Part shown: piece after piece, positions 1 to 64,000 of the stretch
How the letters are laid out: every line of letters begins with the position of its first letter
How positions within the stretch are numbered: position 1 is the first letter of the stretch
Assembly: GCA_016124255.1 (NCBI GenBank)
Contig: WGOB01000006.1
Coordinates: 1-64,000 of the forward strand
Length of the DNA stretch: 64,000 bases
Reading direction: 5' to 3'
Origin: Alphaproteobacteria bacterium
GTDB lineage: Bacteria; Pseudomonadota; Alphaproteobacteria; Caulobacterales; Aquidulcibacteraceae
Translations under genes and position numbers: made by a program
Notes under the pieces: model-generated
The model's database searches: none
What the model saw: only the letters and a program-made list of their open reading frames with translations
Told to the model about the DNA's origin: nothing

Positions 1-138
1 GCGCACGTTCGCCCGCGCGCCGGTGAAGAAATTGTCCACGCACAGCACATCGCAGCCCTGCGCCACCAGGCGCTCGCAGATGTAGGAGCCGATGAACCCC
101 GCGCCGCCCGTCACCAGAACCCGCTTGTTGATGTGCAT
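1..138 (-). CDS. NAD-dependent epimerase/dehydratase (UDP-glucuronate decarboxylase-like), N-terminal part
   Basis: Only the first 46 codons are in the window; the gene runs off the left edge. The ATG is at 138 on the minus strand. The protein begins [20 protein letters not shown], with the Rossmann motif GGAGFIG at about residues 11-17 and the acidic end of strand beta-2 followed by an asparagine (VDNFFTG) near residue 37. This pattern is typical of extended SDR nucleotide-sugar enzymes, and VDNFFTG is especially common in UDP-glucuronate decarboxylases. Such enzymes make UDP-xylose or related precursors for surface polysaccharides, which would fit the acyltransferase cluster on the other strand. 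The exact substrate cannot be told from this fragment. Confidence 0.8.
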
Positions 139-414
139 GGCCCTTCTCATCGCGCGCCGGGACGCCCCGGGCGGCGTCCACCGTTGGCCGGGGGCTTAAC
201 CACCCCGTCGCAGCGCAGCAAGGCACAAGCATGTTCCGCGCCAGGAGGCGGCGCCCCGCCCAGGGCGGGCTTGGGATCCGGGCGGTCTTCCGGGCCCTCC
301 TCCAGGCGCTTGGGGCGTCCCAGCGCTGCACAAAGCCGCAACCTTGCCCTGGTTTAAGGCGCCCCTGCGTGCTGGTATGGAAATTGAAGAGCCGGCGCGG
401 CGATCGAGATCCAA

Positions 415-657
415 ATGTCTGATGTCTATGACAAATTAACGTCCTTGCTGCAGGACGTATTCGACGATGACGACATCGTCGCCACGCCGGATCTGGCCGC
501 GGCGGACGTCGACGGCTGGGACAGCCTCGCGCATGTGCGCGTGATCCTGGCGGTGGAGAAGGCGTTCAACGTGAAGTTCAAGGCCGCCGAGATCAACGTC
601 ATGAAGAATGTCGGCGATCTGGCGAACTCGATTTCGGCCAAGCTGGCGGGCGGCTAA
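415..657 (+). CDS. Acyl carrier protein
   Basis: An 80-residue acidic protein with the carrier-protein signature GWDSLAH; Ser37 in DSL is the expected 4'-phosphopantetheine attachment site. The length is normal for a free-standing ACP. The sequence is not that of the fatty-acid-synthesis AcpP, and it lies 72 bp before an FkbH-like gene. FkbH proteins in polyketide pathways load a glyceryl unit from 1,3-bisphosphoglycerate onto a dedicated ACP, so this ACP is probably the cognate carrier. The carried group is inferred. Confidence 0.9.
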   Translation: MSDVYDKLTSLLQDVFDDDDIVATPDLAAADVDGWDSLAHVRVILAVEKAFNVKFKAAEINVMKNVGDLANSISAKLAGG

Positions 658-729
658 AGCGTCATCCAGGGCCGCGCCGGCCCGCGCGAGGACCTTAAGC
701 CGCCATTCGGGAAGCCGCCGTTCGGGGGA

Positions 730-2667
730 ATGCGGGTGACGAGGGATCTCTATGCCGATCTCGCCTGGCTGCTGCCGGCGCCGGAGGATTTCCGGGCGCG
801 GCGGCGCGCGCTCATGGCGGACGACGCGACGCAAGTCGGCGCGGGCGTGCAGGCGCTGGCGCGCCACGCGCTGAACGCCACCCAGCTGACGCAGCTGGCT
901 GAAACGATCGCGGCGGCGCAGGCGCGCGGCGCCGATCTCGCGCCGCTGGCGCCGTTCACGCTGGGACTTGTCGGCAACGGCACGCTCGACCTGATCGCGC
1001 CGGCGCTGGTCGCCAGCGCGGCGCGGCACGGCGTTGCGCTGCGCGTCGTGACCGCGCCGTACGGTCAGGTGATCCAGGAAGCGCTCAATCCGCACTCGGC
1101 GGTGAATGCGGCGAAGCCCGACGCGGTGCTGCTGGCGCTCGATCATCGCGGCGCGCCGCTCTCTGCGGACCTCGCCAGCGCCGAAGCGAGCGTGAAAGAG
1201 GCGATCGGCTACATCAACGCGCTGAAAGAGAACTTCAAGGCGAACGCCGGCGCGCCGTGCATCGTGCAGACGATCGCGGCGCCGGCTGAAGCGCTGTTCG
1301 GCAGTTTCGATCGGCGCCTCGCCGCTGCGCAGCGCGCCGCGATCGACGCGTTCAACCGCGCGCTGGCCTCGGGCGAGACCGGCAGCGACGACATCCTGCT
1401 CGACGTCGCGGGGCTGGCGGAGACGGTGGGTCTCGCGCGCTGGCATTCGCCGAGCGAATGGAATCTGGCGAAGCTGCCGTTCTCGTCCACGTACCTCGCG
1501 CTCTATGCAGACCATGTGGGGCGGCTGATCGGGGCGATGCGCGGCAAGGCGCGCAAGTGCCTCATCCTCGATCTGGACAACACCTGCTGGGGCGGGGTGA
1601 TCGGCGACGACGGCCTCGACGGCATCAGGATCGCGGAAGGCGACGCAGAGGGCGAAGCGTTCCGCGACGTGCAGCGCACCGCGCTTGCGCTGCGCGCGCG
1701 CGGCGTGGTGCTGGCGGTCTCCTCCAAGAACAATGACGAGGTGGCGCGCGCGGCGTTCCGCGAGCATCCCGAGATGATCCTGCGGGAGAGCCACATCGCG
1801 GTCTTCCAAGCGAACTGGAACGACAAGGCCACCAACATCAAGGCGATCGCGGAGGAGCTCAATCTCGGGCTCGATGCGATGGCGTTTCTCGACGACAACC
1901 CGGTGGAGCGGGGGCTGGTGCGCGCGTTCCTGCCGCAGGTGGCCGTGCCGGAGCTGCCGGAGGATCCAGCCCTTTATGCGCGCACGCTGACGGCGGCGGG
2001 ATATTTCGAGGCGATCGCGTTTTCCGAAGAGGATCGCAAACGCGCCGGCTTCTACGAGGACAACGCCAAGCGCGCCGCGCTCGCCAGCGCCGTGGGCAGC
2101 CTCGACGATTATCTCGCCTCGCTCGACATGGAGATCAGCTTTGCGCCGTTCGACCAGAAGGGTCGCGAGCGGATCGCGCAGCTGATCAACAAATCGAACC
2201 AGTTCAATCTCACCACGCGGCGCTACACCGAGGCGGAGGTCGCCGCGTTCGAGGCCGACCCTGCGTGCTTCACCCTCCAGATCCGGCTCGCGGACAAGTT
2301 CGGTGACAACGGGATGATCTCGGTGATCTTGTGCAAGGCGCAGGGCGATGCATGGGAGATCGACACCTGGCTGATGAGCTGCCGCGTGCTCGGACGCAAG
2401 GTGGAGCAGATGGCGCTGCGCGAACTGATGTTGCACGCCCGCGCGCAGGGCGTGGCAAGGCTGATCGGCCGCTACATCCCCACCGCGCGGAACGGGATGG
2501 TGAAGGATCATTACGAGACGCTGGGCTTCGTCAAGCAGGCCGACGGGGCGCGTGCTGGCGAGACGACCTGGGCGATCGCCACGGATGCGGAGACGCCGGC
2601 AGCCGCGCCGATGCGCGTGGTTCGCGTCGGCGCGCTTAACGATGCGCTGCCGCAGGCGGCGGAGTGA
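730..2667 (+). CDS. FkbH-like HAD-IIIC family protein with C-terminal GNAT-like region
   Basis: A 645-residue protein with three parts. Residues about 1-265 form a weakly conserved N-terminal domain. A HAD domain follows, with motif I D281-L-D283-N-T-C-W, a VSSKNN segment and the acidic motif FLDDNP (D388, D389). The C-terminus (about 450-620) resembles an acetyltransferase fold. This is the FkbH architecture; family members dephosphorylate and load a glyceryl group from 1,3-bisphosphoglycerate onto an ACP. The preceding gene is an ACP and the next two are an SGNH hydrolase and an MBOAT, so the loaded group is probably passed across the membrane. The ATG at 730 has a GGGGGA ribosome site just upstream. 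Substrate identity is inference. Confidence 0.88.
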   Translation: MRVTRDLYADLAWLLPAPEDFRARRRALMADDATQVGAGVQALARHALNATQLTQLAETIAAAQARGADLAPLAPFTLGLVGNGTLDLIAPALVASAARHGVALRVVTAPYGQVIQEALNPHSAVNAAKPDAVLLALDHRGAPLSADLASAEASVKEAIGYINALKENFKANAGAPCIVQTIAAPAEALFGSFDRRLAAAQRAAIDAFNRALASGETGSDDILLDVAGLAETVGLARWHSPSEWNLAKLPFSSTYLALYADHVGRLIGAMRGKARKCLILDLDNTCWGGVIGDDGLDGIRIAEGDAEGEAFRDVQRTALALRARGVVLAVSSKNNDEVARAAFREHPEMILRESHIAVFQANWNDKATNIKAIAEELNLGLDAMAFLDDNPVERGLVRAFLPQVAVPELPEDPALYARTLTAAGYFEAIAFSEEDRKRAGFYEDNAKRAALASAVGSLDDYLASLDMEISFAPFDQKGRERIAQLINKSNQFNLTTRRYTEAEVAAFEADPACFTLQIRLADKFGDNGMISVILCKAQGDAWEIDTWLMSCRVLGRKVEQMALRELMLHARAQGVARLIGRYIPTARNGMVKDHYETLGFVKQADGARAGETTWAIATDAETPAAAPMRVVRVGALNDALPQAAE

Positions 2668-2670
2668 GCG

Positions 2671-3807
2671 ATGAGCGAAGACGCGCCCCCGCGCCGGCTG
2701 CCGAAGCGCGATCTTTGGCTCTTGCCGCTCGTCGCGGCGGGCACGTTGGGCGCGCTTGGCGTCGGCGCCGAAATCGGCGCGCGCGTGATCTGGCCCGAGC
2801 AGGACCATTTCCCATGCCTGCGCGCGGATCGCACCAACGGCTCGATGGCGACGCCGAACTGCCGCAGCCGGGTGAAGACGGCTGAAGGGCCGTGGGTGAC
2901 GAACCGTTACAACGAATGCGGCATGCGGGCGACGGGCCCGTGCGAGATCGCCGACCGGCGGCGCCCGCGCATCGTGGTCATGGGATCGTCCACCAGCTGG
3001 GGCTACATGGTGCCGTTCGAACAGACGTGGTCGACGCGGCTGGCGCGCGATCTCACGGAACGGTGCGGCAAGGCCGAGTATGACGTGCAGAGCTTCGTCA
3101 CGTTCGCGGACGTGAACGGCAATGCGCGCATGATCGACGACGCCTTGGCGCTGCAACCCGATCTCGTTGCGTTCGTGATTGCGCCGCTCGATCTGGAACA
3201 GATCGGCGATGGCGGCTTCGTGCCGCCGGAGGCCGCGACGCGCGTTGTGCAGGCGCAGGCGGAGGATGCGCCGGAGAGCCTTGTGGGATGGCTACGCGAA
3301 TTGGTCTCGGAAAGCCGCCTCGGCAAGATCGCGCAGCACTACCTTTACCGCAATCCGGACGTCTACATCCCCGCCTTCCTGACCAACGGCGACAAGGCGG
3401 ACTTCATGCGCGCGCCGCTCTCCGAGCCGTGGCGCGACCGCGTGCAAGCGGTCGATGATGCGCTGAGCTATTACAACGAGCGCTTCGAAGAAGCCGGCGT
3501 GCCGATGATGCTGGTCTATACGCCGCAGCAGGCGCAGGCGGTGCTGATCTCGGAAGACGGCGCGCTGCCGCCGAACGTGGATCCGACGGAATTGCCGGAC
3601 ACGCTGGAGCGCGTCGCGGAAGCGGACGGCGTCATCTATGCGGACGCCAGCGACGCGTTCGAGCAGCTCGAAGACGCCGGGGACATGTTCTACAATGCCG
3701 ACGGGCATTTGAACGGGGCGGGCCACCAGCTCATCGCGGAAGCAGCCAAGGATGCGCTGGTGGACGCCATGGGCCCCGCTCCGCTTTGCCCCGGCGGGAC
3801 GCGATGA
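2671..3807 (+). CDS. Membrane-anchored SGNH/GDSL-type hydrolase or acyltransferase
   Basis: A 378-residue protein. A basic N-terminus is followed by one hydrophobic segment (about residues 14-38), so the rest should lie outside the cytoplasmic membrane. The block I motif is GSST (residues 105-108; Ser107 is the likely nucleophile). Near the C-terminus, D344-G-H346-L-N is followed by GH, the D-x-H catalytic pair of SGNH enzymes. It starts 3 bp after the FkbH stop and overlaps the MBOAT gene in an ATGA, so the three are translationally coupled. Its place beside an MBOAT matches DltD/DltB and AlgX/AlgI pairs, where the SGNH partner handles the acyl group outside the cell. Target polymer unknown. 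Confidence 0.82.
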   Translation: MSEDAPPRRLPKRDLWLLPLVAAGTLGALGVGAEIGARVIWPEQDHFPCLRADRTNGSMATPNCRSRVKTAEGPWVTNRYNECGMRATGPCEIADRRRPRIVVMGSSTSWGYMVPFEQTWSTRLARDLTERCGKAEYDVQSFVTFADVNGNARMIDDALALQPDLVAFVIAPLDLEQIGDGGFVPPEAATRVVQAQAEDAPESLVGWLRELVSESRLGKIAQHYLYRNPDVYIPAFLTNGDKADFMRAPLSEPWRDRVQAVDDALSYYNERFEEAGVPMMLVYTPQQAQAVLISEDGALPPNVDPTELPDTLERVAEADGVIYADASDAFEQLEDAGDMFYNADGHLNGAGHQLIAEAAKDALVDAMGPAPLCPGGTR

Positions 3808-5267
3808 ACGTTCCGTCTTTCGTCTTTCTCGGCTTCGCGATCGCAGGGGCTGTTCTCTATTCTGCGGCCGGGCGGTTCGGCGGGCGCGACGGCATCGTCG
3901 CAAAGCTCGTGCTGCTCGCGCTCAATCTCGCGTTCTTCGCGACGTTCGTTTCGAGCTTCTCCACGCTTGAAGGGTGGATGTCGCTCTTGCCGTACGTGGG
4001 GTTTCTCGTCGCGGGCTATATCGGCGTGAACGCGGTGCGCGGGGGATCGCGCGCGATGTTCGTGGGCTTCATCGCGCTGATCATTTTCGCGTTCTTCTGG
4101 CTGAAGAAGTACACGTTCATCCCGGACGGCATGACGCTGCAGTTCGCGTTCGTCGCGATCGGGCTCTCCTACGTGTTCTTCCGCGTGCTGCACCTCATCA
4201 TCGACGTGGGGCAAGGCGCGATCGAGGAGCGCATCAGCCCCCTCTCCTATCTCAATTACACGCTGAATTTTCCCGCGCTGGTGTCGGGGCCGATCCAATT
4301 CTACCAGGACTACAAGAAGACCGAAGCCGAGCCGGAGAAGCTCGACATCTTCGCACTCTCGTATGCGGCCGAGCGGATCATCGCGGGGCTGTTCAAGGTG
4401 CTGATCGCCTCGGCGCTGCTGCAATTCTGGCAGAAGGGGCTGATCGCGCAGCTGGACGACGCAACCGATCCGATGACGCGAATCGGGCTGATCGCGCTGA
4501 TCGGGGCGATCTATCCGTTCTTCCTTTACGCCAATTTCTCCGGCTACACGGATTTCGTGATCGGCGCGGCGCGGCTCTTCCGGCTCAAACTGCCGGAGAA
4601 CTTCAACAACCCGTTCACGGCGGAGAACTTCATCACCTTCTGGAGCCGGTGGCACATCACGCTCTCGAACTGGCTGAAGACCTACGTCTATACGCCGCTG
4701 CTGATGACGCTGATGCGCCGCATGCCGTCGGCGAAGCTTGAACCGTGGTTCGCCGTTTTCGCGTATTTCGTGACGTTCTTCCTGGTGGGCGCGTGGCATG
4801 GGCAGACCGCGGAATTCCTGTTCTTCGGCGTACTGCAGGGCGCGGGCGTGGCCGGCAACAAGCTCTGGCAGGTCGCGATGCAGGGTTGGCTGACGAAGAA
4901 GGGCTACAGGAAGCTGGCGGGCGACAAGATGTACGAAGCGGCGTCGCGCGGGCTGACGTTCACGTATTTCGCGTTCACGCTGCTCTGGTTCTGGTCCACC
5001 TGGGCGCAGATCGGGGAGTTTGCGAACGCGGAAGGGCTCGGCGGGTTCGCGCTTGCGTGGCTGATCGTCTTCGTTGCGGCGACGCCGGCGCTGGCGCTCT
5101 ACACGTTCGTGCTCAAGAAGGCGCGCGGCGTGCAACTCGCGGGGGATCCCCTCTTCGCCTCGCGCTATGTGCGCACGGCGACGGCCACCGCGATGATCGC
5201 GATCACGCTGGGCAGCACCGTGCTGCTCGCCGCGCCGGCGCCGGACATCGTCTACAAGAATTTCTGA
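3804..5267 (+). CDS. MBOAT family O-acyltransferase
   Basis: A 487-residue multi-spanning membrane protein. The ATG at 3804 overlaps the upstream stop as ATGA; an upstream ATG at 3786 is possible but less likely. The MBOAT hallmarks are both present: FWSRWHITLSNWL with His284, and the invariant catalytic histidine in VGAWHG (His332). About ten hydrophobic segments are spread along the chain. The family includes DltB (D-alanylation of teichoic acids) and AlgI (alginate acetylation), which move an acyl group from a cytoplasmic donor to an extracytoplasmic acceptor. With an ACP and a loading enzyme in the same operon, the DltB-like use of a carrier protein is the more natural model. Confidence 0.93.
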   Translation: MNVPSFVFLGFAIAGAVLYSAAGRFGGRDGIVAKLVLLALNLAFFATFVSSFSTLEGWMSLLPYVGFLVAGYIGVNAVRGGSRAMFVGFIALIIFAFFWLKKYTFIPDGMTLQFAFVAIGLSYVFFRVLHLIIDVGQGAIEERISPLSYLNYTLNFPALVSGPIQFYQDYKKTEAEPEKLDIFALSYAAERIIAGLFKVLIASALLQFWQKGLIAQLDDATDPMTRIGLIALIGAIYPFFLYANFSGYTDFVIGAARLFRLKLPENFNNPFTAENFITFWSRWHITLSNWLKTYVYTPLLMTLMRRMPSAKLEPWFAVFAYFVTFFLVGAWHGQTAEFLFFGVLQGAGVAGNKLWQVAMQGWLTKKGYRKLAGDKMYEAASRGLTFTYFAFTLLWFWSTWAQIGEFANAEGLGGFALAWLIVFVAATPALALYTFVLKKARGVQLAGDPLFASRYVRTATATAMIAITLGSTVLLAAPAPDIVYKNF

Positions 5268-5464
5268 TTTGGTGCGCGTCGGCGCCGGCAGCCAACCGCG
5301 TCGCCGCGACGGCGTGAACGCGCGTTCATCGTTGTGGCGATTTTGTGTGATTATTCTTTGGTCATCTGCTGCACAAGAGCTTGGCGTTTGAGCGCGAACC
5401 TCCGCATCGTCCGCGCGGGGAATGGGGCGCGCCACGCGCGTTCTTCAGACTTGAGGATTGAACC

Positions 5465-6211
5465 ATGAAGCGGATCGCATGGCTGAGCGCGGCCGGCGCG
5501 CTCTTCGCTGCGCCGGCGCTGGCGCAAGGACACGCCGGAATTTCGTATCAGAATCTGGATGACGCCGACGTCGACTCGCTCGCGATCAGCGGCGCGGCGG
5601 CGCTGGGCGACAACATCCAGATCGACGGACGCTACGCCTACCTTGAAAGCGACGGCGGGGACGGCGACGCGATCAGCATCGGCGGCCACCTGTTTCAGCG
5701 CGGCGGAGGGCATCTCTTGGGCGGTTATCTGGGCTACCAGACGGTGGACGACGACAGCGGATTCGATGTCGACGAGTTCATCGCCGCGCTCGAAGGCGCG
5801 CTCTACATGAACCGTACGACCTGGAGCGGCGCGGTCAGCTACACGAACGCGGACTTTTTCATCGACGTCGATCAATGGGCGCTCGATGGCGAGGTGCGGC
5901 ACTTCCTGACGGACGCGTTCTCGCTGCAAGGCAATGCGGGCGCGTTCACACTCGACGGCGGGAGCGGCGCCGACGGAGACGGCTGGACAATCGGCGCCGG
6001 CGGCGAAGTGCAGATCGAAGGCACGCCCTTCTCGGTGCATGCCGGGTATCAACATGTTGATTTCGACGGCGATTCAGCCGGCTCGATCGGGATCGGGGCG
6101 CGCATGGCGTTCGGCGGCCAGAGTCTCTTCGCGCGCAATCGCTCGGGCGCGGGGCTCAACCGCCCTGTCGGCGTGATCGACCGGCTGATCGGGGATCTGA
6201 GCCCGCGTTAA
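5465..6211 (+). CDS. Secreted outer-membrane beta-barrel-like protein
   Basis: A 248-residue protein with a clear Sec signal peptide (MKRIAWLSAAGALFAAPALA, cleavage before QGHAG). The mature part is rich in Gly, Asp and aromatic residues and shows alternating short amphipathic stretches typical of small beta-barrels. Examples are repeated IGGHLF, LGGYLGYQTV and GGEVQIEGTPFSVHAGYQHVD-like strands, the last being a barrel-terminus pattern. No enzymatic motif is visible. It starts 197 bp after the MBOAT gene and probably has its own promoter. It may be an uncharacterised porin-like protein; function unknown. Confidence 0.7.
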   Translation: MKRIAWLSAAGALFAAPALAQGHAGISYQNLDDADVDSLAISGAAALGDNIQIDGRYAYLESDGGDGDAISIGGHLFQRGGGHLLGGYLGYQTVDDDSGFDVDEFIAALEGALYMNRTTWSGAVSYTNADFFIDVDQWALDGEVRHFLTDAFSLQGNAGAFTLDGGSGADGDGWTIGAGGEVQIEGTPFSVHAGYQHVDFDGDSAGSIGIGARMAFGGQSLFARNRSGAGLNRPVGVIDRLIGDLSPR

Positions 6212-6226
6212 ACTTCCGACAGGCGT

Positions 6227-6247
6227 GGCGGCGCGCAAAACGCCGCC
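6227..6247 (+). terminator. Possible rho-independent terminator after the barrel-protein gene
   Basis: GGCGGCG at 6227-6233 can pair with CGCCGCC at 6241-6247 around an A-rich loop (CGCAAAA). A short T-run (TGTTTTC) lies about ten bases further on. The hairpin starts 15 bp after the stop codon of the upstream gene. The distance from stem to T-run is longer than ideal, so this is only a candidate. Confidence 0.35.
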
Positions 6248-6338
6248 GCCATGCGTGTTTTCGGCGCCACCGATTTCACCGACCGCGCGTTTTTCTTCGC
6301 GCGGGCGCTGGGCTTCGCCTTGTTTCTCCGCTGCATCA

Positions 6339-6620
6339 ATGGTTGATGAACAGCGGCTGATAGAGGGCGGCATCCCAATGCGGACGTCGGACGATGGAGA
6401 GCGCGGCTTGTGGGCGCTGGGGTGCGCCTGTGCGAAATGCCGACGCCGTATCGCGCTGTTTCGAGACAAAGGCGAGGGCCGCGGACCCGCCGAAACGCCG
6501 ATCCGCGGCGAGTTCGGCTTTGCGTGCCCGCATTGCGGCGCGGACAACAGCGTGAACGTCCGCGAGCTTGCGCGATTCCGCACCGACGGCGCGCCGACGG
6601 CGGACGAACGCGCGGCCTGA
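6339..6620 (+). CDS. Small putative zinc-ribbon protein
   Basis: A putative 93-residue protein beginning MVDEQRLIEG, with an alternative ATG at 6378. It contains CACAKC near its middle and a CPHCG knuckle about 40 residues later, together able to bind zinc as in small zinc-ribbon proteins. The reading frame stays open upstream to 6225, but that extension is low-complexity and not protein-like. No family is recognised with certainty. Moderate to low confidence that it is expressed. Confidence 0.45.
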   Translation: MVDEQRLIEGGIPMRTSDDGERGLWALGCACAKCRRRIALFRDKGEGRGPAETPIRGEFGFACPHCGADNSVNVRELARFRTDGAPTADERAA

Positions 6621-6752
6621 TCTGATCCGCGCGCACGGCGACGACGTCGCTGGCGCCTGGATGCTGTGCGCCTCACCATCAGCTCTTTGCGAAACATCGG
6701 CGCGGCGTGCGCGTTGACATGCGGAAGACATCAGTCAACCGAGAGAAAAGCG

Positions 6753-6911
6753 ATGCGCATTCTTGACGCCGCCGCGGTGCTCCTCATCGCGGTGATGATG
6801 CTGGGCCCGCTGGCGCTGGCGCCGGCCTACGGGCCCTATGTGGAGCCTGGCACGGCTGCCGAAGTGAACCAGGCGACCACGCCCTTGGACGAGGGCTCCT
6901 CATCTCCGTAA
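6753..6911 (+). CDS. Small putative exported peptide
   Basis: A 52-residue open frame starting at the ATG at 6753, preceded by GAGAGAAAAG as a good ribosome site. Residues 1-25 form one hydrophobic helix (MRILDAAAVLLIAVMMLG) resembling a signal peptide or membrane anchor; the rest is acidic and proline-rich. No family is recognised. The gene is convergent with the RND transporter, ending 11 bp from the end of that gene. Confidence 0.45.
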   Translation: MRILDAAAVLLIAVMMLGPLALAPAYGPYVEPGTAAEVNQATTPLDEGSSSP

Positions 6912-6921
6912 AGATCGCAGC

Positions 6922-9900
6922 CTATTCAGCCGGGGCGGCGGCGGGCGCGGCCGCATCGGCCTCGCCGTCCTTCGGGGCGAGCAGCAAGTACATCGCCGGG
7001 GTCACGATGCGGGCGACGAGGGTTGAGCTCACCAGGCCGCCGATGATCACGAGCGCGAGCGGCGAATAGAGCGGGGAATTCTCCAGCACCAGCGGCGTGA
7101 GGCCGCCGATGGCGGTGAGCGAGGTGAGCAGCACGGGCAGGAAGCGCACTTCCCCCGCCTTCTCGATCGCGTCCTTCAACGTGGCGCCGCGGGCGCGTTC
7201 CTGGTTGGCGAACTCGACCAGCAGGATGGAATTCTTGATCTCGATGCCGATCAGAGCGACGAAACCGATCACCGCGGTGAACGACAAGGACTGGCCGGCG
7301 AGAAAGAGCGCGATCAATCCGCCCATCACGCCGAACGGGATCACGAACGCCACGACGGCGCTGGCCGCGAAGGATTTGAACTCCAAGAGCAGCACCGCGA
7401 TGATGCCGAACATGGCGATCATGATCGCGGGACCAAGGCCGCCGAAGCTCTCCGATTGCGCTTCGGCCTGGCCGCCGAACTCGATGGCGTAGCCCGGCGG
7501 CAGGTCGATCGCGGCGAGGCGCCCGGCGACGTCGGCGGTGACGCGAGAGGTGAGGTAGCCGGGCTGCGTATACGCTTCCACGGTGACGGTGCGCTCGCGC
7601 TTATAGCGATCGATGCGCGCGGGCCCGGAGGTGAAGCGCGGATCGGCGACTTCCGACAAAGGCGCGGCCGCGCCGCTCTCGGTCCAAACGAAAAGGCGCT
7701 GAAGGGCCGATGCGGGCAAGGCGTCGTCGCGCGGGGCGCGCAGGACGATCGGGTACGCATCGCCGACAGGATCGCGGTAGCTGGCGACGGTCGCGCCGCC
7801 GACAGCGATGCGCAGCGCGTCGTCGACCGCGCCTGGGGGCACGCCGCGCAGGCTGGCGGCGGCGATGTCGATGTTCATGTCGAGATCGACGAGGCGCGCG
7901 GCAAGGGGATTGGAGACGTCGCGCGTGCCGGGCGTTTCCAGAACGATGCGCTCCACCGCGCCGGCGATTTCGCCGAGCGCTGCGAGATCGGCGCCGCGGA
8001 TGCGCACGGCGATCGGGGCTTCGATCGGGGGGCCGTTCTCGAAACGACGCACGGTGAATTTGGCGCCGGGGAAGACGTTCAATTCATCGCGAATGCGTTC
8101 GAGCAGCGCGTGGCCATCGCCAGCCTCCCAGTGTTCGAAGCGCGCGTAGATCTGGCCGATGTTGGAGCGCTGCTCCTCGGGAAAGAGGTTGTAATAGACC
8201 TGCGGATTGCCGCGGCCGGAATTGGCGAAACGCCAGCCGATCTCTTCGTGCGCGCCGAGGACGGCGTCGGCGTGGCGGACGGCCTTGTCGGTTTCGCTGA
8301 TCGCGGCGCCTTCGGGCAATTCCACGTCGACCATGAAATACGGGCTGTCGTTCTCCGGGAAGAGCGAGAAGCCGAGGCGCGGGATGAGGCCGAGCGAGGC
8401 GATGCTCACGGCGAGGCCGACGATGACGGTGAGCAGCGGCCGCTGCAACGCCACGTGCAGCGCCGGGCGATAGAATGTGTGGATGGCGCCCATCACGGCG
8501 TCGAGCACGGCGTTGGATTTACCCGCGGCGCTCTTGGGCAGCATGCGGCTGGCGAGGAACGGGATGATGGTGAGCGAGACGACGAGGGAGGCGGTGATGG
8601 TGACGACGACGGCGACGGGAAGCGAGCGGATGAAATCGCCTGCCGCTTCCGGCAGCGCCATCAGCGGCACGAAGGCGAGAAGCAAGGTGGCGGTACAGCC
8701 GATGACGGCGATGTTGATCTCGCTCACGCCGGCGATGGCCGCATCGCGCGGGGGCAGGCCCTCGCGGAGGCGCCGCGAAATATTCTCCGTCACGACGATG
8801 GAATCGTCGACCAGGAGACCGAGCGCCAGCACGAAGCCGGCGATCGACAATTGGTTGAGCGAGTAGCCCAGCATGTTCAGTGCAAAGACGCCGATCGCCA
8901 GCGAGAGCGGGATCGACATCATCACCACGAGGGACGCGCGGAAGCCCAGCGGCAGAAGCGTGACCAGCACGAGCAGGATGGCGATGCAGAAATCGCGGCC
9001 GAGCGTGCTCAGCCGATGCGCCACGGTCTCGGCTTGATCGAAGCCGCGCTCGAGCGTGATGTTTTCGGGCAGGCGCTCGGCGAAATCGTCCACTTCGCCG
9101 CGGACGCCGCGGATGACGTCGAACACGGTTTCGCCGAGCTTGGCGCGGGCGGTGACGATGACGGCGCGCTGGCCGTTGTAGCGGGTGATGTGGGCGCGCT
9201 GGTCGTTGGCCCAGGCGACGTCGGACACATCGCCGACCGTGACAATGACGCCGTCGGCGACGCGCAGGACGACGCGGCGGATTTCTTCCAGGCTGTCGAA
9301 CCCGCCGGTGGCCTCGACATTGAGCCGGCGCCCCCCCGCCTCCACCGCGCCGATCGGCACATCGGCGCCTTCGCGGCGCAGCGCATCCGCGACCGCGGTG
9401 AGCGGCAGGCGGTAGGCGGCAAGGCGATCGATGTCGGCGCTCACGCGCACCTCGGTCGGGGGCGCGCCCCAGATCTCGGCCTGCTGGACGCCCGGGGCGC
9501 GCTCGATCGCATCGCGCAGGCCGCGGGCGTACGATTCCATCTGGCGGAACGAGGCGTCCTCGCTGACCAGCGCCATCTGCACGACATTGGCCTGCGCGGG
9601 ATTGCGGCGGTCGGCGCGCGCCAGCGTGACGCCGTCGGGCAGGTTGGGGCGGACGACGTTCAGTTCACGGACGACTTCATCGAATTTACGTTCTGGATCG
9701 ACGCCGTAGACGAACTCGATGCCGAGGCTGGTGACGCCGGCGCGGCTGGAGGAATTGATGGCGACGACGTCTTCGATGCCGTTCATCGCCTGTTCGAGCG
9801 GGATGGCGACAAGGCGCTCCATCTGTTCGGCGTCGGCGCCGGGCAGCACCACCACCACGCCGACGAACGGGAAGCGCGTGATCGGATCTTCGGATTTCGG

Positions 9901-9999
9901 AATGGCGACGATGGCGGCAGCGCCGAGCGCGATCAGCAGCCCGAACATGACGAGCGTGAATTGCCAGCGCTCGACGAAAAAGCGGGTGATCGCCTGCAT
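6922..9999 (-). CDS. RND-superfamily efflux transporter permease
   Basis: A 1025-residue inner-membrane proton antiporter of the AcrB/MexB type (full family length). It begins with a cytoplasmic stub and a first membrane helix (WQFTLVMFGLLIALGAAAIV). It shows the duplicated layout: transmembrane bundle, large periplasmic loop, bundle, loop. The proton-relay aspartates are present in TM4 (LVDDSIVV, Asp398-Asp399) and the relay lysine in TM10 (IEIKNSILLVEF). It starts 3 bp after the adaptor gene, so the two form an operon. No outer-membrane channel gene is in the window; a TolC-like protein must come from elsewhere. Substrate unknown; TetR control is likely. Confidence 0.95.
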   Translation of the reverse strand: MQAITRFFVERWQFTLVMFGLLIALGAAAIVAIPKSEDPITRFPFVGVVVVLPGADAEQMERLVAIPLEQAMNGIEDVVAINSSSRAGVTSLGIEFVYGVDPERKFDEVVRELNVVRPNLPDGVTLARADRRNPAQANVVQMALVSEDASFRQMESYARGLRDAIERAPGVQQAEIWGAPPTEVRVSADIDRLAAYRLPLTAVADALRREGADVPIGAVEAGGRRLNVEATGGFDSLEEIRRVVLRVADGVIVTVGDVSDVAWANDQRAHITRYNGQRAVIVTARAKLGETVFDVIRGVRGEVDDFAERLPENITLERGFDQAETVAHRLSTLGRDFCIAILLVLVTLLPLGFRASLVVMMSIPLSLAIGVFALNMLGYSLNQLSIAGFVLALGLLVDDSIVVTENISRRLREGLPPRDAAIAGVSEINIAVIGCTATLLLAFVPLMALPEAAGDFIRSLPVAVVVTITASLVVSLTIIPFLASRMLPKSAAGKSNAVLDAVMGAIHTFYRPALHVALQRPLLTVIVGLAVSIASLGLIPRLGFSLFPENDSPYFMVDVELPEGAAISETDKAVRHADAVLGAHEEIGWRFANSGRGNPQVYYNLFPEEQRSNIGQIYARFEHWEAGDGHALLERIRDELNVFPGAKFTVRRFENGPPIEAPIAVRIRGADLAALGEIAGAVERIVLETPGTRDVSNPLAARLVDLDMNIDIAAASLRGVPPGAVDDALRIAVGGATVASYRDPVGDAYPIVLRAPRDDALPASALQRLFVWTESGAAAPLSEVADPRFTSGPARIDRYKRERTVTVEAYTQPGYLTSRVTADVAGRLAAIDLPPGYAIEFGGQAEAQSESFGGLGPAIMIAMFGIIAVLLLEFKSFAASAVVAFVIPFGVMGGLIALFLAGQSLSFTAVIGFVALIGIEIKNSILLVEFANQERARGATLKDAIEKAGEVRFLPVLLTSLTAIGGLTPLVLENSPLYSPLALVIIGGLVSSTLVARIVTPAMYLLLAPKDGEADAAAPAAAPAE

Positions 10000-10002
10000 G
10001 GG

Positions 10003-11013
10003 TCAGGGCGTGTCGGCGATGCGGACGGGTTCGCCGTCGCGCACGTAGGCGGCGCCGGAGGCGACCACGCGCTCGCCCGCGCGCAAGCCCGACACGATCA
10101 GCACATGATCCTGCACGAGCCCCGCGGTCTCCACCGTGCGCCGGCGCGCGACGCCGCGCGCGTCGACGACGAAGACAACGCCCTGGTCGGCGCGCGCGTC
10201 GAGTAGCGCCAGCGCCGGCACGATGAGTGCTGCGCGCGCTTCCGGCGGCGCCGCCGCTTCGATCTCGACGTCGGCGACCTGGCCTGAGCGTACGCCATCG
10301 GCCTCCTGCAACGCGATCTCGATCTCGAAGGCGCCGGTGGCGTCATTGCTCTTGGCGCCGATGCGGGCGACGCGGCCGGGGCGCGCGGCCTCGCCGGCGA
10401 TGCGGACATGGGCGACATCGGCCAGCCTGATGCGGGCGGCGTCGTCGGCGGAGACCGACGCGCGGACGATGATCCCGGAATTCACTTCGCCCAGAAGCAG
10501 GACCGGCTGGCCCGCGTCGACCACCTGCGCCGGCTCCGCGAGGCGGCGCAGAATGACGCCCGCCGCCGGTGCGTTGATCGCTGATCCCGCCCTGGCGCGC
10601 GAGGCCGCGAGGCGCGCGTCGTCGAGGGCGGCTTGGGAGACGAAGCCCTGATCGAACAGCGCCTGCGTGCGAGCGAGCTGACGCTCGGCATTCTCGCGCG
10701 CCAGGGCGGATTCGTCGGCGTTGGCGCCGACGCTGGTGCGGCGCGCGGCGGCCAGACGTTGGCCGGCGCGCACGACATCCCCCTCGTCCACCGTCAACGC
10801 CGTCACGATGCCGGGGGCGTTGAAGGACAGCGGGGTTTCTCGTTTGTAGCCAATGACGCCGGAAGCGCGGACGGCCCCGGCCGCGGAGGCAGGCGCGGCG
10901 GCGGCGACGCCGACCAGCGGGGCGCGCGGGGATTCCGCGGCAGGCGCATTGGACCCGCCGCATCCGCCAAGGGCGAAAAGCGCGCCGGCGGCGATGAGCG
11001 AACGGACCGGCAC
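10003..11013 (-). CDS. RND efflux periplasmic adaptor subunit (lipoprotein)
   Basis: A 336-residue membrane fusion protein. I choose the GTG at 11013 because GAGGAG lies six bases upstream and because it gives a proper lipoprotein signal, LFALGGC with lipidated Cys18. The ATG at 11082 would add a 23-residue non-signal tail and fall inside the operator. The order of a lipoyl-like half, a short coiled hairpin (about residues 100-145), the second lipoyl half and beta-barrel is typical. It links the RND permease encoded 3 bp downstream to an outer-membrane channel. Confidence 0.92.
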   Translation of the reverse strand: MPVRSLIAAGALFALGGCGGSNAPAAESPRAPLVGVAAAAPASAAGAVRASGVIGYKRETPLSFNAPGIVTALTVDEGDVVRAGQRLAAARRTSVGANADESALARENAERQLARTQALFDQGFVSQAALDDARLAASRARAGSAINAPAAGVILRRLAEPAQVVDAGQPVLLLGEVNSGIIVRASVSADDAARIRLADVAHVRIAGEAARPGRVARIGAKSNDATGAFEIEIALQEADGVRSGQVADVEIEAAAPPEARAALIVPALALLDARADQGVVFVVDARGVARRRTVETAGLVQDHVLIVSGLRAGERVVASGAAYVRDGEPVRIADTP

Positions 11014-11059
11014 GCGCGACTCCTCTATCCTGGGCCCGAGGGGGCTTCCCCCTCTTCCG

Positions 11060-11097
11060 ACTTGACACTGTCTATGGATCACTAGACAGTGTCAAGT
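11060..11097. promoter_or_regulatory. Perfect inverted repeat: probable TetR operator between efflux and regulator genes
   Basis: The 15-bp arm ACTTGACACTGTCTA at 11060-11074 is repeated exactly on the other strand at 11083-11097, with an 8-bp spacer. Each arm contains a TTGACA, so the operator overlaps potential -35 elements in both directions. It lies in the divergent gap between the adaptor gene (start 11013, minus) and the TetR gene (start 11142, plus). Size, symmetry and position are those of a TetR-family operator; by inference the protein encoded at 11142 binds it and represses both sides. Confidence 0.85.
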
Positions 11098-11141
11098 TAA
11101 GAAACAATGTCGGGTCAACCCGGCGTGCAGGCGCGAGAGAC

Positions 11142-11753
11142 ATGACGATGAAGCCCGCAGACGACCTGCGGCGCAGCGTGCTCGACGCATCGCTGGCGCT
11201 GATTGCGGAACGGGGGCTGGCGGGGCTCTCGATGCGGGAGGCGGCGCGACGGGCCGGCGTGAGCCATCAGGCGCCGTATCACCATTTCGGCGACCGCGAG
11301 GGCATCCTCGCGGCGATCGTCGGGGAAGGGTTCGTCGAGCTGGCGGCCGATTGCCGGGCGGCGATCGAGGGGATCGACGACCCGATCGCGCGGCTGGAGG
11401 CGTGCGGGCAGGCCTATATCCGCTTCGCGATGCGCCGGCCGGCGCACTTCAAGCTGATGTTCCGCTCCGAGCACGTCTCGGCGCCGCGGCACGACGAGAT
11501 CATGGCAAAGGGAGAATCCGCGTTCGACCTGCTGATCCGGACGGCGCACGATGCGGCTGTCGGCGGCATCGGCGAGGCGGACGACGCGCTCGCCATCACC
11601 AGCTGGGGCCTCGCGCACGGGATCGCCACGCTGCTGATCGAGGGAAAACTCGAGAAGAAGTGCGGCGACGATCCCCGCGCACAATTGGCGGCGGCGATGC
11701 AGGCGCTTTCGACGTTCAGCGCGATGCAACGCGCGGCGCGGAAGAAGGTCTAG
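11142..11753 (+). CDS. TetR/AcrR family transcriptional regulator of the RND pump
   Basis: A 203-residue TetR-family protein. The helix-turn-helix is at about residues 25-50 (SMREAARRAGVSHQAPYHHF), in the usual TetR N-terminal position. The C-terminal half is a helical ligand-binding domain with the LAFxxWxxxHGIATL-like pattern seen in WHG-type TetR proteins (here TSWGLAHGIATLLIEG). It is divergent from the RND operon and faces a perfect inverted repeat, so local autoregulation and pump control are likely. The inducer is unknown. A second ATG at 11148 is also possible. Confidence 0.92.
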   Translation: MTMKPADDLRRSVLDASLALIAERGLAGLSMREAARRAGVSHQAPYHHFGDREGILAAIVGEGFVELAADCRAAIEGIDDPIARLEACGQAYIRFAMRRPAHFKLMFRSEHVSAPRHDEIMAKGESAFDLLIRTAHDAAVGGIGEADDALAITSWGLAHGIATLLIEGKLEKKCGDDPRAQLAAAMQALSTFSAMQRAARKKV

Positions 11754-11838
11754 TCAGTCGCCGGCAGGCAGCAGGCAGTCGTCGAAGATCGGGAGGGCCG
11801 CCGGCTCAAGACGATCTGACAACTGACTACTGACTAGA
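11749..11838. repeat. Inverted repeat spanning two convergent stop codons
   Basis: TCTAGTCAGT at 11749-11758 contains the TAG stop of the TetR gene. Its exact inverted copy ACTGACTAGA at 11829-11838 contains the TAG stop of the Roadblock gene. The 70 bp between include further related TGACT/AGTCA copies. The arms could pair in read-through RNA from either side and act as a weak bidirectional terminator. There is no T-run, so function is uncertain. Confidence 0.5.
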
Positions 11839-12199
11839 TCTCGATGGCTTCTTCGACGTTCTTCAGCGTGAGACGGGCGACTGCGAGGTTGGCGGTGCGC
11901 CGATCGAGCGCGCAGTAGAGAAAGATGGCCGGGCTCTTCGCGACGGTGCGCGCCAGATGATATTGCGCGCCGAGAGAGACCATGACGTCCTCGACGTCGT
12001 CATCGACCTCCAGGGTGTGCACCATCGCGCGTGCGGCGCGCACCACATCCATGCTGGCGGCTGCAGCGGTCTCCAGGTCGCGTCCGTCCGGCGAGGCGCT
12101 GCCGAGCACGAGGCCGGTCTCGCTGTCGACGACGGCGGCGCCCTGGAAGCCGGCGAGACGGCGCAGCGCGCCCAGATCGATCCTCACGTCTTCCCCCAC
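11834..12199 (-). CDS. Roadblock/LC7 domain protein
   Basis: A 121-residue single-domain protein. The pattern GALRRLAGFQGAAVVDSETGLVLG followed by a helix rich in Ala/Met/Asp and a second hydrophobic strand pair is the Roadblock/LC7 (MglB-like) fold. Such proteins partner small GTPases or regulate NTPases in polarity and motility systems. No MglA-type GTPase is next to it. Instead a ParA-type ATPase and an uncharacterised protein lie just upstream on the same strand, suggesting a working set of the three. Function is inferred from fold only. Confidence 0.75.
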   Translation of the reverse strand: MGEDVRIDLGALRRLAGFQGAAVVDSETGLVLGSASPDGRDLETAAAASMDVVRAARAMVHTLEVDDDVEDVMVSLGAQYHLARTVAKSPAIFLYCALDRRTANLAVARLTLKNVEEAIEI

Positions 12200-12277
12200 G
12201 GCGCAGCGCGACGCGCAAGACCCCCAAGCGACCCGTTGGCATTGTTTACGACGCGCTTCCGCCCCGTGCGCAAGCCC

Positions 12278-12715
12278 TTATTGCGGGCGAATGCGGCGCG
12301 CGGCGAGCGCGCTGTGGCGGCGCAGAATCCGCACGACGCCGGCGCCGTCCGGCTGTGCGATATCGGCAATGCCGGGCTCGGGCTCGTGATCGGCATGGGC
12401 GCGGACGATCTCGACCAGGCGACGGCGCACGGCGTCGGGCGCGCGCTTCGCGCCGGGGGGCGCATCGCCGTCGATGTTGGCGGCGACGCGAAGCGCCTCG
12501 TAGGTGGCGAGATTTTCGATCACTTCGATCAGGGCGTCGGCGCCGACGACATCCGCTAGAGCGACAAGAGCAGACGGCGTCGTGACGCCCTGAACCAGTT
12601 GATTGCGAATGAGAAGCTGCGCGGCGAGTTCGGCGGTCTTGTCGCTGGCGGCGAACGCTTTCGGCTTCGCCGCCATGCGCTTCAGGAGCGCCCACCCATC
12701 AATGCGCTTCACCAT
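12278..12715 (-). CDS. Uncharacterised protein between parA-like and Roadblock genes
   Basis: A 145-residue predicted protein starting MVKRIDGWALLKRMAAKPKAF at 12715, overlapping the end of the ParA gene by 17 bp, which implies translational coupling. A longer frame upstream exists but lies inside the ParA gene. The protein is mostly helical by composition, with no membrane segment or signal. It has an acidic and hydrophobic centre (ALVALADVVGADALIEVIENL) and a basic C-terminus. I do not recognise a family. Its coupling to ParA suggests an adaptor or partner of that ATPase. Confidence 0.65.
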   Translation of the reverse strand: MVKRIDGWALLKRMAAKPKAFAASDKTAELAAQLLIRNQLVQGVTTPSALVALADVVGADALIEVIENLATYEALRVAANIDGDAPPGAKRAPDAVRRRLVEIVRAHADHEPEPGIADIAQPDGAGVVRILRRHSALAARRIRPQ

Positions 12716-13601
12716 TCGTGACCTCGACGACCTCGGCGGCGAGCCGGGAATAGAGGCCAAGCGCATCAGCTGCGAACGCATGCGCGCTCTCGCCGTTGAC
12801 GCTGGCTGCGGCCTCTTCAATCCACAGCATATCCGGGATTTCGATCGCGAACATCCGGAATCCGCCGTCCTCCGCGTTGGCCTCGGCGCGCATGGCGTCC
12901 AGCATGGCGCGATGGTGGGCGCTTTCCTTGACCATGTTGGCGACGACCCAGGGGGTCTTCTGCTGCGCTTCGTCGTTGATGTTGGCCCACCAGATCGACT
13001 TGCAGAATGCTTCCAGGCCGAGATTGGAGATGAAGTCCGGCACCGTCGGCACGATGACGATGTCGGAGGCGCGCAGCGCGGCTTCCGTCAACGCCGAAAT
13101 GCCCGGGGCGGAATCAAACAGGATCACGTCGAAGGACTCGCGCAGCGCGGCCAGCTCGCGGCGGAAAATTTCGGCGACCACGCGCTCCACCTCGCGCAGG
13201 CTGCGGGTGCGGCGGGAGAGGAAGTTGATCAGTTCGCGCTCGACGATGCGCAGTTCGGGGCTGGCGGGAATGACGCTGACGGGCGCCGCGCCCTCCCGCG
13301 CCGGCGGGGTGAAGACGAGATCGGCGAGCGCGCGCTCCTTCTCGAAGACCACGACGTCCTCCAGGAACGCGTCAATGGTCTTGCCCTGCTCGATGCGCTC
13401 GGTGAGCGCGCGATCGCCGCAGAGCCAGAACGAGGCGTTGGCCTGTGCGTCGAGGTCCACCACCAGCACCCTTGCAGATTTGACGGGCGCGTCATCGGCG
13501 GTGCGGACGCCCTTGGCGAATTGCTGCGCCAGCGCGACGGCGATGGTGGTCTTGCCGACGCCGCCCTTCATGTTGGCGACGGAAATGATATTTGCGGTCA
13601 T
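12699..13601 (-). CDS. ParA/Soj-family ATPase
   Basis: A 300-residue cytoplasmic P-loop ATPase with the deviant Walker A motif KGGVGKTT (residues 12-19, with signature Lys12 and Lys17), the switch I-like VVDLDAQANAS, and Walker B-like VILFDSAPG. This is the ParA/MinD type that segregates plasmids, chromosomes or protein cargo. No parB or parS-like gene follows; the next two genes are an uncharacterised protein and a Roadblock protein. A role in positioning a protein complex rather than DNA is therefore plausible, but unproven. The chromosomal parAB pair is usually beside gidB, which is absent here. Confidence 0.9.
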   Translation of the reverse strand: MTANIISVANMKGGVGKTTIAVALAQQFAKGVRTADDAPVKSARVLVVDLDAQANASFWLCGDRALTERIEQGKTIDAFLEDVVVFEKERALADLVFTPPAREGAAPVSVIPASPELRIVERELINFLSRRTRSLREVERVVAEIFRRELAALRESFDVILFDSAPGISALTEAALRASDIVIVPTVPDFISNLGLEAFCKSIWWANINDEAQQKTPWVVANMVKESAHHRAMLDAMRAEANAEDGGFRMFAIEIPDMLWIEEAAASVNGESAHAFAADALGLYSRLAAEVVEVTNGEAH

Positions 13602-13935
13602 GGCTTAACCCCAGCTCCCACTCAGAGCGCGCAGGCCCGCGCGCGGCGCGTCGCGTGCGCGCCTCTGGCGGTTCGGCTCGTCAAAGACTGTCGCGCGCCT
13701 CTCTTCATCTTCGGGGCGCTGTTGCGGCGCTGTCCCGTCCGCCGCTCAATTGCGCACAATACCGAGGAAATCCGCTTCAACTAGCGCAAGCGCTCTCGCG
13801 GCTGTGGATAACGTGCGCGACGCGTCGCGGCGGCGCACTTACGAGACCTTCATCTCGCGCGCGCTTGTCGCGTCCGCGCAACTCTGTTGAATAGCGGTGG
13901 TCTCAATCGCCTTGGCGTCAGCGGCGCGGGGAAAC
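13602..13935. other. Divergent intergenic region
   Basis: About 330 bp between the ParA gene (minus) and the binding-protein/OmpA gene (plus). It is GC-rich apart from a short stretch near 13745-13790 (TTGCGCACAATACC and nearby), which may hold promoter elements. No convincing gene, RNA or strong hairpin is visible. An in-frame GTG at 13897 could extend the downstream gene by 13 codons. Confidence 0.5.
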
Positions 13936-15426
13936 ATGGGCGAGCGCGGGAGCTCTGGCAGCCGTTGGGTCTGGGTCGGCGCGGCGATCGCGGCGACTGC
14001 ATCGGCCGGCTTCATGATCTGGCTGTGGGCGAGCGGCGGGCTTGGGCCGCCAAGCGCGGCGGCGCGCGACATCGTGGAGGAATGCGGCGCGACGATCGCG
14101 GGATCGCGGGCGCTAACGGCGGGCGTCGGTGTTGAGGGCGCCGCGCTTTTTCTGCAAGCGAGCGGCTACGCAATCGAGCCGGCGCCGGAGGCGACGGCCG
14201 AAGAGACGAAAGTCATCGGCGCGCGCGGTGATTTCCGCTGCACAATCACGTTCCGGCACGGCACCGCGGCGCAGGGCATCGCCGATCTCATCGCAGGCCG
14301 GGCGCTGCTCGCGTTCACGCTGCGGCCGATGACGCCGGCGGATGTGCAGGCCATGGCGGCGGCCGGCGCCGGCGACATGACGCGCGAGCGCGCGCTGGCG
14401 GAACACATCATCGCCTTCGACGCGATGGCGATCGCGGTCAACGCGGCCAATCCGGTGCGGACGCTTTCGCTCGACGACGCACGCGACGTGGCGACGAGCA
14501 CGAAGACAAATTGGTCCGAGATCGGGGGAACCGAAGACCTGCCGATCACGCTCTACGGGCCTAAAGACACCTCCATGCCCGAGGATTACCCCAACGATCT
14601 GATCATGCACCGCAGCCCGGTGTGGGAGCAGAACGCGGCGCGCGCGCAGATCGTCGATACGGAAGACGAGCTGCTGCAGCGGCTTGCGGCGGATCGCGGC
14701 GGGCTCGCCTACATCACGGCGTCGAAGGCGCGCAATGCGCCGAATGTGCGGATGCTCGCCGTCGGGCCGCGTGGGGCGGAGGCGCCGCCCTCGCCCGACA
14801 CAATGCGCCAGGAGGCGTACGCGATGGCGCGGCGCGTGTTCATCTACGCGCGGCCCGCAGACATGGAGACCAACACGTTCGTGCAGCGGTTCATCGCGTT
14901 CTTCCAGTCGGCGGGGATGTATGATGCGCTCGATGCGGCAGGATTTGCGGCGCTGCGGCCGGACAGCCGTCTGGCGCGGTTCGCGTCGGGGCTGGCGCGC
15001 TGCCGGTTCGGCACGCCGGAATACGCCGCGGTGATGAGCGCGACGCGCGGGGCGCGGAAGCTGCCGGACATCCTGAATTTCGTGCCGAACACGACACGGC
15101 CCGACGACGCCGCCCTGGCCTATATCGCGACCAACGCAGCGCAAATGCGCGCCCGGCTGCAGGCGGGTGATGAAGTGATCCTGATCGGGCATTCGGACTT
15201 TACGGGCGACGCCGAACCGAACCGCGTGCTGGCGCAGCGGCGCGCGGCCGCGGCGCGCACCGCGTTCGAGGAACAAGGCGTGTTCGGCATCGAGGTGGAA
15301 AGCGCCGGCGAAATGTGCGCGATGGCCGACAACGAAAGCGAAGACGGGCGCGAGCGCAATCGGCGCGTCGAAATCTGGGTGCGCCCGCGCGAGAGCGAGC
15401 GCGCCGCGACGCAGTCGGCGCGCTGA
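13936..15426 (+). CDS. Substrate-binding domain fused to OmpA-type peptidoglycan-binding domain
   Basis: A 496-residue protein. I prefer the ATG at 13936 (GGGGA nearby) to the in-frame GTG at 13897. A transmembrane segment at about residues 12-34 anchors it. Residues about 50-330 resemble a PstS-like phosphate-binding-protein fold, with the recognisable AVNAANPVRTLSLDDARDV segment. Residues about 390-490 are an OmpA C-terminal domain with GHSDFTGD, LAQRRAAAARTAF and GRERNRRVEIWV, including the Asp and Arg that bind diaminopimelate. It likely sits in the periplasm, tethered to membrane and cell wall, sensing or holding a small anion. The MHYT sensor gene follows 24 bp later. Confidence 0.8.
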   Translation: MGERGSSGSRWVWVGAAIAATASAGFMIWLWASGGLGPPSAAARDIVEECGATIAGSRALTAGVGVEGAALFLQASGYAIEPAPEATAEETKVIGARGDFRCTITFRHGTAAQGIADLIAGRALLAFTLRPMTPADVQAMAAAGAGDMTRERALAEHIIAFDAMAIAVNAANPVRTLSLDDARDVATSTKTNWSEIGGTEDLPITLYGPKDTSMPEDYPNDLIMHRSPVWEQNAARAQIVDTEDELLQRLAADRGGLAYITASKARNAPNVRMLAVGPRGAEAPPSPDTMRQEAYAMARRVFIYARPADMETNTFVQRFIAFFQSAGMYDALDAAGFAALRPDSRLARFASGLARCRFGTPEYAAVMSATRGARKLPDILNFVPNTTRPDDAALAYIATNAAQMRARLQAGDEVILIGHSDFTGDAEPNRVLAQRRAAAARTAFEEQGVFGIEVESAGEMCAMADNESEDGRERNRRVEIWVRPRESERAATQSAR

Positions 15427-15450
15427 GGAGGCGCCGGCGGGAGGCGGAAC

Positions 15451-16302
15451 GTGCTGGCGAAGGCATTGCTGCTGGGGCTCATCCCGTTCACCGCCGACCC
15501 TGACGCGATCAGCGCGCCCTACGCGCACGACCGCGCCATCCTCGGGCTCTCGCTGATCGCGGGCGTGATCGGCTCGTTCGCGGCGCTGGAGCTGGCGGGG
15601 CGCGCCACGCTGCATCGCGGAGCGACGCGCGCGGGCTGGATGCTGGCGAGCGGCGCGATCATGGGCGCGGGCGTGTGGGCCACGCACTGGATCGGGCTTC
15701 TGGCGTTCGAGAGCCCGCTCCTGCACGGCTACGACCTCCAGCTGACCGGTCTTTCTGCCGCGGTTGCGATCTCGATCAGCGCGCTGGCGTTTCTGGTGAG
15801 CTGGGATGGATCGTTGCTGCGCCTGATCCTGGCGGGGGCGCTTGGCGGGGCGTGCGCGATCGCGATGCATTATATCGGCATGGCGGGGCTGCAGATCGAA
15901 GCGGAGGTCAGCTACCGGCCGGTCTGGTTTGCGCTTTCGAGCGCGGGCGCGGTGATCGCGATCACGATCGGCTACTGGCTGGCGCACGTGCTCGACGATA
16001 CGCGGCTGCGCGCCGCAACGGCGCTGGTGATCGGGGCGATCGCGGCGGGGCTGCACTATTTCGACGTGTTCTCCACGGTCATCGCGCCGGCGCCGCAATT
16101 CACGCCGGCCGCGAGCCCGGAGCCGTTTGGGCCGGCGCTGGCGTCGCTGGGGGCGCTGATCGTCCTCTGCGCGGCGGCTCTGGGGGCGACGATCCTCGAC
16201 CGCCGGCGGCAGGCGACGGCGGCCAACGACCCAGAGAGCGCCGGATACGTGATCGAGATCCCGACGGCCTCGGAGAACGGCGCGGGCCGACGCCCCGGCT
16301 AA
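15451..16302 (+). CDS. MHYT-domain membrane sensor without output domain
   Basis: A 283-residue integral membrane protein starting at GTG 15451, with GGGAGGCG as ribosome site. It has about seven hydrophobic helices and repeated MHYT-type motifs on them: ATHWIGLLAF, AMHYIGMAGL and GLHYFDVFS. The family is proposed to bind copper and sense oxygen, CO or NO through these His and Met residues. MHYT domains are commonly fused to GGDEF/EAL or histidine-kinase domains, but this protein ends in a short cytoplasmic tail and must signal through a partner. The PBP-OmpA fusion just upstream is the nearest candidate. Confidence 0.85.
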   Translation: MLAKALLLGLIPFTADPDAISAPYAHDRAILGLSLIAGVIGSFAALELAGRATLHRGATRAGWMLASGAIMGAGVWATHWIGLLAFESPLLHGYDLQLTGLSAAVAISISALAFLVSWDGSLLRLILAGALGGACAIAMHYIGMAGLQIEAEVSYRPVWFALSSAGAVIAITIGYWLAHVLDDTRLRAATALVIGAIAAGLHYFDVFSTVIAPAPQFTPAASPEPFGPALASLGALIVLCAAALGATILDRRRQATAANDPESAGYVIEIPTASENGAGRRPG

Positions 16303-16388
16303 AGTTACGGGAAAATTCATCCCCAATCGGGGAAACGCGCACTTGCGTGCCCCGAGGCTTTCCTATAGCAACGCCTCAGGAGCAAATC

Positions 16389-16541
16389 TTGCGAACCAAG
16401 GGCCATATTTCCGGACGATCTTGCGCCGCCCGCCTCGGCGGGCACGGCCGCGCGTCCGGGTCGGCCGTCCGGGTTCCGCCTCTCCTTCTAAGCGTAGTCC
16501 TTATTATCCGCCCCGAAGCGGCGCAGTCGCTCGCGACCTGA
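16389..16541 (+). CDS. Branched-chain amino acid leader peptide (attenuator peptide)
   Basis: A 50-codon frame starting at TTG 16389, with a strong ribosome site AGGAG at 16378-16382 six bases upstream. It ends at TGA 16539-16541. Codons 32-40 (16482-16508) read LLLSVVLII, eight branched-chain residues in nine. They use CTC, CTT, CTA, GTA, GTC, CTT, ATT and ATC, several of them unusual in this GC-rich DNA. A perfect hairpin follows 24 bp after the stop and ilvD begins 78 bp after it. This is the classic layout of ilv/leu attenuation: ribosome stalling at the Leu/Val/Ile run when charged tRNA is scarce. The peptide itself has no other expected role. Possible promoter elements lie at 16343-16369. 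Confidence 0.85.
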   Translation: MRTKGHISGRSCAARLGGHGRASGSAVRVPPLLLSVVLIIRPEAAQSLAT

Positions 16542-16565
16542 CACCCCTAGCAGGTTCGCACGCAC

Positions 16566-16593
16566 CGCCCCGCTTCCCTCCGGAAGCGGGGCG
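16566..16593 (+). terminator. Attenuator hairpin upstream of ilvD
   Basis: CGCCCCGCTTCC at 16566-16577 and GGAAGCGGGGCG at 16582-16593 form a perfect 12-bp stem with a CTCC loop, followed by CTTGTT. A competing pairing is visible: GAAGCGG at 16515-16521 is exactly complementary to CCGCTTC at 16570-16576 in the left arm. Another alternative hairpin can form from GCGACCTG and CAGGTTCGC nearby (16532-16560). The uridine tract is short, so termination efficiency is uncertain. Confidence 0.8.
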
Positions 16594-16619
16594 CTTGTTA
16601 CGCGCATCCCGGATCCCCG

Positions 16620-18344
16620 ATGACCGACCCCTCCTCCCCCTCCTCCTCAGCGCCGGACCAGCGCCGCAGCGCCGTGGTGACGCGCGGGCCGAACCGGGCC
16701 GCGGCGCGCGCCTATCTGCGCGCGGCGGGGATGGGGGATGCGGATTTCGCGCGGGCGCCGATGATCGCAGTGGCGAACACCTGGTCCTCAGTGACGCCGT
16801 GCAACATGCATCTGGGCGATCTGGCGGAGCACGTGCGGCGCGGCGTGCGCGAAGCCGGCGGCTTCCCGATCGACTTCAACACCATCGTGGTGACGGACGG
16901 CATCTCGATGGGGACGCCGGGGATGAAGGCGTCGCTGATCTCGCGGGAGGTGATCGCGGACTCAATCGAGCTGGCGGTGGAGGGCCACCAACTCGACGGC
17001 GTGATCTGCATCGTCGGCTGCGACAAGACGATCCCGGCCGCCGCCATGGCGCTGGCGCGGATGAACCTGCCGGGGCTCGTGCTCTATGGCGGAACGATCA
17101 TGGCCGGGCATTGGCGCGGCAAAGACGTTTCGATCCAGGACGTGTTCGAGGCGATCGGCGCGCATGGCGCAGGCACGCTGTCCGATGACGAGCTGAAGGC
17201 GGTGGAGAGCGCGGCGTGCCCAGGCGCAGGCGCCTGCGGGGGGCAGTTCACGGCCAACACGATGGCGATGGCGCTCACGATGATGGGGCTCTCGCCGATG
17301 GGCGCGAACGACGTCCCCGCGGTGCATCCAAGCAAGGCGGACGAGGCGGAGCGCTGCGGGCGGCTGGTGGTGGAGCTGGTGCAGCGCGGCGTGCGGGCGC
17401 GCGATCTGATCACGCGCGCCTCGCTGATGAACGCGGCGGTCGCGGCGTCTGCGAGCGGGGGCTCGACCAATGCGGTGCTGCACCTCACCGCGATCGCGGC
17501 GGAGGCCGGCGCGGATTTTGGGATCGAGGACTGCCATGCGGCGTGCGCGGCGGCGCCGGTGATCTGCGATCTGAAGCCCGGCGGGCGTTTCCTGGCGCAT
17601 GATCTCTATTCAGCCGGCGGCACGCGGCTGATGGCGAAGCGGCTGATGGATTCCGGCAAGATAACGGATGCGCCTACGGTGTCTGGGCGTCCGCTGTTCG
17701 CGGAGGCGCGCGAGGCGATCGAGACGAAGGGCCAGGAGGTCGTGCGCGACTTCTCCTCCCCGGTGATCTCGCGCGGCTCCTACGCGGTGATCTATGGCGG
17801 CGTCGCACCCGAAGGCGCGGTGATCAAGCTGGCGGGCCACGAGATCGAGCGGTTCGAAGGGCCTGCGCGCGTGTTCGACAGCGAGGAAGCCGCATTCGAT
17901 GCGGTGCAAGACGGGCGGATCAACGAAGGCGACGTGATCGTCATCCGCTATGAAGGCCCCAAGGGCGGCCCGGGCATGCGGGAGATGCTGCAGGTGACGG
18001 CGGCGCTGAAGGGCCGCGGCGTGCAGGACGTGGCGCTGATCACGGACGGGCGGTTCTCCGGCGCCTCCTACGGGTTCGTCGTCGGGCACGTGACGCCGGA
18101 GGCGGCGGTCGGCGGGCCGATCGCGCTCCTGGCCGACGGCGACATGATCCGCATCGACGTCCGTGCACGGACGATCGACACCGACGCCGACCTTTCCAAG
18201 CGCCGCGCAAGCCCGCCTGCGCGGGAGACGCCTACAGGCACATTCGCCAAATACGCCGCGCTCGTCTCCTCCGCGTCGGACGGCGCGGTGACGATCCCGA
18301 AATTCAAGACCAGCAAACCGATCCCAGTTCGCGAGGCCTCGTGA
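16620..18344 (+). CDS. ilvD: Dihydroxy-acid dehydratase
   Basis: A 574-residue iron-sulfur dehydratase of the IlvD/Edd family. It converts 2,3-dihydroxy-isovalerate and -3-methylvalerate into the 2-oxo acids for valine and isoleucine. Cluster-binding cysteines are visible in [17 protein letters not shown] and [16 protein letters not shown]; the C-terminal [13 protein letters not shown] signature is also present. Length is normal. It is the first gene of the operon, directly behind the leader peptide and attenuator. The stop overlaps the start of ilvC. Confidence 0.97.
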
Positions 18345-19345
18345 TGAAAGTGTACACCAACGACGACGTGACCGGCGACGCGCTGAAGGGCGCACGGATC
18401 GCGATCATCGGCTATGGCAGTCAGGGGCGCGCGCACGCGCAAAACCTGCGCGATTCAGGCTTCGACGTGGTGGCGGGCGTGCGCGAAGGCGGGCGCGGCT
18501 GGAAGCACGCGAGCGACGACAAGATCGCCACCGCAGAACCCGCCGACGCCGTCCATGGCGCGGACCTCGTGGCGATGCTGGCGCCGGACATGACGCACGA
18601 AGGCATCTACGCCGAGGTGGTCGCGCCGCATCTCAAGAAAGGCGCGACGCTGATGTTCGCGCATGGCTTCTCGATCCATTACGGGCGGGTGAAGCCGCGG
18701 ACGGACATGGACGTGATCCTGGTCGCGCCCAAGGGCCCCGGCGATCTGGTGCGGCGCGAATATGCACGCGGGCGCGGCGTGCCGGCGCTGTTCGCCGTGG
18801 CGCAGGACGCGACCGGCAATGCGCGCGAGCGCGCGATGGGATACGCCAAAGGCATCGGCGGCGCCACCGGCGGGCTGATCGAGACGACGTTTGCGGAAGA
18901 GACCGAGACGGATTTGTTCGGCGAGCAGGCGGTGCTGTGCGGCGGGGCCAAGGAATTGGTGATGGCCGGCTATCAGACGCTGGTGGACGCAGGGTACCAG
19001 CCGGAGGTCGCGTATTTCGAGTGCATGCACGAACTGAAGCTGATCGTGGACCTGTTCTACGAGGGCGGGATCTCGAAGATGCACGATTTCATCTCGGAAA
19101 CGGCGAAGTACGGCGCGGTGGTTTCAGGGCCGCGCGTGATCACAGAAGAGACCCGGGCGCGCATGCGCGAAGTGCTGAAGGACATCCAATCCGGAAACTT
19201 CGCCCGCGACTGGATTCTCGAGAACCAGGCCGGCAAGCCGCGCTATTCATCGCTGCTCAACGCGGACCGGACGCACCCGATCGAACAGACGGGCGCGCAG
19301 CTGCGGGAGCGGATGGCGTGGCTCAAGTCACCGACCAATTCCTAA
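18344..19345 (+). CDS. ilvC: Ketol-acid reductoisomerase
   Basis: A 333-residue class I (short) enzyme that isomerises and reduces acetolactate with NADPH. The dinucleotide motif GYGSQG is at residues 23-28. The knotted C-terminal domain carries the metal-binding [14 protein letters not shown] segment and the [12 protein letters not shown] helix. The ATG at 18344 shares its first base with the ilvD stop; an in-frame GTG at 18341 is the alternative. Second gene of the branched-chain operon. Confidence 0.97.
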
Positions 19346-19402
19346 ACGTAAACGAAAAAGTACACTTCCGAACCCTACACTCCTCCGAGCCGGAACGCCG
19401 AC

Positions 19403-21103
19403 ATGAACGCCGTTGTGCCCATCATTCGAGACGACCTCGACGCCGCCGCCCCGATGACGGGCGCGCGGCTTGTCGTGCGCAGCCTCGAACAGCTCGGCGT
19501 AGACTACGTGTTCGGCTATCCGGGCGGGGCGATCATGCCCGTCTATGACGCGCTGCCGGGCTCTTCGCTGAAGCACATCCTGGTGCGTCACGAACAAGGG
19601 GCTGCGTTCGCGGCGGACGCCTATGCGCGCGTCACCGGCAAGCCCGGCGTGTGCATGGCGACGAGCGGACCTGGGGCCACCAACCTCGTCACAGGGATCG
19701 CCAACGCGGCGATGGATTCAGTGCCGATGGTGTGCATCACCGGCAATGTCGCCACGACGCTGATGGGCACGGACGCGTTCCAGGAAGTGGACATCCTGGG
19801 CGTGACGCTGCCGATCGTGAAGCATTCCTGGGTGGTGCGCGATCCCGCGGAGATTCCGGCGATCTTCGAGGAGGCGTTTCATCTCGCGGCCTCGGGGCGG
19901 CCGGGCCCGGTGCTGATCGACCTGCCGAAGGACGTGCAGGTGGCGGCGGCCGAGGCGGCGCCGATCCGGATGCGACGCGACCCGAAAGCGCGGCTGGATG
20001 TGACGGCGATCCGGCGCGCAGCACAGATGATCCGCGAAGCGCAGCGGCCGCTGATCTATGTCGGCGGCGGGGTGCGGATCGCGAACGCGATCGCGGAATT
20101 CCGGACGTTCACCGAGCGCACCGGCATTCCCGTGGTCAGCACGCTGCAGGGGCTGGGCGCCTGCGCGCCCGACTGCCCCGGCTTTCTCGGCATGATGGGC
20201 ATGCACGGCTCGCGCGCCGCGAACGAAGCGGTGCAGGCGAGCGATCTGCTCATCGTGCTGGGCGCGCGCTTCGACGACCGCGCGACCGGCAAGCTGGTCG
20301 AATTCGCGCCGCATGCGCGGGTGATCCACGCCGACATCGATCCGGCGGAAATCTCGAAGCTGCGGCACGCGCACGCGTCGATCGCCGGCGATCTGAAGGC
20401 GATCATCCCGGCGCTCGATCCGGGGACGCTGGCGATCGATCCGTGGATGATCCGCTGCACGACGCACGCGATGCGGCATCGCTTCCACTATGAGGATGCG
20501 CCGGGCAAGGGCGTGTTCGCCCCTGCGCTGCTGCGCGCGCTTTCCGAGGCGGCGGGAGATGCGTTCGTCGCAGCGTGCGACGTGGGGCAGCACCAGATGT
20601 GGGCCGCGCAGCATTGCCGCTTCGCCGCGCCGCACGCGCACCTGACCAGCGGGGGCCTGGGCGCAATGGGCTACGGCCTGCCCGCGGGCATGGGCGCAAA
20701 GCTCGCGCGGCCGGACGCGCATGTCGTCACCATCTCCGGCGACGGCTCCTTCATGATGAACATCCAGGAGCTCGCGACGCTCAAGCGCTATAACATCGCG
20801 CTGAAAATCCTGCTGCTGGACAATTCCTCGCTCGGCCTCGTGCGACAGTGGCAGGAGCTCTTCTTCGAGCAGAATTACAGCGAGATCGATCTTTCCGACA
20901 ATCCGGACTTCGTCGCGGTAGCGCAGGCGTTCGGGATCGAGGCGTTCCGAATTAGCCGGCGCGAGGAGGTATCCGCCGGGATCACGCGGCTGCTTGCCGC
21001 GCCCGGCCCCTGCCTCGCGCACGTGCTGATCAACCCGAAGGAAAACGTCTGGCCGCTGGTGCCGCCGGGCAAAAGCAATTCAGACATGATTGAAGGAGCG
21101 TAA
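19403..21103 (+). CDS. ilvB: Acetolactate synthase large (catalytic) subunit
   Basis: A 566-residue thiamine-diphosphate enzyme making acetolactate or acetohydroxybutyrate. The catalytic Glu64 lies in VRHEQGAAFA; the ThDP motif starts GDG at residues 446-448 and ends at LLDNSSLGLVRQW. The RFDDR segment typical of the acetohydroxyacid synthases is present, which separates it from other ThDP enzymes. It is 57 bp after ilvC and 1 bp before the small-subunit gene. Confidence 0.96.
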   Translation: MNAVVPIIRDDLDAAAPMTGARLVVRSLEQLGVDYVFGYPGGAIMPVYDALPGSSLKHILVRHEQGAAFAADAYARVTGKPGVCMATSGPGATNLVTGIANAAMDSVPMVCITGNVATTLMGTDAFQEVDILGVTLPIVKHSWVVRDPAEIPAIFEEAFHLAASGRPGPVLIDLPKDVQVAAAEAAPIRMRRDPKARLDVTAIRRAAQMIREAQRPLIYVGGGVRIANAIAEFRTFTERTGIPVVSTLQGLGACAPDCPGFLGMMGMHGSRAANEAVQASDLLIVLGARFDDRATGKLVEFAPHARVIHADIDPAEISKLRHAHASIAGDLKAIIPALDPGTLAIDPWMIRCTTHAMRHRFHYEDAPGKGVFAPALLRALSEAAGDAFVAACDVGQHQMWAAQHCRFAAPHAHLTSGGLGAMGYGLPAGMGAKLARPDAHVVTISGDGSFMMNIQELATLKRYNIALKILLLDNSSLGLVRQWQELFFEQNYSEIDLSDNPDFVAVAQAFGIEAFRISRREEVSAGITRLLAAPGPCLAHVLINPKENVWPLVPPGKSNSDMIEGA

Positions 21104-21104
21104 G

Positions 21105-21398
21105 GTGACCGACACGATCCAGATCCTGATCGACCGCGCAGACGGATCGCTGCAGCGGCTGATCGGCCTCATCGAGCGGCGCGGCTTCCAGATCGACCGC
21201 ATGACCATCGCCGATGCAGGCGCGCATCGCGACGTGCGCGTGAGCGTTTCGCCGCGCGATCCGACGCGCTGCATGGACGTGCTCGGGCGCCAGATCGACC
21301 GGCTCGTCGGCGTGCGGCGCATCCATGCGGCGGCTGCGCAGATGAGCGCGCCCGCGGCGCCGCGCGTCGAGACGGAGGCGGTATCATGCACGGCGTAG
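21105..21398 (+). CDS. ilvN: Acetolactate synthase small (regulatory) subunit, short form
   Basis: A 97-residue protein starting at GTG 21105 with AAGGAG six bases upstream and only 1 bp after ilvB. The first 70 residues are an ACT domain (IQILIDRADGSLQRLIGLIERRGFQIDRMTI), the valine-binding and subunit-activating module. The second domain found in the roughly 160-residue IlvH form is absent, so it resembles IlvN/IlvM of enterobacteria. Its end overlaps leuA by 13 bp. Short subunits may respond weakly or not at all to valine; that cannot be judged from sequence. Confidence 0.88.
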   Translation: MTDTIQILIDRADGSLQRLIGLIERRGFQIDRMTIADAGAHRDVRVSVSPRDPTRCMDVLGRQIDRLVGVRRIHAAAAQMSAPAAPRVETEAVSCTA

Positions 21399-22606
21399 AC
21401 GCGAAAAAGGATCCCAACCGCGTCGTGATCTTCGATACGACGCTGCGGGACGGCGAACAGGCGCCGGGCTTTTCGATGGGCGCGGCGGCGAAGCTGGAGA
21501 TGGCGCGGGCGCTGACCGCGCTTGGCGTCGATGTGATCGAAGCGGGGTTTGCGGCCGCCTCCCCCGGCGACGAGGAGGCGGTGCGGATCGTATCGGGCGA
21601 AGTGGAAGGGCCGGTGTTCTGCTCGCTCTCGCGCGCAACCGAAAGCGACATCCTGGCCGCGCATCGCGCGCTCAGCCACAACCGGGCGCGGCGCATCCAC
21701 ATCTTCCTCGGCACCAGCCCGATCCACCGCAAAGCCAAGTTCAACATGACGGCGGACGAGGTGCTGGCGCAGGCGGTGCGCGCGGTGGCGTTTGCGCGCA
21801 CCCTGTTCGACGACATCGAGTTCTCCGCGGAAGACGCGATCCGCACCGAGCGCGCATTCCTGGGCGATGTGATGGAGGCGACGGCGGAAGCGGGCGCGAC
21901 GACGCTCAATGTGCCGGACACGGTCGGGTACTCGACGCCGGCGGAGATCAGCGATCTCTTCCGGTATCTGCACGGCCGCATCGCGCCGCGCTTTCCGGAC
22001 GCAGTGCTGTCTGCGCATTGCCACGACGATCTCGGCATGGCGGTGGCGAACACGCTGTCGGCGATCCAGGGCGGCGCACGGCAGGTCGAGGTCGCGGTCA
22101 ACGGCATCGGCGAGCGCGCGGGCAATTGCGCGCTGGAGGAAGTCGTGATGGCGCTGCGGACGCGCGCGGACCAGTTCGGGGTGACGACGGGCGTGGACAC
22201 GACCAAGCTCGTCGGCGTCAGCCGGCTCTTGAGCCGTCTCACGGATTCTCCGATCGTGCGGAACAAGGCGATCGTCGGCATCAATGCGTTCGCGCACGAG
22301 GCCGGCATCCATCAGCATGGCGTGATCGCGGACGCGCGGACCTATGAGATCATGCTGCCGCAGGACGTGGGCTTCGACGGCACGTCGTTCGTGCTCGGCA
22401 AGCATTCGGGGCGCCACGCCGTGGCCAAGCGCGCGGCCGTGCTTGGCCATGAGATCAGCGAGAACCTGATGGGCGCGGTGTTCGCCGGGTTCAAGCGGCG
22501 GGCCGACGAGATCGGCGAGATCAGCGATTCCGAGCTCGTGGCGATTATCGAGGCGGCGTATGCGGAGAACGAGCCGCCGCCGCAGCGGTATGCAGCCGCG
22601 AACTGA
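21386..22606 (+). CDS. leuA: 2-isopropylmalate synthase, short form without regulatory domain
   Basis: A 406-residue DRE-TIM metallolyase joining acetyl-CoA and 2-oxoisovalerate, the first step of leucine synthesis. The DRE signature is IFDTTLRDGEQAPG (Asp17, Arg21, Asp22) and the metal site is H211-C-H213. The linker ending in HEAGIHQHG and LGKHSGRHAV is complete. The usual LeuA is about 510-520 residues because of a C-terminal leucine-binding domain; here the protein stops after the linker, with no sign of a frameshift behind it. It may therefore escape leucine feedback. Citramalate or homocitrate synthase is less likely given the leuCDB genes downstream. Confidence 0.88.
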   Translation: MHGVDAKKDPNRVVIFDTTLRDGEQAPGFSMGAAAKLEMARALTALGVDVIEAGFAAASPGDEEAVRIVSGEVEGPVFCSLSRATESDILAAHRALSHNRARRIHIFLGTSPIHRKAKFNMTADEVLAQAVRAVAFARTLFDDIEFSAEDAIRTERAFLGDVMEATAEAGATTLNVPDTVGYSTPAEISDLFRYLHGRIAPRFPDAVLSAHCHDDLGMAVANTLSAIQGGARQVEVAVNGIGERAGNCALEEVVMALRTRADQFGVTTGVDTTKLVGVSRLLSRLTDSPIVRNKAIVGINAFAHEAGIHQHGVIADARTYEIMLPQDVGFDGTSFVLGKHSGRHAVAKRAAVLGHEISENLMGAVFAGFKRRADEIGEISDSELVAIIEAAYAENEPPPQRYAAAN

Positions 22607-22630
22607 ATTTCGCTTAGAGCGCACCCCTTA

Positions 22631-22732
22631 CGTCATTCCAGGGCGCCGCGCAGCGGCGAACCCGGTATCCCGAGGCAGCGCGCCATGATCCCCTGGGTTC
22701 CGGATCGGCGCTTCGCGCTGTCCGGAATGACG
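22631..22732. repeat. Dispersed intergenic palindrome (REP/MITE-like)
   Basis: CGTCATTCC at 22631-22639 and its inverted copy GGAATGACG at 22724-22732 bound about 100 bp in the leuA-leuC gap. Translated on the minus strand the element reads VIPDSAKRRSGTQG..., a string I know from spurious frames in many alphaproteobacterial genomes, which points to a widely dispersed repeat. Internal sequence also pairs partly (GGGTTCCGG against CCGGTATCCC). No coding capacity is expected. Confidence 0.75.
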
Positions 22733-22797
22733 GAGGGAGGGATCGGTCGTACTATTGAGGTTCCTGGGTCCGCCGGCTTGCGCCGGGGCCGCGAGAG

Positions 22798-24243
22798 GTG
22801 AGCGACGTGACTCAATCGAATTCCCCGCGGACCTTGTTCGACAAGGTGTGGGACGCGCATGTGGCGACGCCGGAAAGCGAGGCTTCGCCGGCGGTGCTCT
22901 ATATCGATCTCCACCTCGTGCACGAGGTCACGAGCCCGCAGGCGTTCAGCGAGATCGCCGCGCGCGGCCTGAAGGTTCGCCGGCCTGACCGGACCTACGC
23001 GACGCTCGATCACTCGACGCCGACGCTGCCGCCGAACGCGCAGGGCGAGCGTCCCTACGTATCCGCCGCGGCGAAGGCGCAGGTGGCGACGCTGGAAGAG
23101 AATTGCGCGACGCACGGCATCCGTCTCGCGGGATGGGAGAGCGCCGATCGCGGCGTCGTGCATGTGATGGCGCCGGAACTGGGGCTGACGCAGCCAGGCA
23201 TGACCGTCGTGTGCGGCGACAGCCATACCGCGACGCACGGCGCGTTCGGCGCGCTGGCGTTCGGGATCGGCACGTCGGAAGTCGCGCATGTGCTGGCGAC
23301 GCAGTGCCTGCTGCAGCGCAAGCCGAAGACGATGCGCGTCACCGTGGACGGCGCTTTGCAGGCGGGCGTGTCGGGCAAGGATGTCGCGCTCGCAGCGGTC
23401 GCGGCGCTCGGGTTCGGCGGCGGCACGGGACACGTGATCGAGTACGCCGGCGCGGCGATCCGCGGACTGGACATGGAGGGGCGGATGACGCTCTGCAACA
23501 TGTCGATCGAAGCGGGCGCGCGCGCGGGAATGATCGCACCGGACGAGAAGACGATTGCGTGGCTCAAAGGGCGGCGGCATGCGCCGCAGGGGGCCGCGTT
23601 CGAAGCGGCGGCGGACGCGTGGCTCGCGCTCGCGAGCGATCCCGGGGCGCGCTACGACAAGGAAGTGCGGATCGACGGCGCCGCGATCGCGCCGATGGCG
23701 ACATACGGGACCACGCCCGACACCGGCATCGCGATCGGCGCGCGCGTGCCGCAGGCGCGCTCGACCTCGGACGAGCGGGCGCTCGCCTATATGGGCTTCG
23801 CAGCGGGCGAAGCGACGACGAACGAGCCGGTGGACGTCGTCTTCATCGGAAGCTGCACCAACGGGCGGCTCGGCGATTTGCGCGCGGCGGCGGAGATTCT
23901 CCGTGGACGGACGATTGCGCCGCGCGTGCGCATGGTGGTGGCGCCGGGCTCGGAGAGCGTGCGGCGCTTGGCCGAGGCCGAGGGGCTGGACGCGGTTTTC
24001 CGCGAGGCGGGCGCGGAATGGCGGCTCTCGGGCTGCTCGATGTGCCTCGCCATGAACGGCGATTTCGTCGCGCCGGGGCAATTGGCGGTGTCGACGTCCA
24101 ACCGCAATTTCGAGGGACGGCAAGGCAAGGGCGCGCGGACGATCCTGGCGAGCCCCGCAACGGCTGCAGCGTCGGCGATCCGCGGCCTGCTTACCGATCC
24201 GCGCGAGTTCATGGATGCGACCAAGGAGGCGGCGCATGCCTGA
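22798..24243 (+). CDS. leuC: 3-isopropylmalate dehydratase large subunit
   Basis: A 481-residue aconitase-family enzyme. Cluster cysteines are present in [14 protein letters not shown] and [11 protein letters not shown]; the substrate-binding [15 protein letters not shown] and the C-terminal [14 protein letters not shown] segments are intact. Together with LeuD it isomerises 2- to 3-isopropylmalate. The start is GTG 22798 or, perhaps better served by GAGAGGTGAG, the in-frame GTG 22807. The REP-like palindrome separates it from leuA, so leuCDB may be expressed at a different level from the upstream genes. It overlaps leuD by 8 bp. Confidence 0.95.
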
Positions 24244-24820
24244 GAAATTCACGACGCTGACGTCCAAGACGCTCGTGCTCACGCAGGAGAACATCGACAC
24301 CGACCAGATCATCCCGGCGCGTTTCCTGACGACGACGCGCCGCGACGGGCTCGGCAAGCACGCGTTTCACGATTGGCGCTATGACGCCGACGGCGGCGAG
24401 ACGAACTCGATCCTCAACGAGATCGACCCCAGCGCGCGCCGCATCCTGGTGGCCGGCCACAATTTCGGGTGCGGTTCCTCGCGCGAACACGCCCCGTGGG
24501 CGCTGATGGATTATGGCTTCCGCGTGGTGATTTCCACCGACATCGCCGACATCTTCACCTCCAACGCGCTGAAGAACGGGCTGTTGCCGATCGTCGTCGA
24601 CGGGGAGACTCACGCCGATCTGGTCGCGCACGAAGGCCAGGACGTGACGATCGATCTCGAGCAATGCGAAATCCGGCGCGGCAATCGGGCGCCCGCGACG
24701 TTCACGATCGAGCCGTTCGCGCGGCAATGCCTGATGGAGGGCGTCGACACGCTCGGCTGGCTGGCGGGCAAGGCCGCCGACATCGCAGCGTTCGAACGCG
24801 CGCGCGGCGAAGCTGCATGA
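24236..24820 (+). CDS. leuD: 3-isopropylmalate dehydratase small subunit
   Basis: A 194-residue swivel-domain subunit of the isopropylmalate isomerase. [13 protein letters not shown] near the N-terminus and [17 protein letters not shown] near residue 75 are diagnostic. The ATG at 24236 has AAGGAGG upstream (24221-24227) and lies inside the end of leuC; the stop overlaps leuB in ATGA. Length is normal for the bacterial LeuD1 type. Confidence 0.96.
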
Positions 24821-25863
24821 GCGCGTTTCGGATCGTGATGCTGCCTGGCGACGGTGTCGGGCCCGAGGTCATCGCGGTTGCGCGCGCCGTTCTGGAGCGC
24901 ACCGGGGCGCGGTTCGGCCATGCGTTCTCGTTTGACGAGCAGCTGATCGGAGGCGCGGCGATCGATGCGACCGGCGAGGCGCTGCCGGCGAAAACGCTCG
25001 ATGCGTGCCGCGGCGCGGACGCGGTGCTGCTCGGCGCCGTCGGGGGGCCGCGGTGGGACAAAGGCGCGGTGCGCCCGGAACAAGGGCTGCTCGGCATCCG
25101 CAAGGCGCTCGGGCTCTACGCCAATGTACGTCCGCTGATTCTGCAGCCGGCGTTGATCGCGCAATCGCCGCTCAAGCGCGAGATCGTCGAGGGCGTGGAC
25201 CTCATCGTCTTCCGCGAACTGACGGGCGGATCGTATTTCGGGGAAAAGCGCCAGAGCGCCACGGAGGCGAGCGATCTCTGCATCTACACGGTCGGCGAGA
25301 TCGAGCGGATCGCACGCGCGGCGTTCACAGCGGCGCGGGCGCGCCGGAAGAAGGTGACGAGCGTCGACAAGGCCAACGTCATGGCGACCAGCCGGCTGTG
25401 GCGCGAGACCGTAACGCGCATCGGCGAGACCGAGTTCGCAGACGTCGCGCTGGAGCACGTGCTGATCGACGCGATGACGATGCATGTGCTGCGGCAGCCG
25501 CGCAGCTACGACGTGATCGTGACTGAGAACATGTTCGGCGACATCCTGACGGACGAGCTGTCGGCCATCGGCGGGTCGCTGGGGCTTGCGCCGTCGGCGT
25601 CGCTCGGCGCGGGGAAGCCGGGGCTGTTTGAACCCGTGCACGGCTCGGCGCCGGACATTGCGGGCCAGGACTTGGCTAATCCGATCGGGATGACGCTGTC
25701 GGCGGCGATGATGCTGCGGCATGGGCTGATGCTGGAGGCGGAAGCGGAGGCGGTGGAGAACGCCGTCGCCGACGCGCTCGCCGCGGGTGCGCGGACGCGC
25801 GACATCGGCGGCGCCTTGGGCTGCCGGGCGATGGGGGACGCGATCCTCAGCGCGCTGGGCTGA
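24817..25863 (+). CDS. leuB: 3-isopropylmalate dehydrogenase
   Basis: A 348-residue NAD-dependent beta-decarboxylating dehydrogenase completing the leucine-specific steps. Family features: MLPGDGVGPEV at the start, LGAVGGPRWD, the substrate-binding RELTGGSYFG, the metal-binding DVIVTENMFGDILTDE and the NAD-binding HGSAPDIAGQ. The start at ATG 24817 overlaps leuD. mobA follows 9 bp after the stop. Confidence 0.97.
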   Translation: MSAFRIVMLPGDGVGPEVIAVARAVLERTGARFGHAFSFDEQLIGGAAIDATGEALPAKTLDACRGADAVLLGAVGGPRWDKGAVRPEQGLLGIRKALGLYANVRPLILQPALIAQSPLKREIVEGVDLIVFRELTGGSYFGEKRQSATEASDLCIYTVGEIERIARAAFTAARARRKKVTSVDKANVMATSRLWRETVTRIGETEFADVALEHVLIDAMTMHVLRQPRSYDVIVTENMFGDILTDELSAIGGSLGLAPSASLGAGKPGLFEPVHGSAPDIAGQDLANPIGMTLSAAMMLRHGLMLEAEAEAVENAVADALAAGARTRDIGGALGCRAMGDAILSALG

Positions 25864-25872
25864 GGCGCGACC

Positions 25873-26463
25873 GTGGCCGATGCGCTTCGAGAGGTCGGCG
25901 GGCTTATCCTTGCGGGCGGGCGCTCAAGCCGGTTCGGCGCGGAAAAGGCGCTGGCGATCTTCCGTGGGCGGATGATGCTCGACCATGCTTACGACGCGCT
26001 TTCGGCGTGCGCCGCGGTCGCGGTCAGCGCCGGGCGGCAGAGCGGTGCGGCCGCGGCCGCCGCGGCGCGGGGGCTGGACGTGCTCGGGGACGATCCTGCC
26101 CTTCCGAAAGGACCGCTCGCAGGGATCGCGTCGGGTCTCGCATGGGCACAGGCGCTCGGGCTCGCGTGGCTGGCGACGGCGCCGTGCGATGCGCCGCTGA
26201 TCGGCGCGGAAACGTTCGCTCGACTTGAGGCGGCGCGGGGCGACGCGTGCGCCGTCTACGCGGTCACGGCCGACGGCGCGGAGCCTTTGGTTGCGCTTTG
26301 GCGTGCTGCGCTATTGCGCCCGCTGACGACGGCGCTGCGCGCTGGCGCGCACCCTTCGATCCATGGATTTCTCGATGCCCAGGGCGCCAGACGGGCCGTG
26401 TTCGAGAACGCCGCGCCGTTCGCGAATATCAACACGTCGTCTGATCTCGCCAGGCTGGAGTAG
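25873..26463 (+). CDS. mobA: Molybdenum cofactor guanylyltransferase
   Basis: A 196-residue nucleotidyltransferase-like protein starting at GTG 25873. The signature LILAGGRSSRFGAEKAL (residues 11-27, Lys25) is that of MobA, and ATAPCDAPLIG is the conserved metal-binding loop. It attaches GMP to the molybdopterin cofactor, giving the bis-MGD form used by DMSO-reductase-family enzymes. It sits 9 bp after leuB and probably shares its transcript. A possible client, the molybdopterin oxidoreductase at 56.7 kb, is in the same window. Confidence 0.88.
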   Translation: MADALREVGGLILAGGRSSRFGAEKALAIFRGRMMLDHAYDALSACAAVAVSAGRQSGAAAAAAARGLDVLGDDPALPKGPLAGIASGLAWAQALGLAWLATAPCDAPLIGAETFARLEAARGDACAVYAVTADGAEPLVALWRAALLRPLTTALRAGAHPSIHGFLDAQGARRAVFENAAPFANINTSSDLARLE

Positions 26464-26551
26464 CATGAGGTGGGGCGCATTGAAGACGCGCGGCGGGCGC
26501 GCTAAGCGAAAGCGGCTTCCACCGCGTCGCGGGGAGCGCGGAGGACAGCTG

Positions 26552-27198
26552 ATGAAACTCTACAATTCGATCGGGCCGAACCCCCATGTCGTTCGCATGT
26601 TCCTGGCTGAGAAAGGCGTGACGATCCCGCTCGTGGAGGTGGACCTGAAGAGCGTTCCATGGATGATCGGATCGACCTCAGTAATTCCGACGAGAACCGC
26701 GAGGCGGCGCATCTGGCGCGCAATCCGCACGGGCAATTGCCGACGCTCGAACTCGACGACGGCAGCTTTCTCTCCGAGATCATCCCGATCTGCGAGTACC
26801 TCGAAGAGATGCACCCTGAACCGGCGCTGATCGGGCGGACGCCGGCGGAACGGGCGGAGACGCGAATGTGGACGCGGCGCGTCGATCTCAATATCTGCGA
26901 GCCGATGACAAGCGGATTTCGGTTCTCTGAAGGGCTGGCGCTGTTCTCGCCGCGGATGGTGACGGCGCCGGAAGCGGCGGACGGCCTGAAGCGCATCGCG
27001 CGGGATCGGCTCGGCTGGCTCGATCAGCAGATGGCGGGGCGCACCTGGCTGTGCGGGGATCGCTTCTCGCTCGCCGACATCCACCTCTATGGCTTTACGA
27101 CCTTCGGCGCGATGGTAGGGCAGCCGATCGATCCCGCGCTCCTAAACCTCGTCGCGTGGCGCGACCGCGTCGCGGCGCGGCCGTCCGCCGCCGCGTGA
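26552..27198 (+). pseudogene. Glutathione S-transferase gene disrupted by a 32-bp insertion
   Basis: The N-terminal part begins MKLYNSIGPNPHVVRMFLAE at ATG 26552 (GGAGG ribosome site), a thioredoxin-fold GST start. After VEVDL the frame is lost. The rest of the GST (ENREAAHLARNPHGQLPTLELDDG, FLSEIIPICEYLEEMHPEP, then the helical domain with GDRFSLADIHLYGF) continues in another frame to 27198. Removing 26648-26679 (32 bp) restores one continuous 204-residue frame of normal GST length. A fragment could still start at ATG 26659 (179 residues) but would lack the glutathione-binding start. A sequencing error cannot be excluded, though a clean 32-bp insertion is unlikely to be one. Confidence 0.8.
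26648..26679. other. 32-bp frame-breaking insertion in the GST gene
   Basis: This stretch follows GACCTG and ends with GACCTC, so the insertion is flanked by a near-duplicate of six bases. Deleting it joins GTGGACCTG to AGTAATTCCGACGAGAACC, giving VDLSNSDEN, the spacing normal for GST proteins before the conserved ENR. The inserted sequence matches nothing else I recognise in the window. Confidence 0.6.
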
Positions 27199-27268
27199 CG
27201 CGACATCGTGTAGCCGCGATCTTGCAATCGCCGATGTAGTAGCGTGCGCGAACGCTAAGGAGCTTGGC

Positions 27269-27748
27269 ATGCGGCGCTTGATCTATTCCTGCATGGCGGC
27301 GGTTGTGCTCGCATCATGCGGGCAAACGTCGACGCAGACGGCGGCGGATGCGCCAGCGGCAGCGGCGGCGGCGGTGACAATCGAAGACGGCTGGGCCGCC
27401 GTCACGCCGAACGGGGCGTCAGTCGCGGCCGGCTATGGCGTCATTCGCAACAACGCCACAGCGCCGGACCGGCTGATCGGCGCGAGCAGCCCGATGGCGG
27501 GCCGCGTCGAGATCCACGAGATGGTGATGGACGGCGCGGTGATGCAGATGCGGGAATGGGCGTCGTTCACTGCGCCGGCGCGCGGCGCAGTGACGCTCGA
27601 ACCGGGCGGCGCCCACATCATGTTCATGGACATCGCGGGACCGTTTCGCGAGGGAGACAGCGTGCCGCTGACTTTGGTGTTCGAGAACGCCGGCGCGGTG
27701 GAGGCGTCGCTGCCGGTGCGGCCGCGGAGCGGCGGCGGAAACCACTGA
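27269..27748 (+). CDS. PCuAC-type periplasmic copper chaperone (lipoprotein)
   Basis: A 159-residue lipoprotein with lipobox LASC (Cys17) and an Ala/Thr-rich linker. The copper motif of the PCuAC family is intact: H83-E-M-V-M with MQM ten residues on, then H116-I-M-F-M. Such proteins deliver Cu(I) to the CuA site of cytochrome c oxidase. There is no Sco gene beside it in this window. It appears monocistronic, 86 bp before a regulator. Confidence 0.9.
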   Translation: MRRLIYSCMAAVVLASCGQTSTQTAADAPAAAAAAVTIEDGWAAVTPNGASVAAGYGVIRNNATAPDRLIGASSPMAGRVEIHEMVMDGAVMQMREWASFTAPARGAVTLEPGGAHIMFMDIAGPFREGDSVPLTLVFENAGAVEASLPVRPRSGGGNH

Positions 27749-27834
27749 GGCCGGAGCGCTTGTGCCCGGTCGCGCACCGCGCGTACGATGCCGCCGCGGC
27801 GCGCGAGCGCCCCTCCCCTAGCGGGGGCAAGGCG

Positions 27835-29067
27835 ATGAGCGAACCAAAGAGCGCTGCGACCACGGAGCGGTACGAACGCAAGCGGGAGATCATTCTCTCG
27901 GCGGCTCAGGACGCGCTTTACCGGCGCGGCCTCAAGGGCATGACGCTCGCGGATGTGGCTGCGCAGGTGGGGCTCAACGCGACAGCGGTCACCTATTATT
28001 TCCGCAAGAAAGAGGACCTCGCGGCGGCCTGCTATCTGGCGGGCATCGAGCGGCTGAACGCGCTCTTCGCTGACGCCGCGCGCGCAACGACGCTGACGGA
28101 GCGGCTCCGCGGCGCCTTCGCGGGCTACCTCGCGCGGCATCGCCGGGCGCGGCTCGGCGAGGAGGCGCAGGTCGTCGCGTTCGGCGACATGCGCGCGCTG
28201 GAGGAGCCGCATCGCAGCGTGCTGAACACGGCGTTCGCGCAGATGGTGGCGAACGCGCGGGCGCTGTTCGATGGTCCGGAACTGGCGCATATCAACCGCA
28301 TGGCGCGGTCCGCCCGCGCGCATCTGCTGCTGGAGCAGATCTTCTGGTCCACCTCCTGGCTGCACCGCTACGATGTCGAGGATTATCCACGCGTCGTGAC
28401 GCGTCTGAGCGATGTGTTCACTTACGGCTTCGCGCCGGAAGGCGCGGCGTGGCGCGCGGAGCTGAGCGTCGACCTGGACGGCGGGGCGCGGCCCCCGGGC
28501 GCGGACATGTCGCGCGATGATTTCCTGATTGCGGCGACGCGGCTGATCAATCGCGTCGGCCATCACGGCGCATCGGTGGAGAAGATTTCGGCGGAGCTCA
28601 GCGTCACCAAGGGATCGTTCTACCATCACATCGACGCCAAGGAAGACCTCGTCGAGGCCTGCTTCCAGCGAACCCACGATCTCATGCGCAGCGCGCAACA
28701 CCGCGCAACCGCGCAGAGCAAGACGCAGTGGGAAGCGATCCAACGCGCGGCGAACGGGCTGGTGCGGTTCCAGACGTCGGCAGGAGGGCCGCTCCTGCGC
28801 GCCAATGCGATGACGACTTTGCCGGAACCGCTGCGCACACGCGTGAGCGATCGCATGACCCGCGTGGTGGACCGGTTTGCGGCGATGATCGCAGACGGCG
28901 TGGCGGAGGGATCGGTGCGGGCGGTCGATCCGATGATCGCGGCGCAGATCACGAAGGTGTCGATCAACGCGATCGCGGAGGCCACAAGTTGGATCCGCGG
29001 CGCTTCAGCGGACGACATGCCGGCGCTCTATGTGCGCCCGACTCTGTTCGGGGCCGCATCCGCCTGA
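27835..29067 (+). CDS. Tandem TetR-family regulator (two TetR domains in one chain)
   Basis: A 410-residue protein from ATG 27835. The first TetR domain covers about residues 10-200, with DNA-binding part LADVAAQVGLNATAVTYYFRKKE. The second covers about 222-405, with VEKISAELSVTKGSFYHHIDAKED. Each has the N-terminal helix-turn-helix followed by a helical ligand domain. The usual TetR length is about 190-220, so this is a duplication or fusion that behaves like a built-in dimer. The two halves are quite different in sequence, so the fusion is old. Targets unknown; the upstream gap is only 86 bp and no clear operator palindrome is visible in it. Confidence 0.88.
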   Translation: MSEPKSAATTERYERKREIILSAAQDALYRRGLKGMTLADVAAQVGLNATAVTYYFRKKEDLAAACYLAGIERLNALFADAARATTLTERLRGAFAGYLARHRRARLGEEAQVVAFGDMRALEEPHRSVLNTAFAQMVANARALFDGPELAHINRMARSARAHLLLEQIFWSTSWLHRYDVEDYPRVVTRLSDVFTYGFAPEGAAWRAELSVDLDGGARPPGADMSRDDFLIAATRLINRVGHHGASVEKISAELSVTKGSFYHHIDAKEDLVEACFQRTHDLMRSAQHRATAQSKTQWEAIQRAANGLVRFQTSAGGPLLRANAMTTLPEPLRTRVSDRMTRVVDRFAAMIADGVAEGSVRAVDPMIAAQITKVSINAIAEATSWIRGASADDMPALYVRPTLFGAASA

Positions 29068-29136
29068 GGACGCCTTCAGACGCAGCGGGGAACTGATTGA
29101 GGGGAACTGGCGCGCGCGCGCACGCGTTCCCCAGCC

Positions 29137-29597
<461 letters not shown>

Positions 29598-29678
29598 TTC
29601 CGCGCTTTGGCGGGAGCGCCTCCGGAATGATCTGCAGCGCCTTAGTCCGCGTAAGGATGCGGTGAGGCGGGACGAAGC

Positions 29679-31130
29679 ATGCTGACACGGCGCGCGATCC
29701 TCGCGGGCGCTGCCGCGTTCGCCGGAACAAGCTGGGCGCAAACGCCCTTACGCGGAGCAGACATCGCCGGGGATATCGCGCTCCTCCGCGATGCGTATGA
29801 GACGCTGCACCCGGGGCTTTATCGCTACGCCACCCAAGCCGAGACGAATGCGCGGTTCGACGCGTTGGCGGACGCCTGGTCGCGGGACCAGAGCCTCGGG
29901 GATGCGTTTTTGACGCTGTCTCGTTTCCTCGCGACGATACGTTGCGGCCACACGCATGCGAATTTCTACAACCAGTCCGACGCCGTCATCGAGTCGCTGT
30001 TTGCGGGACGGACGCGGCCGCCGTTCCACTTCGCCTGGCTTGAACGGCGCATGGTGGTGTTGCGCAACTTTTCCGGCGATGCGCGGCTTGATCCGGGTGC
30101 GGAGATTCTCTCGATCAATGGCCGTACGGCGCCGCATCTGCTTGCCGACCTCCTGCCCTACATGCGCGCGGACGGCGGCAACGACGCCAAGCGCGTTTCG
30201 CTTTTGGAGGTGCGCGGGGGCGACCGGTTCGAGAGCTTCGATATCTTTCACGGCCTACGCCATCCCGATGCGGCGCGCGGGCTGACGTTGCGCGTGAGGC
30301 CGGCGCGAAGCGGTCAGGCGATCTCGATCGACGTCGCGCCGATCGATCTGGCGACGCGACAGGCGGCGATGGCCGACGCGAACGCCGGCGATGATGCGCC
30401 GGCATGGCGGCTGGACTATCCTGCAACCAATGTCGCGCGGCTGACGATGCCGGGCTGGGCGCTTTACAATTCGACCTGGGATTGGCGCGCCTTCCTCGAC
30501 GCGGGGTTCGAGGAGATCGCGTCGCAGGGCGTGCGGCGCTTGATCATCGACCTGCGCGGCAATGAAGGCGGCCTCGATGCGTGCGGGCACGCGACGATCG
30601 GGCATCTGATCGACGCGCCGCTGACGCTTTCCGGCTATGAGCGGCGTGTGCGCTATCAGCGCGTGCCGGATCGGCTCAATCCGCATCTCGACACCTGGGA
30701 CGATTCGTTCCGCGACTGGGGCGACATCGTGGAGCCGGCGGAGGACGGGTTCTATCGCCCGCGCAGCGCGGAAGACGGGCAGGTCGTGATCGCGCCGCGG
30801 GGGCCGCGATTCACCGGCGACGTCGCGGTGCTGATCGGGCCGGCGAACAGTTCGGCGACGTTTCAGTTCGCGACCATTGTTCGCGAGCGGCGGCTGGGGA
30901 CGCTGATCGGGCAGCCGACGGGCGGCAATCTGCGCGGAATCAATGGCGGCGCCTTCTTCTTTCTGCGCCTCCCCGCATCGGGGCTGGAATGCGATCTTCC
31001 GCTGATCGGGTTCTTTGCGCGCACGCCGATGCCGGACTCGGGCGTGGCGCCGGATGTGTTTGCGCCCGAGACCGCCGACGATATCGCCGCGGGGCGTGAC
31101 GCCGCCATGGCGCGTGCGCTCGGACTCTGA
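29679..31130 (+). CDS. S41-family (C-terminal-processing-like) peptidase, exported
   Basis: A 483-residue protein with an N-terminal RR and hydrophobic signal ending ...SWAQ, possibly Tat-dependent. After a helical N-domain (TLHPGLYRYAT, a frequent start in this family) a degenerate PDZ-like region (GAEILSINGRTAPHLLADLL, about residues 138-160) precedes the S41 core. There LIIDLRGNEGG and GPANSSATFQFA (Ser391 or Ser392 as nucleophile) are recognisable. The catalytic lysine is not certain in my reading; IGQPTGGNLRG fits the oxyanion segment. Could act in envelope protein turnover. Confidence 0.85.
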   Translation: MLTRRAILAGAAAFAGTSWAQTPLRGADIAGDIALLRDAYETLHPGLYRYATQAETNARFDALADAWSRDQSLGDAFLTLSRFLATIRCGHTHANFYNQSDAVIESLFAGRTRPPFHFAWLERRMVVLRNFSGDARLDPGAEILSINGRTAPHLLADLLPYMRADGGNDAKRVSLLEVRGGDRFESFDIFHGLRHPDAARGLTLRVRPARSGQAISIDVAPIDLATRQAAMADANAGDDAPAWRLDYPATNVARLTMPGWALYNSTWDWRAFLDAGFEEIASQGVRRLIIDLRGNEGGLDACGHATIGHLIDAPLTLSGYERRVRYQRVPDRLNPHLDTWDDSFRDWGDIVEPAEDGFYRPRSAEDGQVVIAPRGPRFTGDVAVLIGPANSSATFQFATIVRERRLGTLIGQPTGGNLRGINGGAFFFLRLPASGLECDLPLIGFFARTPMPDSGVAPDVFAPETADDIAAGRDAAMARALGL

Positions 31131-31139
31131 AACGTTCGG

Positions 31140-31610
31140 CTAACGGCTCACCGTTGCATCGGCGCCGCTTGGGACGAGAAGGAGGCTCGTCCTGGCGCGT
31201 TGCACAACTTCATTGGAGCGCGACCCGGACAGCAGTCGCTCCCAGAAGCCTTTCCGGTGCGTGCCCAGCACAATGAGATCGATGTCCAGCGCGTCGGCGC
31301 GTTCGAGCACGGCGTCGACATCGCCGCCCGCGGCAGTCTCAAACTGCGCGCCCGGGGCCTCTTCCTCCACCATTGCACGCAAGCGCTTCTCCACGTCGTG
31401 TGCATCGTTCAGCGATTGCCGGGCCGCCTCGAATGCGGCGGCCGCTGCAGGCTCAGGCGCGGGATAGGCCAGCGGCGCGGTGTTGATGCTCGATACGACG
31501 AAGAGACGTGCGCCATCGGCGGCTACATTCAGCGCTGTTCGCACCACCGCCGGCGCCAGGTCATCGCCCGGATCAATCGCCGCCATAACGCGTTTGAATG
31601 GTGCGCTCAT
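31140..31610 (-). CDS. Universal stress protein
   Basis: A 156-residue UspA-fold protein. It has the ATP-binding pattern GTHRKGFWERLLSGSRSNEVV (G-2x-G-9x-G-S) and a start RVMAAIDPGDD whose Asp is typical for adenine binding. It is convergent with the S41 peptidase (9 bp between stops) and divergent from the YihY-like gene. Confidence 0.9.
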   Translation of the reverse strand: MSAPFKRVMAAIDPGDDLAPAVVRTALNVAADGARLFVVSSINTAPLAYPAPEPAAAAAFEAARQSLNDAHDVEKRLRAMVEEEAPGAQFETAAGGDVDAVLERADALDIDLIVLGTHRKGFWERLLSGSRSNEVVQRARTSLLLVPSGADATVSR

Positions 31611-31754
31611 GTATCACCTCCGTTTTCGGTGCGACGCCGCGCGTGTCGCCAGCCTCATAATCGTAACGAAGCGCGGACGGCGCATGTTCCGCCGTCGGCG
31701 AGGGCGCGTTGGGCGAGGGTGGAACTTTCGTGCGCGACCCGTGTTCAGGACACA

Positions 31755-32690
31755 ATGGCCTCTCGAGCCGCTTCGGGCCCACTTGCTCTATCGCTGACGC
31801 AGTGGCGGAGCGTGCTGCGCGCCACATACGCCGCAACCGAACGCGCGAACTTGCCGCTGATCGCAGGCGGCGTCGCGTTCTTCGGTCTGATGGCGGCAAT
31901 CCCGGGCGTCGCCGCCTTGGTTGCGATTGTGGGCGTGTTCGGGGAGCCCGCGTGGGTGGGACAGCAGATTCGCATGCTGAGCGGCGTCGCGCCCGATTCC
32001 GTCGTCAGCATCATCTATCAAGAGGTGACGCGCCTGCTTGACGCACGCCGCGAAAGCCTGCTCGCGGGCGCCCTCTTCAATCTCGCGCTTGCGCTCTGGG
32101 GCGCGTTGCAGGGAACGCGCTGGACGCTGATGGCGCTGACCAGCGTCAACCGCCGCGCCGAGCCGCGGGCGCTTCTGCGGCGCTTTGTCATTGCGGGCGT
32201 TCTCACGCTCTATGGGCTTGGCCTTGGCGCGCTTGCAATCCTCATCCTTGGGGTCGCGCCTGTCGCGCTCGCGTTCCTGCCGATGGAGCGCGCGGCGGAG
32301 ACGGCGCTGCTGGTTTTGCGCTGGCCGATCCTTGGCGGCGCCGCGATCGCGGTCGCGCTCGTGCTTTATCGATGGGGCCCGCATCGGAAGCCGCCGCCGT
32401 GGCGCTGGCTGTGGCCGGGCGCTGTGGCGGCGCCGGCGCTTTGGGTGGTCGTCTCCACAGCGCTGACCTTCGCGCTGCGTGAGTTTCCGGCGTTCGGCGC
32501 GGCGTACGGTTCGCTCGCGAGCATCGTGGCGCTCTTGTTGTGGCTCTATGCGACGGCGCTGCTGTTTCTGCTCGGCGGTGCGCTCAACGCTGAACTCGAG
32601 TTCTACGCCGCTGGGCGCGAGAGCGCGCCGATCACGGACGACGAAATGATCGAACCGGCGATCGAAGCGGACGGCGATCCTGCGGGCTGA
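31755..32690 (+). CDS. YihY/BrkB family inner-membrane protein
   Basis: A 311-residue membrane protein with six hydrophobic helices. The family start (TYAATERANLPLIAGGVAFFGLMAAIPGVAALVAIVG) and the C-terminal GAAYGSLASIVALLLWLYATALLFLLGGALNAELE are characteristic. It was once called ribonuclease BN by error; the true role is unclear. It starts 144 bp from the divergent usp gene, and the two may share stress control. Confidence 0.88.
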   Translation: MASRAASGPLALSLTQWRSVLRATYAATERANLPLIAGGVAFFGLMAAIPGVAALVAIVGVFGEPAWVGQQIRMLSGVAPDSVVSIIYQEVTRLLDARRESLLAGALFNLALALWGALQGTRWTLMALTSVNRRAEPRALLRRFVIAGVLTLYGLGLGALAILILGVAPVALAFLPMERAAETALLVLRWPILGGAAIAVALVLYRWGPHRKPPPWRWLWPGAVAAPALWVVVSTALTFALREFPAFGAAYGSLASIVALLLWLYATALLFLLGGALNAELEFYAAGRESAPITDDEMIEPAIEADGDPAG

Positions 32691-32719
32691 ACGCACGAAA
32701 GTCTGGACGACGCCGCGGA

Positions 32720-33136
32720 TCAGCCGCGCTTCTCGCGCACGATGGCGAACGCCGCCGACATTGTCGCCAGCGTCTCGCCTTCGCAGACGATGCGCCCGTG
32801 GGCGTGCGCGTTCCGCGACCCCAAATGGTCCAGGACGCAATGGGCTTCGATCCAGGCGCCAAGGCGTGCGGGCCGGACATAATTGATGGTCAGGCTGGTG
32901 GTCGAGACGAAGACGCCTTCTGCAAGCTGAACATGTATCTGATAGCTGAGCGCCACGTCGGCGAGCGTGGCCAGCACCCCGCCGTGCGCGGCCCCTCGCG
33001 CCTGGCAGTGCGGCGGGCGCACGTGCAAGCCGACAATTGGCGAGCCGCCGTCGATCGCGACAAAGTAGGGCCCGGTCTCGCCCAGTATCGGAAACGAGAA
33101 AGTCGTCTCAACAAAGCCGGCGGGCCTATCGCTCAC
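32720..33136 (-). CDS. PaaI-type hotdog-fold thioesterase
   Basis: A 138-residue hotdog protein. The segment HCQARGAAHGGVLATLADVALSYQI matches the catalytic HGG.....D helix of the PaaI/YbgC-like acyl-CoA thioesterases, and TTSLTINYVRPARLG is the conserved beta strand. It is likely to hydrolyse aryl- or acyl-CoA and free CoA, so it may belong to the catabolic island that begins here. Confidence 0.88.
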   Translation of the reverse strand: MSDRPAGFVETTFSFPILGETGPYFVAIDGGSPIVGLHVRPPHCQARGAAHGGVLATLADVALSYQIHVQLAEGVFVSTTSLTINYVRPARLGAWIEAHCVLDHLGSRNAHAHGRIVCEGETLATMSAAFAIVREKRG

Positions 33137-33329
33137 GGGAGAACCGCCGCAAAGGGGTCACGCACATGCACGGACTTCGTCGCACGCTTCGCCATCGCCG
33201 CCGCCCTGCTCCAGACATCACTTCACAATTGACGTACCAAAGCGACGCGCGCGTCTCAATCAGGGACGCCCTAAAGCTTGCGCGCGCGCTGCACTTGGCC
33301 CACGATGCCTGTTGAGGACCCAACGCCAC

Positions 33330-34667
33330 ATGACGACAAGCAAAGGCAGCGCACACTACGCCCTCGCGCTGCTGACGCTGGTGGTTCTGCTCAACTTCCT
33401 TGACCGCCAGATCGTCGCCATTCTCGCCGAGCCGATCAAGCGCGACCTCAACCTCACGGACAGCCAGGTGGGCCTGATGGCGGGGCTTTCCTTTGCGCTG
33501 CTTTACACGACGCTCGGCATTCCCCTGGCGTGGCTGGCCGACCGCTGGCGACGGCCCCAGATCATCGCTATTTCGATCGCGCTCTGGTCGGCCATGACGG
33601 TGCTGTGCGGCATGGCCGGGAACTTCTTTCAGCTCTTCCTGGCGCGCGTGGGCGTGGGCGTGGGCGAAGCCGGCTCGGGGCCCGCATCGCATTCGCTGTT
33701 GTCGGATCTCTTTCCGCCTGAGCGGCGCGCCGGCGCATTCGGAGTCTACGGGCTTGGGATTCCGGTCGGCGCATTCGTCGCTTATGCCGGCGGCGGCTGG
33801 ATCGTGGAGAATTTCGACTGGCGCACGGCGTTCGTGCTCGCCGGCGCGCCCGGCCTGATCGTGGCGGCGCTGGTCGCGCTCACGCTGAAGGAGCCGCGTC
33901 GCCAGGCCGGAAGCGCTCCCGCCCCTGCCCCGCCGCCTGGCGCGTTGCGCGCGCTGGCGCAGAAGTCGACGTATTGGCATCTCGTCGCCGGGGCGACGCT
34001 CGTCGCGTTCGTCGCCTACGGATTCGCCAGCTTCTATGGCGCGTTCTTCGTACGCATCCACGGCATGGGCTATGGGGAGCTCGGCGTGGCGCTCGGCGTC
34101 ATGGTCGGCATCTCCGGCGCGCTCGGTGCATGGCTTGGCGGCGTGGTCGCGGATCGCGCGCGCAAGCGCGCCGTGGGCGCTGTGCTGGCGATTCCCGGGA
34201 TCATCCTCATCGCGGCGGCGCCGTTCTTCCTCGCGGGGCTCTACATCGAAGAAAAGTACGCGTCGATCGCACTGCTCGCGGCGCCGACGATTGCGGCGAC
34301 CTTCTATTACGGGCCGACGTTCTCCAGCGTGCAGGGCCTGGCGCTGCCGCACACGCGCGCGATGGCGGCGGCGGTGTTCGTGTTCATCTCCAGCCTGATC
34401 GGCATGGGGCTTGGCCCGGTGTTCGCCGGCGCGCTGTCGGATACGTTCGCGGCGCAGGCGTTCGCGCAGGTCGATGCGCGCGCGTTCGCCGACGCCTGCG
34501 CGCTTGCGCTCGGCGAAGGGCGCGCCGCCGGCTGCGCGGCGGCGGAAGCGTCCGCGATCCGCAGCGCGATCGTGACGCTCTCGTTCTTCAATCTCTGGGC
34601 GGCGGCGCACTTCCTGCTTGCAGCGCGTACGCTGCGGCGCGACCTCGCCGACGAGCAGGCCGTTTAG
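33330..34667 (+). CDS. MFS transporter (Spinster-like)
   Basis: A 445-residue transporter with 12 membrane spans. The start LNFLDRQIVAILAEPIKRDLNLTDSQVGLMAGLSFALLY and the loop LADRWRRPQ are those of the Spinster/hexuronate-like MFS group, frequent in sphingomonad and caulobacterial catabolic clusters. ATG 33330 is used; an in-frame TTG at 33312 is the alternative. It likely carries the island substrate or an intermediate across the inner membrane, complementing the TonB receptor. Its stop overlaps the end of the convergent small gene by 4 bp. Confidence 0.9.
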   Translation: MTTSKGSAHYALALLTLVVLLNFLDRQIVAILAEPIKRDLNLTDSQVGLMAGLSFALLYTTLGIPLAWLADRWRRPQIIAISIALWSAMTVLCGMAGNFFQLFLARVGVGVGEAGSGPASHSLLSDLFPPERRAGAFGVYGLGIPVGAFVAYAGGGWIVENFDWRTAFVLAGAPGLIVAALVALTLKEPRRQAGSAPAPAPPPGALRALAQKSTYWHLVAGATLVAFVAYGFASFYGAFFVRIHGMGYGELGVALGVMVGISGALGAWLGGVVADRARKRAVGAVLAIPGIILIAAAPFFLAGLYIEEKYASIALLAAPTIAATFYYGPTFSSVQGLALPHTRAMAAAVFVFISSLIGMGLGPVFAGALSDTFAAQAFAQVDARAFADACALALGEGRAAGCAAAEASAIRSAIVTLSFFNLWAAAHFLLAARTLRRDLADEQAV

Positions 34668-34957
34668 CGCCCGGCGACGATCGTCACCGTCACAGCGGCG
34701 CCGTCCGGCCCGGCGGTCTCCCAGGAATCGCCGACGCTTTTGCCTGCGGGCGGGGCGGCCACCGTCGCGCCTTCGCCGCCGTCCGGCTTGAAATGAAATC
34801 CGCCGGCGTCGACCTTGAACGTTCCGGTTCCGGATGATCCATCCGGCGCTGTCATCGCATATGTCCCGTCGCGATTGAAACGCCAGCGCGTCACGGCGCC
34901 GTCGGCGCCCTTCGTGGTCAGCGTGTTGGCGAAGATCGCCTCCATCGTATCGGCCAT
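34664..34957 (-). CDS. Small uncharacterised protein
   Basis: A 97-residue soluble protein, rich in Gly, Ala and Thr with repeated short beta-strand patterns (VTRWRFNRDGTYAMTAPDGSSGTGTFKV), compatible with a small lipocalin-like or META-like beta sandwich. No signal peptide. It is the last gene of the minus-strand catabolic operon, 15 bp after the ThuA-like gene. No family recognised. Confidence 0.6.
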   Translation of the reverse strand: MADTMEAIFANTLTTKGADGAVTRWRFNRDGTYAMTAPDGSSGTGTFKVDAGGFHFKPDGGEGATVAAPPAGKSVGDSWETAGPDGAAVTVTIVAGR

Positions 34958-34972
34958 CGTCTCCTCCCTGTT

Positions 34973-35794
34973 TCAGCCGCGCGCCCATTCCTGCGCCGCC
35001 GGAGACGCGACCCAACGGATCGCGTTCGCGACGAGCCTGCGGAAATTCGGATCGGCGTAGGTCTGGGGCCCATCGCCGAATTGCAGATAGACGAGCGGGC
35101 TATGCCGCGCGCGCTTCACCCAGCCGACGAGATCGCTGCCCGGGGCATGGGACCAGCCTTCATTGGAATACATCTTCCCGGCCACGGCGTGCGCTGCGGA
35201 GTAGAAGTTCTCCGCCGTGAACGCGTGCGATGACCGCAACAGGGGCATCACCGCGTCCTCGAATACTTCGAAGAGATAGAGCTCATCGGTCAGGGTGAAA
35301 CGCTCGGGCAGGCCGGCAAGGACGGGATGACCGGGCGCAGCGGCGCGCACCTCGTGCGTCACGTCGTGGCGATAGCCGGAATCCATGCGCGCCTGCGCAC
35401 GCAGCGCGGCTGACCTGTAGAGAAACCGGCCGCCCAGGAATTCGGCGTATTCTTCCCATGCCGGCCAACCCGCGATCGCGTGATGGAGCGCGACGACGCC
35501 CTTGCCGCTGTCCAGCAGGCGGCGGAAGCCATCCTTGAACGATGCGTCCGGCTCAACAAACGCCGGCCCGCCCGTCGCGGCGAAATCGAGCCCGGGCATA
35601 TCGTAAAGCACCAGCGCATCGAAACGCGCCATCGCCTCAGGATTCATCAGCAGCGCGGCCGCCGGCTGTTCAACCAGCGTGGAGGCGATGTCGTCCAGGC
35701 CGTCGAACGCCGCCATGAATGCATCGCGCTCGTAGGGATGGCCCTTTGCGGCGACAAGCGCATTGAGCGGCGCGCCATAGCGGACGACGGGCAT
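34973..35794 (-). CDS. ThuA-domain protein
   Basis: A 273-residue class I glutamine-amidotransferase-like fold of the ThuA family. Marks are VLYDMPG, GKGVVALHHAIAGWPAWEEYAEFLGG (the conserved GxGvv.lHha segment) and HPVLAGLPERFTLTDELY. ThuA proteins appear in sugar and polyol catabolism and are suspected to be isomerases or hydrolases; no reaction can be assigned. It has a paralogue at 49634. It lies 13 bp after the MDR reductase in the same operon. Confidence 0.85.
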   Translation of the reverse strand: MPVVRYGAPLNALVAAKGHPYERDAFMAAFDGLDDIASTLVEQPAAALLMNPEAMARFDALVLYDMPGLDFAATGGPAFVEPDASFKDGFRRLLDSGKGVVALHHAIAGWPAWEEYAEFLGGRFLYRSAALRAQARMDSGYRHDVTHEVRAAAPGHPVLAGLPERFTLTDELYLFEVFEDAVMPLLRSSHAFTAENFYSAAHAVAGKMYSNEGWSHAPGSDLVGWVKRARHSPLVYLQFGDGPQTYADPNFRRLVANAIRWVASPAAQEWARG

Positions 35795-35807
35795 CGGCGG
35801 CGCCCGC

Positions 35808-36809
35808 CTACGCCACTTTCAGGATCTGCTTGCCGAAATTCTCGCCGCGGAAAAGACGCATCAGCGTCCGTGGCGCATTCTCGAAGCCTTCCTGCACGTC
35901 TTCCTTGAACGTGATCTTCCCATCGCGAATCCACTGGCGCATGCGGGCGCGCGCTTTGGGGTACTCGTTCATGTAGTCCAGCACGATGAAGCCCTCCATC
36001 GTCGCACGCATGAAAATGAGGTTGAAATAGTTCTCCGGGCCGGCGGGCAATTGGCCGGTCTCGTAGCGCGAGATGCCGCCGCAGATGACGACGCGCGCGT
36101 GCATGGCCATGCACGCGAGCATATCGTTCAGGATCGTCCCGCCGACATTGTCGTAGATGACGTCCACGCCGCCGGGCGCCAGTTCCTTGATCTTGGCGCG
36201 CAGCTTCTTTTCGCTCTTGTAGTCAATGGCGGCGTCGAAGCCGCACTCGCGCGTCAGCCACGCGCATTTCTCTGGACCACCGGCGATGCCGATCGTGCGG
36301 CAGCCCGCGATTTTCGCGATCTGGCCGACCATGGAGCCTGTCGCGCCGGCGGCGCCGGACACGATCACGGCATCGCCAGGCTGCGGACGGCCATGCTTCA
36401 GGAGGCCGAAATACGCCGTCATCCCCGTCGTGCCGAGTGCGCCGAGATTGGCGGTGAGGAGATCGTCGTCTTCAAGCTTCACGAGATCGCGCGCATTGAG
36501 CGCAGCGTATTCCTGCCAGCCCAATTGGCCGGAGACCTTGTCGCCGGCTTTGAGATTTGGATGGCGCGATTCAAGAACCTCGCCGATCCCGGAGCCGCGC
36601 ATCACGTCGCCGATCTCGGTCGGTGCGACATAGCCGCCGATGTTCTCCATCCAGCCCTTCTGCGCGGGATCGAAGCCGAGATAGAGCGTCCGCACGAGCG
36701 CTTCGCCGTCTTCGGGGGAGCGCGCTTCGCCATCCGTGAGCGTGAAATCGCTGTCGAGAAGCCCGCGCCCAAGGGGGCGGGCCGCGATCAGCCATTGGCG
36801 GTTCTTCAT
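35808..36809 (-). CDS. NADP-dependent medium-chain (zinc-independent) oxidoreductase
   Basis: A 333-residue MDR of the leukotriene-B4-dehydrogenase/CurA group: LGFDPAQKGWM near residue 50, then LGTTGMTAYFGLL and the nucleotide-binding VSGAAGATGSMVGQIAKIAGC. DYMNEYPKARARMRQWI is the typical C-terminus. No zinc ligands. These enzymes reduce the double bond of alpha,beta-unsaturated ketones with NADPH, suggesting enone intermediates in the pathway. It is 10 bp behind the SDR gene. Confidence 0.92.
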   Translation of the reverse strand: MKNRQWLIAARPLGRGLLDSDFTLTDGEARSPEDGEALVRTLYLGFDPAQKGWMENIGGYVAPTEIGDVMRGSGIGEVLESRHPNLKAGDKVSGQLGWQEYAALNARDLVKLEDDDLLTANLGALGTTGMTAYFGLLKHGRPQPGDAVIVSGAAGATGSMVGQIAKIAGCRTIGIAGGPEKCAWLTRECGFDAAIDYKSEKKLRAKIKELAPGGVDVIYDNVGGTILNDMLACMAMHARVVICGGISRYETGQLPAGPENYFNLIFMRATMEGFIVLDYMNEYPKARARMRQWIRDGKITFKEDVQEGFENAPRTLMRLFRGENFGKQILKVA

Positions 36810-36819
36810 CGTGGTCTCC

Positions 36820-37596
36820 TCAAATTGGGCCAGGCGCGGCGAGCCAGCCGCCGTCGACCAGTAATTCTGCGCCGTTCACGGAGCTCGCTTCGTCGCTGGC
36901 GAGAAAAAGGCACGCGGCGGCGATTTCGTCCGGCGTCGTCATGCGGCCGATCGGCTGCAGCGCAGAGAAGAACGTGCGCATGCCGGCCGGATCGCCCGAA
37001 GCGTCAAACGCGGCCTGGTTCATCGGCGTATCGATCGCGCCGGGATGCACGGAATTGCAGCGAATGGTCTTGTAGGCGCGCGCGGCGTGCACGGCGACGG
37101 ACTTGGTCAGGAGGCGCACGCCGCCTTTGGAGGCGGTGTAGGCCGCGCCATTGGCGAGGCCGACATAACCGGTGATCGAGGAGATGTTGACGATCGAGCC
37201 CGCGGGCCCGCCGGGATTGGCCTTCATCGCGCGCACCGCGTGCTTGCAGCCGAGCATGACGCCGGTGAGGTTCACCGCGATCACCTTGTTCCAAAGCGCG
37301 AGATCGGTATCTTCGATCGTGGCGCCCATGAAGACGCCGGCATTGTTGACGAGCACGTCGAGCCGGCCTTTGCGTGCGACGACATCGTCCACCAAGGCGA
37401 TCCAGCGCGCTTCGTCGGAGACATCCTGCGTCTGATAGTCGCCGCCGATCTCGGCGGCCAGCGCGCGGCCCTTCTCGTCCTGCACGTCGGTGAGGATCAC
37501 GTCGGCGCCTTCGCGCACGAAGGCGCGTGCGGTCGCAGCGCCGATGCCGGAGGCGGCGCCTGTCACGATCGCGATCTTGCCGTCGAGGCGTCCCAT
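36820..37596 (-). CDS. Short-chain dehydrogenase/reductase
   Basis: A 258-residue classical SDR. TGAASGIG (residues 12-19), NNAG (84-87) and catalytic Y153-x3-K157 are intact; the Asp in LTDVQD at the end of strand 2 favours NAD. The C-terminus ASSVNGAELLVDGGW is usual. Probably oxidises a ring or side-chain alcohol. One of several SDRs in the island; the substrate cannot be distinguished. Confidence 0.93.
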   Translation of the reverse strand: MGRLDGKIAIVTGAASGIGAATARAFVREGADVILTDVQDEKGRALAAEIGGDYQTQDVSDEARWIALVDDVVARKGRLDVLVNNAGVFMGATIEDTDLALWNKVIAVNLTGVMLGCKHAVRAMKANPGGPAGSIVNISSITGYVGLANGAAYTASKGGVRLLTKSVAVHAARAYKTIRCNSVHPGAIDTPMNQAAFDASGDPAGMRTFFSALQPIGRMTTPDEIAAACLFLASDEASSVNGAELLVDGGWLAAPGPI

Positions 37597-37605
37597 CGCG
37601 TGCTC

Positions 37606-38541
37606 CTAACCCACCGGCGGGCGCGGTCGGTTCGACCACGTCCAGTCCTGGCGCGCAGTCCATTCGCGCATCGTTTCCAGCTTGAGCGGGATGCGATCGA
37701 GCATCGCATCGACGTTCACTTCGAACGGGCGCGTGGGCGCGGTGTTGTTGTAGACGTAGAAATCGCCAATGCGCTGTGCGGTGACGTCCTTCATCTCCTT
37801 CGTCATCGCGTCGCCGAAACCGTCCGCCAGCACGCGGCCGAATTCATGCGGCGTGAGCGCCTTGTACGGGATCGGCCTGCCGATGGCGGCGGAGAGCGCG
37901 GCGGCGACATCGGGCGGCGTCAGCCGCTCGGGCCCGCCGATGTTCATCCAGGCGCCTTCCATGTCCGGCCGCTCGAGCGAGGCCAGCATGAAGCGCGCGA
38001 CGTCGTCGAGGCTAATCCAGTTGGCTTCGAGATCGGCGCGCTGGCCGTAGGCGAAGACGCCGTCACGCGCGATCGAGGGGAAGGCGAAATTGGTCAGCAG
38101 GTTGTCCATGAACAGGACCGAGCCGAAGACGGTGCCCGGCGCGCCGGAGCGCCAGAGCGCATTCACGCCGCGCGTGTTTCCTGCGTACGTGCCGGGATCG
38201 CCGGGGCGATCGGGGATCCAGGACGAGGTGTTCCAGACGACGCGCTTGACGCCGGCTTCAGCCGCGGCGCGGCCGACGCGCCCGATCCACTGATCGCGGT
38301 CCGGCGCGGACAGCGGATGGGTGTAGAACACATAATCCGCCCCGCGCACGGCGTTCGCGACAGATGCTGCGTCGGCTGCATCCGCAGGCATGATCTCGAC
38401 TTCGTCATACCGCTCGCCGAGGAACGGATCGGCGCGCCGCGACAACGCGCGCACGCGATAGCCGGCGCCAAGCGCCTGGCGCACCTGCGCCAGACCTTGG
38501 CGCCCGGAGGCGCCGAAGATCGCGATCAGCGGTCGCGTCAT
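37606..38541 (-). CDS. NmrA-like NAD(P)-binding protein
   Basis: A 311-residue atypical SDR. IFGASGRQGLAQVRQALG at the start is the glycine-rich motif GxxGxxG of the NmrA/isoflavone-reductase group; there is no NNAG, and a YxxxK pair is not evident. The middle part WNTSSWIPDRPGDPGTY and FMDNLLTNFAFPSIARDGVF fits the group. The ATG at 38541 overlaps the upstream VOC gene stop. It may be a reductase or a redox sensor. Confidence 0.85.
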   Translation of the reverse strand: MTRPLIAIFGASGRQGLAQVRQALGAGYRVRALSRRADPFLGERYDEVEIMPADAADAASVANAVRGADYVFYTHPLSAPDRDQWIGRVGRAAAEAGVKRVVWNTSSWIPDRPGDPGTYAGNTRGVNALWRSGAPGTVFGSVLFMDNLLTNFAFPSIARDGVFAYGQRADLEANWISLDDVARFMLASLERPDMEGAWMNIGGPERLTPPDVAAALSAAIGRPIPYKALTPHEFGRVLADGFGDAMTKEMKDVTAQRIGDFYVYNNTAPTRPFEVNVDAMLDRIPLKLETMREWTARQDWTWSNRPRPPVG

Positions 38542-39062
38542 CCGAGTTTGCGGACGCCGTCGCGGCCGTCCCACTTGCGCGCGGCTTCGCGCATCATTGC
38601 AAAAAGCTCGTGTGAACCGGGACCGGGCTTCAGGATCTCCACCATGGTCCCGTCGCCGCCGCCGGCGTCGACATACATCACCTCGCCGCCGCCGGGGACC
38701 TTGCCCTCCTGCAGCACGTCCATCCCGTCCACAGCAGCGCGTGCGGCGCCGAAATCGTCCGTGAGCAGACAGACGTGGTGGAGCCCTTCCTTGCCGGCGT
38801 CGCGCCAGGCTTTGTAGATCGAGGGCGCATCATTGTGCTGGCGGATGAGCTCGATCTGGAGATCGCCCCAATAAGCGATGGCGATGGAGAAATCGATGTC
38901 GCTCGGCGCGCCACGGTAGCGCACGTCGTCCAGCTTCACGTGCTCGATCAGAAAGAACGGGCCAACGCCCATCGTCCTGGTCCAAAACGTGAGCGCCGCA
39001 TCAAAGTCGCGCGGCACGAAGGCGTTCTGCATGACAGGGCCGAGCGCGGCGATCGTGTTCAC
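38538..39062 (-). CDS. VOC/glyoxalase superfamily protein
   Basis: A 174-residue protein starting at GTG 39062 within a GTGA overlap with the Rieske gene. The two beta-alpha-beta-beta-beta units are visible: VMQNAFVPRDFDAALTFWTRTMGVGPFF and LHHVCLLTDDFGAARAAVD. The end VMYVDAGGGDGTMVEILKPGPG is a metal-site strand of the superfamily. Members are ring-cleavage dioxygenases, epimerases or lyases; this type (glyoxalase-like, with LIEH as a possible ligand) is often found beside Rieske enzymes. Reaction unassigned. Confidence 0.85.
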   Translation of the reverse strand: MNTIAALGPVMQNAFVPRDFDAALTFWTRTMGVGPFFLIEHVKLDDVRYRGAPSDIDFSIAIAYWGDLQIELIRQHNDAPSIYKAWRDAGKEGLHHVCLLTDDFGAARAAVDGMDVLQEGKVPGGGEVMYVDAGGGDGTMVEILKPGPGSHELFAMMREAARKWDGRDGVRKLG

Positions 39063-40267
39063 GCGCTGAGCCCCAGCGCGCGCGCGATGGCGCGGTGGGT
39101 GTTCTGGAGCGCCACCTCCTGGCGGCCATAGACGACTGTCGCATCCGGCGGCAGCAGCGTGAGATTGCGCCAGCCTTCGGCGGCAACGACATAATCTTCG
39201 CTGGCGACGACGTGGGCGACGCCATCGTAGGCGGCCTCCACTTCGGCGCGATGTTCCGACGAGCGCACGCCGCCATAGGCGTAGACAGTTTTGTGGGTCA
39301 CAGTCTCGCCCGGAGTTTCGCCGGGGAAGTGACGGAACGTGGTGAGATACATCTTGCCCGGCGTGATCGAGCCGGCGAACAGGATCGTGTTCGGAAAGAG
39401 ATAATGGATGCCGGAAGGCTCGGAGCGGACGTCCCACTCGCTCTCGGGCGTATCGACCATCGCCTCCAGCGCCCGCTCGGCGAAGCCGACGCGATGGTGC
39501 GGATCGAAATGATCGTAGATCACCACGTCGTTGCGCGTGTTCGGTGAGATCGTCTGCGGATGCAGCGTCGCGAAATGATAGCCTTCGCCGTAGGTGTCGA
39601 GCGCATATTTCCAGTTCGCGGCGACGGGCAGCGCGCCGGCCTTCACGCGCTCGCATTGCTTGAGGTCCATCACCTCCAGCACGTCGCCGAAGGCGCCGAG
39701 GTGCGCGTCGAGATCGAGCGTGGCGCCGGGCGTCGCGATCACGAACACGAGGCCGTGCCGCTCATCGCAGGGATACTCGATCAAATGATCGCGGCCCTGC
39801 ATTTCGCCGTCGAACGCTTTGCTCTGCGGCGCCGCGATCAACTTGCCTTCGTTGGAGTATGTCCAGCCGTGGAACCAGCAGGTGAAGCGATTGGCCTTGC
39901 CTTCGCGCTCGTGCGTCAGCGCCGCGCCGCGATGGCGGCACACATTGAGAAAAGCGCGAACGCGCCCGTCCTTCGCTCGCGTCACCAGGATCGGCACGCC
40001 GGTTTCATCGAACAGGCGGAAGGCGCCGGGCTCGGCGAGATCGGTGGAGAGACATACAAGCAACGGCGTCTCGCGGAAGAGCTTCTGGCGCTCAAGCGCA
40101 TGGCGCGCGGGATCGGTATAGACGCTGACCGGATTGCTCATGGGCGCGTCGGCCAGGTCGCTCGTCTTGTTCTTCAGGTGGGTGATGGCGCGGCGGAGGT
40201 ACTCGCGGCGGTGGGCGCGCGTCTCGGCGGCGTGGTCGCGCGCGGACGCTTCGGGACGGGCGCTCAT
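39059..40267 (-). CDS. Rieske-type aromatic-ring-hydroxylating oxygenase, alpha subunit
   Basis: A 402-residue oxygenase. The Rieske [2Fe-2S] ligands are C110-x-H112 and C130-x2-H133; the mononuclear iron site follows in YGEGYHFATLH (His231, His236). The start at 40267 overlaps the E1-beta stop in ATGA; a shorter start at 40141 is possible. No beta subunit, ferredoxin or reductase gene is near, so it is probably a homotrimer using electron carriers from elsewhere. Such enzymes hydroxylate or demethylate rings and alicyclic compounds. Confidence 0.93.
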   Translation of the reverse strand: MSARPEASARDHAAETRAHRREYLRRAITHLKNKTSDLADAPMSNPVSVYTDPARHALERQKLFRETPLLVCLSTDLAEPGAFRLFDETGVPILVTRAKDGRVRAFLNVCRHRGAALTHEREGKANRFTCWFHGWTYSNEGKLIAAPQSKAFDGEMQGRDHLIEYPCDERHGLVFVIATPGATLDLDAHLGAFGDVLEVMDLKQCERVKAGALPVAANWKYALDTYGEGYHFATLHPQTISPNTRNDVVIYDHFDPHHRVGFAERALEAMVDTPESEWDVRSEPSGIHYLFPNTILFAGSITPGKMYLTTFRHFPGETPGETVTHKTVYAYGGVRSSEHRAEVEAAYDGVAHVVASEDYVVAAEGWRNLTLLPPDATVVYGRQEVALQNTHRAIARALGLSA

Positions 40268-41268
40268 GCGAGCACCTCCCGGATCGCCGCTTCGATGCGG
40301 CGCGGATTGGGCATGTATTCATCCTCAAGCGCGGGCGCGAACGGCACCGGCGTATGCGGGCACGTCACTTTGCGGATCGGCGCCTTCAGCGCCTTGAACG
40401 CCTTCTCCGCGACGATCGAGGCGATGTCGGCGGCGAGACCGCAACGCGGCGGGGATTCATCGACGATCACCAGACGCCCCGTCTTCTCAACGGATTCCAG
40501 CAGCGTCTCCTCATCGAACGGCGACGTCGTGCGCGGATCGATGACTTCGCAATCGATGCCGGCCTTGGCCAGCTCTTGCGCCACCGCCTGCGCGCGCGCC
40601 AGCATCAGCCCCATGCCGACGACGGTTACGTGCTTGCCTTGACGCACGACATTGGCTTCGCCGAACGGCACGCGATAGGCTTCATCCGGCACCTCGTCCT
40701 CGACATCGTAGAGCAGCTTGGATTCCATGTAGATCACGGGATCGTCGTCGCGGATCGCCTCGATCATCAGGCCCTTGGCGTCATAGGCGTTGGTGGGCAT
40801 CACGACCTTAAGGCCGGGCACCATGGTGAAGAGCGGATGCAGCGTCTGCGAATGCTGCGCGCCGGCGCGGAAGCCCGCGCCGATCGTGGTGCGGATGACG
40901 AGCGGGGTCTTGGCCTTACCGCCGAACATGTAGCGGAACTTGGCGGCCTGATTGTAGATCTGATCAAAGCAGACGCCGACGAAATCGGCGAACATGATCT
41001 CTGCGATCGGCCTCAGGCCCGTCATCGCGGCGCCGCCGGCGGCGCCGATGATCGCGCTTTCCGTGATCGGGGTGTCGATGACGCGCTCGGGGCCGAACTC
41101 ATCGTAGAGCCCAGCGAGCACGCCGAAGATGTTGCCGACCTTGCCGACGCCGGCGGTGCCGCCCTGGCCGCCGGCGACATCCTCCCCCAGTACGATCACG
41201 GAGGGATCGCGCCTCATCTCGCCGCGGATCGCCTCGTTGATCGCCTGCCTGTAGCTTTTCTTCGGCAT
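40264..41268 (-). CDS. 2-oxoacid/acetoin dehydrogenase E1 component, beta subunit
   Basis: A 334-residue transketolase-like subunit: IREAIRGEMRRDP-type start, VIVLGEDVAGGQGGTAGV, AGFRAGAQHSQTLHPLF and the C-terminal LVIVDESPPRCGLAADIAS. It pairs with the alpha subunit encoded upstream (81-bp gap) to form the ThDP-dependent E1 of an acetoin- or pyruvate-type complex. A matching AcoC-like protein is at 53216; an E3 gene is not in the window. In this context it may cleave a C2 or branched oxo intermediate rather than acetoin itself. Confidence 0.92.
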   Translation of the reverse strand: MPKKSYRQAINEAIRGEMRRDPSVIVLGEDVAGGQGGTAGVGKVGNIFGVLAGLYDEFGPERVIDTPITESAIIGAAGGAAMTGLRPIAEIMFADFVGVCFDQIYNQAAKFRYMFGGKAKTPLVIRTTIGAGFRAGAQHSQTLHPLFTMVPGLKVVMPTNAYDAKGLMIEAIRDDDPVIYMESKLLYDVEDEVPDEAYRVPFGEANVVRQGKHVTVVGMGLMLARAQAVAQELAKAGIDCEVIDPRTTSPFDEETLLESVEKTGRLVIVDESPPRCGLAADIASIVAEKAFKALKAPIRKVTCPHTPVPFAPALEDEYMPNPRRIEAAIREVLA

Positions 41269-41349
41269 CTCGCGTTCCTTGTTTAGCGCACGTTCCCTGG
41301 CCGCGATGTTCCGGCTGGGCTCCGCATTTCAATCTCGGGACCCAGCACC

Positions 41350-42342
41350 CTAGTAGCGGACGTAGACGTCCTTCTCGAGCGCGCTGATGTCGGGCTGCGG
41401 CGCGGCCAGCGCGGCCTGGACGGCTTCCTCGATCTCTGCGGACACTTCGGAATCGATCCCGTCGAGTTCCGCCGCATCGAGAAGGCGCACGTCGCGCACG
41501 CGCTTGCGGAAGTTCTCGATGCAATCGATTGCGCGCGCCGCCGCCAGTTCCTCGGCGCTGCGATAGGGCTGGGGATCGCCGATGAAGTGGCCCATGTGGC
41601 GCACGCAGCGCGTTTCGATGACGGACGGCTTGCAGGCGGTGCGTCCGCGCTCGAGGGCTGCGCGCATGGCCTCGACGACGGCGAAGAAGTCCGAGCCGTC
41701 GACGCTTTCCGCCGCCAGCCCGAACGAGGCGGCGCGCTCTGCGATCGACTTGGCGCCGACGGCGTAGCTTGCGGCCGTGTGCTCGCCATAGCCGTTGTTC
41801 TCGAACACGAAGATGGCCGGCACGTTCAGAACCACGGCCATGTTCATGGCTTCGAAGCTGGTGCCCTGGTTGGACGCGCCGTCGCCGGAGAAGGCGACGG
41901 AAACGCGGCCGTTCTTCTTGGTCTTCGCCGTCAGCGCGGCGCCGACGGCGATCGGCGGCGAGCCGCCGACGATGGCGTTGGCGCCGAGCATGCCTTTGGA
42001 GAGATCGGCGATGTGCATGGAGCCGCCCTTGCCGTTGCAGAGGCCGCCCTGCTTGCCCATGATTTCCAGCATCATGCCTTTGACATCGCAGCCTTTGGCG
42101 ATGCAGTGGCCGTGGCCGCGATGGGTGGAGCCGATATAGTCTTCGTCCGTCAGGTCGTGGCAGATGCCTACGCCGGAGGCCTCCTGGCCGATATAGACGT
42201 GGGCGAAGCCAGGAATGTTGCCGGCGGCGAATTCCTTCTCCACCCGCTCCTCGAACAGGCGGATCGTCTTCATGCGCCGATAGGCGCGGCGCAGTTCGTC
42301 CCGGCTCATCTGCAGCGTTTGGGCGCCGGCGTCGGCCATCAT
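41350..42342 (-). CDS. 2-oxoacid/acetoin dehydrogenase E1 component, alpha subunit
   Basis: A 330-residue ThDP-binding subunit. The motif starts GDG at residues 153-155 and ends ENN at 181-183; HIADLSKGMLGANAIVGG is the phosphorylation-loop-like segment. The sequence is closest in style to AcoA and PdhA. It starts 8 bp after the upstream SDR and is followed by the beta subunit. ThDP and magnesium are expected cofactors. Confidence 0.93.
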   Translation of the reverse strand: MMADAGAQTLQMSRDELRRAYRRMKTIRLFEERVEKEFAAGNIPGFAHVYIGQEASGVGICHDLTDEDYIGSTHRGHGHCIAKGCDVKGMMLEIMGKQGGLCNGKGGSMHIADLSKGMLGANAIVGGSPPIAVGAALTAKTKKNGRVSVAFSGDGASNQGTSFEAMNMAVVLNVPAIFVFENNGYGEHTAASYAVGAKSIAERAASFGLAAESVDGSDFFAVVEAMRAALERGRTACKPSVIETRCVRHMGHFIGDPQPYRSAEELAAARAIDCIENFRKRVRDVRLLDAAELDGIDSEVSAEIEEAVQAALAAPQPDISALEKDVYVRY

Positions 42343-42349
42343 CGTCTCC

Positions 42350-43120
42350 TCAGTCTGCGCCGCGGCCGCCGTCTACGGTCAGCTCCGCGCCGGTCATGTA
42401 TGAACTTTCGTCCGACGCCAGGAACACGATGGCGTCGGCCATGTATTCGGGCAGGCCGATCATTCTGAGCGGCGTCTCGGCGGCGAACGCGTCGGACAAT
42501 TCCTGGGCGTCGCCGAATTGCGAGGTGATCATCTCCGTCCAGATCACGCCCGGATGCAAGGAATTCACACGGATCTGCGGCGTCATCGCGGCGCCTTCCA
42601 TGGCGGCGGACTTGGTCATGCCGGTGATCGCGCCTTTGGTGGCGCAATAGGCGACCGCGCCGGGATAACCTACCTGCCCCATCAGCGACGAAACGTTGAC
42701 GATCGCGCCGCCGCGCCCGGTTTCGCCGATCGCGGCGAAGGCGTGCTTCACGCCCAGCCACGTGCCGTCGACATTGACGCGATCGGCGGCGTTCCAATCG
42801 GCTTCGGTGGTCTCGGCCAGCGGCTTCACGAAGAAGGCGCCGGCATTGTTCACGACGATGTCGACGCCGCCGAATGCACGCTTGGCCTCGCCCATGACGC
42901 GCGCCCAGTCCGCCGCGCTGGCGACGTCGTGCCGGACGAACACACACTGACCGCCGTCGCCGCGCACGAGCGCTTCGGTTTCCGCGCCCGCGGCCTGGTC
43001 GCGGCCGGTTGCGATCACCGCGGCGCCTTCGCGGGCGCACGCGCGCGCTGCGGCGCGGCCGATGCCGCGCGTCGCGCCGGTAATGACGGCCACGCGGCCC
43101 GAAAGCTTGCCCCCGCTCAT
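42350..43120 (-). CDS. Short-chain dehydrogenase/reductase
   Basis: A 256-residue SDR: TGATRGIG (residues 14-21), VVNNAGAFF, the catalytic YCATK and C-terminal MTGAELTVDGG. An Arg after strand 2 (ATGRDQ) suggests NADPH use. Its start overlaps the stop of the previous SDR in ATGA. Role in alcohol/ketone interconversion in the island is inferred. Confidence 0.92.
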   Translation of the reverse strand: MSGGKLSGRVAVITGATRGIGRAAARACAREGAAVIATGRDQAAGAETEALVRGDGGQCVFVRHDVASAADWARVMGEAKRAFGGVDIVVNNAGAFFVKPLAETTEADWNAADRVNVDGTWLGVKHAFAAIGETGRGGAIVNVSSLMGQVGYPGAVAYCATKGAITGMTKSAAMEGAAMTPQIRVNSLHPGVIWTEMITSQFGDAQELSDAFAAETPLRMIGLPEYMADAIVFLASDESSYMTGAELTVDGGRGAD

Positions 43121-43851
43121 CGCGTGATCAGCCCGCCGTCCAGCACAAGCTCGGCGCCGGTCATGAACCGGGACCGGTCGGACGCAAGGAACACGACGGC
43201 GCGCGCGATCTCATCGGCTTCGCCGATGCGCCCCATCGGCACGAGGCTCTTCATGTAGGGCTCGGGAAATGCGGCAGTCATCTCGGTGCGCACGAAGCCG
43301 GGATGGATCGAGTTCACCCGAATTTTCTCGGGCCCAAGCTCAAGAGCAGCCGCCTTCGCCATCAGCCGCACGCCGCCTTTCGCGGCGGTGTAGTGGGCAT
43401 AACCGGGCGCGCCGATCTTGCCCATGATCGAGGACATCAGGATCGCCGAGCCGCCTCGCGCGCCCGCGCGCATGGCGCGGACTGCAGCCTGCAGGCCGAA
43501 GAACACAGCCTTCAGATTGACGTCGAGAAGCGACCGGAACTCCGCGAGGCTCATCTCTGCGGTGGGCTTGCTGAACGATACGCCGGCGTTGGCGACAAAC
43601 ACGTCGAGGCGCCCAAAGCGTTGCAGCGCTTCATCCGCGACGCGCGCCGAACTCGCGACGTCTGTCACGTCCTGCCGGATGAAGTGCGCCTGCCCGCCGC
43701 GTGCACGAATTCCGGCGGCGGCCTCTTCGCCGTCCGCGCTGCGCGCCGTCAGAACAACGCTTGCGCCCGCTGCGGCGAGCGCTTCTGCGGCCGCGCGCCC
43801 AATCCCGCGGCTCGCGCCCGTGACAAGGGCGACGCGATCGGCCAGGTCCAA
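43117..43851 (-). CDS. Short-chain dehydrogenase/reductase
   Basis: A 244-residue SDR. No ATG fits; I choose TTG 43851 because GGTGGGAG lies just upstream and MDLADRVALVTGASRGIG is the natural start. The open frame continues to a TTG at 43908 inside the hairpin region, which is less plausible. VANAG replaces NNAG; the catalytic tyrosine pair is YTAAK. It is the first enzyme gene of the long minus-strand operon and lies 25 bp beyond the hairpin that follows the TonB receptor gene. Confidence 0.9.
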   Translation of the reverse strand: MDLADRVALVTGASRGIGRAAAEALAAAGASVVLTARSADGEEAAAGIRARGGQAHFIRQDVTDVASSARVADEALQRFGRLDVFVANAGVSFSKPTAEMSLAEFRSLLDVNLKAVFFGLQAAVRAMRAGARGGSAILMSSIMGKIGAPGYAHYTAAKGGVRLMAKAAALELGPEKIRVNSIHPGFVRTEMTAAFPEPYMKSLVPMGRIGEADEIARAVVFLASDRSRFMTGAELVLDGGLITR

Positions 43852-43875
43852 CGGCCAACTCCCACCATGATATGA

Positions 43876-43904
43876 CAAGGGCGGCGCACGCGCCGCCGCC
43901 CTTG
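43876..43904 (-). terminator. Hairpin between TonB receptor gene and downstream catabolic genes
   Basis: CAAGGGCGGCG at 43876-43886 pairs exactly with CGCCGCCCTTG at 43894-43904 (11 bp, 7-base loop). It lies 18 bp past the stop of the TonB receptor gene, read on the minus strand. The minus-strand continuation is only mildly T-rich (TCATATC), while the plus strand has six T after it. It may be a partial terminator that lowers expression of the enzymes relative to the receptor, or an mRNA stabiliser. Confidence 0.6.
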
Positions 43905-43921
43905 CCAATGTTTTTTGCGCG

Positions 43922-46279
43922 TTAGAACCGCGCTTCCAGTTGCACCGACCAGGTCTCGGGATCGCCGTAACCCTGGAAGAACACAGTCGGCAGCGAGTGA
44001 TTGCGATAGAGCGTGTCCTCGATATTCTGCCCGGACACGCTCAGCCGGTAGTTCGCCCATTCGTAGGCCACTGTCGCATCGAGCAGCCCGTAGCCAGGCT
44101 CGATGTCCTGCGCGGTGCCGAAGCCGCCGAGCACGAAATCGTCGATGTAGGTGTAGCTCGCGCCGAGGTGCAGCACGCCTGGACCAATCTCACGCTCATA
44201 TGACGCGCGGAACGCCAGATTGTACTCGGCGAGCCGTGTCAGGGGGCGTCCCGTGAAGTCAGCCGTGGAGCCCGGCGCGCCGGCCGTGCCCGCGGGCGAG
44301 GCGGCGCGGCGGCCGTCGATCTGGCCGTTGCTGATGTCGCCTTCCTGCACGCCGAAGACCGCCGACAGCGAAAGACCCTCGAACGCGTCGGAGAGCAACA
44401 CCGGGCGGAAGGTGACCTCGCCTTCGATCCCTTCGATCTCGACCTTCGGCAGGTTCGAAATGTAGGTGTTGGTGCCGGGGCCGTAACCGGGCGTCACCAC
44501 GACGTTGTTGATCTGGAAGTCTTCGATCTCGGTCTGGAAGTACGCGAGATTGATGATGACGTTGTTGTCGAGGAACGCATTCTTCGTGCCGATTTCCCAG
44601 GCCGTGACGCTCTCGGGCTGATAGCTCAGGAAGTTGTTGTCGGGGCACAGGATCTCGTTCGGTGTTGCGTCGCCGTCGCTCGGCACGCAATTGGTCTGGC
44701 CTTCGACCTGCTCCGACAGCGTGCCGCGGATGGAGAAGCCGCCGGACCGGAAGCCTTCGGAGCGCGACACGTAGAGCAGATTGTTCGGCGTGACCTGCCA
44801 GGATGCGGCGACGCGGGTGATCACATCATCCCAATCATCGGAATCGTTGATCTGCGGGATGATTACGCCCGGCGCGCCGACGAGCCCGTAGGAGGTGAAG
44901 AAGTCCTTGCCTTCGTCGATGGTGCGCACGCCGGCCGACAACGTGACCGCGTCGGTGACGCGCCAATCGAGGTTTCCGAACAGCGACCAGGAATCATTCT
45001 CTTCGCCGGACAGCTGAAGCACTGCGCCGTTGGTGGTCTGCTGCAGGCCGATCTCGTGGTCGTAGTAATAGGCGCCGAGCAGATAATCGAATTGCCCGAT
45101 CGTGCCGTTGAGACGAAACTCCTGGGTGAGCTGCTCGTAGGTTTGATCACGAATTGTATGCAGCGTGGAGCCGGTGGAGGCGAGCAGCGGGTTGAAGAAT
45201 TGCGGCGCGCATCCGGCCGAGCCGGCGCACGTGCCATCGAAATCCTGGAACACGATGTCCGTTGAATCCATGAACGCGGTTTGCGACACGAGTTCGCCGA
45301 AGGGCGTGTCGAAGGTCAGCACCAGGCTGTAGAGATCGACGTCGTATTCGTCGGCGTCGCCGAAATTATTGGCGATCTCGCGGGGGCCAAGCCCGGCCGG
45401 GCTGCCAGTGGCAGGATTATAAGTCGGACCGAAGACCGCGCTCGGATTGCCGCCGGAAAGAATGTTCGCCGTCAGAACGTTGCCGAATTGCACAGGCGTG
45501 CCGCCGCCCTCCGCGCGGATCACGTCGACGCTGAAGAGCACGTTCATCCAATCGGTCGCGTCCCAATCGAACGCGCCAGTAAGGCCGGTGTATTGCCGTT
45601 CGCCGGCGCTGTCGCCGGTGAAGACGTTGTCGAAAAATCCGTCGCGCTCGCGGTAGGTGCCGCCAAGCTTCAGGCCGGCGTTTTCACCGACCGGGAGGTT
45701 CACGATGCCGCGCAGCAGGACTTCGTCTTCCGTCCCGTAGGAGGCCGAGCCGCGGAAGCCGTAATCGCGCGTCGGCAGCGAGCGCGAGACGTTGATGACG
45801 CCGGCGGTGGTGTTCTTGCCGAAGAAGATGCCCTGGGGCCCGCGGTTCACTTCCACCTGACGGATGTCGAACGCATCGATCAGCTGGCCGGTGCTGGTGC
45901 CGAGGAACACGCCGTCCACGATCACGCCGACGGAGGGGTTCTGCGTCTTCTCGATATCGGCGTAGCCGAGGCCGCGGATGTAGATCGCACTGGCGCCGGG
46001 GCCGGCCGTGTTCATGCCGATGAACACGTTGGGCGCCTGGCCGGTGAGATCCTCCAGGGTGCGCGGCGCCAATTCCGCGATCTGGGCTTCGGTGATCGCC
46101 GTCACCGCGATGGGCACGTCCTGAAGTTCGGCTTCCCGCCTTGTGGACGTCACCACGATCGTTTCGGACTCGGACACTTGAGCGGTTTGGGCGTAGGCCG
46201 GCGCGCTCGCCGCCCAGAACGCCCCCGCCGACAGCAGCATCGCCGCCGCTGACGCACCATCGCGCAGAATTCGCTTCAT
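43922..46279 (-). CDS. TonB-dependent outer-membrane receptor
   Basis: A 785-residue receptor with signal peptide (cleavage after ...APAYA), then a TonB-box-like ESETIVVTSTRREAELQDVP. The plug domain runs to about residue 170 (IYIRGLGYADIEKTQNPSVGVIVDGVFLG; VNRGPQGIFFGKNTTAGVINV). The rest is a 22-strand barrel ending in VQLEARF. The ATG at 46279 has GGGAGGGAG upstream. Receptors with this plug (R-G-x-G, DGVF, GPQGxxFGKN) are numerous in sphingomonads and caulobacteria and often lie in catabolic clusters, where they import large or hydrophobic substrates. The gene is divergent from an SDR-P450 operon. Confidence 0.95.
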   Translation of the reverse strand: MKRILRDGASAAAMLLSAGAFWAASAPAYAQTAQVSESETIVVTSTRREAELQDVPIAVTAITEAQIAELAPRTLEDLTGQAPNVFIGMNTAGPGASAIYIRGLGYADIEKTQNPSVGVIVDGVFLGTSTGQLIDAFDIRQVEVNRGPQGIFFGKNTTAGVINVSRSLPTRDYGFRGSASYGTEDEVLLRGIVNLPVGENAGLKLGGTYRERDGFFDNVFTGDSAGERQYTGLTGAFDWDATDWMNVLFSVDVIRAEGGGTPVQFGNVLTANILSGGNPSAVFGPTYNPATGSPAGLGPREIANNFGDADEYDVDLYSLVLTFDTPFGELVSQTAFMDSTDIVFQDFDGTCAGSAGCAPQFFNPLLASTGSTLHTIRDQTYEQLTQEFRLNGTIGQFDYLLGAYYYDHEIGLQQTTNGAVLQLSGEENDSWSLFGNLDWRVTDAVTLSAGVRTIDEGKDFFTSYGLVGAPGVIIPQINDSDDWDDVITRVAASWQVTPNNLLYVSRSEGFRSGGFSIRGTLSEQVEGQTNCVPSDGDATPNEILCPDNNFLSYQPESVTAWEIGTKNAFLDNNVIINLAYFQTEIEDFQINNVVVTPGYGPGTNTYISNLPKVEIEGIEGEVTFRPVLLSDAFEGLSLSAVFGVQEGDISNGQIDGRRAASPAGTAGAPGSTADFTGRPLTRLAEYNLAFRASYEREIGPGVLHLGASYTYIDDFVLGGFGTAQDIEPGYGLLDATVAYEWANYRLSVSGQNIEDTLYRNHSLPTVFFQGYGDPETWSVQLEARF

Positions 46280-46374
46280 GGGTTCTCCCTCCCTCAACGG
46301 CCAGCGTCCTCCGGAATCCGGCGGCGCAATGCTCGCGTCATTGTGAAAGAGGATCGAAGATGCCGAAAAAAAGT

Positions 46375-46476
46375 CAAGCGTGCTTGTTCCAGACAACCTG
46401 TTCTGTTTATTATCGCGACAAATTTGGCGCGCTCTCATTGGGCGCCACAAAAACAATAAAAAACAGCACTTTGTTT
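46375..46476. promoter_or_regulatory. Divergent promoter region A with AT-rich palindromes (candidate shared operator)
   Basis: The gap between the TonB receptor and the SDR/P450 operon is far more AT-rich than its surroundings. It contains CAAGC-GT-GCTTG (46375-46386), a TGTTCCAGACAA core (46385-46396), and AAACA-GCACTT-TGTTT (46461-46476). The TTCCAG core and the AAACA/TGTTT arms recur in the other divergent gaps of the island. Proposed binding region for a common regulator. Confidence 0.5.
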
Positions 46477-46498
46477 GCTGCAGGAGAGGAGTTGGGCG

Positions 46499-47275
46499 AT
46501 GCCCGGACGGCTTGAAGGGAAGGTCGCGCTCATCTCCGGCGGGGCGAGCGGCATCGGCGCGGCGGCCGCGAAGCGGTTCGTGGCGGAGGGCGCCAGGGTC
46601 GTCCTGGGCGACGTGCAGACTGAGAAAGCCGAGCGCCTGGCGGCCGAATTGGGCGCGTCTGCGCGCAGCGTGGCGCTCGACGTGCGCGACGAGCGCCAAT
46701 GGGCCGATGCAGCAGCGGCGGCCCGCTCTGCGTTCGGGTCGCTGACGACCGTGGTCAATTCCGCCGGTATCAGCGTCCCCGCGACCATCGAGGACGCGAC
46801 GCTCGATCATTTCCGGCAGACCATCGCGATCAATTTGGAGGGCACGTTCCTCGGGTGCAAAGCCGCGGTGGCGGCGCTCAAGGACGGCAAGGGCGGCGCG
46901 ATCGTGAATGTGTGCTCCACGCTCGGCGTGAAGGCCGGCGCGGTCTTCACCGCCTACAGCGCCTCCAAGGGCGGCGTGCGGATGCTGAGCAAGGCGGTGG
47001 CGCTGCATTGTGCGGCGCAGGGCTATGACATTCGCGTCAACACGATCTTTCCCGGCGCCATCCACACCGAGATGGTCGAGGGCTACATCGCCGCCGGCGA
47101 AGCCCAGGGCGCGACGCGCGACCAGGTGATCGAAGGCTTCGCCGCCGCCCACGCGCTGAAGCGTCTCGGGCGCCCACAGGAGGCCGCCGACGCCATCCTT
47201 TTCTACGCCAGCGATGAATCGAGCTTCTGCACGGGCGGCGAACTCGCCGTCGACGGCGGATTGCTCATCGCCTAG
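46499..47275 (+). CDS. Short-chain dehydrogenase/reductase
   Basis: A 258-residue SDR starting at ATG 46499 behind AGGAGAGGAG. SGGASGIG is at residues 13-20 with Asp in GDVQ (NAD-type). The NNAG motif is NSAG here. Catalytic tyrosine in TAYSASK; C-terminus CTGGELAVDGGLL. It is the first gene of a plus-strand operon with a P450 and an epoxide-hydrolase-like gene, so it may oxidise the alcohol or diol formed by these. Confidence 0.93.
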   Translation: MPGRLEGKVALISGGASGIGAAAAKRFVAEGARVVLGDVQTEKAERLAAELGASARSVALDVRDERQWADAAAAARSAFGSLTTVVNSAGISVPATIEDATLDHFRQTIAINLEGTFLGCKAAVAALKDGKGGAIVNVCSTLGVKAGAVFTAYSASKGGVRMLSKAVALHCAAQGYDIRVNTIFPGAIHTEMVEGYIAAGEAQGATRDQVIEGFAAAHALKRLGRPQEAADAILFYASDESSFCTGGELAVDGGLLIA

Positions 47276-47283
47276 GAGAGCCC

Positions 47284-48558
47284 ATGGCCAGCACCGCGCC
47301 GCGCGCCGAACCCGCGCTGAAGGACATCCCCGCGTTCGCGCCCGACACGCTCGCGGACCCCTACGCTTATTACGCACGGCTGCGCGCGGAGGCGCCGGTC
47401 TATCGCGATCCCAACACCGGGATCGTCTACGTCTCCACCTTCGAGCGCATCGTGGAGGTGAACAGCCAGCCGCGCATCTTTTCCAACAAGTTCGGCGAGA
47501 CGCTGCGCACCGGGGCCGGCATCGTCATCGATCCGGAAGAAGCGCGGATCATGAAAGAAGGCGTGCAGATCGTCGACACGATGTTGACCGCCGACCCGCC
47601 GGAGCAGACGCGCTATCGCAAGCTGGCGATGAAAGCCTTCACGATGAAGCGCGTGGAGGGCATGACGCCGTACATCGCGCAGGTGTGCAACGAACTGATC
47701 GACGGCTTCATCAGCAAGGGCGCGTGCGAGTTCAAGTCCGCGTTCGCGGCGCACGTGCCGATGATCGTGATCGCCGACGCGCTGGGCGTGCCGCGCAGCG
47801 ACATGGACACGTTCCGCACCTGGTCGGACGCATTCATCGATCAATTGGGCGGCATGGCGAGCCCAGAGCGCCGGCGCGAGTGCGCCCGCCTCATCGTAGA
47901 ATTCCAGCGCTATTTCGTCGACAAGATCGAAGAGAAGCGCGCGCGCCCCACCGACGACGTCATCTCCGATCTGGTGCACGCCGATCTGGCGGAGGAAGGT
48001 GATCACCGGAAGATGGAATATTCGGAGCTGCTCTCCATCCTGCAGCAGCTCTTGGTGGCCGGCAACGAGACGACGGCGCACACGCTGACAGCGGGACTGA
48101 TGTATCTCATCGCCAATCCGGACGAGATGGCGAAGCTGAGGGCTGATCCCTCGCTCTATCCCAATCTCGTGGAAGAGACGCTGCGGATGCTTTCTCCGAC
48201 GAACAATATGTGGCGCGTGGTGAAAGCGGATCACCAGATCGGCGATGTGCCGGTGAAGCAGGGCGAACTGGTGCTCTTGCGCTACGGCTCCGCCAATCGC
48301 GACGACGCGAAGTTCGCGGAGGCTGACCGCTTCGACATCACGCGCGAGAACGCCAAGGAGCATCTCGCGTTCGGCGCGGGCGTGCATCATTGCCTGGGCG
48401 CCTATCTGGCGCGCAAAGAGATGCAGATCGCGTTCCCGATCGTGATCGAACGGCTGAGCAATCTACGCTTCGCGCGCGGGGCGGAGTCCTATCGCTTCAT
48501 TCCCAACATCCTGATGCGCGGGCTGGCGGAGCTGCACATCGCGTTCGACCCGGCCTGA
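47284..48558 (+). CDS. Cytochrome P450
   Basis: A 424-residue soluble bacterial P450. The I-helix has AGNETT (residues 259-264; the usual acidic residue is Glu262), the K-helix ExxR is E298-T-L-R301, and the haem ligand is Cys370 in FGAGVHHCLGAYLAR. Length and form suit a class I enzyme needing a ferredoxin and reductase, neither of which is here. It starts 8 bp after the SDR and ends 4 bp before the limonene-epoxide-hydrolase-like gene. Epoxidation followed by hydrolysis is an attractive order of events, but hydroxylation is equally possible. Confidence 0.96.
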   Translation: MASTAPRAEPALKDIPAFAPDTLADPYAYYARLRAEAPVYRDPNTGIVYVSTFERIVEVNSQPRIFSNKFGETLRTGAGIVIDPEEARIMKEGVQIVDTMLTADPPEQTRYRKLAMKAFTMKRVEGMTPYIAQVCNELIDGFISKGACEFKSAFAAHVPMIVIADALGVPRSDMDTFRTWSDAFIDQLGGMASPERRRECARLIVEFQRYFVDKIEEKRARPTDDVISDLVHADLAEEGDHRKMEYSELLSILQQLLVAGNETTAHTLTAGLMYLIANPDEMAKLRADPSLYPNLVEETLRMLSPTNNMWRVVKADHQIGDVPVKQGELVLLRYGSANRDDAKFAEADRFDITRENAKEHLAFGAGVHHCLGAYLARKEMQIAFPIVIERLSNLRFARGAESYRFIPNILMRGLAELHIAFDPA

Positions 48559-48562
48559 CGCC

Positions 48563-48934
48563 ATGAGTCGGAACGTCGATCTCGTGCTCGCCTTCATCGC
48601 CGCGTGGGAGCGTCGCGATCTCGACGCCATCCTCGCGGCGGTGACGGAAGACGTCGTCTATCACAACATCCCGATGCAGCCGGTGACCGGCCGCGACGCC
48701 ATGCGCCAGGCGCTTGCGCCGTTCCTGACGCCCGCGACGGCTGTACGCTGGGCGGTGCGCGCGATCGCTGAAGCCGCCGACGGCGCAGTGCTTACCGAAC
48801 GGCTCGACGAGTTCGAGTTCGGCCCCAAGCGCCTCGCGATCCCGGTGATGGGAATTTTCGAGTTGCGTGATGGGCTTATCGCGCAGTGGCGGGACTATTT
48901 CGATCTCGCCGATTTCCAGCGGCAGATGGCGTAG
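48563..48934 (+). CDS. Limonene-1,2-epoxide hydrolase-like protein
   Basis: A 123-residue protein of the LEH branch of the NTF2-like fold. The known LEH active-site set is all present in order: Tyr33 and Asn35 in YHN, Arg80 and Asp82 in RLD, and Asp111 in WRDYF. LEH enzymes open epoxides to diols in one step without a covalent intermediate. Adjacent P450 (4 bp upstream) could supply the epoxide. Natural substrates of the family include terpene and steroid-like epoxides. Confidence 0.85.
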   Translation: MSRNVDLVLAFIAAWERRDLDAILAAVTEDVVYHNIPMQPVTGRDAMRQALAPFLTPATAVRWAVRAIAEAADGAVLTERLDEFEFGPKRLAIPVMGIFELRDGLIAQWRDYFDLADFQRQMA

Positions 48935-48974
48935 GTTTCCGCGCCGTGGGCTGCGCGTCGTCCGGGGAACGGTG

Positions 48975-49637
48975 TCAGCGCGCGATCCCCAGCGCCGCCG
49001 CCTCTTCCTCGATCAGCGCGGCGAACGCCGGCAGCGCGAGCGTGCGATCGACGAACGCTGCGAGTTTCGGCCAGCGCGCGGGGTCCACGCGTTCGCCGCC
49101 GTAGCCGAAATTCACGAAGTGTGTGGCGATGGCAATGTCGGCGAGCGAGAGCGCGTCGCCGACGAAATGGCCGCCCTCGCCCAACTGGCTCTCGAAATAG
49201 GAAAAGAAGCGCGGGGCGTGCTCGCGCAGGGTTTTCTGTGCGAGGTCTTCGTCCACTGGCTTGCCGATGCGCGGATTGAAGAAGCGCGCGCGGAAGACGC
49301 CCATGCCGATCCGATAGGCGAATTCGGTGTCGGCGTATTCCTCCAGCCATGCGCAGCGGCCCGCCAGCCAGGGATCGTCCGGGATAAGAAGCGGCGCGGG
49401 ATGGGCGCGATCCAGATAAAGCGCAATCGCGGAGGAATCGGCGAGCGTGGCGTTCCGCTCGCAATCCTTGAGCACCGGGATGCGCTTGAGCGGGCTGATC
49501 GCCTTGAACCAGTCCGGCGGATCGAACACGTTCACGGGCTCGAAATCGTACGCCACGTTCTTCAACGCCAGGACGACGCGCACTTTGCGCACGAACGGCG
49601 ACGCCGCCGTGCCGTAGAGCACGTAGCGCGCGCTCAT
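48975..49637 (-). CDS. Glutathione S-transferase family protein
   Basis: A 220-residue GST. The N-terminal thioredoxin fold has the family start YVLYGTAASPFVRKVRVVLALKNVAYDFEPVNVF, the cis-proline loop RIPVLKD and the glutamate-serine equivalent LADSSAIALYLD. The all-helical C-domain ends with LSLADIAIATHFVN. Ser or Tyr at the start of helix 1 (SPF) is the likely glutathione activator. The ATG at 49637 overlaps the ThuA gene stop. Role may be detoxification of an epoxide or haloalkane-like intermediate. Confidence 0.9.
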   Translation of the reverse strand: MSARYVLYGTAASPFVRKVRVVLALKNVAYDFEPVNVFDPPDWFKAISPLKRIPVLKDCERNATLADSSAIALYLDRAHPAPLLIPDDPWLAGRCAWLEEYADTEFAYRIGMGVFRARFFNPRIGKPVDEDLAQKTLREHAPRFFSYFESQLGEGGHFVGDALSLADIAIATHFVNFGYGGERVDPARWPKLAAFVDRTLALPAFAALIEEEAAALGIAR

Positions 49638-50419
49638 GCCTCGATCGGCTCTTTCACCCACGCGATCCCGCGGCGCAGCAGGTCATAGAAGACCGGCAGA
49701 TTCCAGGCGCAGCGCTCCACCGCCGGGTAGTAGTCCGCAATGCCCGGCATGTCGTAGTGCCCGCGGCAATGGCCGAGCGTGAGATAGAGCACCGCGCCCT
49801 TGCCGATCGCGTGGGTGTAGAAGACCGGGTGGCGGGCGTGCGCCCATTCCTTTTCCACGAAACCGGGCGCTTCGCCGGCGAACTCGCAGTGCAGCATGAC
49901 GTCCAGCTCGCCGTGGGTCTCCATCAGGTAGAGTTCGTCGTCGGTGTCGAACGGCGCCACGCCCTTGACCAGCTTGTGCTTGGGCTGGGTGACTTCCACG
50001 CGGAACGGCGCGATCGGGGGGTGGGCGATGAATTGGCTGCCGAGCGTCTCCATCAGAAGCGGCGCCCAGCGCGGGGAATCCACCAACAATTGTCCGTATC
50101 CGGCGCCTTCCGGCGAGAGGAAGCGGAGGATCGAATTGGTTCCGTGCAGGGCGTACCAGCGCTTGCCGCCTTCGACGAACGCCTTGAGCGCTTCCTGCGC
50201 CTCCAAGCTCGGCATCACGTCGCACGTGTAGGTGACGAGGAAATCCGCCGCCTGAATCGCGGCGACGTTCGAATAATCCTCGAACACGCGGACGCGGACG
50301 CGTTCATCCTCCGCCAGAAGCTTCAGAAGCTCCAAGCGCGCGAAATCGATGTCGTGATACTTGCCGCCGGCGATGAGCACGGCGTTGATACGCTTCTTCG
50401 CGGCCGCCTTCTCGGGCAT
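49634..50419 (-). CDS. ThuA-domain protein (second copy)
   Basis: A 261-residue ThuA-family protein. It has VLIAGGKYHDIDFARLELLKLLAED (amidotransferase-like start), a GGKRWYALHGTNSILRF segment equivalent to the reactive-loop region, and the late motif HPVFYTHAIGKGAVLYLTLGHCRGHYD with several His and a Cys. It is clearly related to, but different from, the copy at 34973. It forms an operon with an SDR upstream and the GST downstream. Reaction unknown. Confidence 0.86.
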   Translation of the reverse strand: MPEKAAAKKRINAVLIAGGKYHDIDFARLELLKLLAEDERVRVRVFEDYSNVAAIQAADFLVTYTCDVMPSLEAQEALKAFVEGGKRWYALHGTNSILRFLSPEGAGYGQLLVDSPRWAPLLMETLGSQFIAHPPIAPFRVEVTQPKHKLVKGVAPFDTDDELYLMETHGELDVMLHCEFAGEAPGFVEKEWAHARHPVFYTHAIGKGAVLYLTLGHCRGHYDMPGIADYYPAVERCAWNLPVFYDLLRRGIAWVKEPIEA

Positions 50420-50429
50420 ACGCGCCTCC

Positions 50430-51194
50430 TCAATACTGGATGCGCTTGGTCAGCCCGCCGTCGATCACGATGTTCGCGCCGGTCATGAAGCGGCATGCCG
50501 GCGAGGCGACGAAGGCGATGGCGTTTGCGACCTCCTCGGCGTTGCCCATCCGCCCGGTCGGGATGTTCTTCAGCGTGCCTTCGTAGACCGCGGCCATGTT
50601 CTTCTTGATGTAGGCCCAGGGCCCGTCATCGACATAGATCGGACCCGGCGAAATCGTGTTCACGCGGACGCCTTTTGGGGCCAACGCCTGGCTCTGCGCC
50701 GCCGCGAACGCAATCACCGCCGCCTTCATCGCGTTATAGGCCTGCGCGCCGAAGAAATCCTCCAACGCGGCGGTCGATGAAATCGCGACGACCGATCCGG
50801 CTTTCGACTTCTCCAGATGCGGCAGCGCCGCCTCGATGCCGCGCGCAGTGGAGAGCAGATCGAGATTGAAAGTGTTCTTCCAGGTGTCCTCGTTGGCGGG
50901 GCCGCCGCCTGCCGAGGAAAAGCAAATGAAGATGTCGCAGCCGCCGAGTTCCTTGGCGGCGGAATCCACCCAGCCCTTGTAGGCGCCTGCGTCGGCGATA
51001 TCGACGGCGCCGCCGATCGCCTTCTTGGCGCCGGCCGCTTTGAGATCCGCGACGACCTTATCGACGCCCTCCTGCCCCCGCGCACAGATCGCAACGTCGC
51101 AACCTTCCGCTGCGAGCGCCTTCGCCGTCGCCCGCCCGATCCCGCGGCTGGCGCCGGCCAGCACCGCCTTCATGCCCTTCAAACCGAGATCCAT
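50430..51194 (-). CDS. Short-chain dehydrogenase/reductase with altered NNAG motif
   Basis: A 254-residue SDR starting MDLGLKGMKAVLAGASRGIG. The conserved NNAG is FSSAGGG here, losing the Asn that stabilises the central sheet, while the catalytic AYNAMK tyrosine and lysine are kept. Members of this subgroup often act on 3-oxoacyl or ring ketones. It is divergent from the acyl-CoA dehydrogenase gene across candidate operator B. Confidence 0.9.
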   Translation of the reverse strand: MDLGLKGMKAVLAGASRGIGRATAKALAAEGCDVAICARGQEGVDKVVADLKAAGAKKAIGGAVDIADAGAYKGWVDSAAKELGGCDIFICFSSAGGGPANEDTWKNTFNLDLLSTARGIEAALPHLEKSKAGSVVAISSTAALEDFFGAQAYNAMKAAVIAFAAAQSQALAPKGVRVNTISPGPIYVDDGPWAYIKKNMAAVYEGTLKNIPTGRMGNAEEVANAIAFVASPACRFMTGANIVIDGGLTKRIQY

Positions 51195-51221
51195 ACCGCG
51201 CGCCTCCGCTTGGGCCGGAAT

Positions 51222-51243
51222 AAAACCGGCTAGATTGTTTTTT
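51222..51243. promoter_or_regulatory. Candidate shared operator B
   Basis: AAAAC at 51222-51226 and GTTTT at 51237-51241 flank a 10-bp centre with GGCTAGAT. Compared with site C (54408-54429) 18 of 22 bases are identical. It lies in the divergent gap of the SDR at 50430-51194 and the acyl-CoA dehydrogenase gene, 28 bp from the first and 96 bp from the second. Proposed binding site of a TetR-type regulator; not tested. Confidence 0.55.
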
Positions 51244-51338
51244 CTCGGCGCGACTATAGCATCGGGCGACGATGGCGCCAGGGTGGTACAGGCGCACGGC
51301 GGACGGAATCTGCGCAACCGGCGCTTGGGAGGAAGGAC

Positions 51339-52517
51339 ATGGACCTGGAGCTCAGCGCCGAGGACGCCGCCTTTCGCGCGGAAGCCCGCGCGTTTCTGGC
51401 GGAGAAGCTGACGCCCGATATGCGCGCGGAGACAGCGCGCTCGGCCGGCGTCTTCTCCGACGGCCCGCTGGTGCGGCGCTGGCACGCGATCCTTTACGAG
51501 CAGGGGTGGATTGCGCCCTCCTGGCCGACGACGCATGGGGGCTGCGGCTGGGGCGTCGTTCGCCGCTACATCTGGGACAGCGAACTGGCGGCGGTGAATG
51601 CGCCGACGATCCCGGCGATGGGGCTGCAGATGTGCGGCCCGGTGATCATGCGGTTCGGCACGCCAGCGCAGAAGGACTTCTTCCTGCCACGGATCCTGTC
51701 GGGCGAGCATTATTGGTGCCAGGGCTATTCCGAACCGGGCTCGGGCTCGGATCTCGCATCGCTGCAGCTCAAGGCCGTGCGCGACGGCGACGATTACGTG
51801 CTCGACGGCACCAAGATCTGGACGACGCACGCGCATTTCGCGAACTGGATGTTCGTGCTCGCACGCACGCGCAGCGAGGGCAAACCGCAGGCGGGCATTT
51901 CGTTCCTGCTCGTGGATATGGCGACGCCGGGGCTTTCTGTGACGCCGATCATCTCCACGTCGGGCGATCATGAGGTCAATCAGGTCTTCTTCGACGGCGT
52001 GCGGGTTCCGGCTGCGAACCTGGTCGGCGCGGAGAACGACGGGTGGACGGTCGCCAAATATCTGCTCGAATTCGAGCGCGGCGGCGCGTATGCGGCGCGG
52101 CTCGAAGGCGCGCTCAGCAAGGTCCGGCGAACTGCCGTAGAGGAAGGCATGACCGACGATCCGGCGTTCATGCGCCGCCTCGCCGACCTCGACATCGACA
52201 TCGCCGGCGTCGGGGCGACGGAACGGCGGATCATCTCGGCGCTCTCGGCGGGGGCCAATCCGGGCGCGGCCTCCTCAATGCTGAAGACGCGCGGCACCGA
52301 GACCATGCAGCGGATCACGGAGCTGGCGCTGGAGGCGGCCGGCGTCTACGCCGCGCCGGACTACGCCCCGGCGCGGCGCGCGCATACGAACTGGCGCCCC
52401 GGCCCGGACCACGCGGTTCCCGCTGCGGCGCGATACCTCAACGCGCGCGCGTCCACCATCTATGGCGGCTCAAGCGAAATTCAGCGTAACATACTCGCGA
52501 AGACATTGGGTTTGTGA
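51339..52517 (+). CDS. Acyl-CoA dehydrogenase
   Basis: A 392-residue flavoprotein of the acyl-CoA dehydrogenase family. The FAD-binding GYSEPGSGSDLASLQ and WTTHAHFANWMFVLART segments are present, and the C-terminal STIYGGSSEIQRNILAKTLGL is diagnostic. The active-site glutamate is not certain in my reading. It oxidises a CoA thioester to the 2-enoyl form, passing electrons to ETF. It is followed after 3 bp by a TetR gene. Large or cyclic acyl-CoA substrates are common in this sub-type. Confidence 0.93.
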   Translation: MDLELSAEDAAFRAEARAFLAEKLTPDMRAETARSAGVFSDGPLVRRWHAILYEQGWIAPSWPTTHGGCGWGVVRRYIWDSELAAVNAPTIPAMGLQMCGPVIMRFGTPAQKDFFLPRILSGEHYWCQGYSEPGSGSDLASLQLKAVRDGDDYVLDGTKIWTTHAHFANWMFVLARTRSEGKPQAGISFLLVDMATPGLSVTPIISTSGDHEVNQVFFDGVRVPAANLVGAENDGWTVAKYLLEFERGGAYAARLEGALSKVRRTAVEEGMTDDPAFMRRLADLDIDIAGVGATERRIISALSAGANPGAASSMLKTRGTETMQRITELALEAAGVYAAPDYAPARRAHTNWRPGPDHAVPAAARYLNARASTIYGGSSEIQRNILAKTLGL

Positions 52518-52520
52518 CGA

Positions 52521-53219
52521 ATGAGCGAAGACATCACTTTGAGGGAGGCCGGGGCGCGCCGCAGCGCGCTGGAGCCCGCCGGCATGGCCAGCGAGGACGA
52601 CGGCTGGCAGAAACGCAAGAGCGCGCAGACGCGCATTGCGATCCTGCAGGCGGCCGTTGAGTGCCTGGCGTCGTTCGGGTACGCGCGGACCACGACGCAG
52701 CTGATCGCGCAGCACGCGAACATCTCGCGCGGCGCGATGATGCACCATTACGCCACGAAGCAGGAGCTCATCGAGAGCGTCATCGACTACACGTTCTATC
52801 GCCGGCTTGAGAACCTCACCGAGCGCATCAGGACGTTGAGCGAACATGAGCGCATCGTGGAGCAGGCGGGCATCGAGCTGTTCTGGCAGACGCTGCTGAC
52901 GCCGGAGTATCAGGCGTATCTGGAGCTTGCCGTCGCTTCTCGGACGGATGAGGAATTGCGCACGATCTTCACTCCGAAGGCCCGCCGCTTCGATGCTGTG
53001 TGGAGCGACGAGATCGCGGCGATCTTCCCGGAATGGGCGGACAAGCGCGACAAGCTGCGGCTCGCCGTCGATTTCTGCATTTCCGCGATGGAAGGATTGA
53101 TGCTCAACCGCGACATCTGGGAGCCGCGCACGCGGCGCCAATCGGTTCGGCGCGTGGTGTCGCTCGCGATCCTGATGATCCGCGACGGCGACCTCGGCGA
53201 CGCGGCGATGAAGGGCTAA
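52521..53219 (+). CDS. TetR family regulator, candidate island regulator
   Basis: A 232-residue TetR protein with helix-turn-helix TTQLIAQHANISRGAMMHHYATKQELIE at about residues 55-85. It is preceded by about 25 extra residues (SEDITLREAGARRSALEP). The helical ligand domain is large enough for a CoA ester. It starts 3 bp after the acyl-CoA dehydrogenase stop and is the only single-domain TetR gene inside the island, so it is the prime candidate for binding operators A-D. Its end overlaps the convergent hydrolase gene by 4 bp. Confidence 0.92.
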   Translation: MSEDITLREAGARRSALEPAGMASEDDGWQKRKSAQTRIAILQAAVECLASFGYARTTTQLIAQHANISRGAMMHHYATKQELIESVIDYTFYRRLENLTERIRTLSEHERIVEQAGIELFWQTLLTPEYQAYLELAVASRTDEELRTIFTPKARRFDAVWSDEIAAIFPEWADKRDKLRLAVDFCISAMEGLMLNRDIWEPRTRRQSVRRVVSLAILMIRDGDLGDAAMKG

Positions 53220-54337
53220 GCCATCCGCCTACGGAGCGCTTCGACGACGGCGTCGGCGGCTTCGATCTGGGGAAGATGGCCGCTCTGCAGCGCAACCGTC
53301 TCCGCCGTATGGGGCAGCGCCGCTAGGTCGAGGCCGGTGACGATCTCGTCGTTCTCTGCGTAAATCACAAGCAAAGGCGCCCTCACCTCGCCCACGCGCG
53401 CGGCAAGGCGCGAGAACGCGTCGGTTTCCAGCATCGTGTGGCGCAAAGCCGCCAGCGCGTCCTCCACGCCGTCGATCCGCTTGTAGCGCGAGAGCTGCTC
53501 CACCAGCTCTTTCGTCGCGAGCGCTTTGTCTGCGAACAGCATCTCGGCCACCGGCTGCAGGTCTCGCGCCCGGCGGGCGGCGATGAAGCCGTCGATGTAG
53601 TCCGCGCTCACCTTGGTCCCCGGCAGGCCGGCGCTGGCGATAAGCGAGAGCGACGCGGCGCGGTCAGGCGCCTCAAGCGCGAGCGCGAGCGCCACGGCGC
53701 CGCCGAAGGAGTGGCCGACAAGGTGCGCGCGCTCGACGCCCAACGCGTCCAGCGCCGCGGCGATGGTCTTGGCCACGCCCGCGACGGTCGCATCGGGAAT
53801 GGCCTTCTGCGACTGACCATGCCCGGGCAATTCGATGGCGTAGACGGCGCGCTCTTCGGCGAGCGGCCCCATCGTCAGCGTCCAATTCTCCAGATCGCCG
53901 CCGAAGCCGTGCAGGAGAACAGCCGGCGTTCCGCCCTTCTCGGCGCCCACCACGCCGACGCGCAACGTCGCGCCGCCAGCGTCGATCTCGCGGGTGTCGA
54001 GACCCGCGTCTCCGTCTTCGTCCGCGCCCGGCACGAAGGCGGCGTTGAAATCGGCGACGAAGGCGTCGATCGCGGAGTCGGCCACCGACGGCGCGGCCAG
54101 CACCGCCATCAGCGCGCCGACCGGCAGCGTATCGCCAGGTTGCGCCACGATCCGCCGCAAGACGCCCCCGGTCGGCGCCTCGAAGACGTTGGTGATCTTC
54201 GTGGTTTCGACGTCGACGAGTTCGTCGCCTTCGCGGATATCCTCGCCTTCCGCCTTCGCCCAAGAGACGATCGTGCCTTCCTGCATGGAAAGGCCCCACT
54301 TTGGCATTCGGATAGGTGTGATCGCGTCGGCGGACAT
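53216..54337 (-). CDS. AcoC-like lipoyl-domain alpha/beta hydrolase (acetoin dehydrogenase E2-like)
   Basis: A 373-residue fusion. Residues 1-80 are a biotinyl/lipoyl domain with the lipoylation site in DVETTKITNVFEAP. Residues about 125-370 are an alpha/beta hydrolase with LLHGFGGDLENW, nucleophile elbow GHSFGGAV, then the acidic residue in YAENDEIV and the histidine in SGHLPQIE. This is the layout of AcoC, the E2 component of acetoin dehydrogenase, rather than of a CoA-acyltransferase E2. The matching E1 genes are 11 kb away (40264-42342). It is divergent from the second Rieske gene across operator C. Confidence 0.9.
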   Translation of the reverse strand: MSADAITPIRMPKWGLSMQEGTIVSWAKAEGEDIREGDELVDVETTKITNVFEAPTGGVLRRIVAQPGDTLPVGALMAVLAAPSVADSAIDAFVADFNAAFVPGADEDGDAGLDTREIDAGGATLRVGVVGAEKGGTPAVLLHGFGGDLENWTLTMGPLAEERAVYAIELPGHGQSQKAIPDATVAGVAKTIAAALDALGVERAHLVGHSFGGAVALALALEAPDRAASLSLIASAGLPGTKVSADYIDGFIAARRARDLQPVAEMLFADKALATKELVEQLSRYKRIDGVEDALAALRHTMLETDAFSRLAARVGEVRAPLLVIYAENDEIVTGLDLAALPHTAETVALQSGHLPQIEAADAVVEALRRRMA

Positions 54338-54405
54338 CGGGGCTCCCAGGGCGCGCCTTGGCGCTGGCCGCCACAGGCCCTTGCGTGCTACAACCAAGTG
54401 CGTAA

Positions 54406-54429
54406 AAAAAACAAGCTGGAATGTTTTTT
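54406..54429. promoter_or_regulatory. Candidate shared operator C
   Basis: A perfect inverted repeat: AAAAAACA at 54406-54413 and TGTTTTTT at 54422-54429 around AGCTGGAA. It sits in the divergent gap of the AcoC-like gene (start 54337) and the second Rieske gene (start 54500). Site B matches 18 of 22 bases. It stands out as an AT-rich island in GC-rich sequence. Confidence 0.6.
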
Positions 54430-54499
54430 GTCCGTCGCCGGGCGCCGGCGACCAACAAGCGCCGCCCGCGGCCGTGGGAGCGCGCGCAGGGAGAGGGCC

Positions 54500-55894
54500 A
54501 TGGACGGAGCGGGCGTAGTCGGCAAGGCGCGCAAGGGAAAAGAGCGCAGCAAGGGCCTGACCTACCAAGAGGTTCTCGACCTCGACACACGCGACGTGCC
54601 GGCCGTGCTGCGCGAGCAGAGCGTTCCCGACCTCGGCACGGCGCCGGTGGCGATCGCGCGCTACACTGACCCCGCGTTCTTTCGCGAAGAGGTCGAGAAG
54701 CTGTGGCTGCGCACGTGGCAATACGCCTGCCGCGAAGAGGAGATCCCCAATCCTGGCGATTATGTGCTCTACGACGTCGTCGGCAAATCGCTGCTGATTG
54801 TGCGGCAATCGGACGGCGGGGTGAAAGCCTTCGCCAATTCCTGCCTCCACCGCGGCCGCAAACTCGCCACCGCCGGCGGCTGCAAAGAGCGTTTCCGCTG
54901 CATGTATCACGGCTGGACCTGGAACAAGGACGGGTCGTTCGCGGAAAACCCGATGCCATGGGATTTTCCGCAGGCGCAGCCTGAAAAGCTCTCGCTGCCG
55001 GAAGCGAAGGTCGGCCTGTGGGGCGGCTTCGTGTTCATCAATTTCGATCAGGCGGCGGCGCCGCTGGAGAGCGTCCTCGATCCGCTGCCGCGCCATTTCG
55101 AACGCTGGCGGCTGGAGGATTGCTACAAGGCGGTCCACGTCGCGAAAATGATTCCGGCGAACTGGAAGGCCGTGAGCGAAGCGTTCATGGAATCGCACCA
55201 CAGCCTCACCACGCATCCGCAGATCCTCCCCTATCTCGCGGACGAGAACTCGCAGTACGACATCCTCTCCGATCACGTGACGCGCCACATCTCGGCAAGC
55301 GGTGTGCCGAGCCCGTTCGTGGATCAGAAGAAAATCTCGCAGGACGACATCATCGCGGCGATGTTCTCGACGTCCGGGCGCACGACCGGCGCAGACGCTG
55401 CGACCATCAAGGTGCCCGAAGGCGCGACCGCGCGCGCCTACGCCGCCGACATCTTCCGCCAGACGATGAGCGCCGAGGACGGCCACGATTATTCGGACAA
55501 GTCCGACGCGGAGATGCTCGACGCGATCCTCTACAATGTCTTCCCCAATATGAGCTTCTGGGCGGGGTTTGCGCCCAATCTGGTCTATCGCTGGCGCCCG
55601 GTGGGGCTGTCGCACGAACAGACGCTGATGGAGGTGATCCGCCTGAAGCGCATCCCCAAGACCGGGCCGCGGCCGCGGCCGGCGCCGATGCATATGCTCT
55701 CCGAAACGGAAGGCTGGCGCGACGCGCCCGAGCTCGGGCCGCTGTGCGACATCTTCGAGCAGGACATGGCCAACCTTCCCTATGTGCAGGAGGGCCTTAA
55801 CGCCTCGATGTCCGGCCTCGTGCATTTCGGACGCTATTCCGAGATGCGCATCCGCCAGCATCACATCATGCTCGATCGCTATCTCGCGCGGTGA
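54500..55894 (+). CDS. Rieske-type ring-hydroxylating oxygenase, alpha subunit (second)
   Basis: A 464-residue oxygenase. Rieske ligands are C115-x-H117 and C134-x2-H137; the catalytic iron ligands are in ESHHSLTTH (His234, His239). It begins at ATG 54500 with GGGAGAGG just upstream. Its sequence differs strongly from the other Rieske protein (39059-40267), so the two probably act on different intermediates. The next gene is NTF2-like (6 bp on), an arrangement reminiscent of alpha-beta pairs, although the small protein is not a canonical beta subunit. Confidence 0.94.
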   Translation: MDGAGVVGKARKGKERSKGLTYQEVLDLDTRDVPAVLREQSVPDLGTAPVAIARYTDPAFFREEVEKLWLRTWQYACREEEIPNPGDYVLYDVVGKSLLIVRQSDGGVKAFANSCLHRGRKLATAGGCKERFRCMYHGWTWNKDGSFAENPMPWDFPQAQPEKLSLPEAKVGLWGGFVFINFDQAAAPLESVLDPLPRHFERWRLEDCYKAVHVAKMIPANWKAVSEAFMESHHSLTTHPQILPYLADENSQYDILSDHVTRHISASGVPSPFVDQKKISQDDIIAAMFSTSGRTTGADAATIKVPEGATARAYAADIFRQTMSAEDGHDYSDKSDAEMLDAILYNVFPNMSFWAGFAPNLVYRWRPVGLSHEQTLMEVIRLKRIPKTGPRPRPAPMHMLSETEGWRDAPELGPLCDIFEQDMANLPYVQEGLNASMSGLVHFGRYSEMRIRQHHIMLDRYLAR

Positions 55895-55900
55895 AGCGGC

Positions 55901-56311
55901 ATGGCGCGCGCTGAAGATGATCGCCTCGCCATTCGCGAGCTGCATGAAGCCTACGCCGATGCGGTCTTTCGCGCCGACGCCGACGCGTGGGGCGCGCTCT
56001 GGGCGCATGACGGGGCGTGGACCTTGATGGGACAGACCGTGCACGGCCGCGATGCGATCGTCGCGCTGTGGACGCAGGCGATGAGCGCATTCGAGGTCGC
56101 GGCGTTCTATGTCCAGCCCGGCGTCATCACGATCGACGGCGACTACGCGAGCGGCCGCTGCTGGACGCAGGAAGTGCTGAAAGCCAAGGGCGGCGGCGTG
56201 CGCCGCATCGCCGGCGGCTATGACGACGCCTTCGTGCGGCGCGACGGCATATGGCTGTTCGCGCGGCGCGCCTATCGCGTTCTCATCGATGAACCTGGGA
56301 GCGGCTCATGA
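55901..56311 (+). CDS. NTF2/SnoaL-like small protein
   Basis: A 136-residue cone-fold protein: AIRELHEAYADAVFRADADAWGALWAHDGAWTLMGQTVHGRDAIVALW is the standard SnoaL-like start. The fold also serves Rieske beta subunits, ketosteroid isomerases and dehydratases; here the acidic and His residues are not enough to assign one. It lies between the Rieske gene and an ABM monooxygenase gene, with an ATGA overlap to the latter. A beta-like partner of the Rieske enzyme or an isomerase are both possible. Confidence 0.8.
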   Translation: MARAEDDRLAIRELHEAYADAVFRADADAWGALWAHDGAWTLMGQTVHGRDAIVALWTQAMSAFEVAAFYVQPGVITIDGDYASGRCWTQEVLKAKGGGVRRIAGGYDDAFVRRDGIWLFARRAYRVLIDEPGSGS

Positions 56312-56652
56312 GCATTCTTGTCTCCGGCGTCGTCGACGTCGATCCCGCCCGGCGCGACGCGGCGCTGGTGGCGGCAAAGCCGTTCATCGACGGCGCCCTC
56401 GCCCAACCGGGCTGTCTGCACTACGCCTGGACCGCCGATCTCACCGTGCCCGGCCGAATCTACGTGTTCGAAGAGTGGACGGACGAGGCCTCGTTCGCCG
56501 CGCATCTGGCCGGCCCGCAATATCGCGGCATGCTCGGGCATATGCAGGGCGTGGAGATTCGCAGCGCCGTCACGCGCAAGCATAGGGTTTCGCTGAGCGA
56601 GCCGGTCTATGACGAGACGGGCAAGCCGCGGGCGGATTTCTTCAGCGCGTGA
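56308..56652 (+). CDS. ABM-fold putative quinol monooxygenase
   Basis: A 114-residue dimeric alpha/beta barrel protein: VVDVDPARRDAALVAAKPFIDGALAQPGCLHYAWTADLTVPGRIYVFEEW. The GCLHY and FEEW marks are usual in YgiN-like monooxygenases. It may oxidise a quinol or act as a small cofactor-free oxygenase. Coupled by ATGA to the NTF2-like gene. A second ABM protein is at 62967. Confidence 0.82.
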   Translation: MSILVSGVVDVDPARRDAALVAAKPFIDGALAQPGCLHYAWTADLTVPGRIYVFEEWTDEASFAAHLAGPQYRGMLGHMQGVEIRSAVTRKHRVSLSEPVYDETGKPRADFFSA

Positions 56653-56655
56653 GCG

Positions 56656-58851
56656 CTATTCCGCCGCGGCGAGCGCGCCGGCGCGGCGGACGCGGACAGG
56701 TATTGCGCTCATGATCGGGATCCCGGAATACGGGTCGAAGTCGCGGTCGTCGAACGAGAGCCGTCCGGTATTGCCGCCGTCCGTATGCGGATCGATCGTC
56801 TCGTCGGGATTGGCGCCCCAGGCGTGGGTGATGGAGACGCAACCGCGCCGCACATCCGGCGCCGCTTCCGCGACGCACTGGATCGTTGAGCGTGCGGATT
56901 CGACGTCGACGACATCGCCCTCGGCGATGCCGAGCGCGGCCATGTCCTCGGGGTTCATGTAGGCTGGATTGGTCGGCTGACGGCGGCGCAGCGCGGGCGC
57001 TTCATGCCAGTTCGAATTGTGTGCATCGTGCAGGCGCCGGCTGATCACGCGCAGCGGGTAATCGCCCGCGGCGGGCGGGGGCGCGGCGGCAATCTGGCGG
57101 AGTTCCTCCATCATCACGCCGGCGCCGATCTGCAGTTTTCCAGTCCAGCCGGGCGGCTTGGGCGCAACCGGCACGCCTTGGCGCTCGAACACGTGGCCGT
57201 TCGGATGCTTCAGCACTTCGTCGTACGGCACGGGCGAGCCGTTGAGCACGACACGCCAGATGTCGGTTTCACTCGGCTTGGCGTCCATATCGATGTCTGT
57301 CGAAAGCTCCGCCGCGCGCTTTGGATCGAACGTCGCGAAGCTCTTGACGCGCAGCTTGAGGCCAAGGCGCTGCGCCATCGCGTAGAACGTCTCCCACTCC
57401 TCCACCACGTCCGACCCCGGCGGCGGGGCGGCGAGCGGGGGCGTCGCCTGTGCGTATGGGATCGGATAACCCCAGCCGGCGCCGATCGTGCCGATGAATT
57501 CGCTGAGCGCGGTGTTTCCTTCCAGCTCCAGCGGCAGCTTCACCGCAATGTTGTAGTGCGCAAGACGGCCGGTCGCGGAGTGCCGCGGATCGAAGCAGAC
57601 GAGCAAATCGAGCGCCTTCATCGCCTCATGGGTCTTGAGCTGATCGGGCCAGGCCAACATCGGATTGCCGCCGAGGCAGATGAGCGCCTTGATCTGCCCC
57701 TCGCCGGGCGTGAGAATTTCATCGGCCAGGCCAGCCGTCGGCAGGCCGGAGATACATTCGGTCAGGCCGCGCACGCGCAGCTTTTCGCCGAAGCCCCAGG
57801 CCGGCACGGGACCGGGCGAAGCCGCGATCGCCGGCGTCGGCTCGATCAGGACGCCGGGATTGCGGCGGATATCGCCTTCCTTGCGCCACCAGCCGCGAAG
57901 CGTCGTCAGGGAGCGGACGAAATATTCGACGAGATTGCCGCGTCCGCTCATGTTCGGGCCGGTGCCGGCGGATATCGCGCCGCGTTCCGCGCGGCCGAGC
58001 ATGCGCGCGGCGGCGACGAGGTCTTCCGCCATCACATCGGCGCGTGCGGCGACCGCCTCCGGCGTGAACGGCGCCACCGCCGCGCGCAGCGCGTCGAAGC
58101 CATCGGCGTTTTCCGCGATGAAAGCGCGATCGATCAGGCCCTCCTCGATCCAGAGGCGCGCGAACCCTGCAAGCAACGCGGGGTCTTCACCCGGGCGCGC
58201 CTGGAGGTGGATGTCGGCGTGCTTAGCGCAATCGGTCTCACGCGGATCGATGACGACGAGCTTCATGCCGCGCTTCTTGGCTTCATGCAGGCGCCGCGCG
58301 GGATTGAAGCCCAGGCCGCCGTTCATCGACACGATCGGATTGGTGCCGACGAGCAGCAGCGCATCCCATTCATCGACATCCGGCACGCCGGCCATCCACG
58401 GCCCGTGCAGGCCGGTGGCGATCCCCTTGCCCGGCTGATCGATGGTCACGCTGGTGAACACCATCTTCGAGCCGATCGCCTGCATGAAGGCGAGCGCGAA
58501 GCCCTGGGCGCTGAAATTGTTGAAGCCGAACGTGCCGATATAGAGCGCGACGCTGCGCGGGCCGTATTCATCCACAAGCGCCTTGATCTTGTCGGCGATC
58601 TCCGCCGCGGCAGAGTCGCTGGCGATGGGCGCGTAGCTCCCGTCGCTTTGGCGCTTGAGCGAATGTGTGAGGCGGGACGGCAGATACGGCAGCGCCGCGA
58701 TCTGGCGGCCCTTGATGCAGGAATAGCCGAAGAACGCGGGATTATCCTTGTCGCCATGCACCGCGACGGGCTGGCCGTCTTCGTAGTCGACGAGAAGCGC
58801 GCATTGCGCATGACATACGCGGCACACGATCGGCTTGCGCTCTCGCGTCAT
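56656..58851 (-). CDS. Molybdopterin-dependent oxidoreductase (DMSO reductase family)
   Basis: A 731-residue bis-MGD enzyme. I start it at ATG 58851 (GGGAGG six bases upstream); a longer start at 58890 overlaps the SDR stop. The N-terminal [4Fe-4S] motif is C10-x2-C13-x3-C17-x27-C45. The molybdopterin domains follow, with VGTNPIVSMNGGLGFNPARRL and a C-terminal MNPEDMAALGIAEGDVVDVES. No Tat signal is evident, so it should be cytoplasmic. No beta or gamma subunit is next to it. It resembles formate-dehydrogenase-like oxidoreductases and may hydroxylate or reduce an intermediate; MobA at 25873 would finish its cofactor. Confidence 0.9.
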   Translation of the reverse strand: MTRERKPIVCRVCHAQCALLVDYEDGQPVAVHGDKDNPAFFGYSCIKGRQIAALPYLPSRLTHSLKRQSDGSYAPIASDSAAAEIADKIKALVDEYGPRSVALYIGTFGFNNFSAQGFALAFMQAIGSKMVFTSVTIDQPGKGIATGLHGPWMAGVPDVDEWDALLLVGTNPIVSMNGGLGFNPARRLHEAKKRGMKLVVIDPRETDCAKHADIHLQARPGEDPALLAGFARLWIEEGLIDRAFIAENADGFDALRAAVAPFTPEAVAARADVMAEDLVAAARMLGRAERGAISAGTGPNMSGRGNLVEYFVRSLTTLRGWWRKEGDIRRNPGVLIEPTPAIAASPGPVPAWGFGEKLRVRGLTECISGLPTAGLADEILTPGEGQIKALICLGGNPMLAWPDQLKTHEAMKALDLLVCFDPRHSATGRLAHYNIAVKLPLELEGNTALSEFIGTIGAGWGYPIPYAQATPPLAAPPPGSDVVEEWETFYAMAQRLGLKLRVKSFATFDPKRAAELSTDIDMDAKPSETDIWRVVLNGSPVPYDEVLKHPNGHVFERQGVPVAPKPPGWTGKLQIGAGVMMEELRQIAAAPPPAAGDYPLRVISRRLHDAHNSNWHEAPALRRRQPTNPAYMNPEDMAALGIAEGDVVDVESARSTIQCVAEAAPDVRRGCVSITHAWGANPDETIDPHTDGGNTGRLSFDDRDFDPYSGIPIMSAIPVRVRRAGALAAAE

Positions 58852-58889
58852 CAGCATCCTCCCTGCCGGCGCGTCGCCCGGCGCATTCA

Positions 58890-59684
58890 TCAGCCGCGCG
58901 CGGCCATCGCCTTCATCACGGCGCCTTGGATCTCTTCGCGATTGGGATTGCGGCGCAGCGTCAGGCCGCCGTTCACCTGGAGATTCTGGCCGGTCATGAA
59001 ACATTCGTCGCTCGCGAGCCATACGGCTGCTGCGGCGATGTCCTGCGACGTCCCAATCCGACCAAGCGGATAGGCGGACGTGAAGGCGTCAAACAATCCC
59101 GGCGTGGCTTTCGCCTGCGCGGTCATGGGCGTGTCGGTGAGGCCCGGCGAGATCGAATTGGCGCGGATGCCGCGATGGCCGAACTCGTTGGCCACGCAGC
59201 GGATCACATGGTCGATCCCCGCCTTCGTGCCCATGTAGGCGGCGTGATCATTGAGCTGGATGGTCGCCGTCGCGCTTGAGATCTGGATCAGCGATCCGCC
59301 GTCCTCCATCGCACCGAGCATCGCCTGGAGAAAATAGAACGGCCCGATGAATTGCAGGTCGCACATGCGCCGCAGCTCGTCTTCGGTGGTCTCCTGAAAC
59401 GGTTTGACGAAGCCCCACCCCGTGGCGTTGACGCCGATATCGACGCGCCCGAGCTTTTCCTTCGCGGCGGCGACCAGCGCGAACATGTCGTCGCGGACGG
59501 TGATATCGCACAGCGCCCAGGCGGCGCCGATCTCATCGGCGATACGCTGCAATTCCTCGCTGTGGCGGCCTGCGACGCAGACCGTGGCGCCCTCCTCCGC
59601 GAAGCGCCGCGCGATCACCTGGCCCATGTTGTCGCGCCCAGCGGCGCCGAGCACGATCGCGCCTTTGCCAGAAAGCGCGCCCAT
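58890..59684 (-). CDS. SDR family oxidoreductase (divergent, FabI-like nucleotide loop)
   Basis: A 264-residue SDR. The nucleotide loop is GAAGRDNMG, unlike the classical TGxxxGxG and closer to the enoyl-reductase branch, but the catalytic tyrosine is of the classical AYMGTK kind. NATG replaces NNAG. ATG 59684 shares a base with the thiolase stop; a GTG at 59687 is the alternative. It ends 38 bp before the Mo-enzyme start chosen here. It may act on a beta-keto or enoyl-CoA made by the neighbouring thiolase pathway. Confidence 0.88.
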   Translation of the reverse strand: MGALSGKGAIVLGAAGRDNMGQVIARRFAEEGATVCVAGRHSEELQRIADEIGAAWALCDITVRDDMFALVAAAKEKLGRVDIGVNATGWGFVKPFQETTEDELRRMCDLQFIGPFYFLQAMLGAMEDGGSLIQISSATATIQLNDHAAYMGTKAGIDHVIRCVANEFGHRGIRANSISPGLTDTPMTAQAKATPGLFDAFTSAYPLGRIGTSQDIAAAAVWLASDECFMTGQNLQVNGGLTLRRNPNREEIQGAVMKAMAARG

Positions 59685-60829
59685 CACGCGCGCCCGAGGA
59701 TGGCGACGGCCGAGAGGCCGGGCGCGCCGTAGACTTGGCTGTAGGCCACGCGTGCGCCCTCCACTTGGCGGGCGCCCGCGGCGCCGCGTAACTGCACGAC
59801 GTTTTCATACACCTGGCGCAAGCCCGAGGCCGCGACCGGCTCGCCGCAGGCGATGCAGCCGCCGTCGGTGTTGACCGGCAGCTTGCCGCCGATGCGCGTT
59901 TCTCCGTCGTGGATCATACGCTCCTGATCGCCATCGGCGCAGAAGCCGTTCTCAGCCATGTGCATCACTTCCGCGCCGCTTTCGGTGTCCTGAAGCTGGG
60001 CGACGTCGATGTCATCGGGACCGACGCCAGCCATGGCGAATGCGGCTTCCGCCGCGAGTGCGGTGGCGGAGCCGCCGCGTTCGATGCGGAGCGAGGGGGC
60101 GAACACTTCGAACGAGCCTTCCGGCCGGGTGCGAACGGCCGCACCCATGACGCGCACATCCGCGCGGCCCATCGCGCGCGCCTTCTTCTCCGACGCGAGC
60201 ACCAGCGCGACGGCGCCTTCAGAGGGGCTGCAGAACATGTATTTCGTCAGCGGATCGTTCACCGTCTCGGCCTGGAGGATGGTCTCTGCATCCACGGGCT
60301 CGCGCCGCCAGGCGTGGGGCGCCTTGGCGCCATTCGAAAAAGCCTTCTCCGCCACCAACGCCAGCGTCCGCGGGCTGATGCCATGAAGCTGCATATAGCG
60401 CTGGATCTTCATGCCGAAGAATTGCGTCGTGAGCATGAGGCCGGTCTCGCCATACCAGGCCGGCAGGCCCCATTGCTCCGGGTTCGGATTGAATGCGCCG
60501 CGCGGGTGCTTATCGAAGCCAAGCGCGATCCCGATGTCGAACTCGCCGGACTTGATGGCCCAATAACCGGACAGCAAGGCGGAGCCGCCCGTGGCGCAGC
60601 CGTTGGCGACGTTGATGAATTGGACGCCCGTCAGCCCCAGGCGCGGCAAGAGGGAATCCGCATTGCCTGACGCCGAGGAACCGCCGAACGCGAACTGAAC
60701 GTCATCCCAGGCGACGCCCGCGTCCTTCAGGGCTTCCCTTACGGCGACGACGCCCTGGTCGAGCCCGCTCATCGCGTCATGGCGGCCGAAGGCGTGGATT
60801 CCGGCGCCGACAATGTAGACATCGCTCAT
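59684..60829 (-). CDS. SCP2-like thiolase/aldolase with altered C-terminal motif
   Basis: A 381-residue thiolase-fold protein. The nucleophilic Cys78 is kept (NVANGCATGGSALLSG). The C-terminal motif, usually GGxIAxGHPxGASG, reads GGCIACGEPVAASG, with Glu where the catalytic His is expected. This sub-type is found beside DUF35 OB-fold proteins in cholesterol, bile-acid and terpenoid degradation (Ltp2-like aldolases and related). The DUF35 gene is 10 bp upstream. The reaction may be retro-aldol cleavage of a 3-hydroxyacyl-CoA rather than thiolysis. Confidence 0.85.
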   Translation of the reverse strand: MSDVYIVGAGIHAFGRHDAMSGLDQGVVAVREALKDAGVAWDDVQFAFGGSSASGNADSLLPRLGLTGVQFINVANGCATGGSALLSGYWAIKSGEFDIGIALGFDKHPRGAFNPNPEQWGLPAWYGETGLMLTTQFFGMKIQRYMQLHGISPRTLALVAEKAFSNGAKAPHAWRREPVDAETILQAETVNDPLTKYMFCSPSEGAVALVLASEKKARAMGRADVRVMGAAVRTRPEGSFEVFAPSLRIERGGSATALAAEAAFAMAGVGPDDIDVAQLQDTESGAEVMHMAENGFCADGDQERMIHDGETRIGGKLPVNTDGGCIACGEPVAASGLRQVYENVVQLRGAAGARQVEGARVAYSQVYGAPGLSAVAILGRA

Positions 60830-60839
60830 GACGCGCTCC

Positions 60840-61238
60840 TCAGGCTGGTTCGAATGCGTAGGTGTAGACGTCTTCGCCGTCACGCTGTGCGAACGTCTCG
60901 CGCGTCAGCTTCATCGCCATGCCGATCTTCAGTGCAGCGAAATTTTCGGTCTTGATCCGCGTCTCCACGATGATCTCGCCCGGCAGTTCGACATAGCCGA
61001 CCGCGTAGGGCTTGAACGGCGAGGTGGCCCCGATGAAAGGCGGCTTAGGGGGGAAGCGCTGCACCGTGAACGACCAGAGCGTGCCTTCGCGCTTGAGCGG
61101 ATGGGTCTTGAAGCGCGCCGCGAGCGGCCCGCGCGGCAGCGGGAAGACGATCTCCCCGGTCTCAGGATCGCGCCCGCCGATCAGGCATGGGCCGTCTGGA
61201 CCATCCGTCAGGAGGTTCTCAGCGATCGCGACGGCCAT
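60840..61238 (-). CDS. DUF35 OB-fold protein (thiolase partner)
   Basis: A 132-residue protein. The OB-fold half is clear: GTLWSFTVQRFPPKPPF, YAVGYVELPGEIIVETRI and GMAMKLTRETF. The N-terminal zinc ribbon of the family normally has four cysteines; here only one remains (PCLIGGRDPETGEIVFP), so zinc is probably not bound. DUF35 proteins form complexes with SCP2-type thiolases or aldolases encoded next to them and help bind the CoA substrate. First gene of the minus-strand operon facing the acyl-CoA synthetase. Confidence 0.88.
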   Translation of the reverse strand: MAVAIAENLLTDGPDGPCLIGGRDPETGEIVFPLPRGPLAARFKTHPLKREGTLWSFTVQRFPPKPPFIGATSPFKPYAVGYVELPGEIIVETRIKTENFAALKIGMAMKLTRETFAQRDGEDVYTYAFEPA

Positions 61239-61297
61239 GATCCCTCCCGCTTTCTAACCACGGCCGCTCTGAGCGATGAGATACGGCGGCCTTCCGT

Positions 61298-61320
61298 AAA
61301 AAAGACAGCTATGCTTTAAA
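61298..61320. promoter_or_regulatory. Candidate shared operator D
   Basis: An AT-rich stretch with AAAG (61301-61304) and CTTT (61314-61317) around ACAGCTATG, preceded by more A and followed by AAAC. Its AGCT centre and flanks are like site C, but the match is weaker and the arms are short. It is in the divergent gap of the DUF35 gene and the acyl-CoA synthetase gene. Candidate only. Confidence 0.4.
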
Positions 61321-61351
61321 CCGTCAAGGTTGTCGGTTTTTGAGGCGGAGA

Positions 61352-62938
61352 ATGCAGGGCATGGCGGGGGACGAGATCCGGTCTTTGGCGGACTTGGCGC
61401 GGGTGCAGGCGCGCCGCCAGGGCGATGCGGTCGCCTTCGAGTTCGAGGACCGGATCACCACGTTCGCCGCGCTCGACCGTCAATCGAACCAGATCGCCAA
61501 TGCGCTTATCGCCGCCGGCCTCACGCCCGGCGACCGGGTGGCCTATATCGGCAAGAACACCGACCGCTATTTCGAGTTGCTGTGCGCGGTCGCCAAGGCG
61601 CGCGGCGTGCTCGCGCCGGTGAATTGGCGTCTCGCCAAGCCGGAGATCGCCTACATCGTGAATGATTGCCGCGCGAAATTTCTCGTCGTCGGCGCGGAAT
61701 TCCTCGACCTGGCCAACGCGCTCCGGCCCGATCTGGCGAGCGTAACGACCTTCATTAGCGCGGAGGCGCCGCACCCGGACTTTATCGACTACGCCGCCTT
61801 CCGTGGCGCTCAGCCTACGGACGATCCCGGCGGAGAGCCCGGCTGGGAGGAGGTCGCGCTCCAGCTCTACACGTCCGGCACCACGGGGCATCCGAAAGGC
61901 GCGATGCTGCCCTCGCGCGGGTTCCTGGCGCTGCGGCGCACGCAGGAAGAGGCCAACACGCAATGGAACAAATGGACGTCCGACGACGTCTCGCTCGTGG
62001 CGATGCCGTGTTTCCACATTGGCGGGACTGGCTGGGGCGTCACCGGGCTTTATTACGGCGCCAAGGGCGTGATCATGCGTGAGTTCGATCCCTCGAAGGT
62101 GCTCGACTTCTTTGTGCGCTATGGGATCACCAAGCTCTTCATGGTCCCGGCGGCGATGCAGATCGTGCTCAACCAGCCGCACGCGCGCGAAGTGGATTAT
62201 TCACGCCTGAAATATCTGCTCTACGGCGCATCGCCCATTCCGCTTGATCTCCTGCGCGAGGCGATGGCGGTGTTCAAATGCGGCTTCGTGCAGATGTATG
62301 GGATGACGGAAACCACCGGCACAATCTGTGCGCTGCCGCCGGAGGATCATGATCCCAATGGGGGGGAACGCATGCGTTCTGCCGGCAAGGCCCTGCCCGG
62401 CGTGGAGATCGCGATCCTCGATGAGGCGGGGAAAGCACTCCCGCCGCGCGCGGTCGGCGAGATCGCCACGCGTTCGGCAGCCAACATGACCGGCTATTGG
62501 AATCTCGCCGAGGCGACGGCGGCAACGATCGACGATCAAAACTGGCTCCGCACCGGCGACGCGGGCTACCTCGACGAAGACGGGTATCTCTACGTTCATG
62601 ACCGAGTGAAGGACATGATCATTTCCGGCGGCGAGAACATCTATCCCGCGGAAGTGGAGAGCGCGATCTATGGTCATCCGGCGGTCGCCGATGTCGCGGT
62701 GATCGGCGTGCCGGACGAGAAATGGGGTGAGGCGGTGAAAGCGATGGTCGTGCTCAAGACGGGCGCGACAGCGACGCCTGCCGACGTTATCGGCTTCGCG
62801 CGCGAACGGATCGCGGGCTACAAATGCCCAAAGAGCGTTGACTTCATCGACGCGCTGCCGCGCAATCCGTCCGGCAAGATCCTGCGCCGGGAGTTGCGCG
62901 CGCCGTTCTGGCAGGGCCGCGCGCGGCAGGTGAACTAG
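61352..62938 (+). CDS. Acyl-CoA synthetase (AMP-dependent ligase)
   Basis: A 528-residue ANL-superfamily ligase starting at ATG 61352 (GAGGCGGAG upstream). The AMP-binding motif is LYTSGTTGHPKGAML near residue 175; MYGMTETTG, RTGDAGYLDEDGYLYVHDRVKDMIISGGENIYPAEVE and the C-terminal lysine region NPSGKILRREL are complete. It converts a free carboxylic acid into its CoA thioester, probably the entry step to the CoA part of the island. The closest sub-type is fatty-acyl or bile-acid-like CoA ligases. Confidence 0.95.
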   Translation: MQGMAGDEIRSLADLARVQARRQGDAVAFEFEDRITTFAALDRQSNQIANALIAAGLTPGDRVAYIGKNTDRYFELLCAVAKARGVLAPVNWRLAKPEIAYIVNDCRAKFLVVGAEFLDLANALRPDLASVTTFISAEAPHPDFIDYAAFRGAQPTDDPGGEPGWEEVALQLYTSGTTGHPKGAMLPSRGFLALRRTQEEANTQWNKWTSDDVSLVAMPCFHIGGTGWGVTGLYYGAKGVIMREFDPSKVLDFFVRYGITKLFMVPAAMQIVLNQPHAREVDYSRLKYLLYGASPIPLDLLREAMAVFKCGFVQMYGMTETTGTICALPPEDHDPNGGERMRSAGKALPGVEIAILDEAGKALPPRAVGEIATRSAANMTGYWNLAEATAATIDDQNWLRTGDAGYLDEDGYLYVHDRVKDMIISGGENIYPAEVESAIYGHPAVADVAVIGVPDEKWGEAVKAMVVLKTGATATPADVIGFARERIAGYKCPKSVDFIDALPRNPSGKILRRELRAPFWQGRARQVN

Positions 62939-62966
62939 AGTCAAGACAGCGAAAAGGGAGAGCAGC

Positions 62967-63254
62967 ATGATCGGCGTCGTCGCGCGCATCAAAATCCAGG
63001 AGGGCAAAGCCGCCGAAGCCGAGACGGTCTTGAAAGAACTCGTCGCTGCAGTGAAAGCGAACGAGCCGGATGTCCCCGTCTATGATCTTTTCAAAGCGAA
63101 GGACGGCAGCGGCGACTTCATCATGCTTGAGATGTATCCCAACCAGGCCGTTCTGGACGCTCATCAGAAGACGGCGCATTTCCAGGCCGTCGGCGCCAAA
63201 CTCATGCCCCTTCTCGCCGGCGCCCCGAAGCTCGAATTCCTCGACGGGGCATAG
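62967..63254 (+). CDS. ABM-fold putative quinol monooxygenase (second)
   Basis: A 95-residue protein: VVARIKIQEGKAAEAETVLKELVAAVKANEPDVPVYDLFKAKDGSGDFIMLEMYPNQ with DAHQKTAHFQAV, typical of the YgiN/ABM fold. It has a good ribosome site (GGGAGAGC) and follows the acyl-CoA synthetase by 28 bp. Convergent with the outer-membrane gene on the minus strand. Confidence 0.82.
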   Translation: MIGVVARIKIQEGKAAEAETVLKELVAAVKANEPDVPVYDLFKAKDGSGDFIMLEMYPNQAVLDAHQKTAHFQAVGAKLMPLLAGAPKLEFLDGA

Positions 63255-63276
63255 ATCGCGCCGGCAGCGATCGTCT

Positions 63277-64000
63277 CTATCGGCGATAGCTGAGCGTGGC
63301 CCCAGCGTAGGTTGCCGACCTCCCGCCGGCGTCTTCGATCGCGGCGCGCGCTTCGAGATACGTGACGGCCGCGGAAAGCGACCAGCGGCCGCTGGGCCGC
63401 CAGGACGCTTCGGCAGCGTATAGGTTCGCAATGGGTCCCGCTGCGCGCCCCGCAGTGTTCGGGAGCGCGATGTAAGGAACAGCGTATACGGCGTCGGCGC
63501 CCTGGAGTTTCCAGAGCGCGCCAGCCGATACCGACGCGCTGAAGGCATCGATCGGCCGCCAGGCGGCGAACGCCTGCAGATCCCAGCTGTTGGCAGGCGC
63601 GAGCGTCGCCGCGGGCGAATAATAGGTGAAGCGCGGGTAGATGGCGCTGAAGGTTTGAAGATCAGGATCGCTCAGATCGCGATCGCCGGACACGGCATTG
63701 CCGCGCAATCCCACTTGCGTGACGCCGGCTCCGAACTCGAATCGGCGACTCGCCTCGAACGCTGCGCCCCAAGCGGCGATGGCGCCCTGGTTGAAGCTGC
63801 CGAATTGATAGATAGCTTCATGGTTCCAGTCATACGGCCCAACGCCGCCGTAGAGACGTACGCCTATGGAATGGCGCTCCTCGACGCCGCTGGCCTGCGC
63901 CCAGCGGATGTTCTCATCGCGGCGACCAAAATAGTAGACATCCGCAGTGAACGGCGCGCCCTGCGGCGGCCGGCTCACGTAAAGCCCCCAGAACGCTTCG
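63277..64000 (-). CDS. Alginate-export-like outer-membrane protein, C-terminal part
   Basis: The gene runs in from beyond the right edge; the frame is open to base 64000, where it reads EAFWGLYVSRPPQG. The visible 240 residues show strand after strand of beta-barrel (YDWNHEAIYQFGSF, RFEFGAGVTQVGL, SWRPSGRWSLSAAVTYLEA) ending in TYAGATLSYRR, a proper barrel terminus. The segment DVYYFGRRDEN and NHEAIYQFG are usual in the alginate_exp family, which in catabolic islands acts as a porin for substrates other than alginate. Start and signal peptide are outside the window. Confidence 0.85.
   Translation of the reverse strand, partial: EAFWGLYVSRPPQGAPFTADVYYFGRRDENIRWAQASGVEERHSIGVRLYGGVGPYDWNHEAIYQFGSFNQGAIAAWGAAFEASRRFEFGAGVTQVGLRGNAVSGDRDLSDPDLQTFSAIYPRFTYYSPAATLAPANSWDLQAFAAWRPIDAFSASVSAGALWKLQGADAVYAVPYIALPNTAGRAAGPIANLYAAEASWRPSGRWSLSAAVTYLEARAAIEDAGGRSATYAGATLSYRR

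Follow-up and report, generated by a model that had tools for sequence, protein, structure and literature searches.

The region ahead of ilvD in the window (the whole 64,000-nucleotide stretch of DNA analysed here) very probably contains a ribosome-mediated transcription attenuator of the ilvD-ilvC-ilvG-ilvM-leuA operon, as judged from sequence comparison and RNA folding models. An earlier note on this DNA had proposed an ilv/leu attenuator, and that reading is supported: across the order, ilvD loci again show the control-codon run, a terminator and the antiterminator segment. The parts of the switch, their conservation and covariation, and the mutually exclusive folds are all seen in the sequences described below. 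The locus has the features of amino acid attenuators, namely a short leader ORF with a ribosome-binding site (AGGAG and TTG), clustered codons for the amino acids under regulation (LLLSVVLII), an intrinsic terminator between leader and first gene, a predicted antiterminator pairing exclusive with that terminator, and downstream genes (ilvD, ilvC, ilvG, ilvM and leuA) that produce the amino acids encoded by the control codons.

The first gene of the proposed controlled operon is ilvD (dihydroxy-acid dehydratase, 16620–18344, NCBIfam NF002068 above cut-off). It is followed by ilvC (ketol-acid reductoisomerase, 18341–19345, NCBIfam), the catalytic subunit of an ilvG-type acetolactate synthase 2 (19403–21103, NCBIfam NF006524 above cut-off), an ilvM-like acetolactate synthase small subunit with an ACT domain (21105–21398, assigned by sequence analysis), and leuA (2-isopropylmalate synthase, 21386–22606, from the ORF list and NCBIfam), which overlaps ilvM. 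These genes share the plus strand and either overlap or are separated by at most about 60 bases. Both leuC (22798–24243) and leuB (within 24469–25863) lie downstream of leuA, beyond a gap of about 190 bp; they may form a separate transcription unit. The operon makes isoleucine, valine and leucine, which fits joint sensing of Leu, Val and Ile by the leader. No recognisable Shine-Dalgarno site precedes the ilvD start codon (ATG 16620) within 16600–16620. The ilvD and ilvG genes of the window (16620–21103) show 74–82% identity to those of a different genus in the family; the genomes searched from the window's own genus carry other types, at about 45–49% identity. Judging by these sequences, the operon may have undergone exchange or patchy loss.

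The leader ORF and its control codons

The leader ORF (16389–16541, plus strand; MRTKGHISGRSCAARLGGHGRASGSAVRVPPLLLSVVLIIRPEAAQSLAT) starts with TTG at 16389–16391, has 50 sense codons and ends with TGA at 16539–16541. Its Shine-Dalgarno site, AGGAG (16378–16382), sits six nucleotides upstream of the TTG, and a similar site precedes GTG or TTG in relatives. This start, its AGGAG site and the 50-residue peptide had been read from the letters in the earlier note and are borne out. The TTG assignment is supported by comparison with the 16 closest loci, which have GTG or TTG starts, mostly with a Shine-Dalgarno site. A sigma-70 scan for a promoter returned zero matches.

Codons 32–40 of the leader (16482–16508) read CTC CTT CTA AGC GTA GTC CTT ATT ATC and encode LLLSVVLII, a run conserved in relatives. 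The claim that this run is written in unusual codons holds when set against six genes of the window, where CTA and CTT account for 1.0% and 8.6% of Leu codons, GTA for 1.6% of Val codons and ATT for 4.8% of Ile codons. Under the same six-gene usage, a codon choice as rare as that of the control codons has P = 1.5e-5. In a six-frame reading of the 64-kb window, stretches with at least eight Leu, Ile or Val in nine residues occur in only two places, the leader and a long minus-strand ORF (6922–9999), and 3 of 20,000 shuffles of the leader yield such a stretch. The leader peptide combines a basic N-terminal half with the hydrophobic run.

The terminator and the competing antiterminator

An intrinsic terminator (16566–16599, plus strand), recognised by sequence, shuffles and folding, lies between the leader stop codon and ilvD. 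Its stem (CGCCCCGCTTCC-CTCC-GGAAGCGGGGCG, 16566–16593) is the perfect 12-bp hairpin that the earlier note had placed here, with all positions paired and a folding energy of -25.7 kcal/mol, and it exceeds the stems of relatives in both length and stability. The tail that follows, CTTGTT (16594–16599), is a weak U-tract with four U in six; nearly all relatives have a stronger T-run, and a terminator scan requiring five T in eight bases did not report the window's terminator. The longer stem may offset the weak tail, or the switch may be leaky.

The segment GAAGCGG (16515–16521, plus strand), previously picked out as complementary to the left arm of this hairpin, does pair with CCGCTTC (16570–16576) within that arm, with p = 0.0025 against dinucleotide shuffles. 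It forms the 5' arm of an antiterminator hairpin that spans 16515–16576 in the predicted fold and encloses an inner hairpin (GCGACCTG / CAGGTTCGC, 16533–16559), found by folding and alignment, that holds the leader stop codon. Folding for competing structures thus predicts mutually exclusive antiterminator and terminator conformations, all on the plus strand. The full terminator, with its right arm present, is the more stable of the two, so the choice between them must be kinetic, as in known attenuators. A further pairing around the terminator, GGAUCGC/GCGGUCC, was dropped for the window, where only 4 of its 7 pairs are present. Relatives share this outer pairing and a GGUCCG...CGGACC hairpin before ilvD, and both are largely broken in the window (16553–16612).

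Conservation of the switch in related genomes

Loci from relatives were fetched with the ilvD protein from 60 related genomes. Among the loci of the closest ilvD type in the order, 17 of 18 (window counted) have a leader with at least seven Leu, Ile or Val in ten residues, which answers whether the Leu/Val/Ile run is conserved ahead of ilvD. The run-bearing ORFs end about 60–130 bases ahead of the start of the ilvD match, and a terminator follows in all 17. Only L010 departs from this pattern, with a weaker form in which a shorter Leu run precedes a GGGAGCGGG segment and a terminator. The same layout appears in a second, named collection that includes Brevundimonas (L033, L034 and L036–L039), Hyphomonadaceae (L032, a further run-bearing leader read by eye), Maricaulis (L041) and others. 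In the 16 closest loci, which comprise the window's family and Caulobacteraceae, the leader has 45–54 codons and all 16 are assigned a GTG or TTG start, never ATG; a Shine-Dalgarno site precedes most of these starts. The leader is exactly 50 codons long in 6 of the 7 loci L033–L039, and L003 and L004 carry a near-identical AGGAGCAAAAAATTGCG where the window has AGGAGCAAATCTTGCG. Outside the run the peptide is poorly conserved, while its length, the run and the RNA complementarity persist across relatives.

At the 49 loci that have both a run and a terminator, the segment between the two was tested for pairing with the terminator left arm, using 400 dinucleotide shuffles as the control. Complementarity reaches p < 0.05 in 35 of the 49, with a Fisher combined p of 4e-35 that is overstated by the non-independence of related loci. 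The two arms change together: most relatives have GGAGCGG/CCGCTCC and the window has GAAGCGG/CCGCTTC, a compensatory change from a G-C to an A-U pair, with further paired changes in L047 (GGTAGCGGG/CCCGCTACC) and L104 (GGCGCGGGG/CCCCGCGCC). The 16 closest loci vary little; 93.7% of their cells are paired, against 42–62% for slid versions, and covariation among them exceeds that of shuffles only moderately (58 of 500 reach the antiterminator score and 75 of 500 the terminator score).

With the ribosome taken to sit in the run, the RNA between the control codons and the terminator loop folds in all 16 closest loci into a long hairpin (-27 to -38 kcal/mol), which consumes the terminator left arm and has its inner part at the leader stop codon. 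With a ribosome modelled on the stop codon (a mask of 18 bases upstream and 12 downstream), -5 to -14 kcal/mol is left. In 13 of the 16, the antiterminator is also predicted to form when the leader is not translated (at least 4.6 expected pairs), a difference from leaders that have a protector hairpin; no obvious protector hairpin is seen here. RNAalifold on the full alignment recovered the terminator and the inner hairpin, together with a competing pairing, GCGG/UCGC, and missed the full antiterminator; on a 3'-trimmed alignment the terminator arm was shifted. Per-sequence folding was used in its place for the antiterminator.

When the 16 closest loci were built into a covariance model, the element turned up in 77 of the 299 genomes searched from the order, most strongly in two genera; the window is matched at 16506–16628 (E 1.6e-16). 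The model did not find the attenuator in the three remaining genomes of the window's genus that were searched, where ilvD, if found, is of a different type. Most other model hits with a recognised run likewise start with GTG or TTG; a few have ATG additionally or instead. Ahead of acetolactate synthase genes in related genomes, one weak candidate (L125) was found among 29 loci.

Leaders of similar layout also occur before other genes and in other groups. The ilvD attenuator model matches an attenuator-like leader, TTTTTII, before a fused aspartokinase-homoserine dehydrogenase gene (L180:2-1663, minus strand). At loci L173, L174, L175 and L176 the layout recurs with control codons for Met, Thr and Ile (e.g. 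TTMIIMT), and two small ORFs (about 115 and 90 codons) that have no Pfam match follow. In one family of the order, L181 and L182 carry the same leader type (e.g. LVLVLVLII) before ilvC, not ilvD. Branched-chain leader ORFs with terminators also stand before ilvD in the Candidatus Obscuribacter group (L050, L053), in Geothrix (L064, L069) and in Deltaproteobacteria, Myxococcales (L058, L084). Complementary segments are present in most of these six loci, and ATT recurs in their runs, GC-rich genomes included. For cyanobacteria, PMC4833913 states that reliable data on attenuation were lacking.

Proposed mechanism, alternatives and significance

From this arrangement we infer a promoter, leader translation, ribosome stalling, termination and a response to amino acids. 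A ribosome would initiate the leader at TTG 16389. If charged Leu-, Val- or Ile-tRNA were scarce, it would stall within 16482–16508, and the RNA at 16515–16576 would fold as the antiterminator, occupying the terminator left arm and letting transcription proceed into ilvD. If amino acids were plentiful, the ribosome would arrive at the stop codon (16539–16541). Because the stop codon sits within the inner hairpin, a ribosome there would block the antiterminator, and the terminator (16566–16593) would form.

The folding models also suggest a variant of classical attenuation that we regard as possible but less likely than not, in which read-through would be the default and termination would require a ribosome to reach the leader stop codon. 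Read-through without translation would follow from the predicted formation of the antiterminator by the untranslated leader in most loci. This variant would combine the lack of a protector hairpin, a stop codon within the antiterminator and a conserved weak GTG or TTG start that sets basal read-through. If it were true, blocked leader translation would turn the operon on rather than super-attenuating it.

The window's own copy could instead be a remnant, a leader that arrived with the operon and whose switch has since decayed, leaving ilvD read through constitutively. The CTTGTT tail in place of a T-run, the two further pairings of relatives broken here, and the three other genomes of the genus, which lack the attenuator and in which ilvD, where found, is another type, would all be in keeping with such decay. 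The terminator stem of 12 perfect pairs is nevertheless longer and more stable than those of relatives, the antiterminator is intact and includes a compensatory change, and the control codons, Shine-Dalgarno site and length are preserved, which makes decay improbable.

Two other explanations are considerably less probable still. A functional small membrane protein, with the hairpin serving either to terminate the gene upstream in the ordinary way or as a spacer, would account for the basic N-terminal half joined to a hydrophobic run and for the mild purifying selection seen on the N-terminal part in close pairs. The run of 9–10 residues is short for a membrane span, however, and consists of amino acids produced by the next genes; what persists among relatives is length, run and RNA complementarity rather than the sequence outside the run, and a protein has no need of the antiterminator complementarity. 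We give this explanation very little weight, and marginally less to a ligand-sensing riboswitch or protein-bound leader in which translation of the ORF would be irrelevant. The conserved RNA does extend beyond a minimal attenuator, to the inner hairpin and the outer GGAUCGC/GCGGUCC pairing of relatives, but no Rfam family fits, and what is conserved as a unit is an ORF whose run is made of the regulated amino acids and whose start is linked to a Shine-Dalgarno site. The search of Rfam at gathering score gave 0 matches in the window, and up to E 10 returned chance-level matches only.

Read as an attenuator, the element resembles several described systems. The ilvBN attenuator of Caulobacter crescentus has tandem Ile and Val codons and a Rho-independent terminator (Tarleton, Malakooti and Ely 1994, as cited in PMC4117421). 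Caulobacter belongs to the same broad group as the window's organism, and in both a leader with branched-chain codons controls, or here would control, a terminator before biosynthesis genes. The Caulobacter leader precedes ilvBN, whereas that of the window lies upstream of ilvD and precedes ilvD-ilvC-ilvG-ilvM-leuA. The classical amino acid attenuators of proteobacteria were surveyed by Vitreschak et al. 2004 (as cited in PMC1262725). They share with the window codons for the regulated amino acids in the leader and mutually exclusive antiterminator and terminator. The window's family differs from them in having about 50 codons, a GTG or TTG start and no obvious protector hairpin; the attenuator leaders of E. 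coli are shorter and start with ATG. The ilvB-II motif of Corynebacterium and the ilvB-OMG motif also place a branched-chain-rich upstream ORF before an ilv gene, with proposed transcription attenuation, in other taxa, before another gene (ilvB) and with a different RNA (PMC10272879). A literature search with partial coverage of the relevant papers found nothing on this ilvD leader. The principle of attenuation is classical, and its conserved version with a non-ATG start ahead of ilvD appears to be uncatalogued.

The attenuator family described here is well delimited and absent from Rfam. About one in four genomes sampled from the order have it, and it is predicted to govern a combined ilv-leu operon. 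With their conserved non-ATG start and length of about 50 codons, such leaders are easily overlooked. The covariance model also matches leaders that share this layout, have different control codons and stand before other amino acid genes, and one leader architecture may have been reused with different codons.
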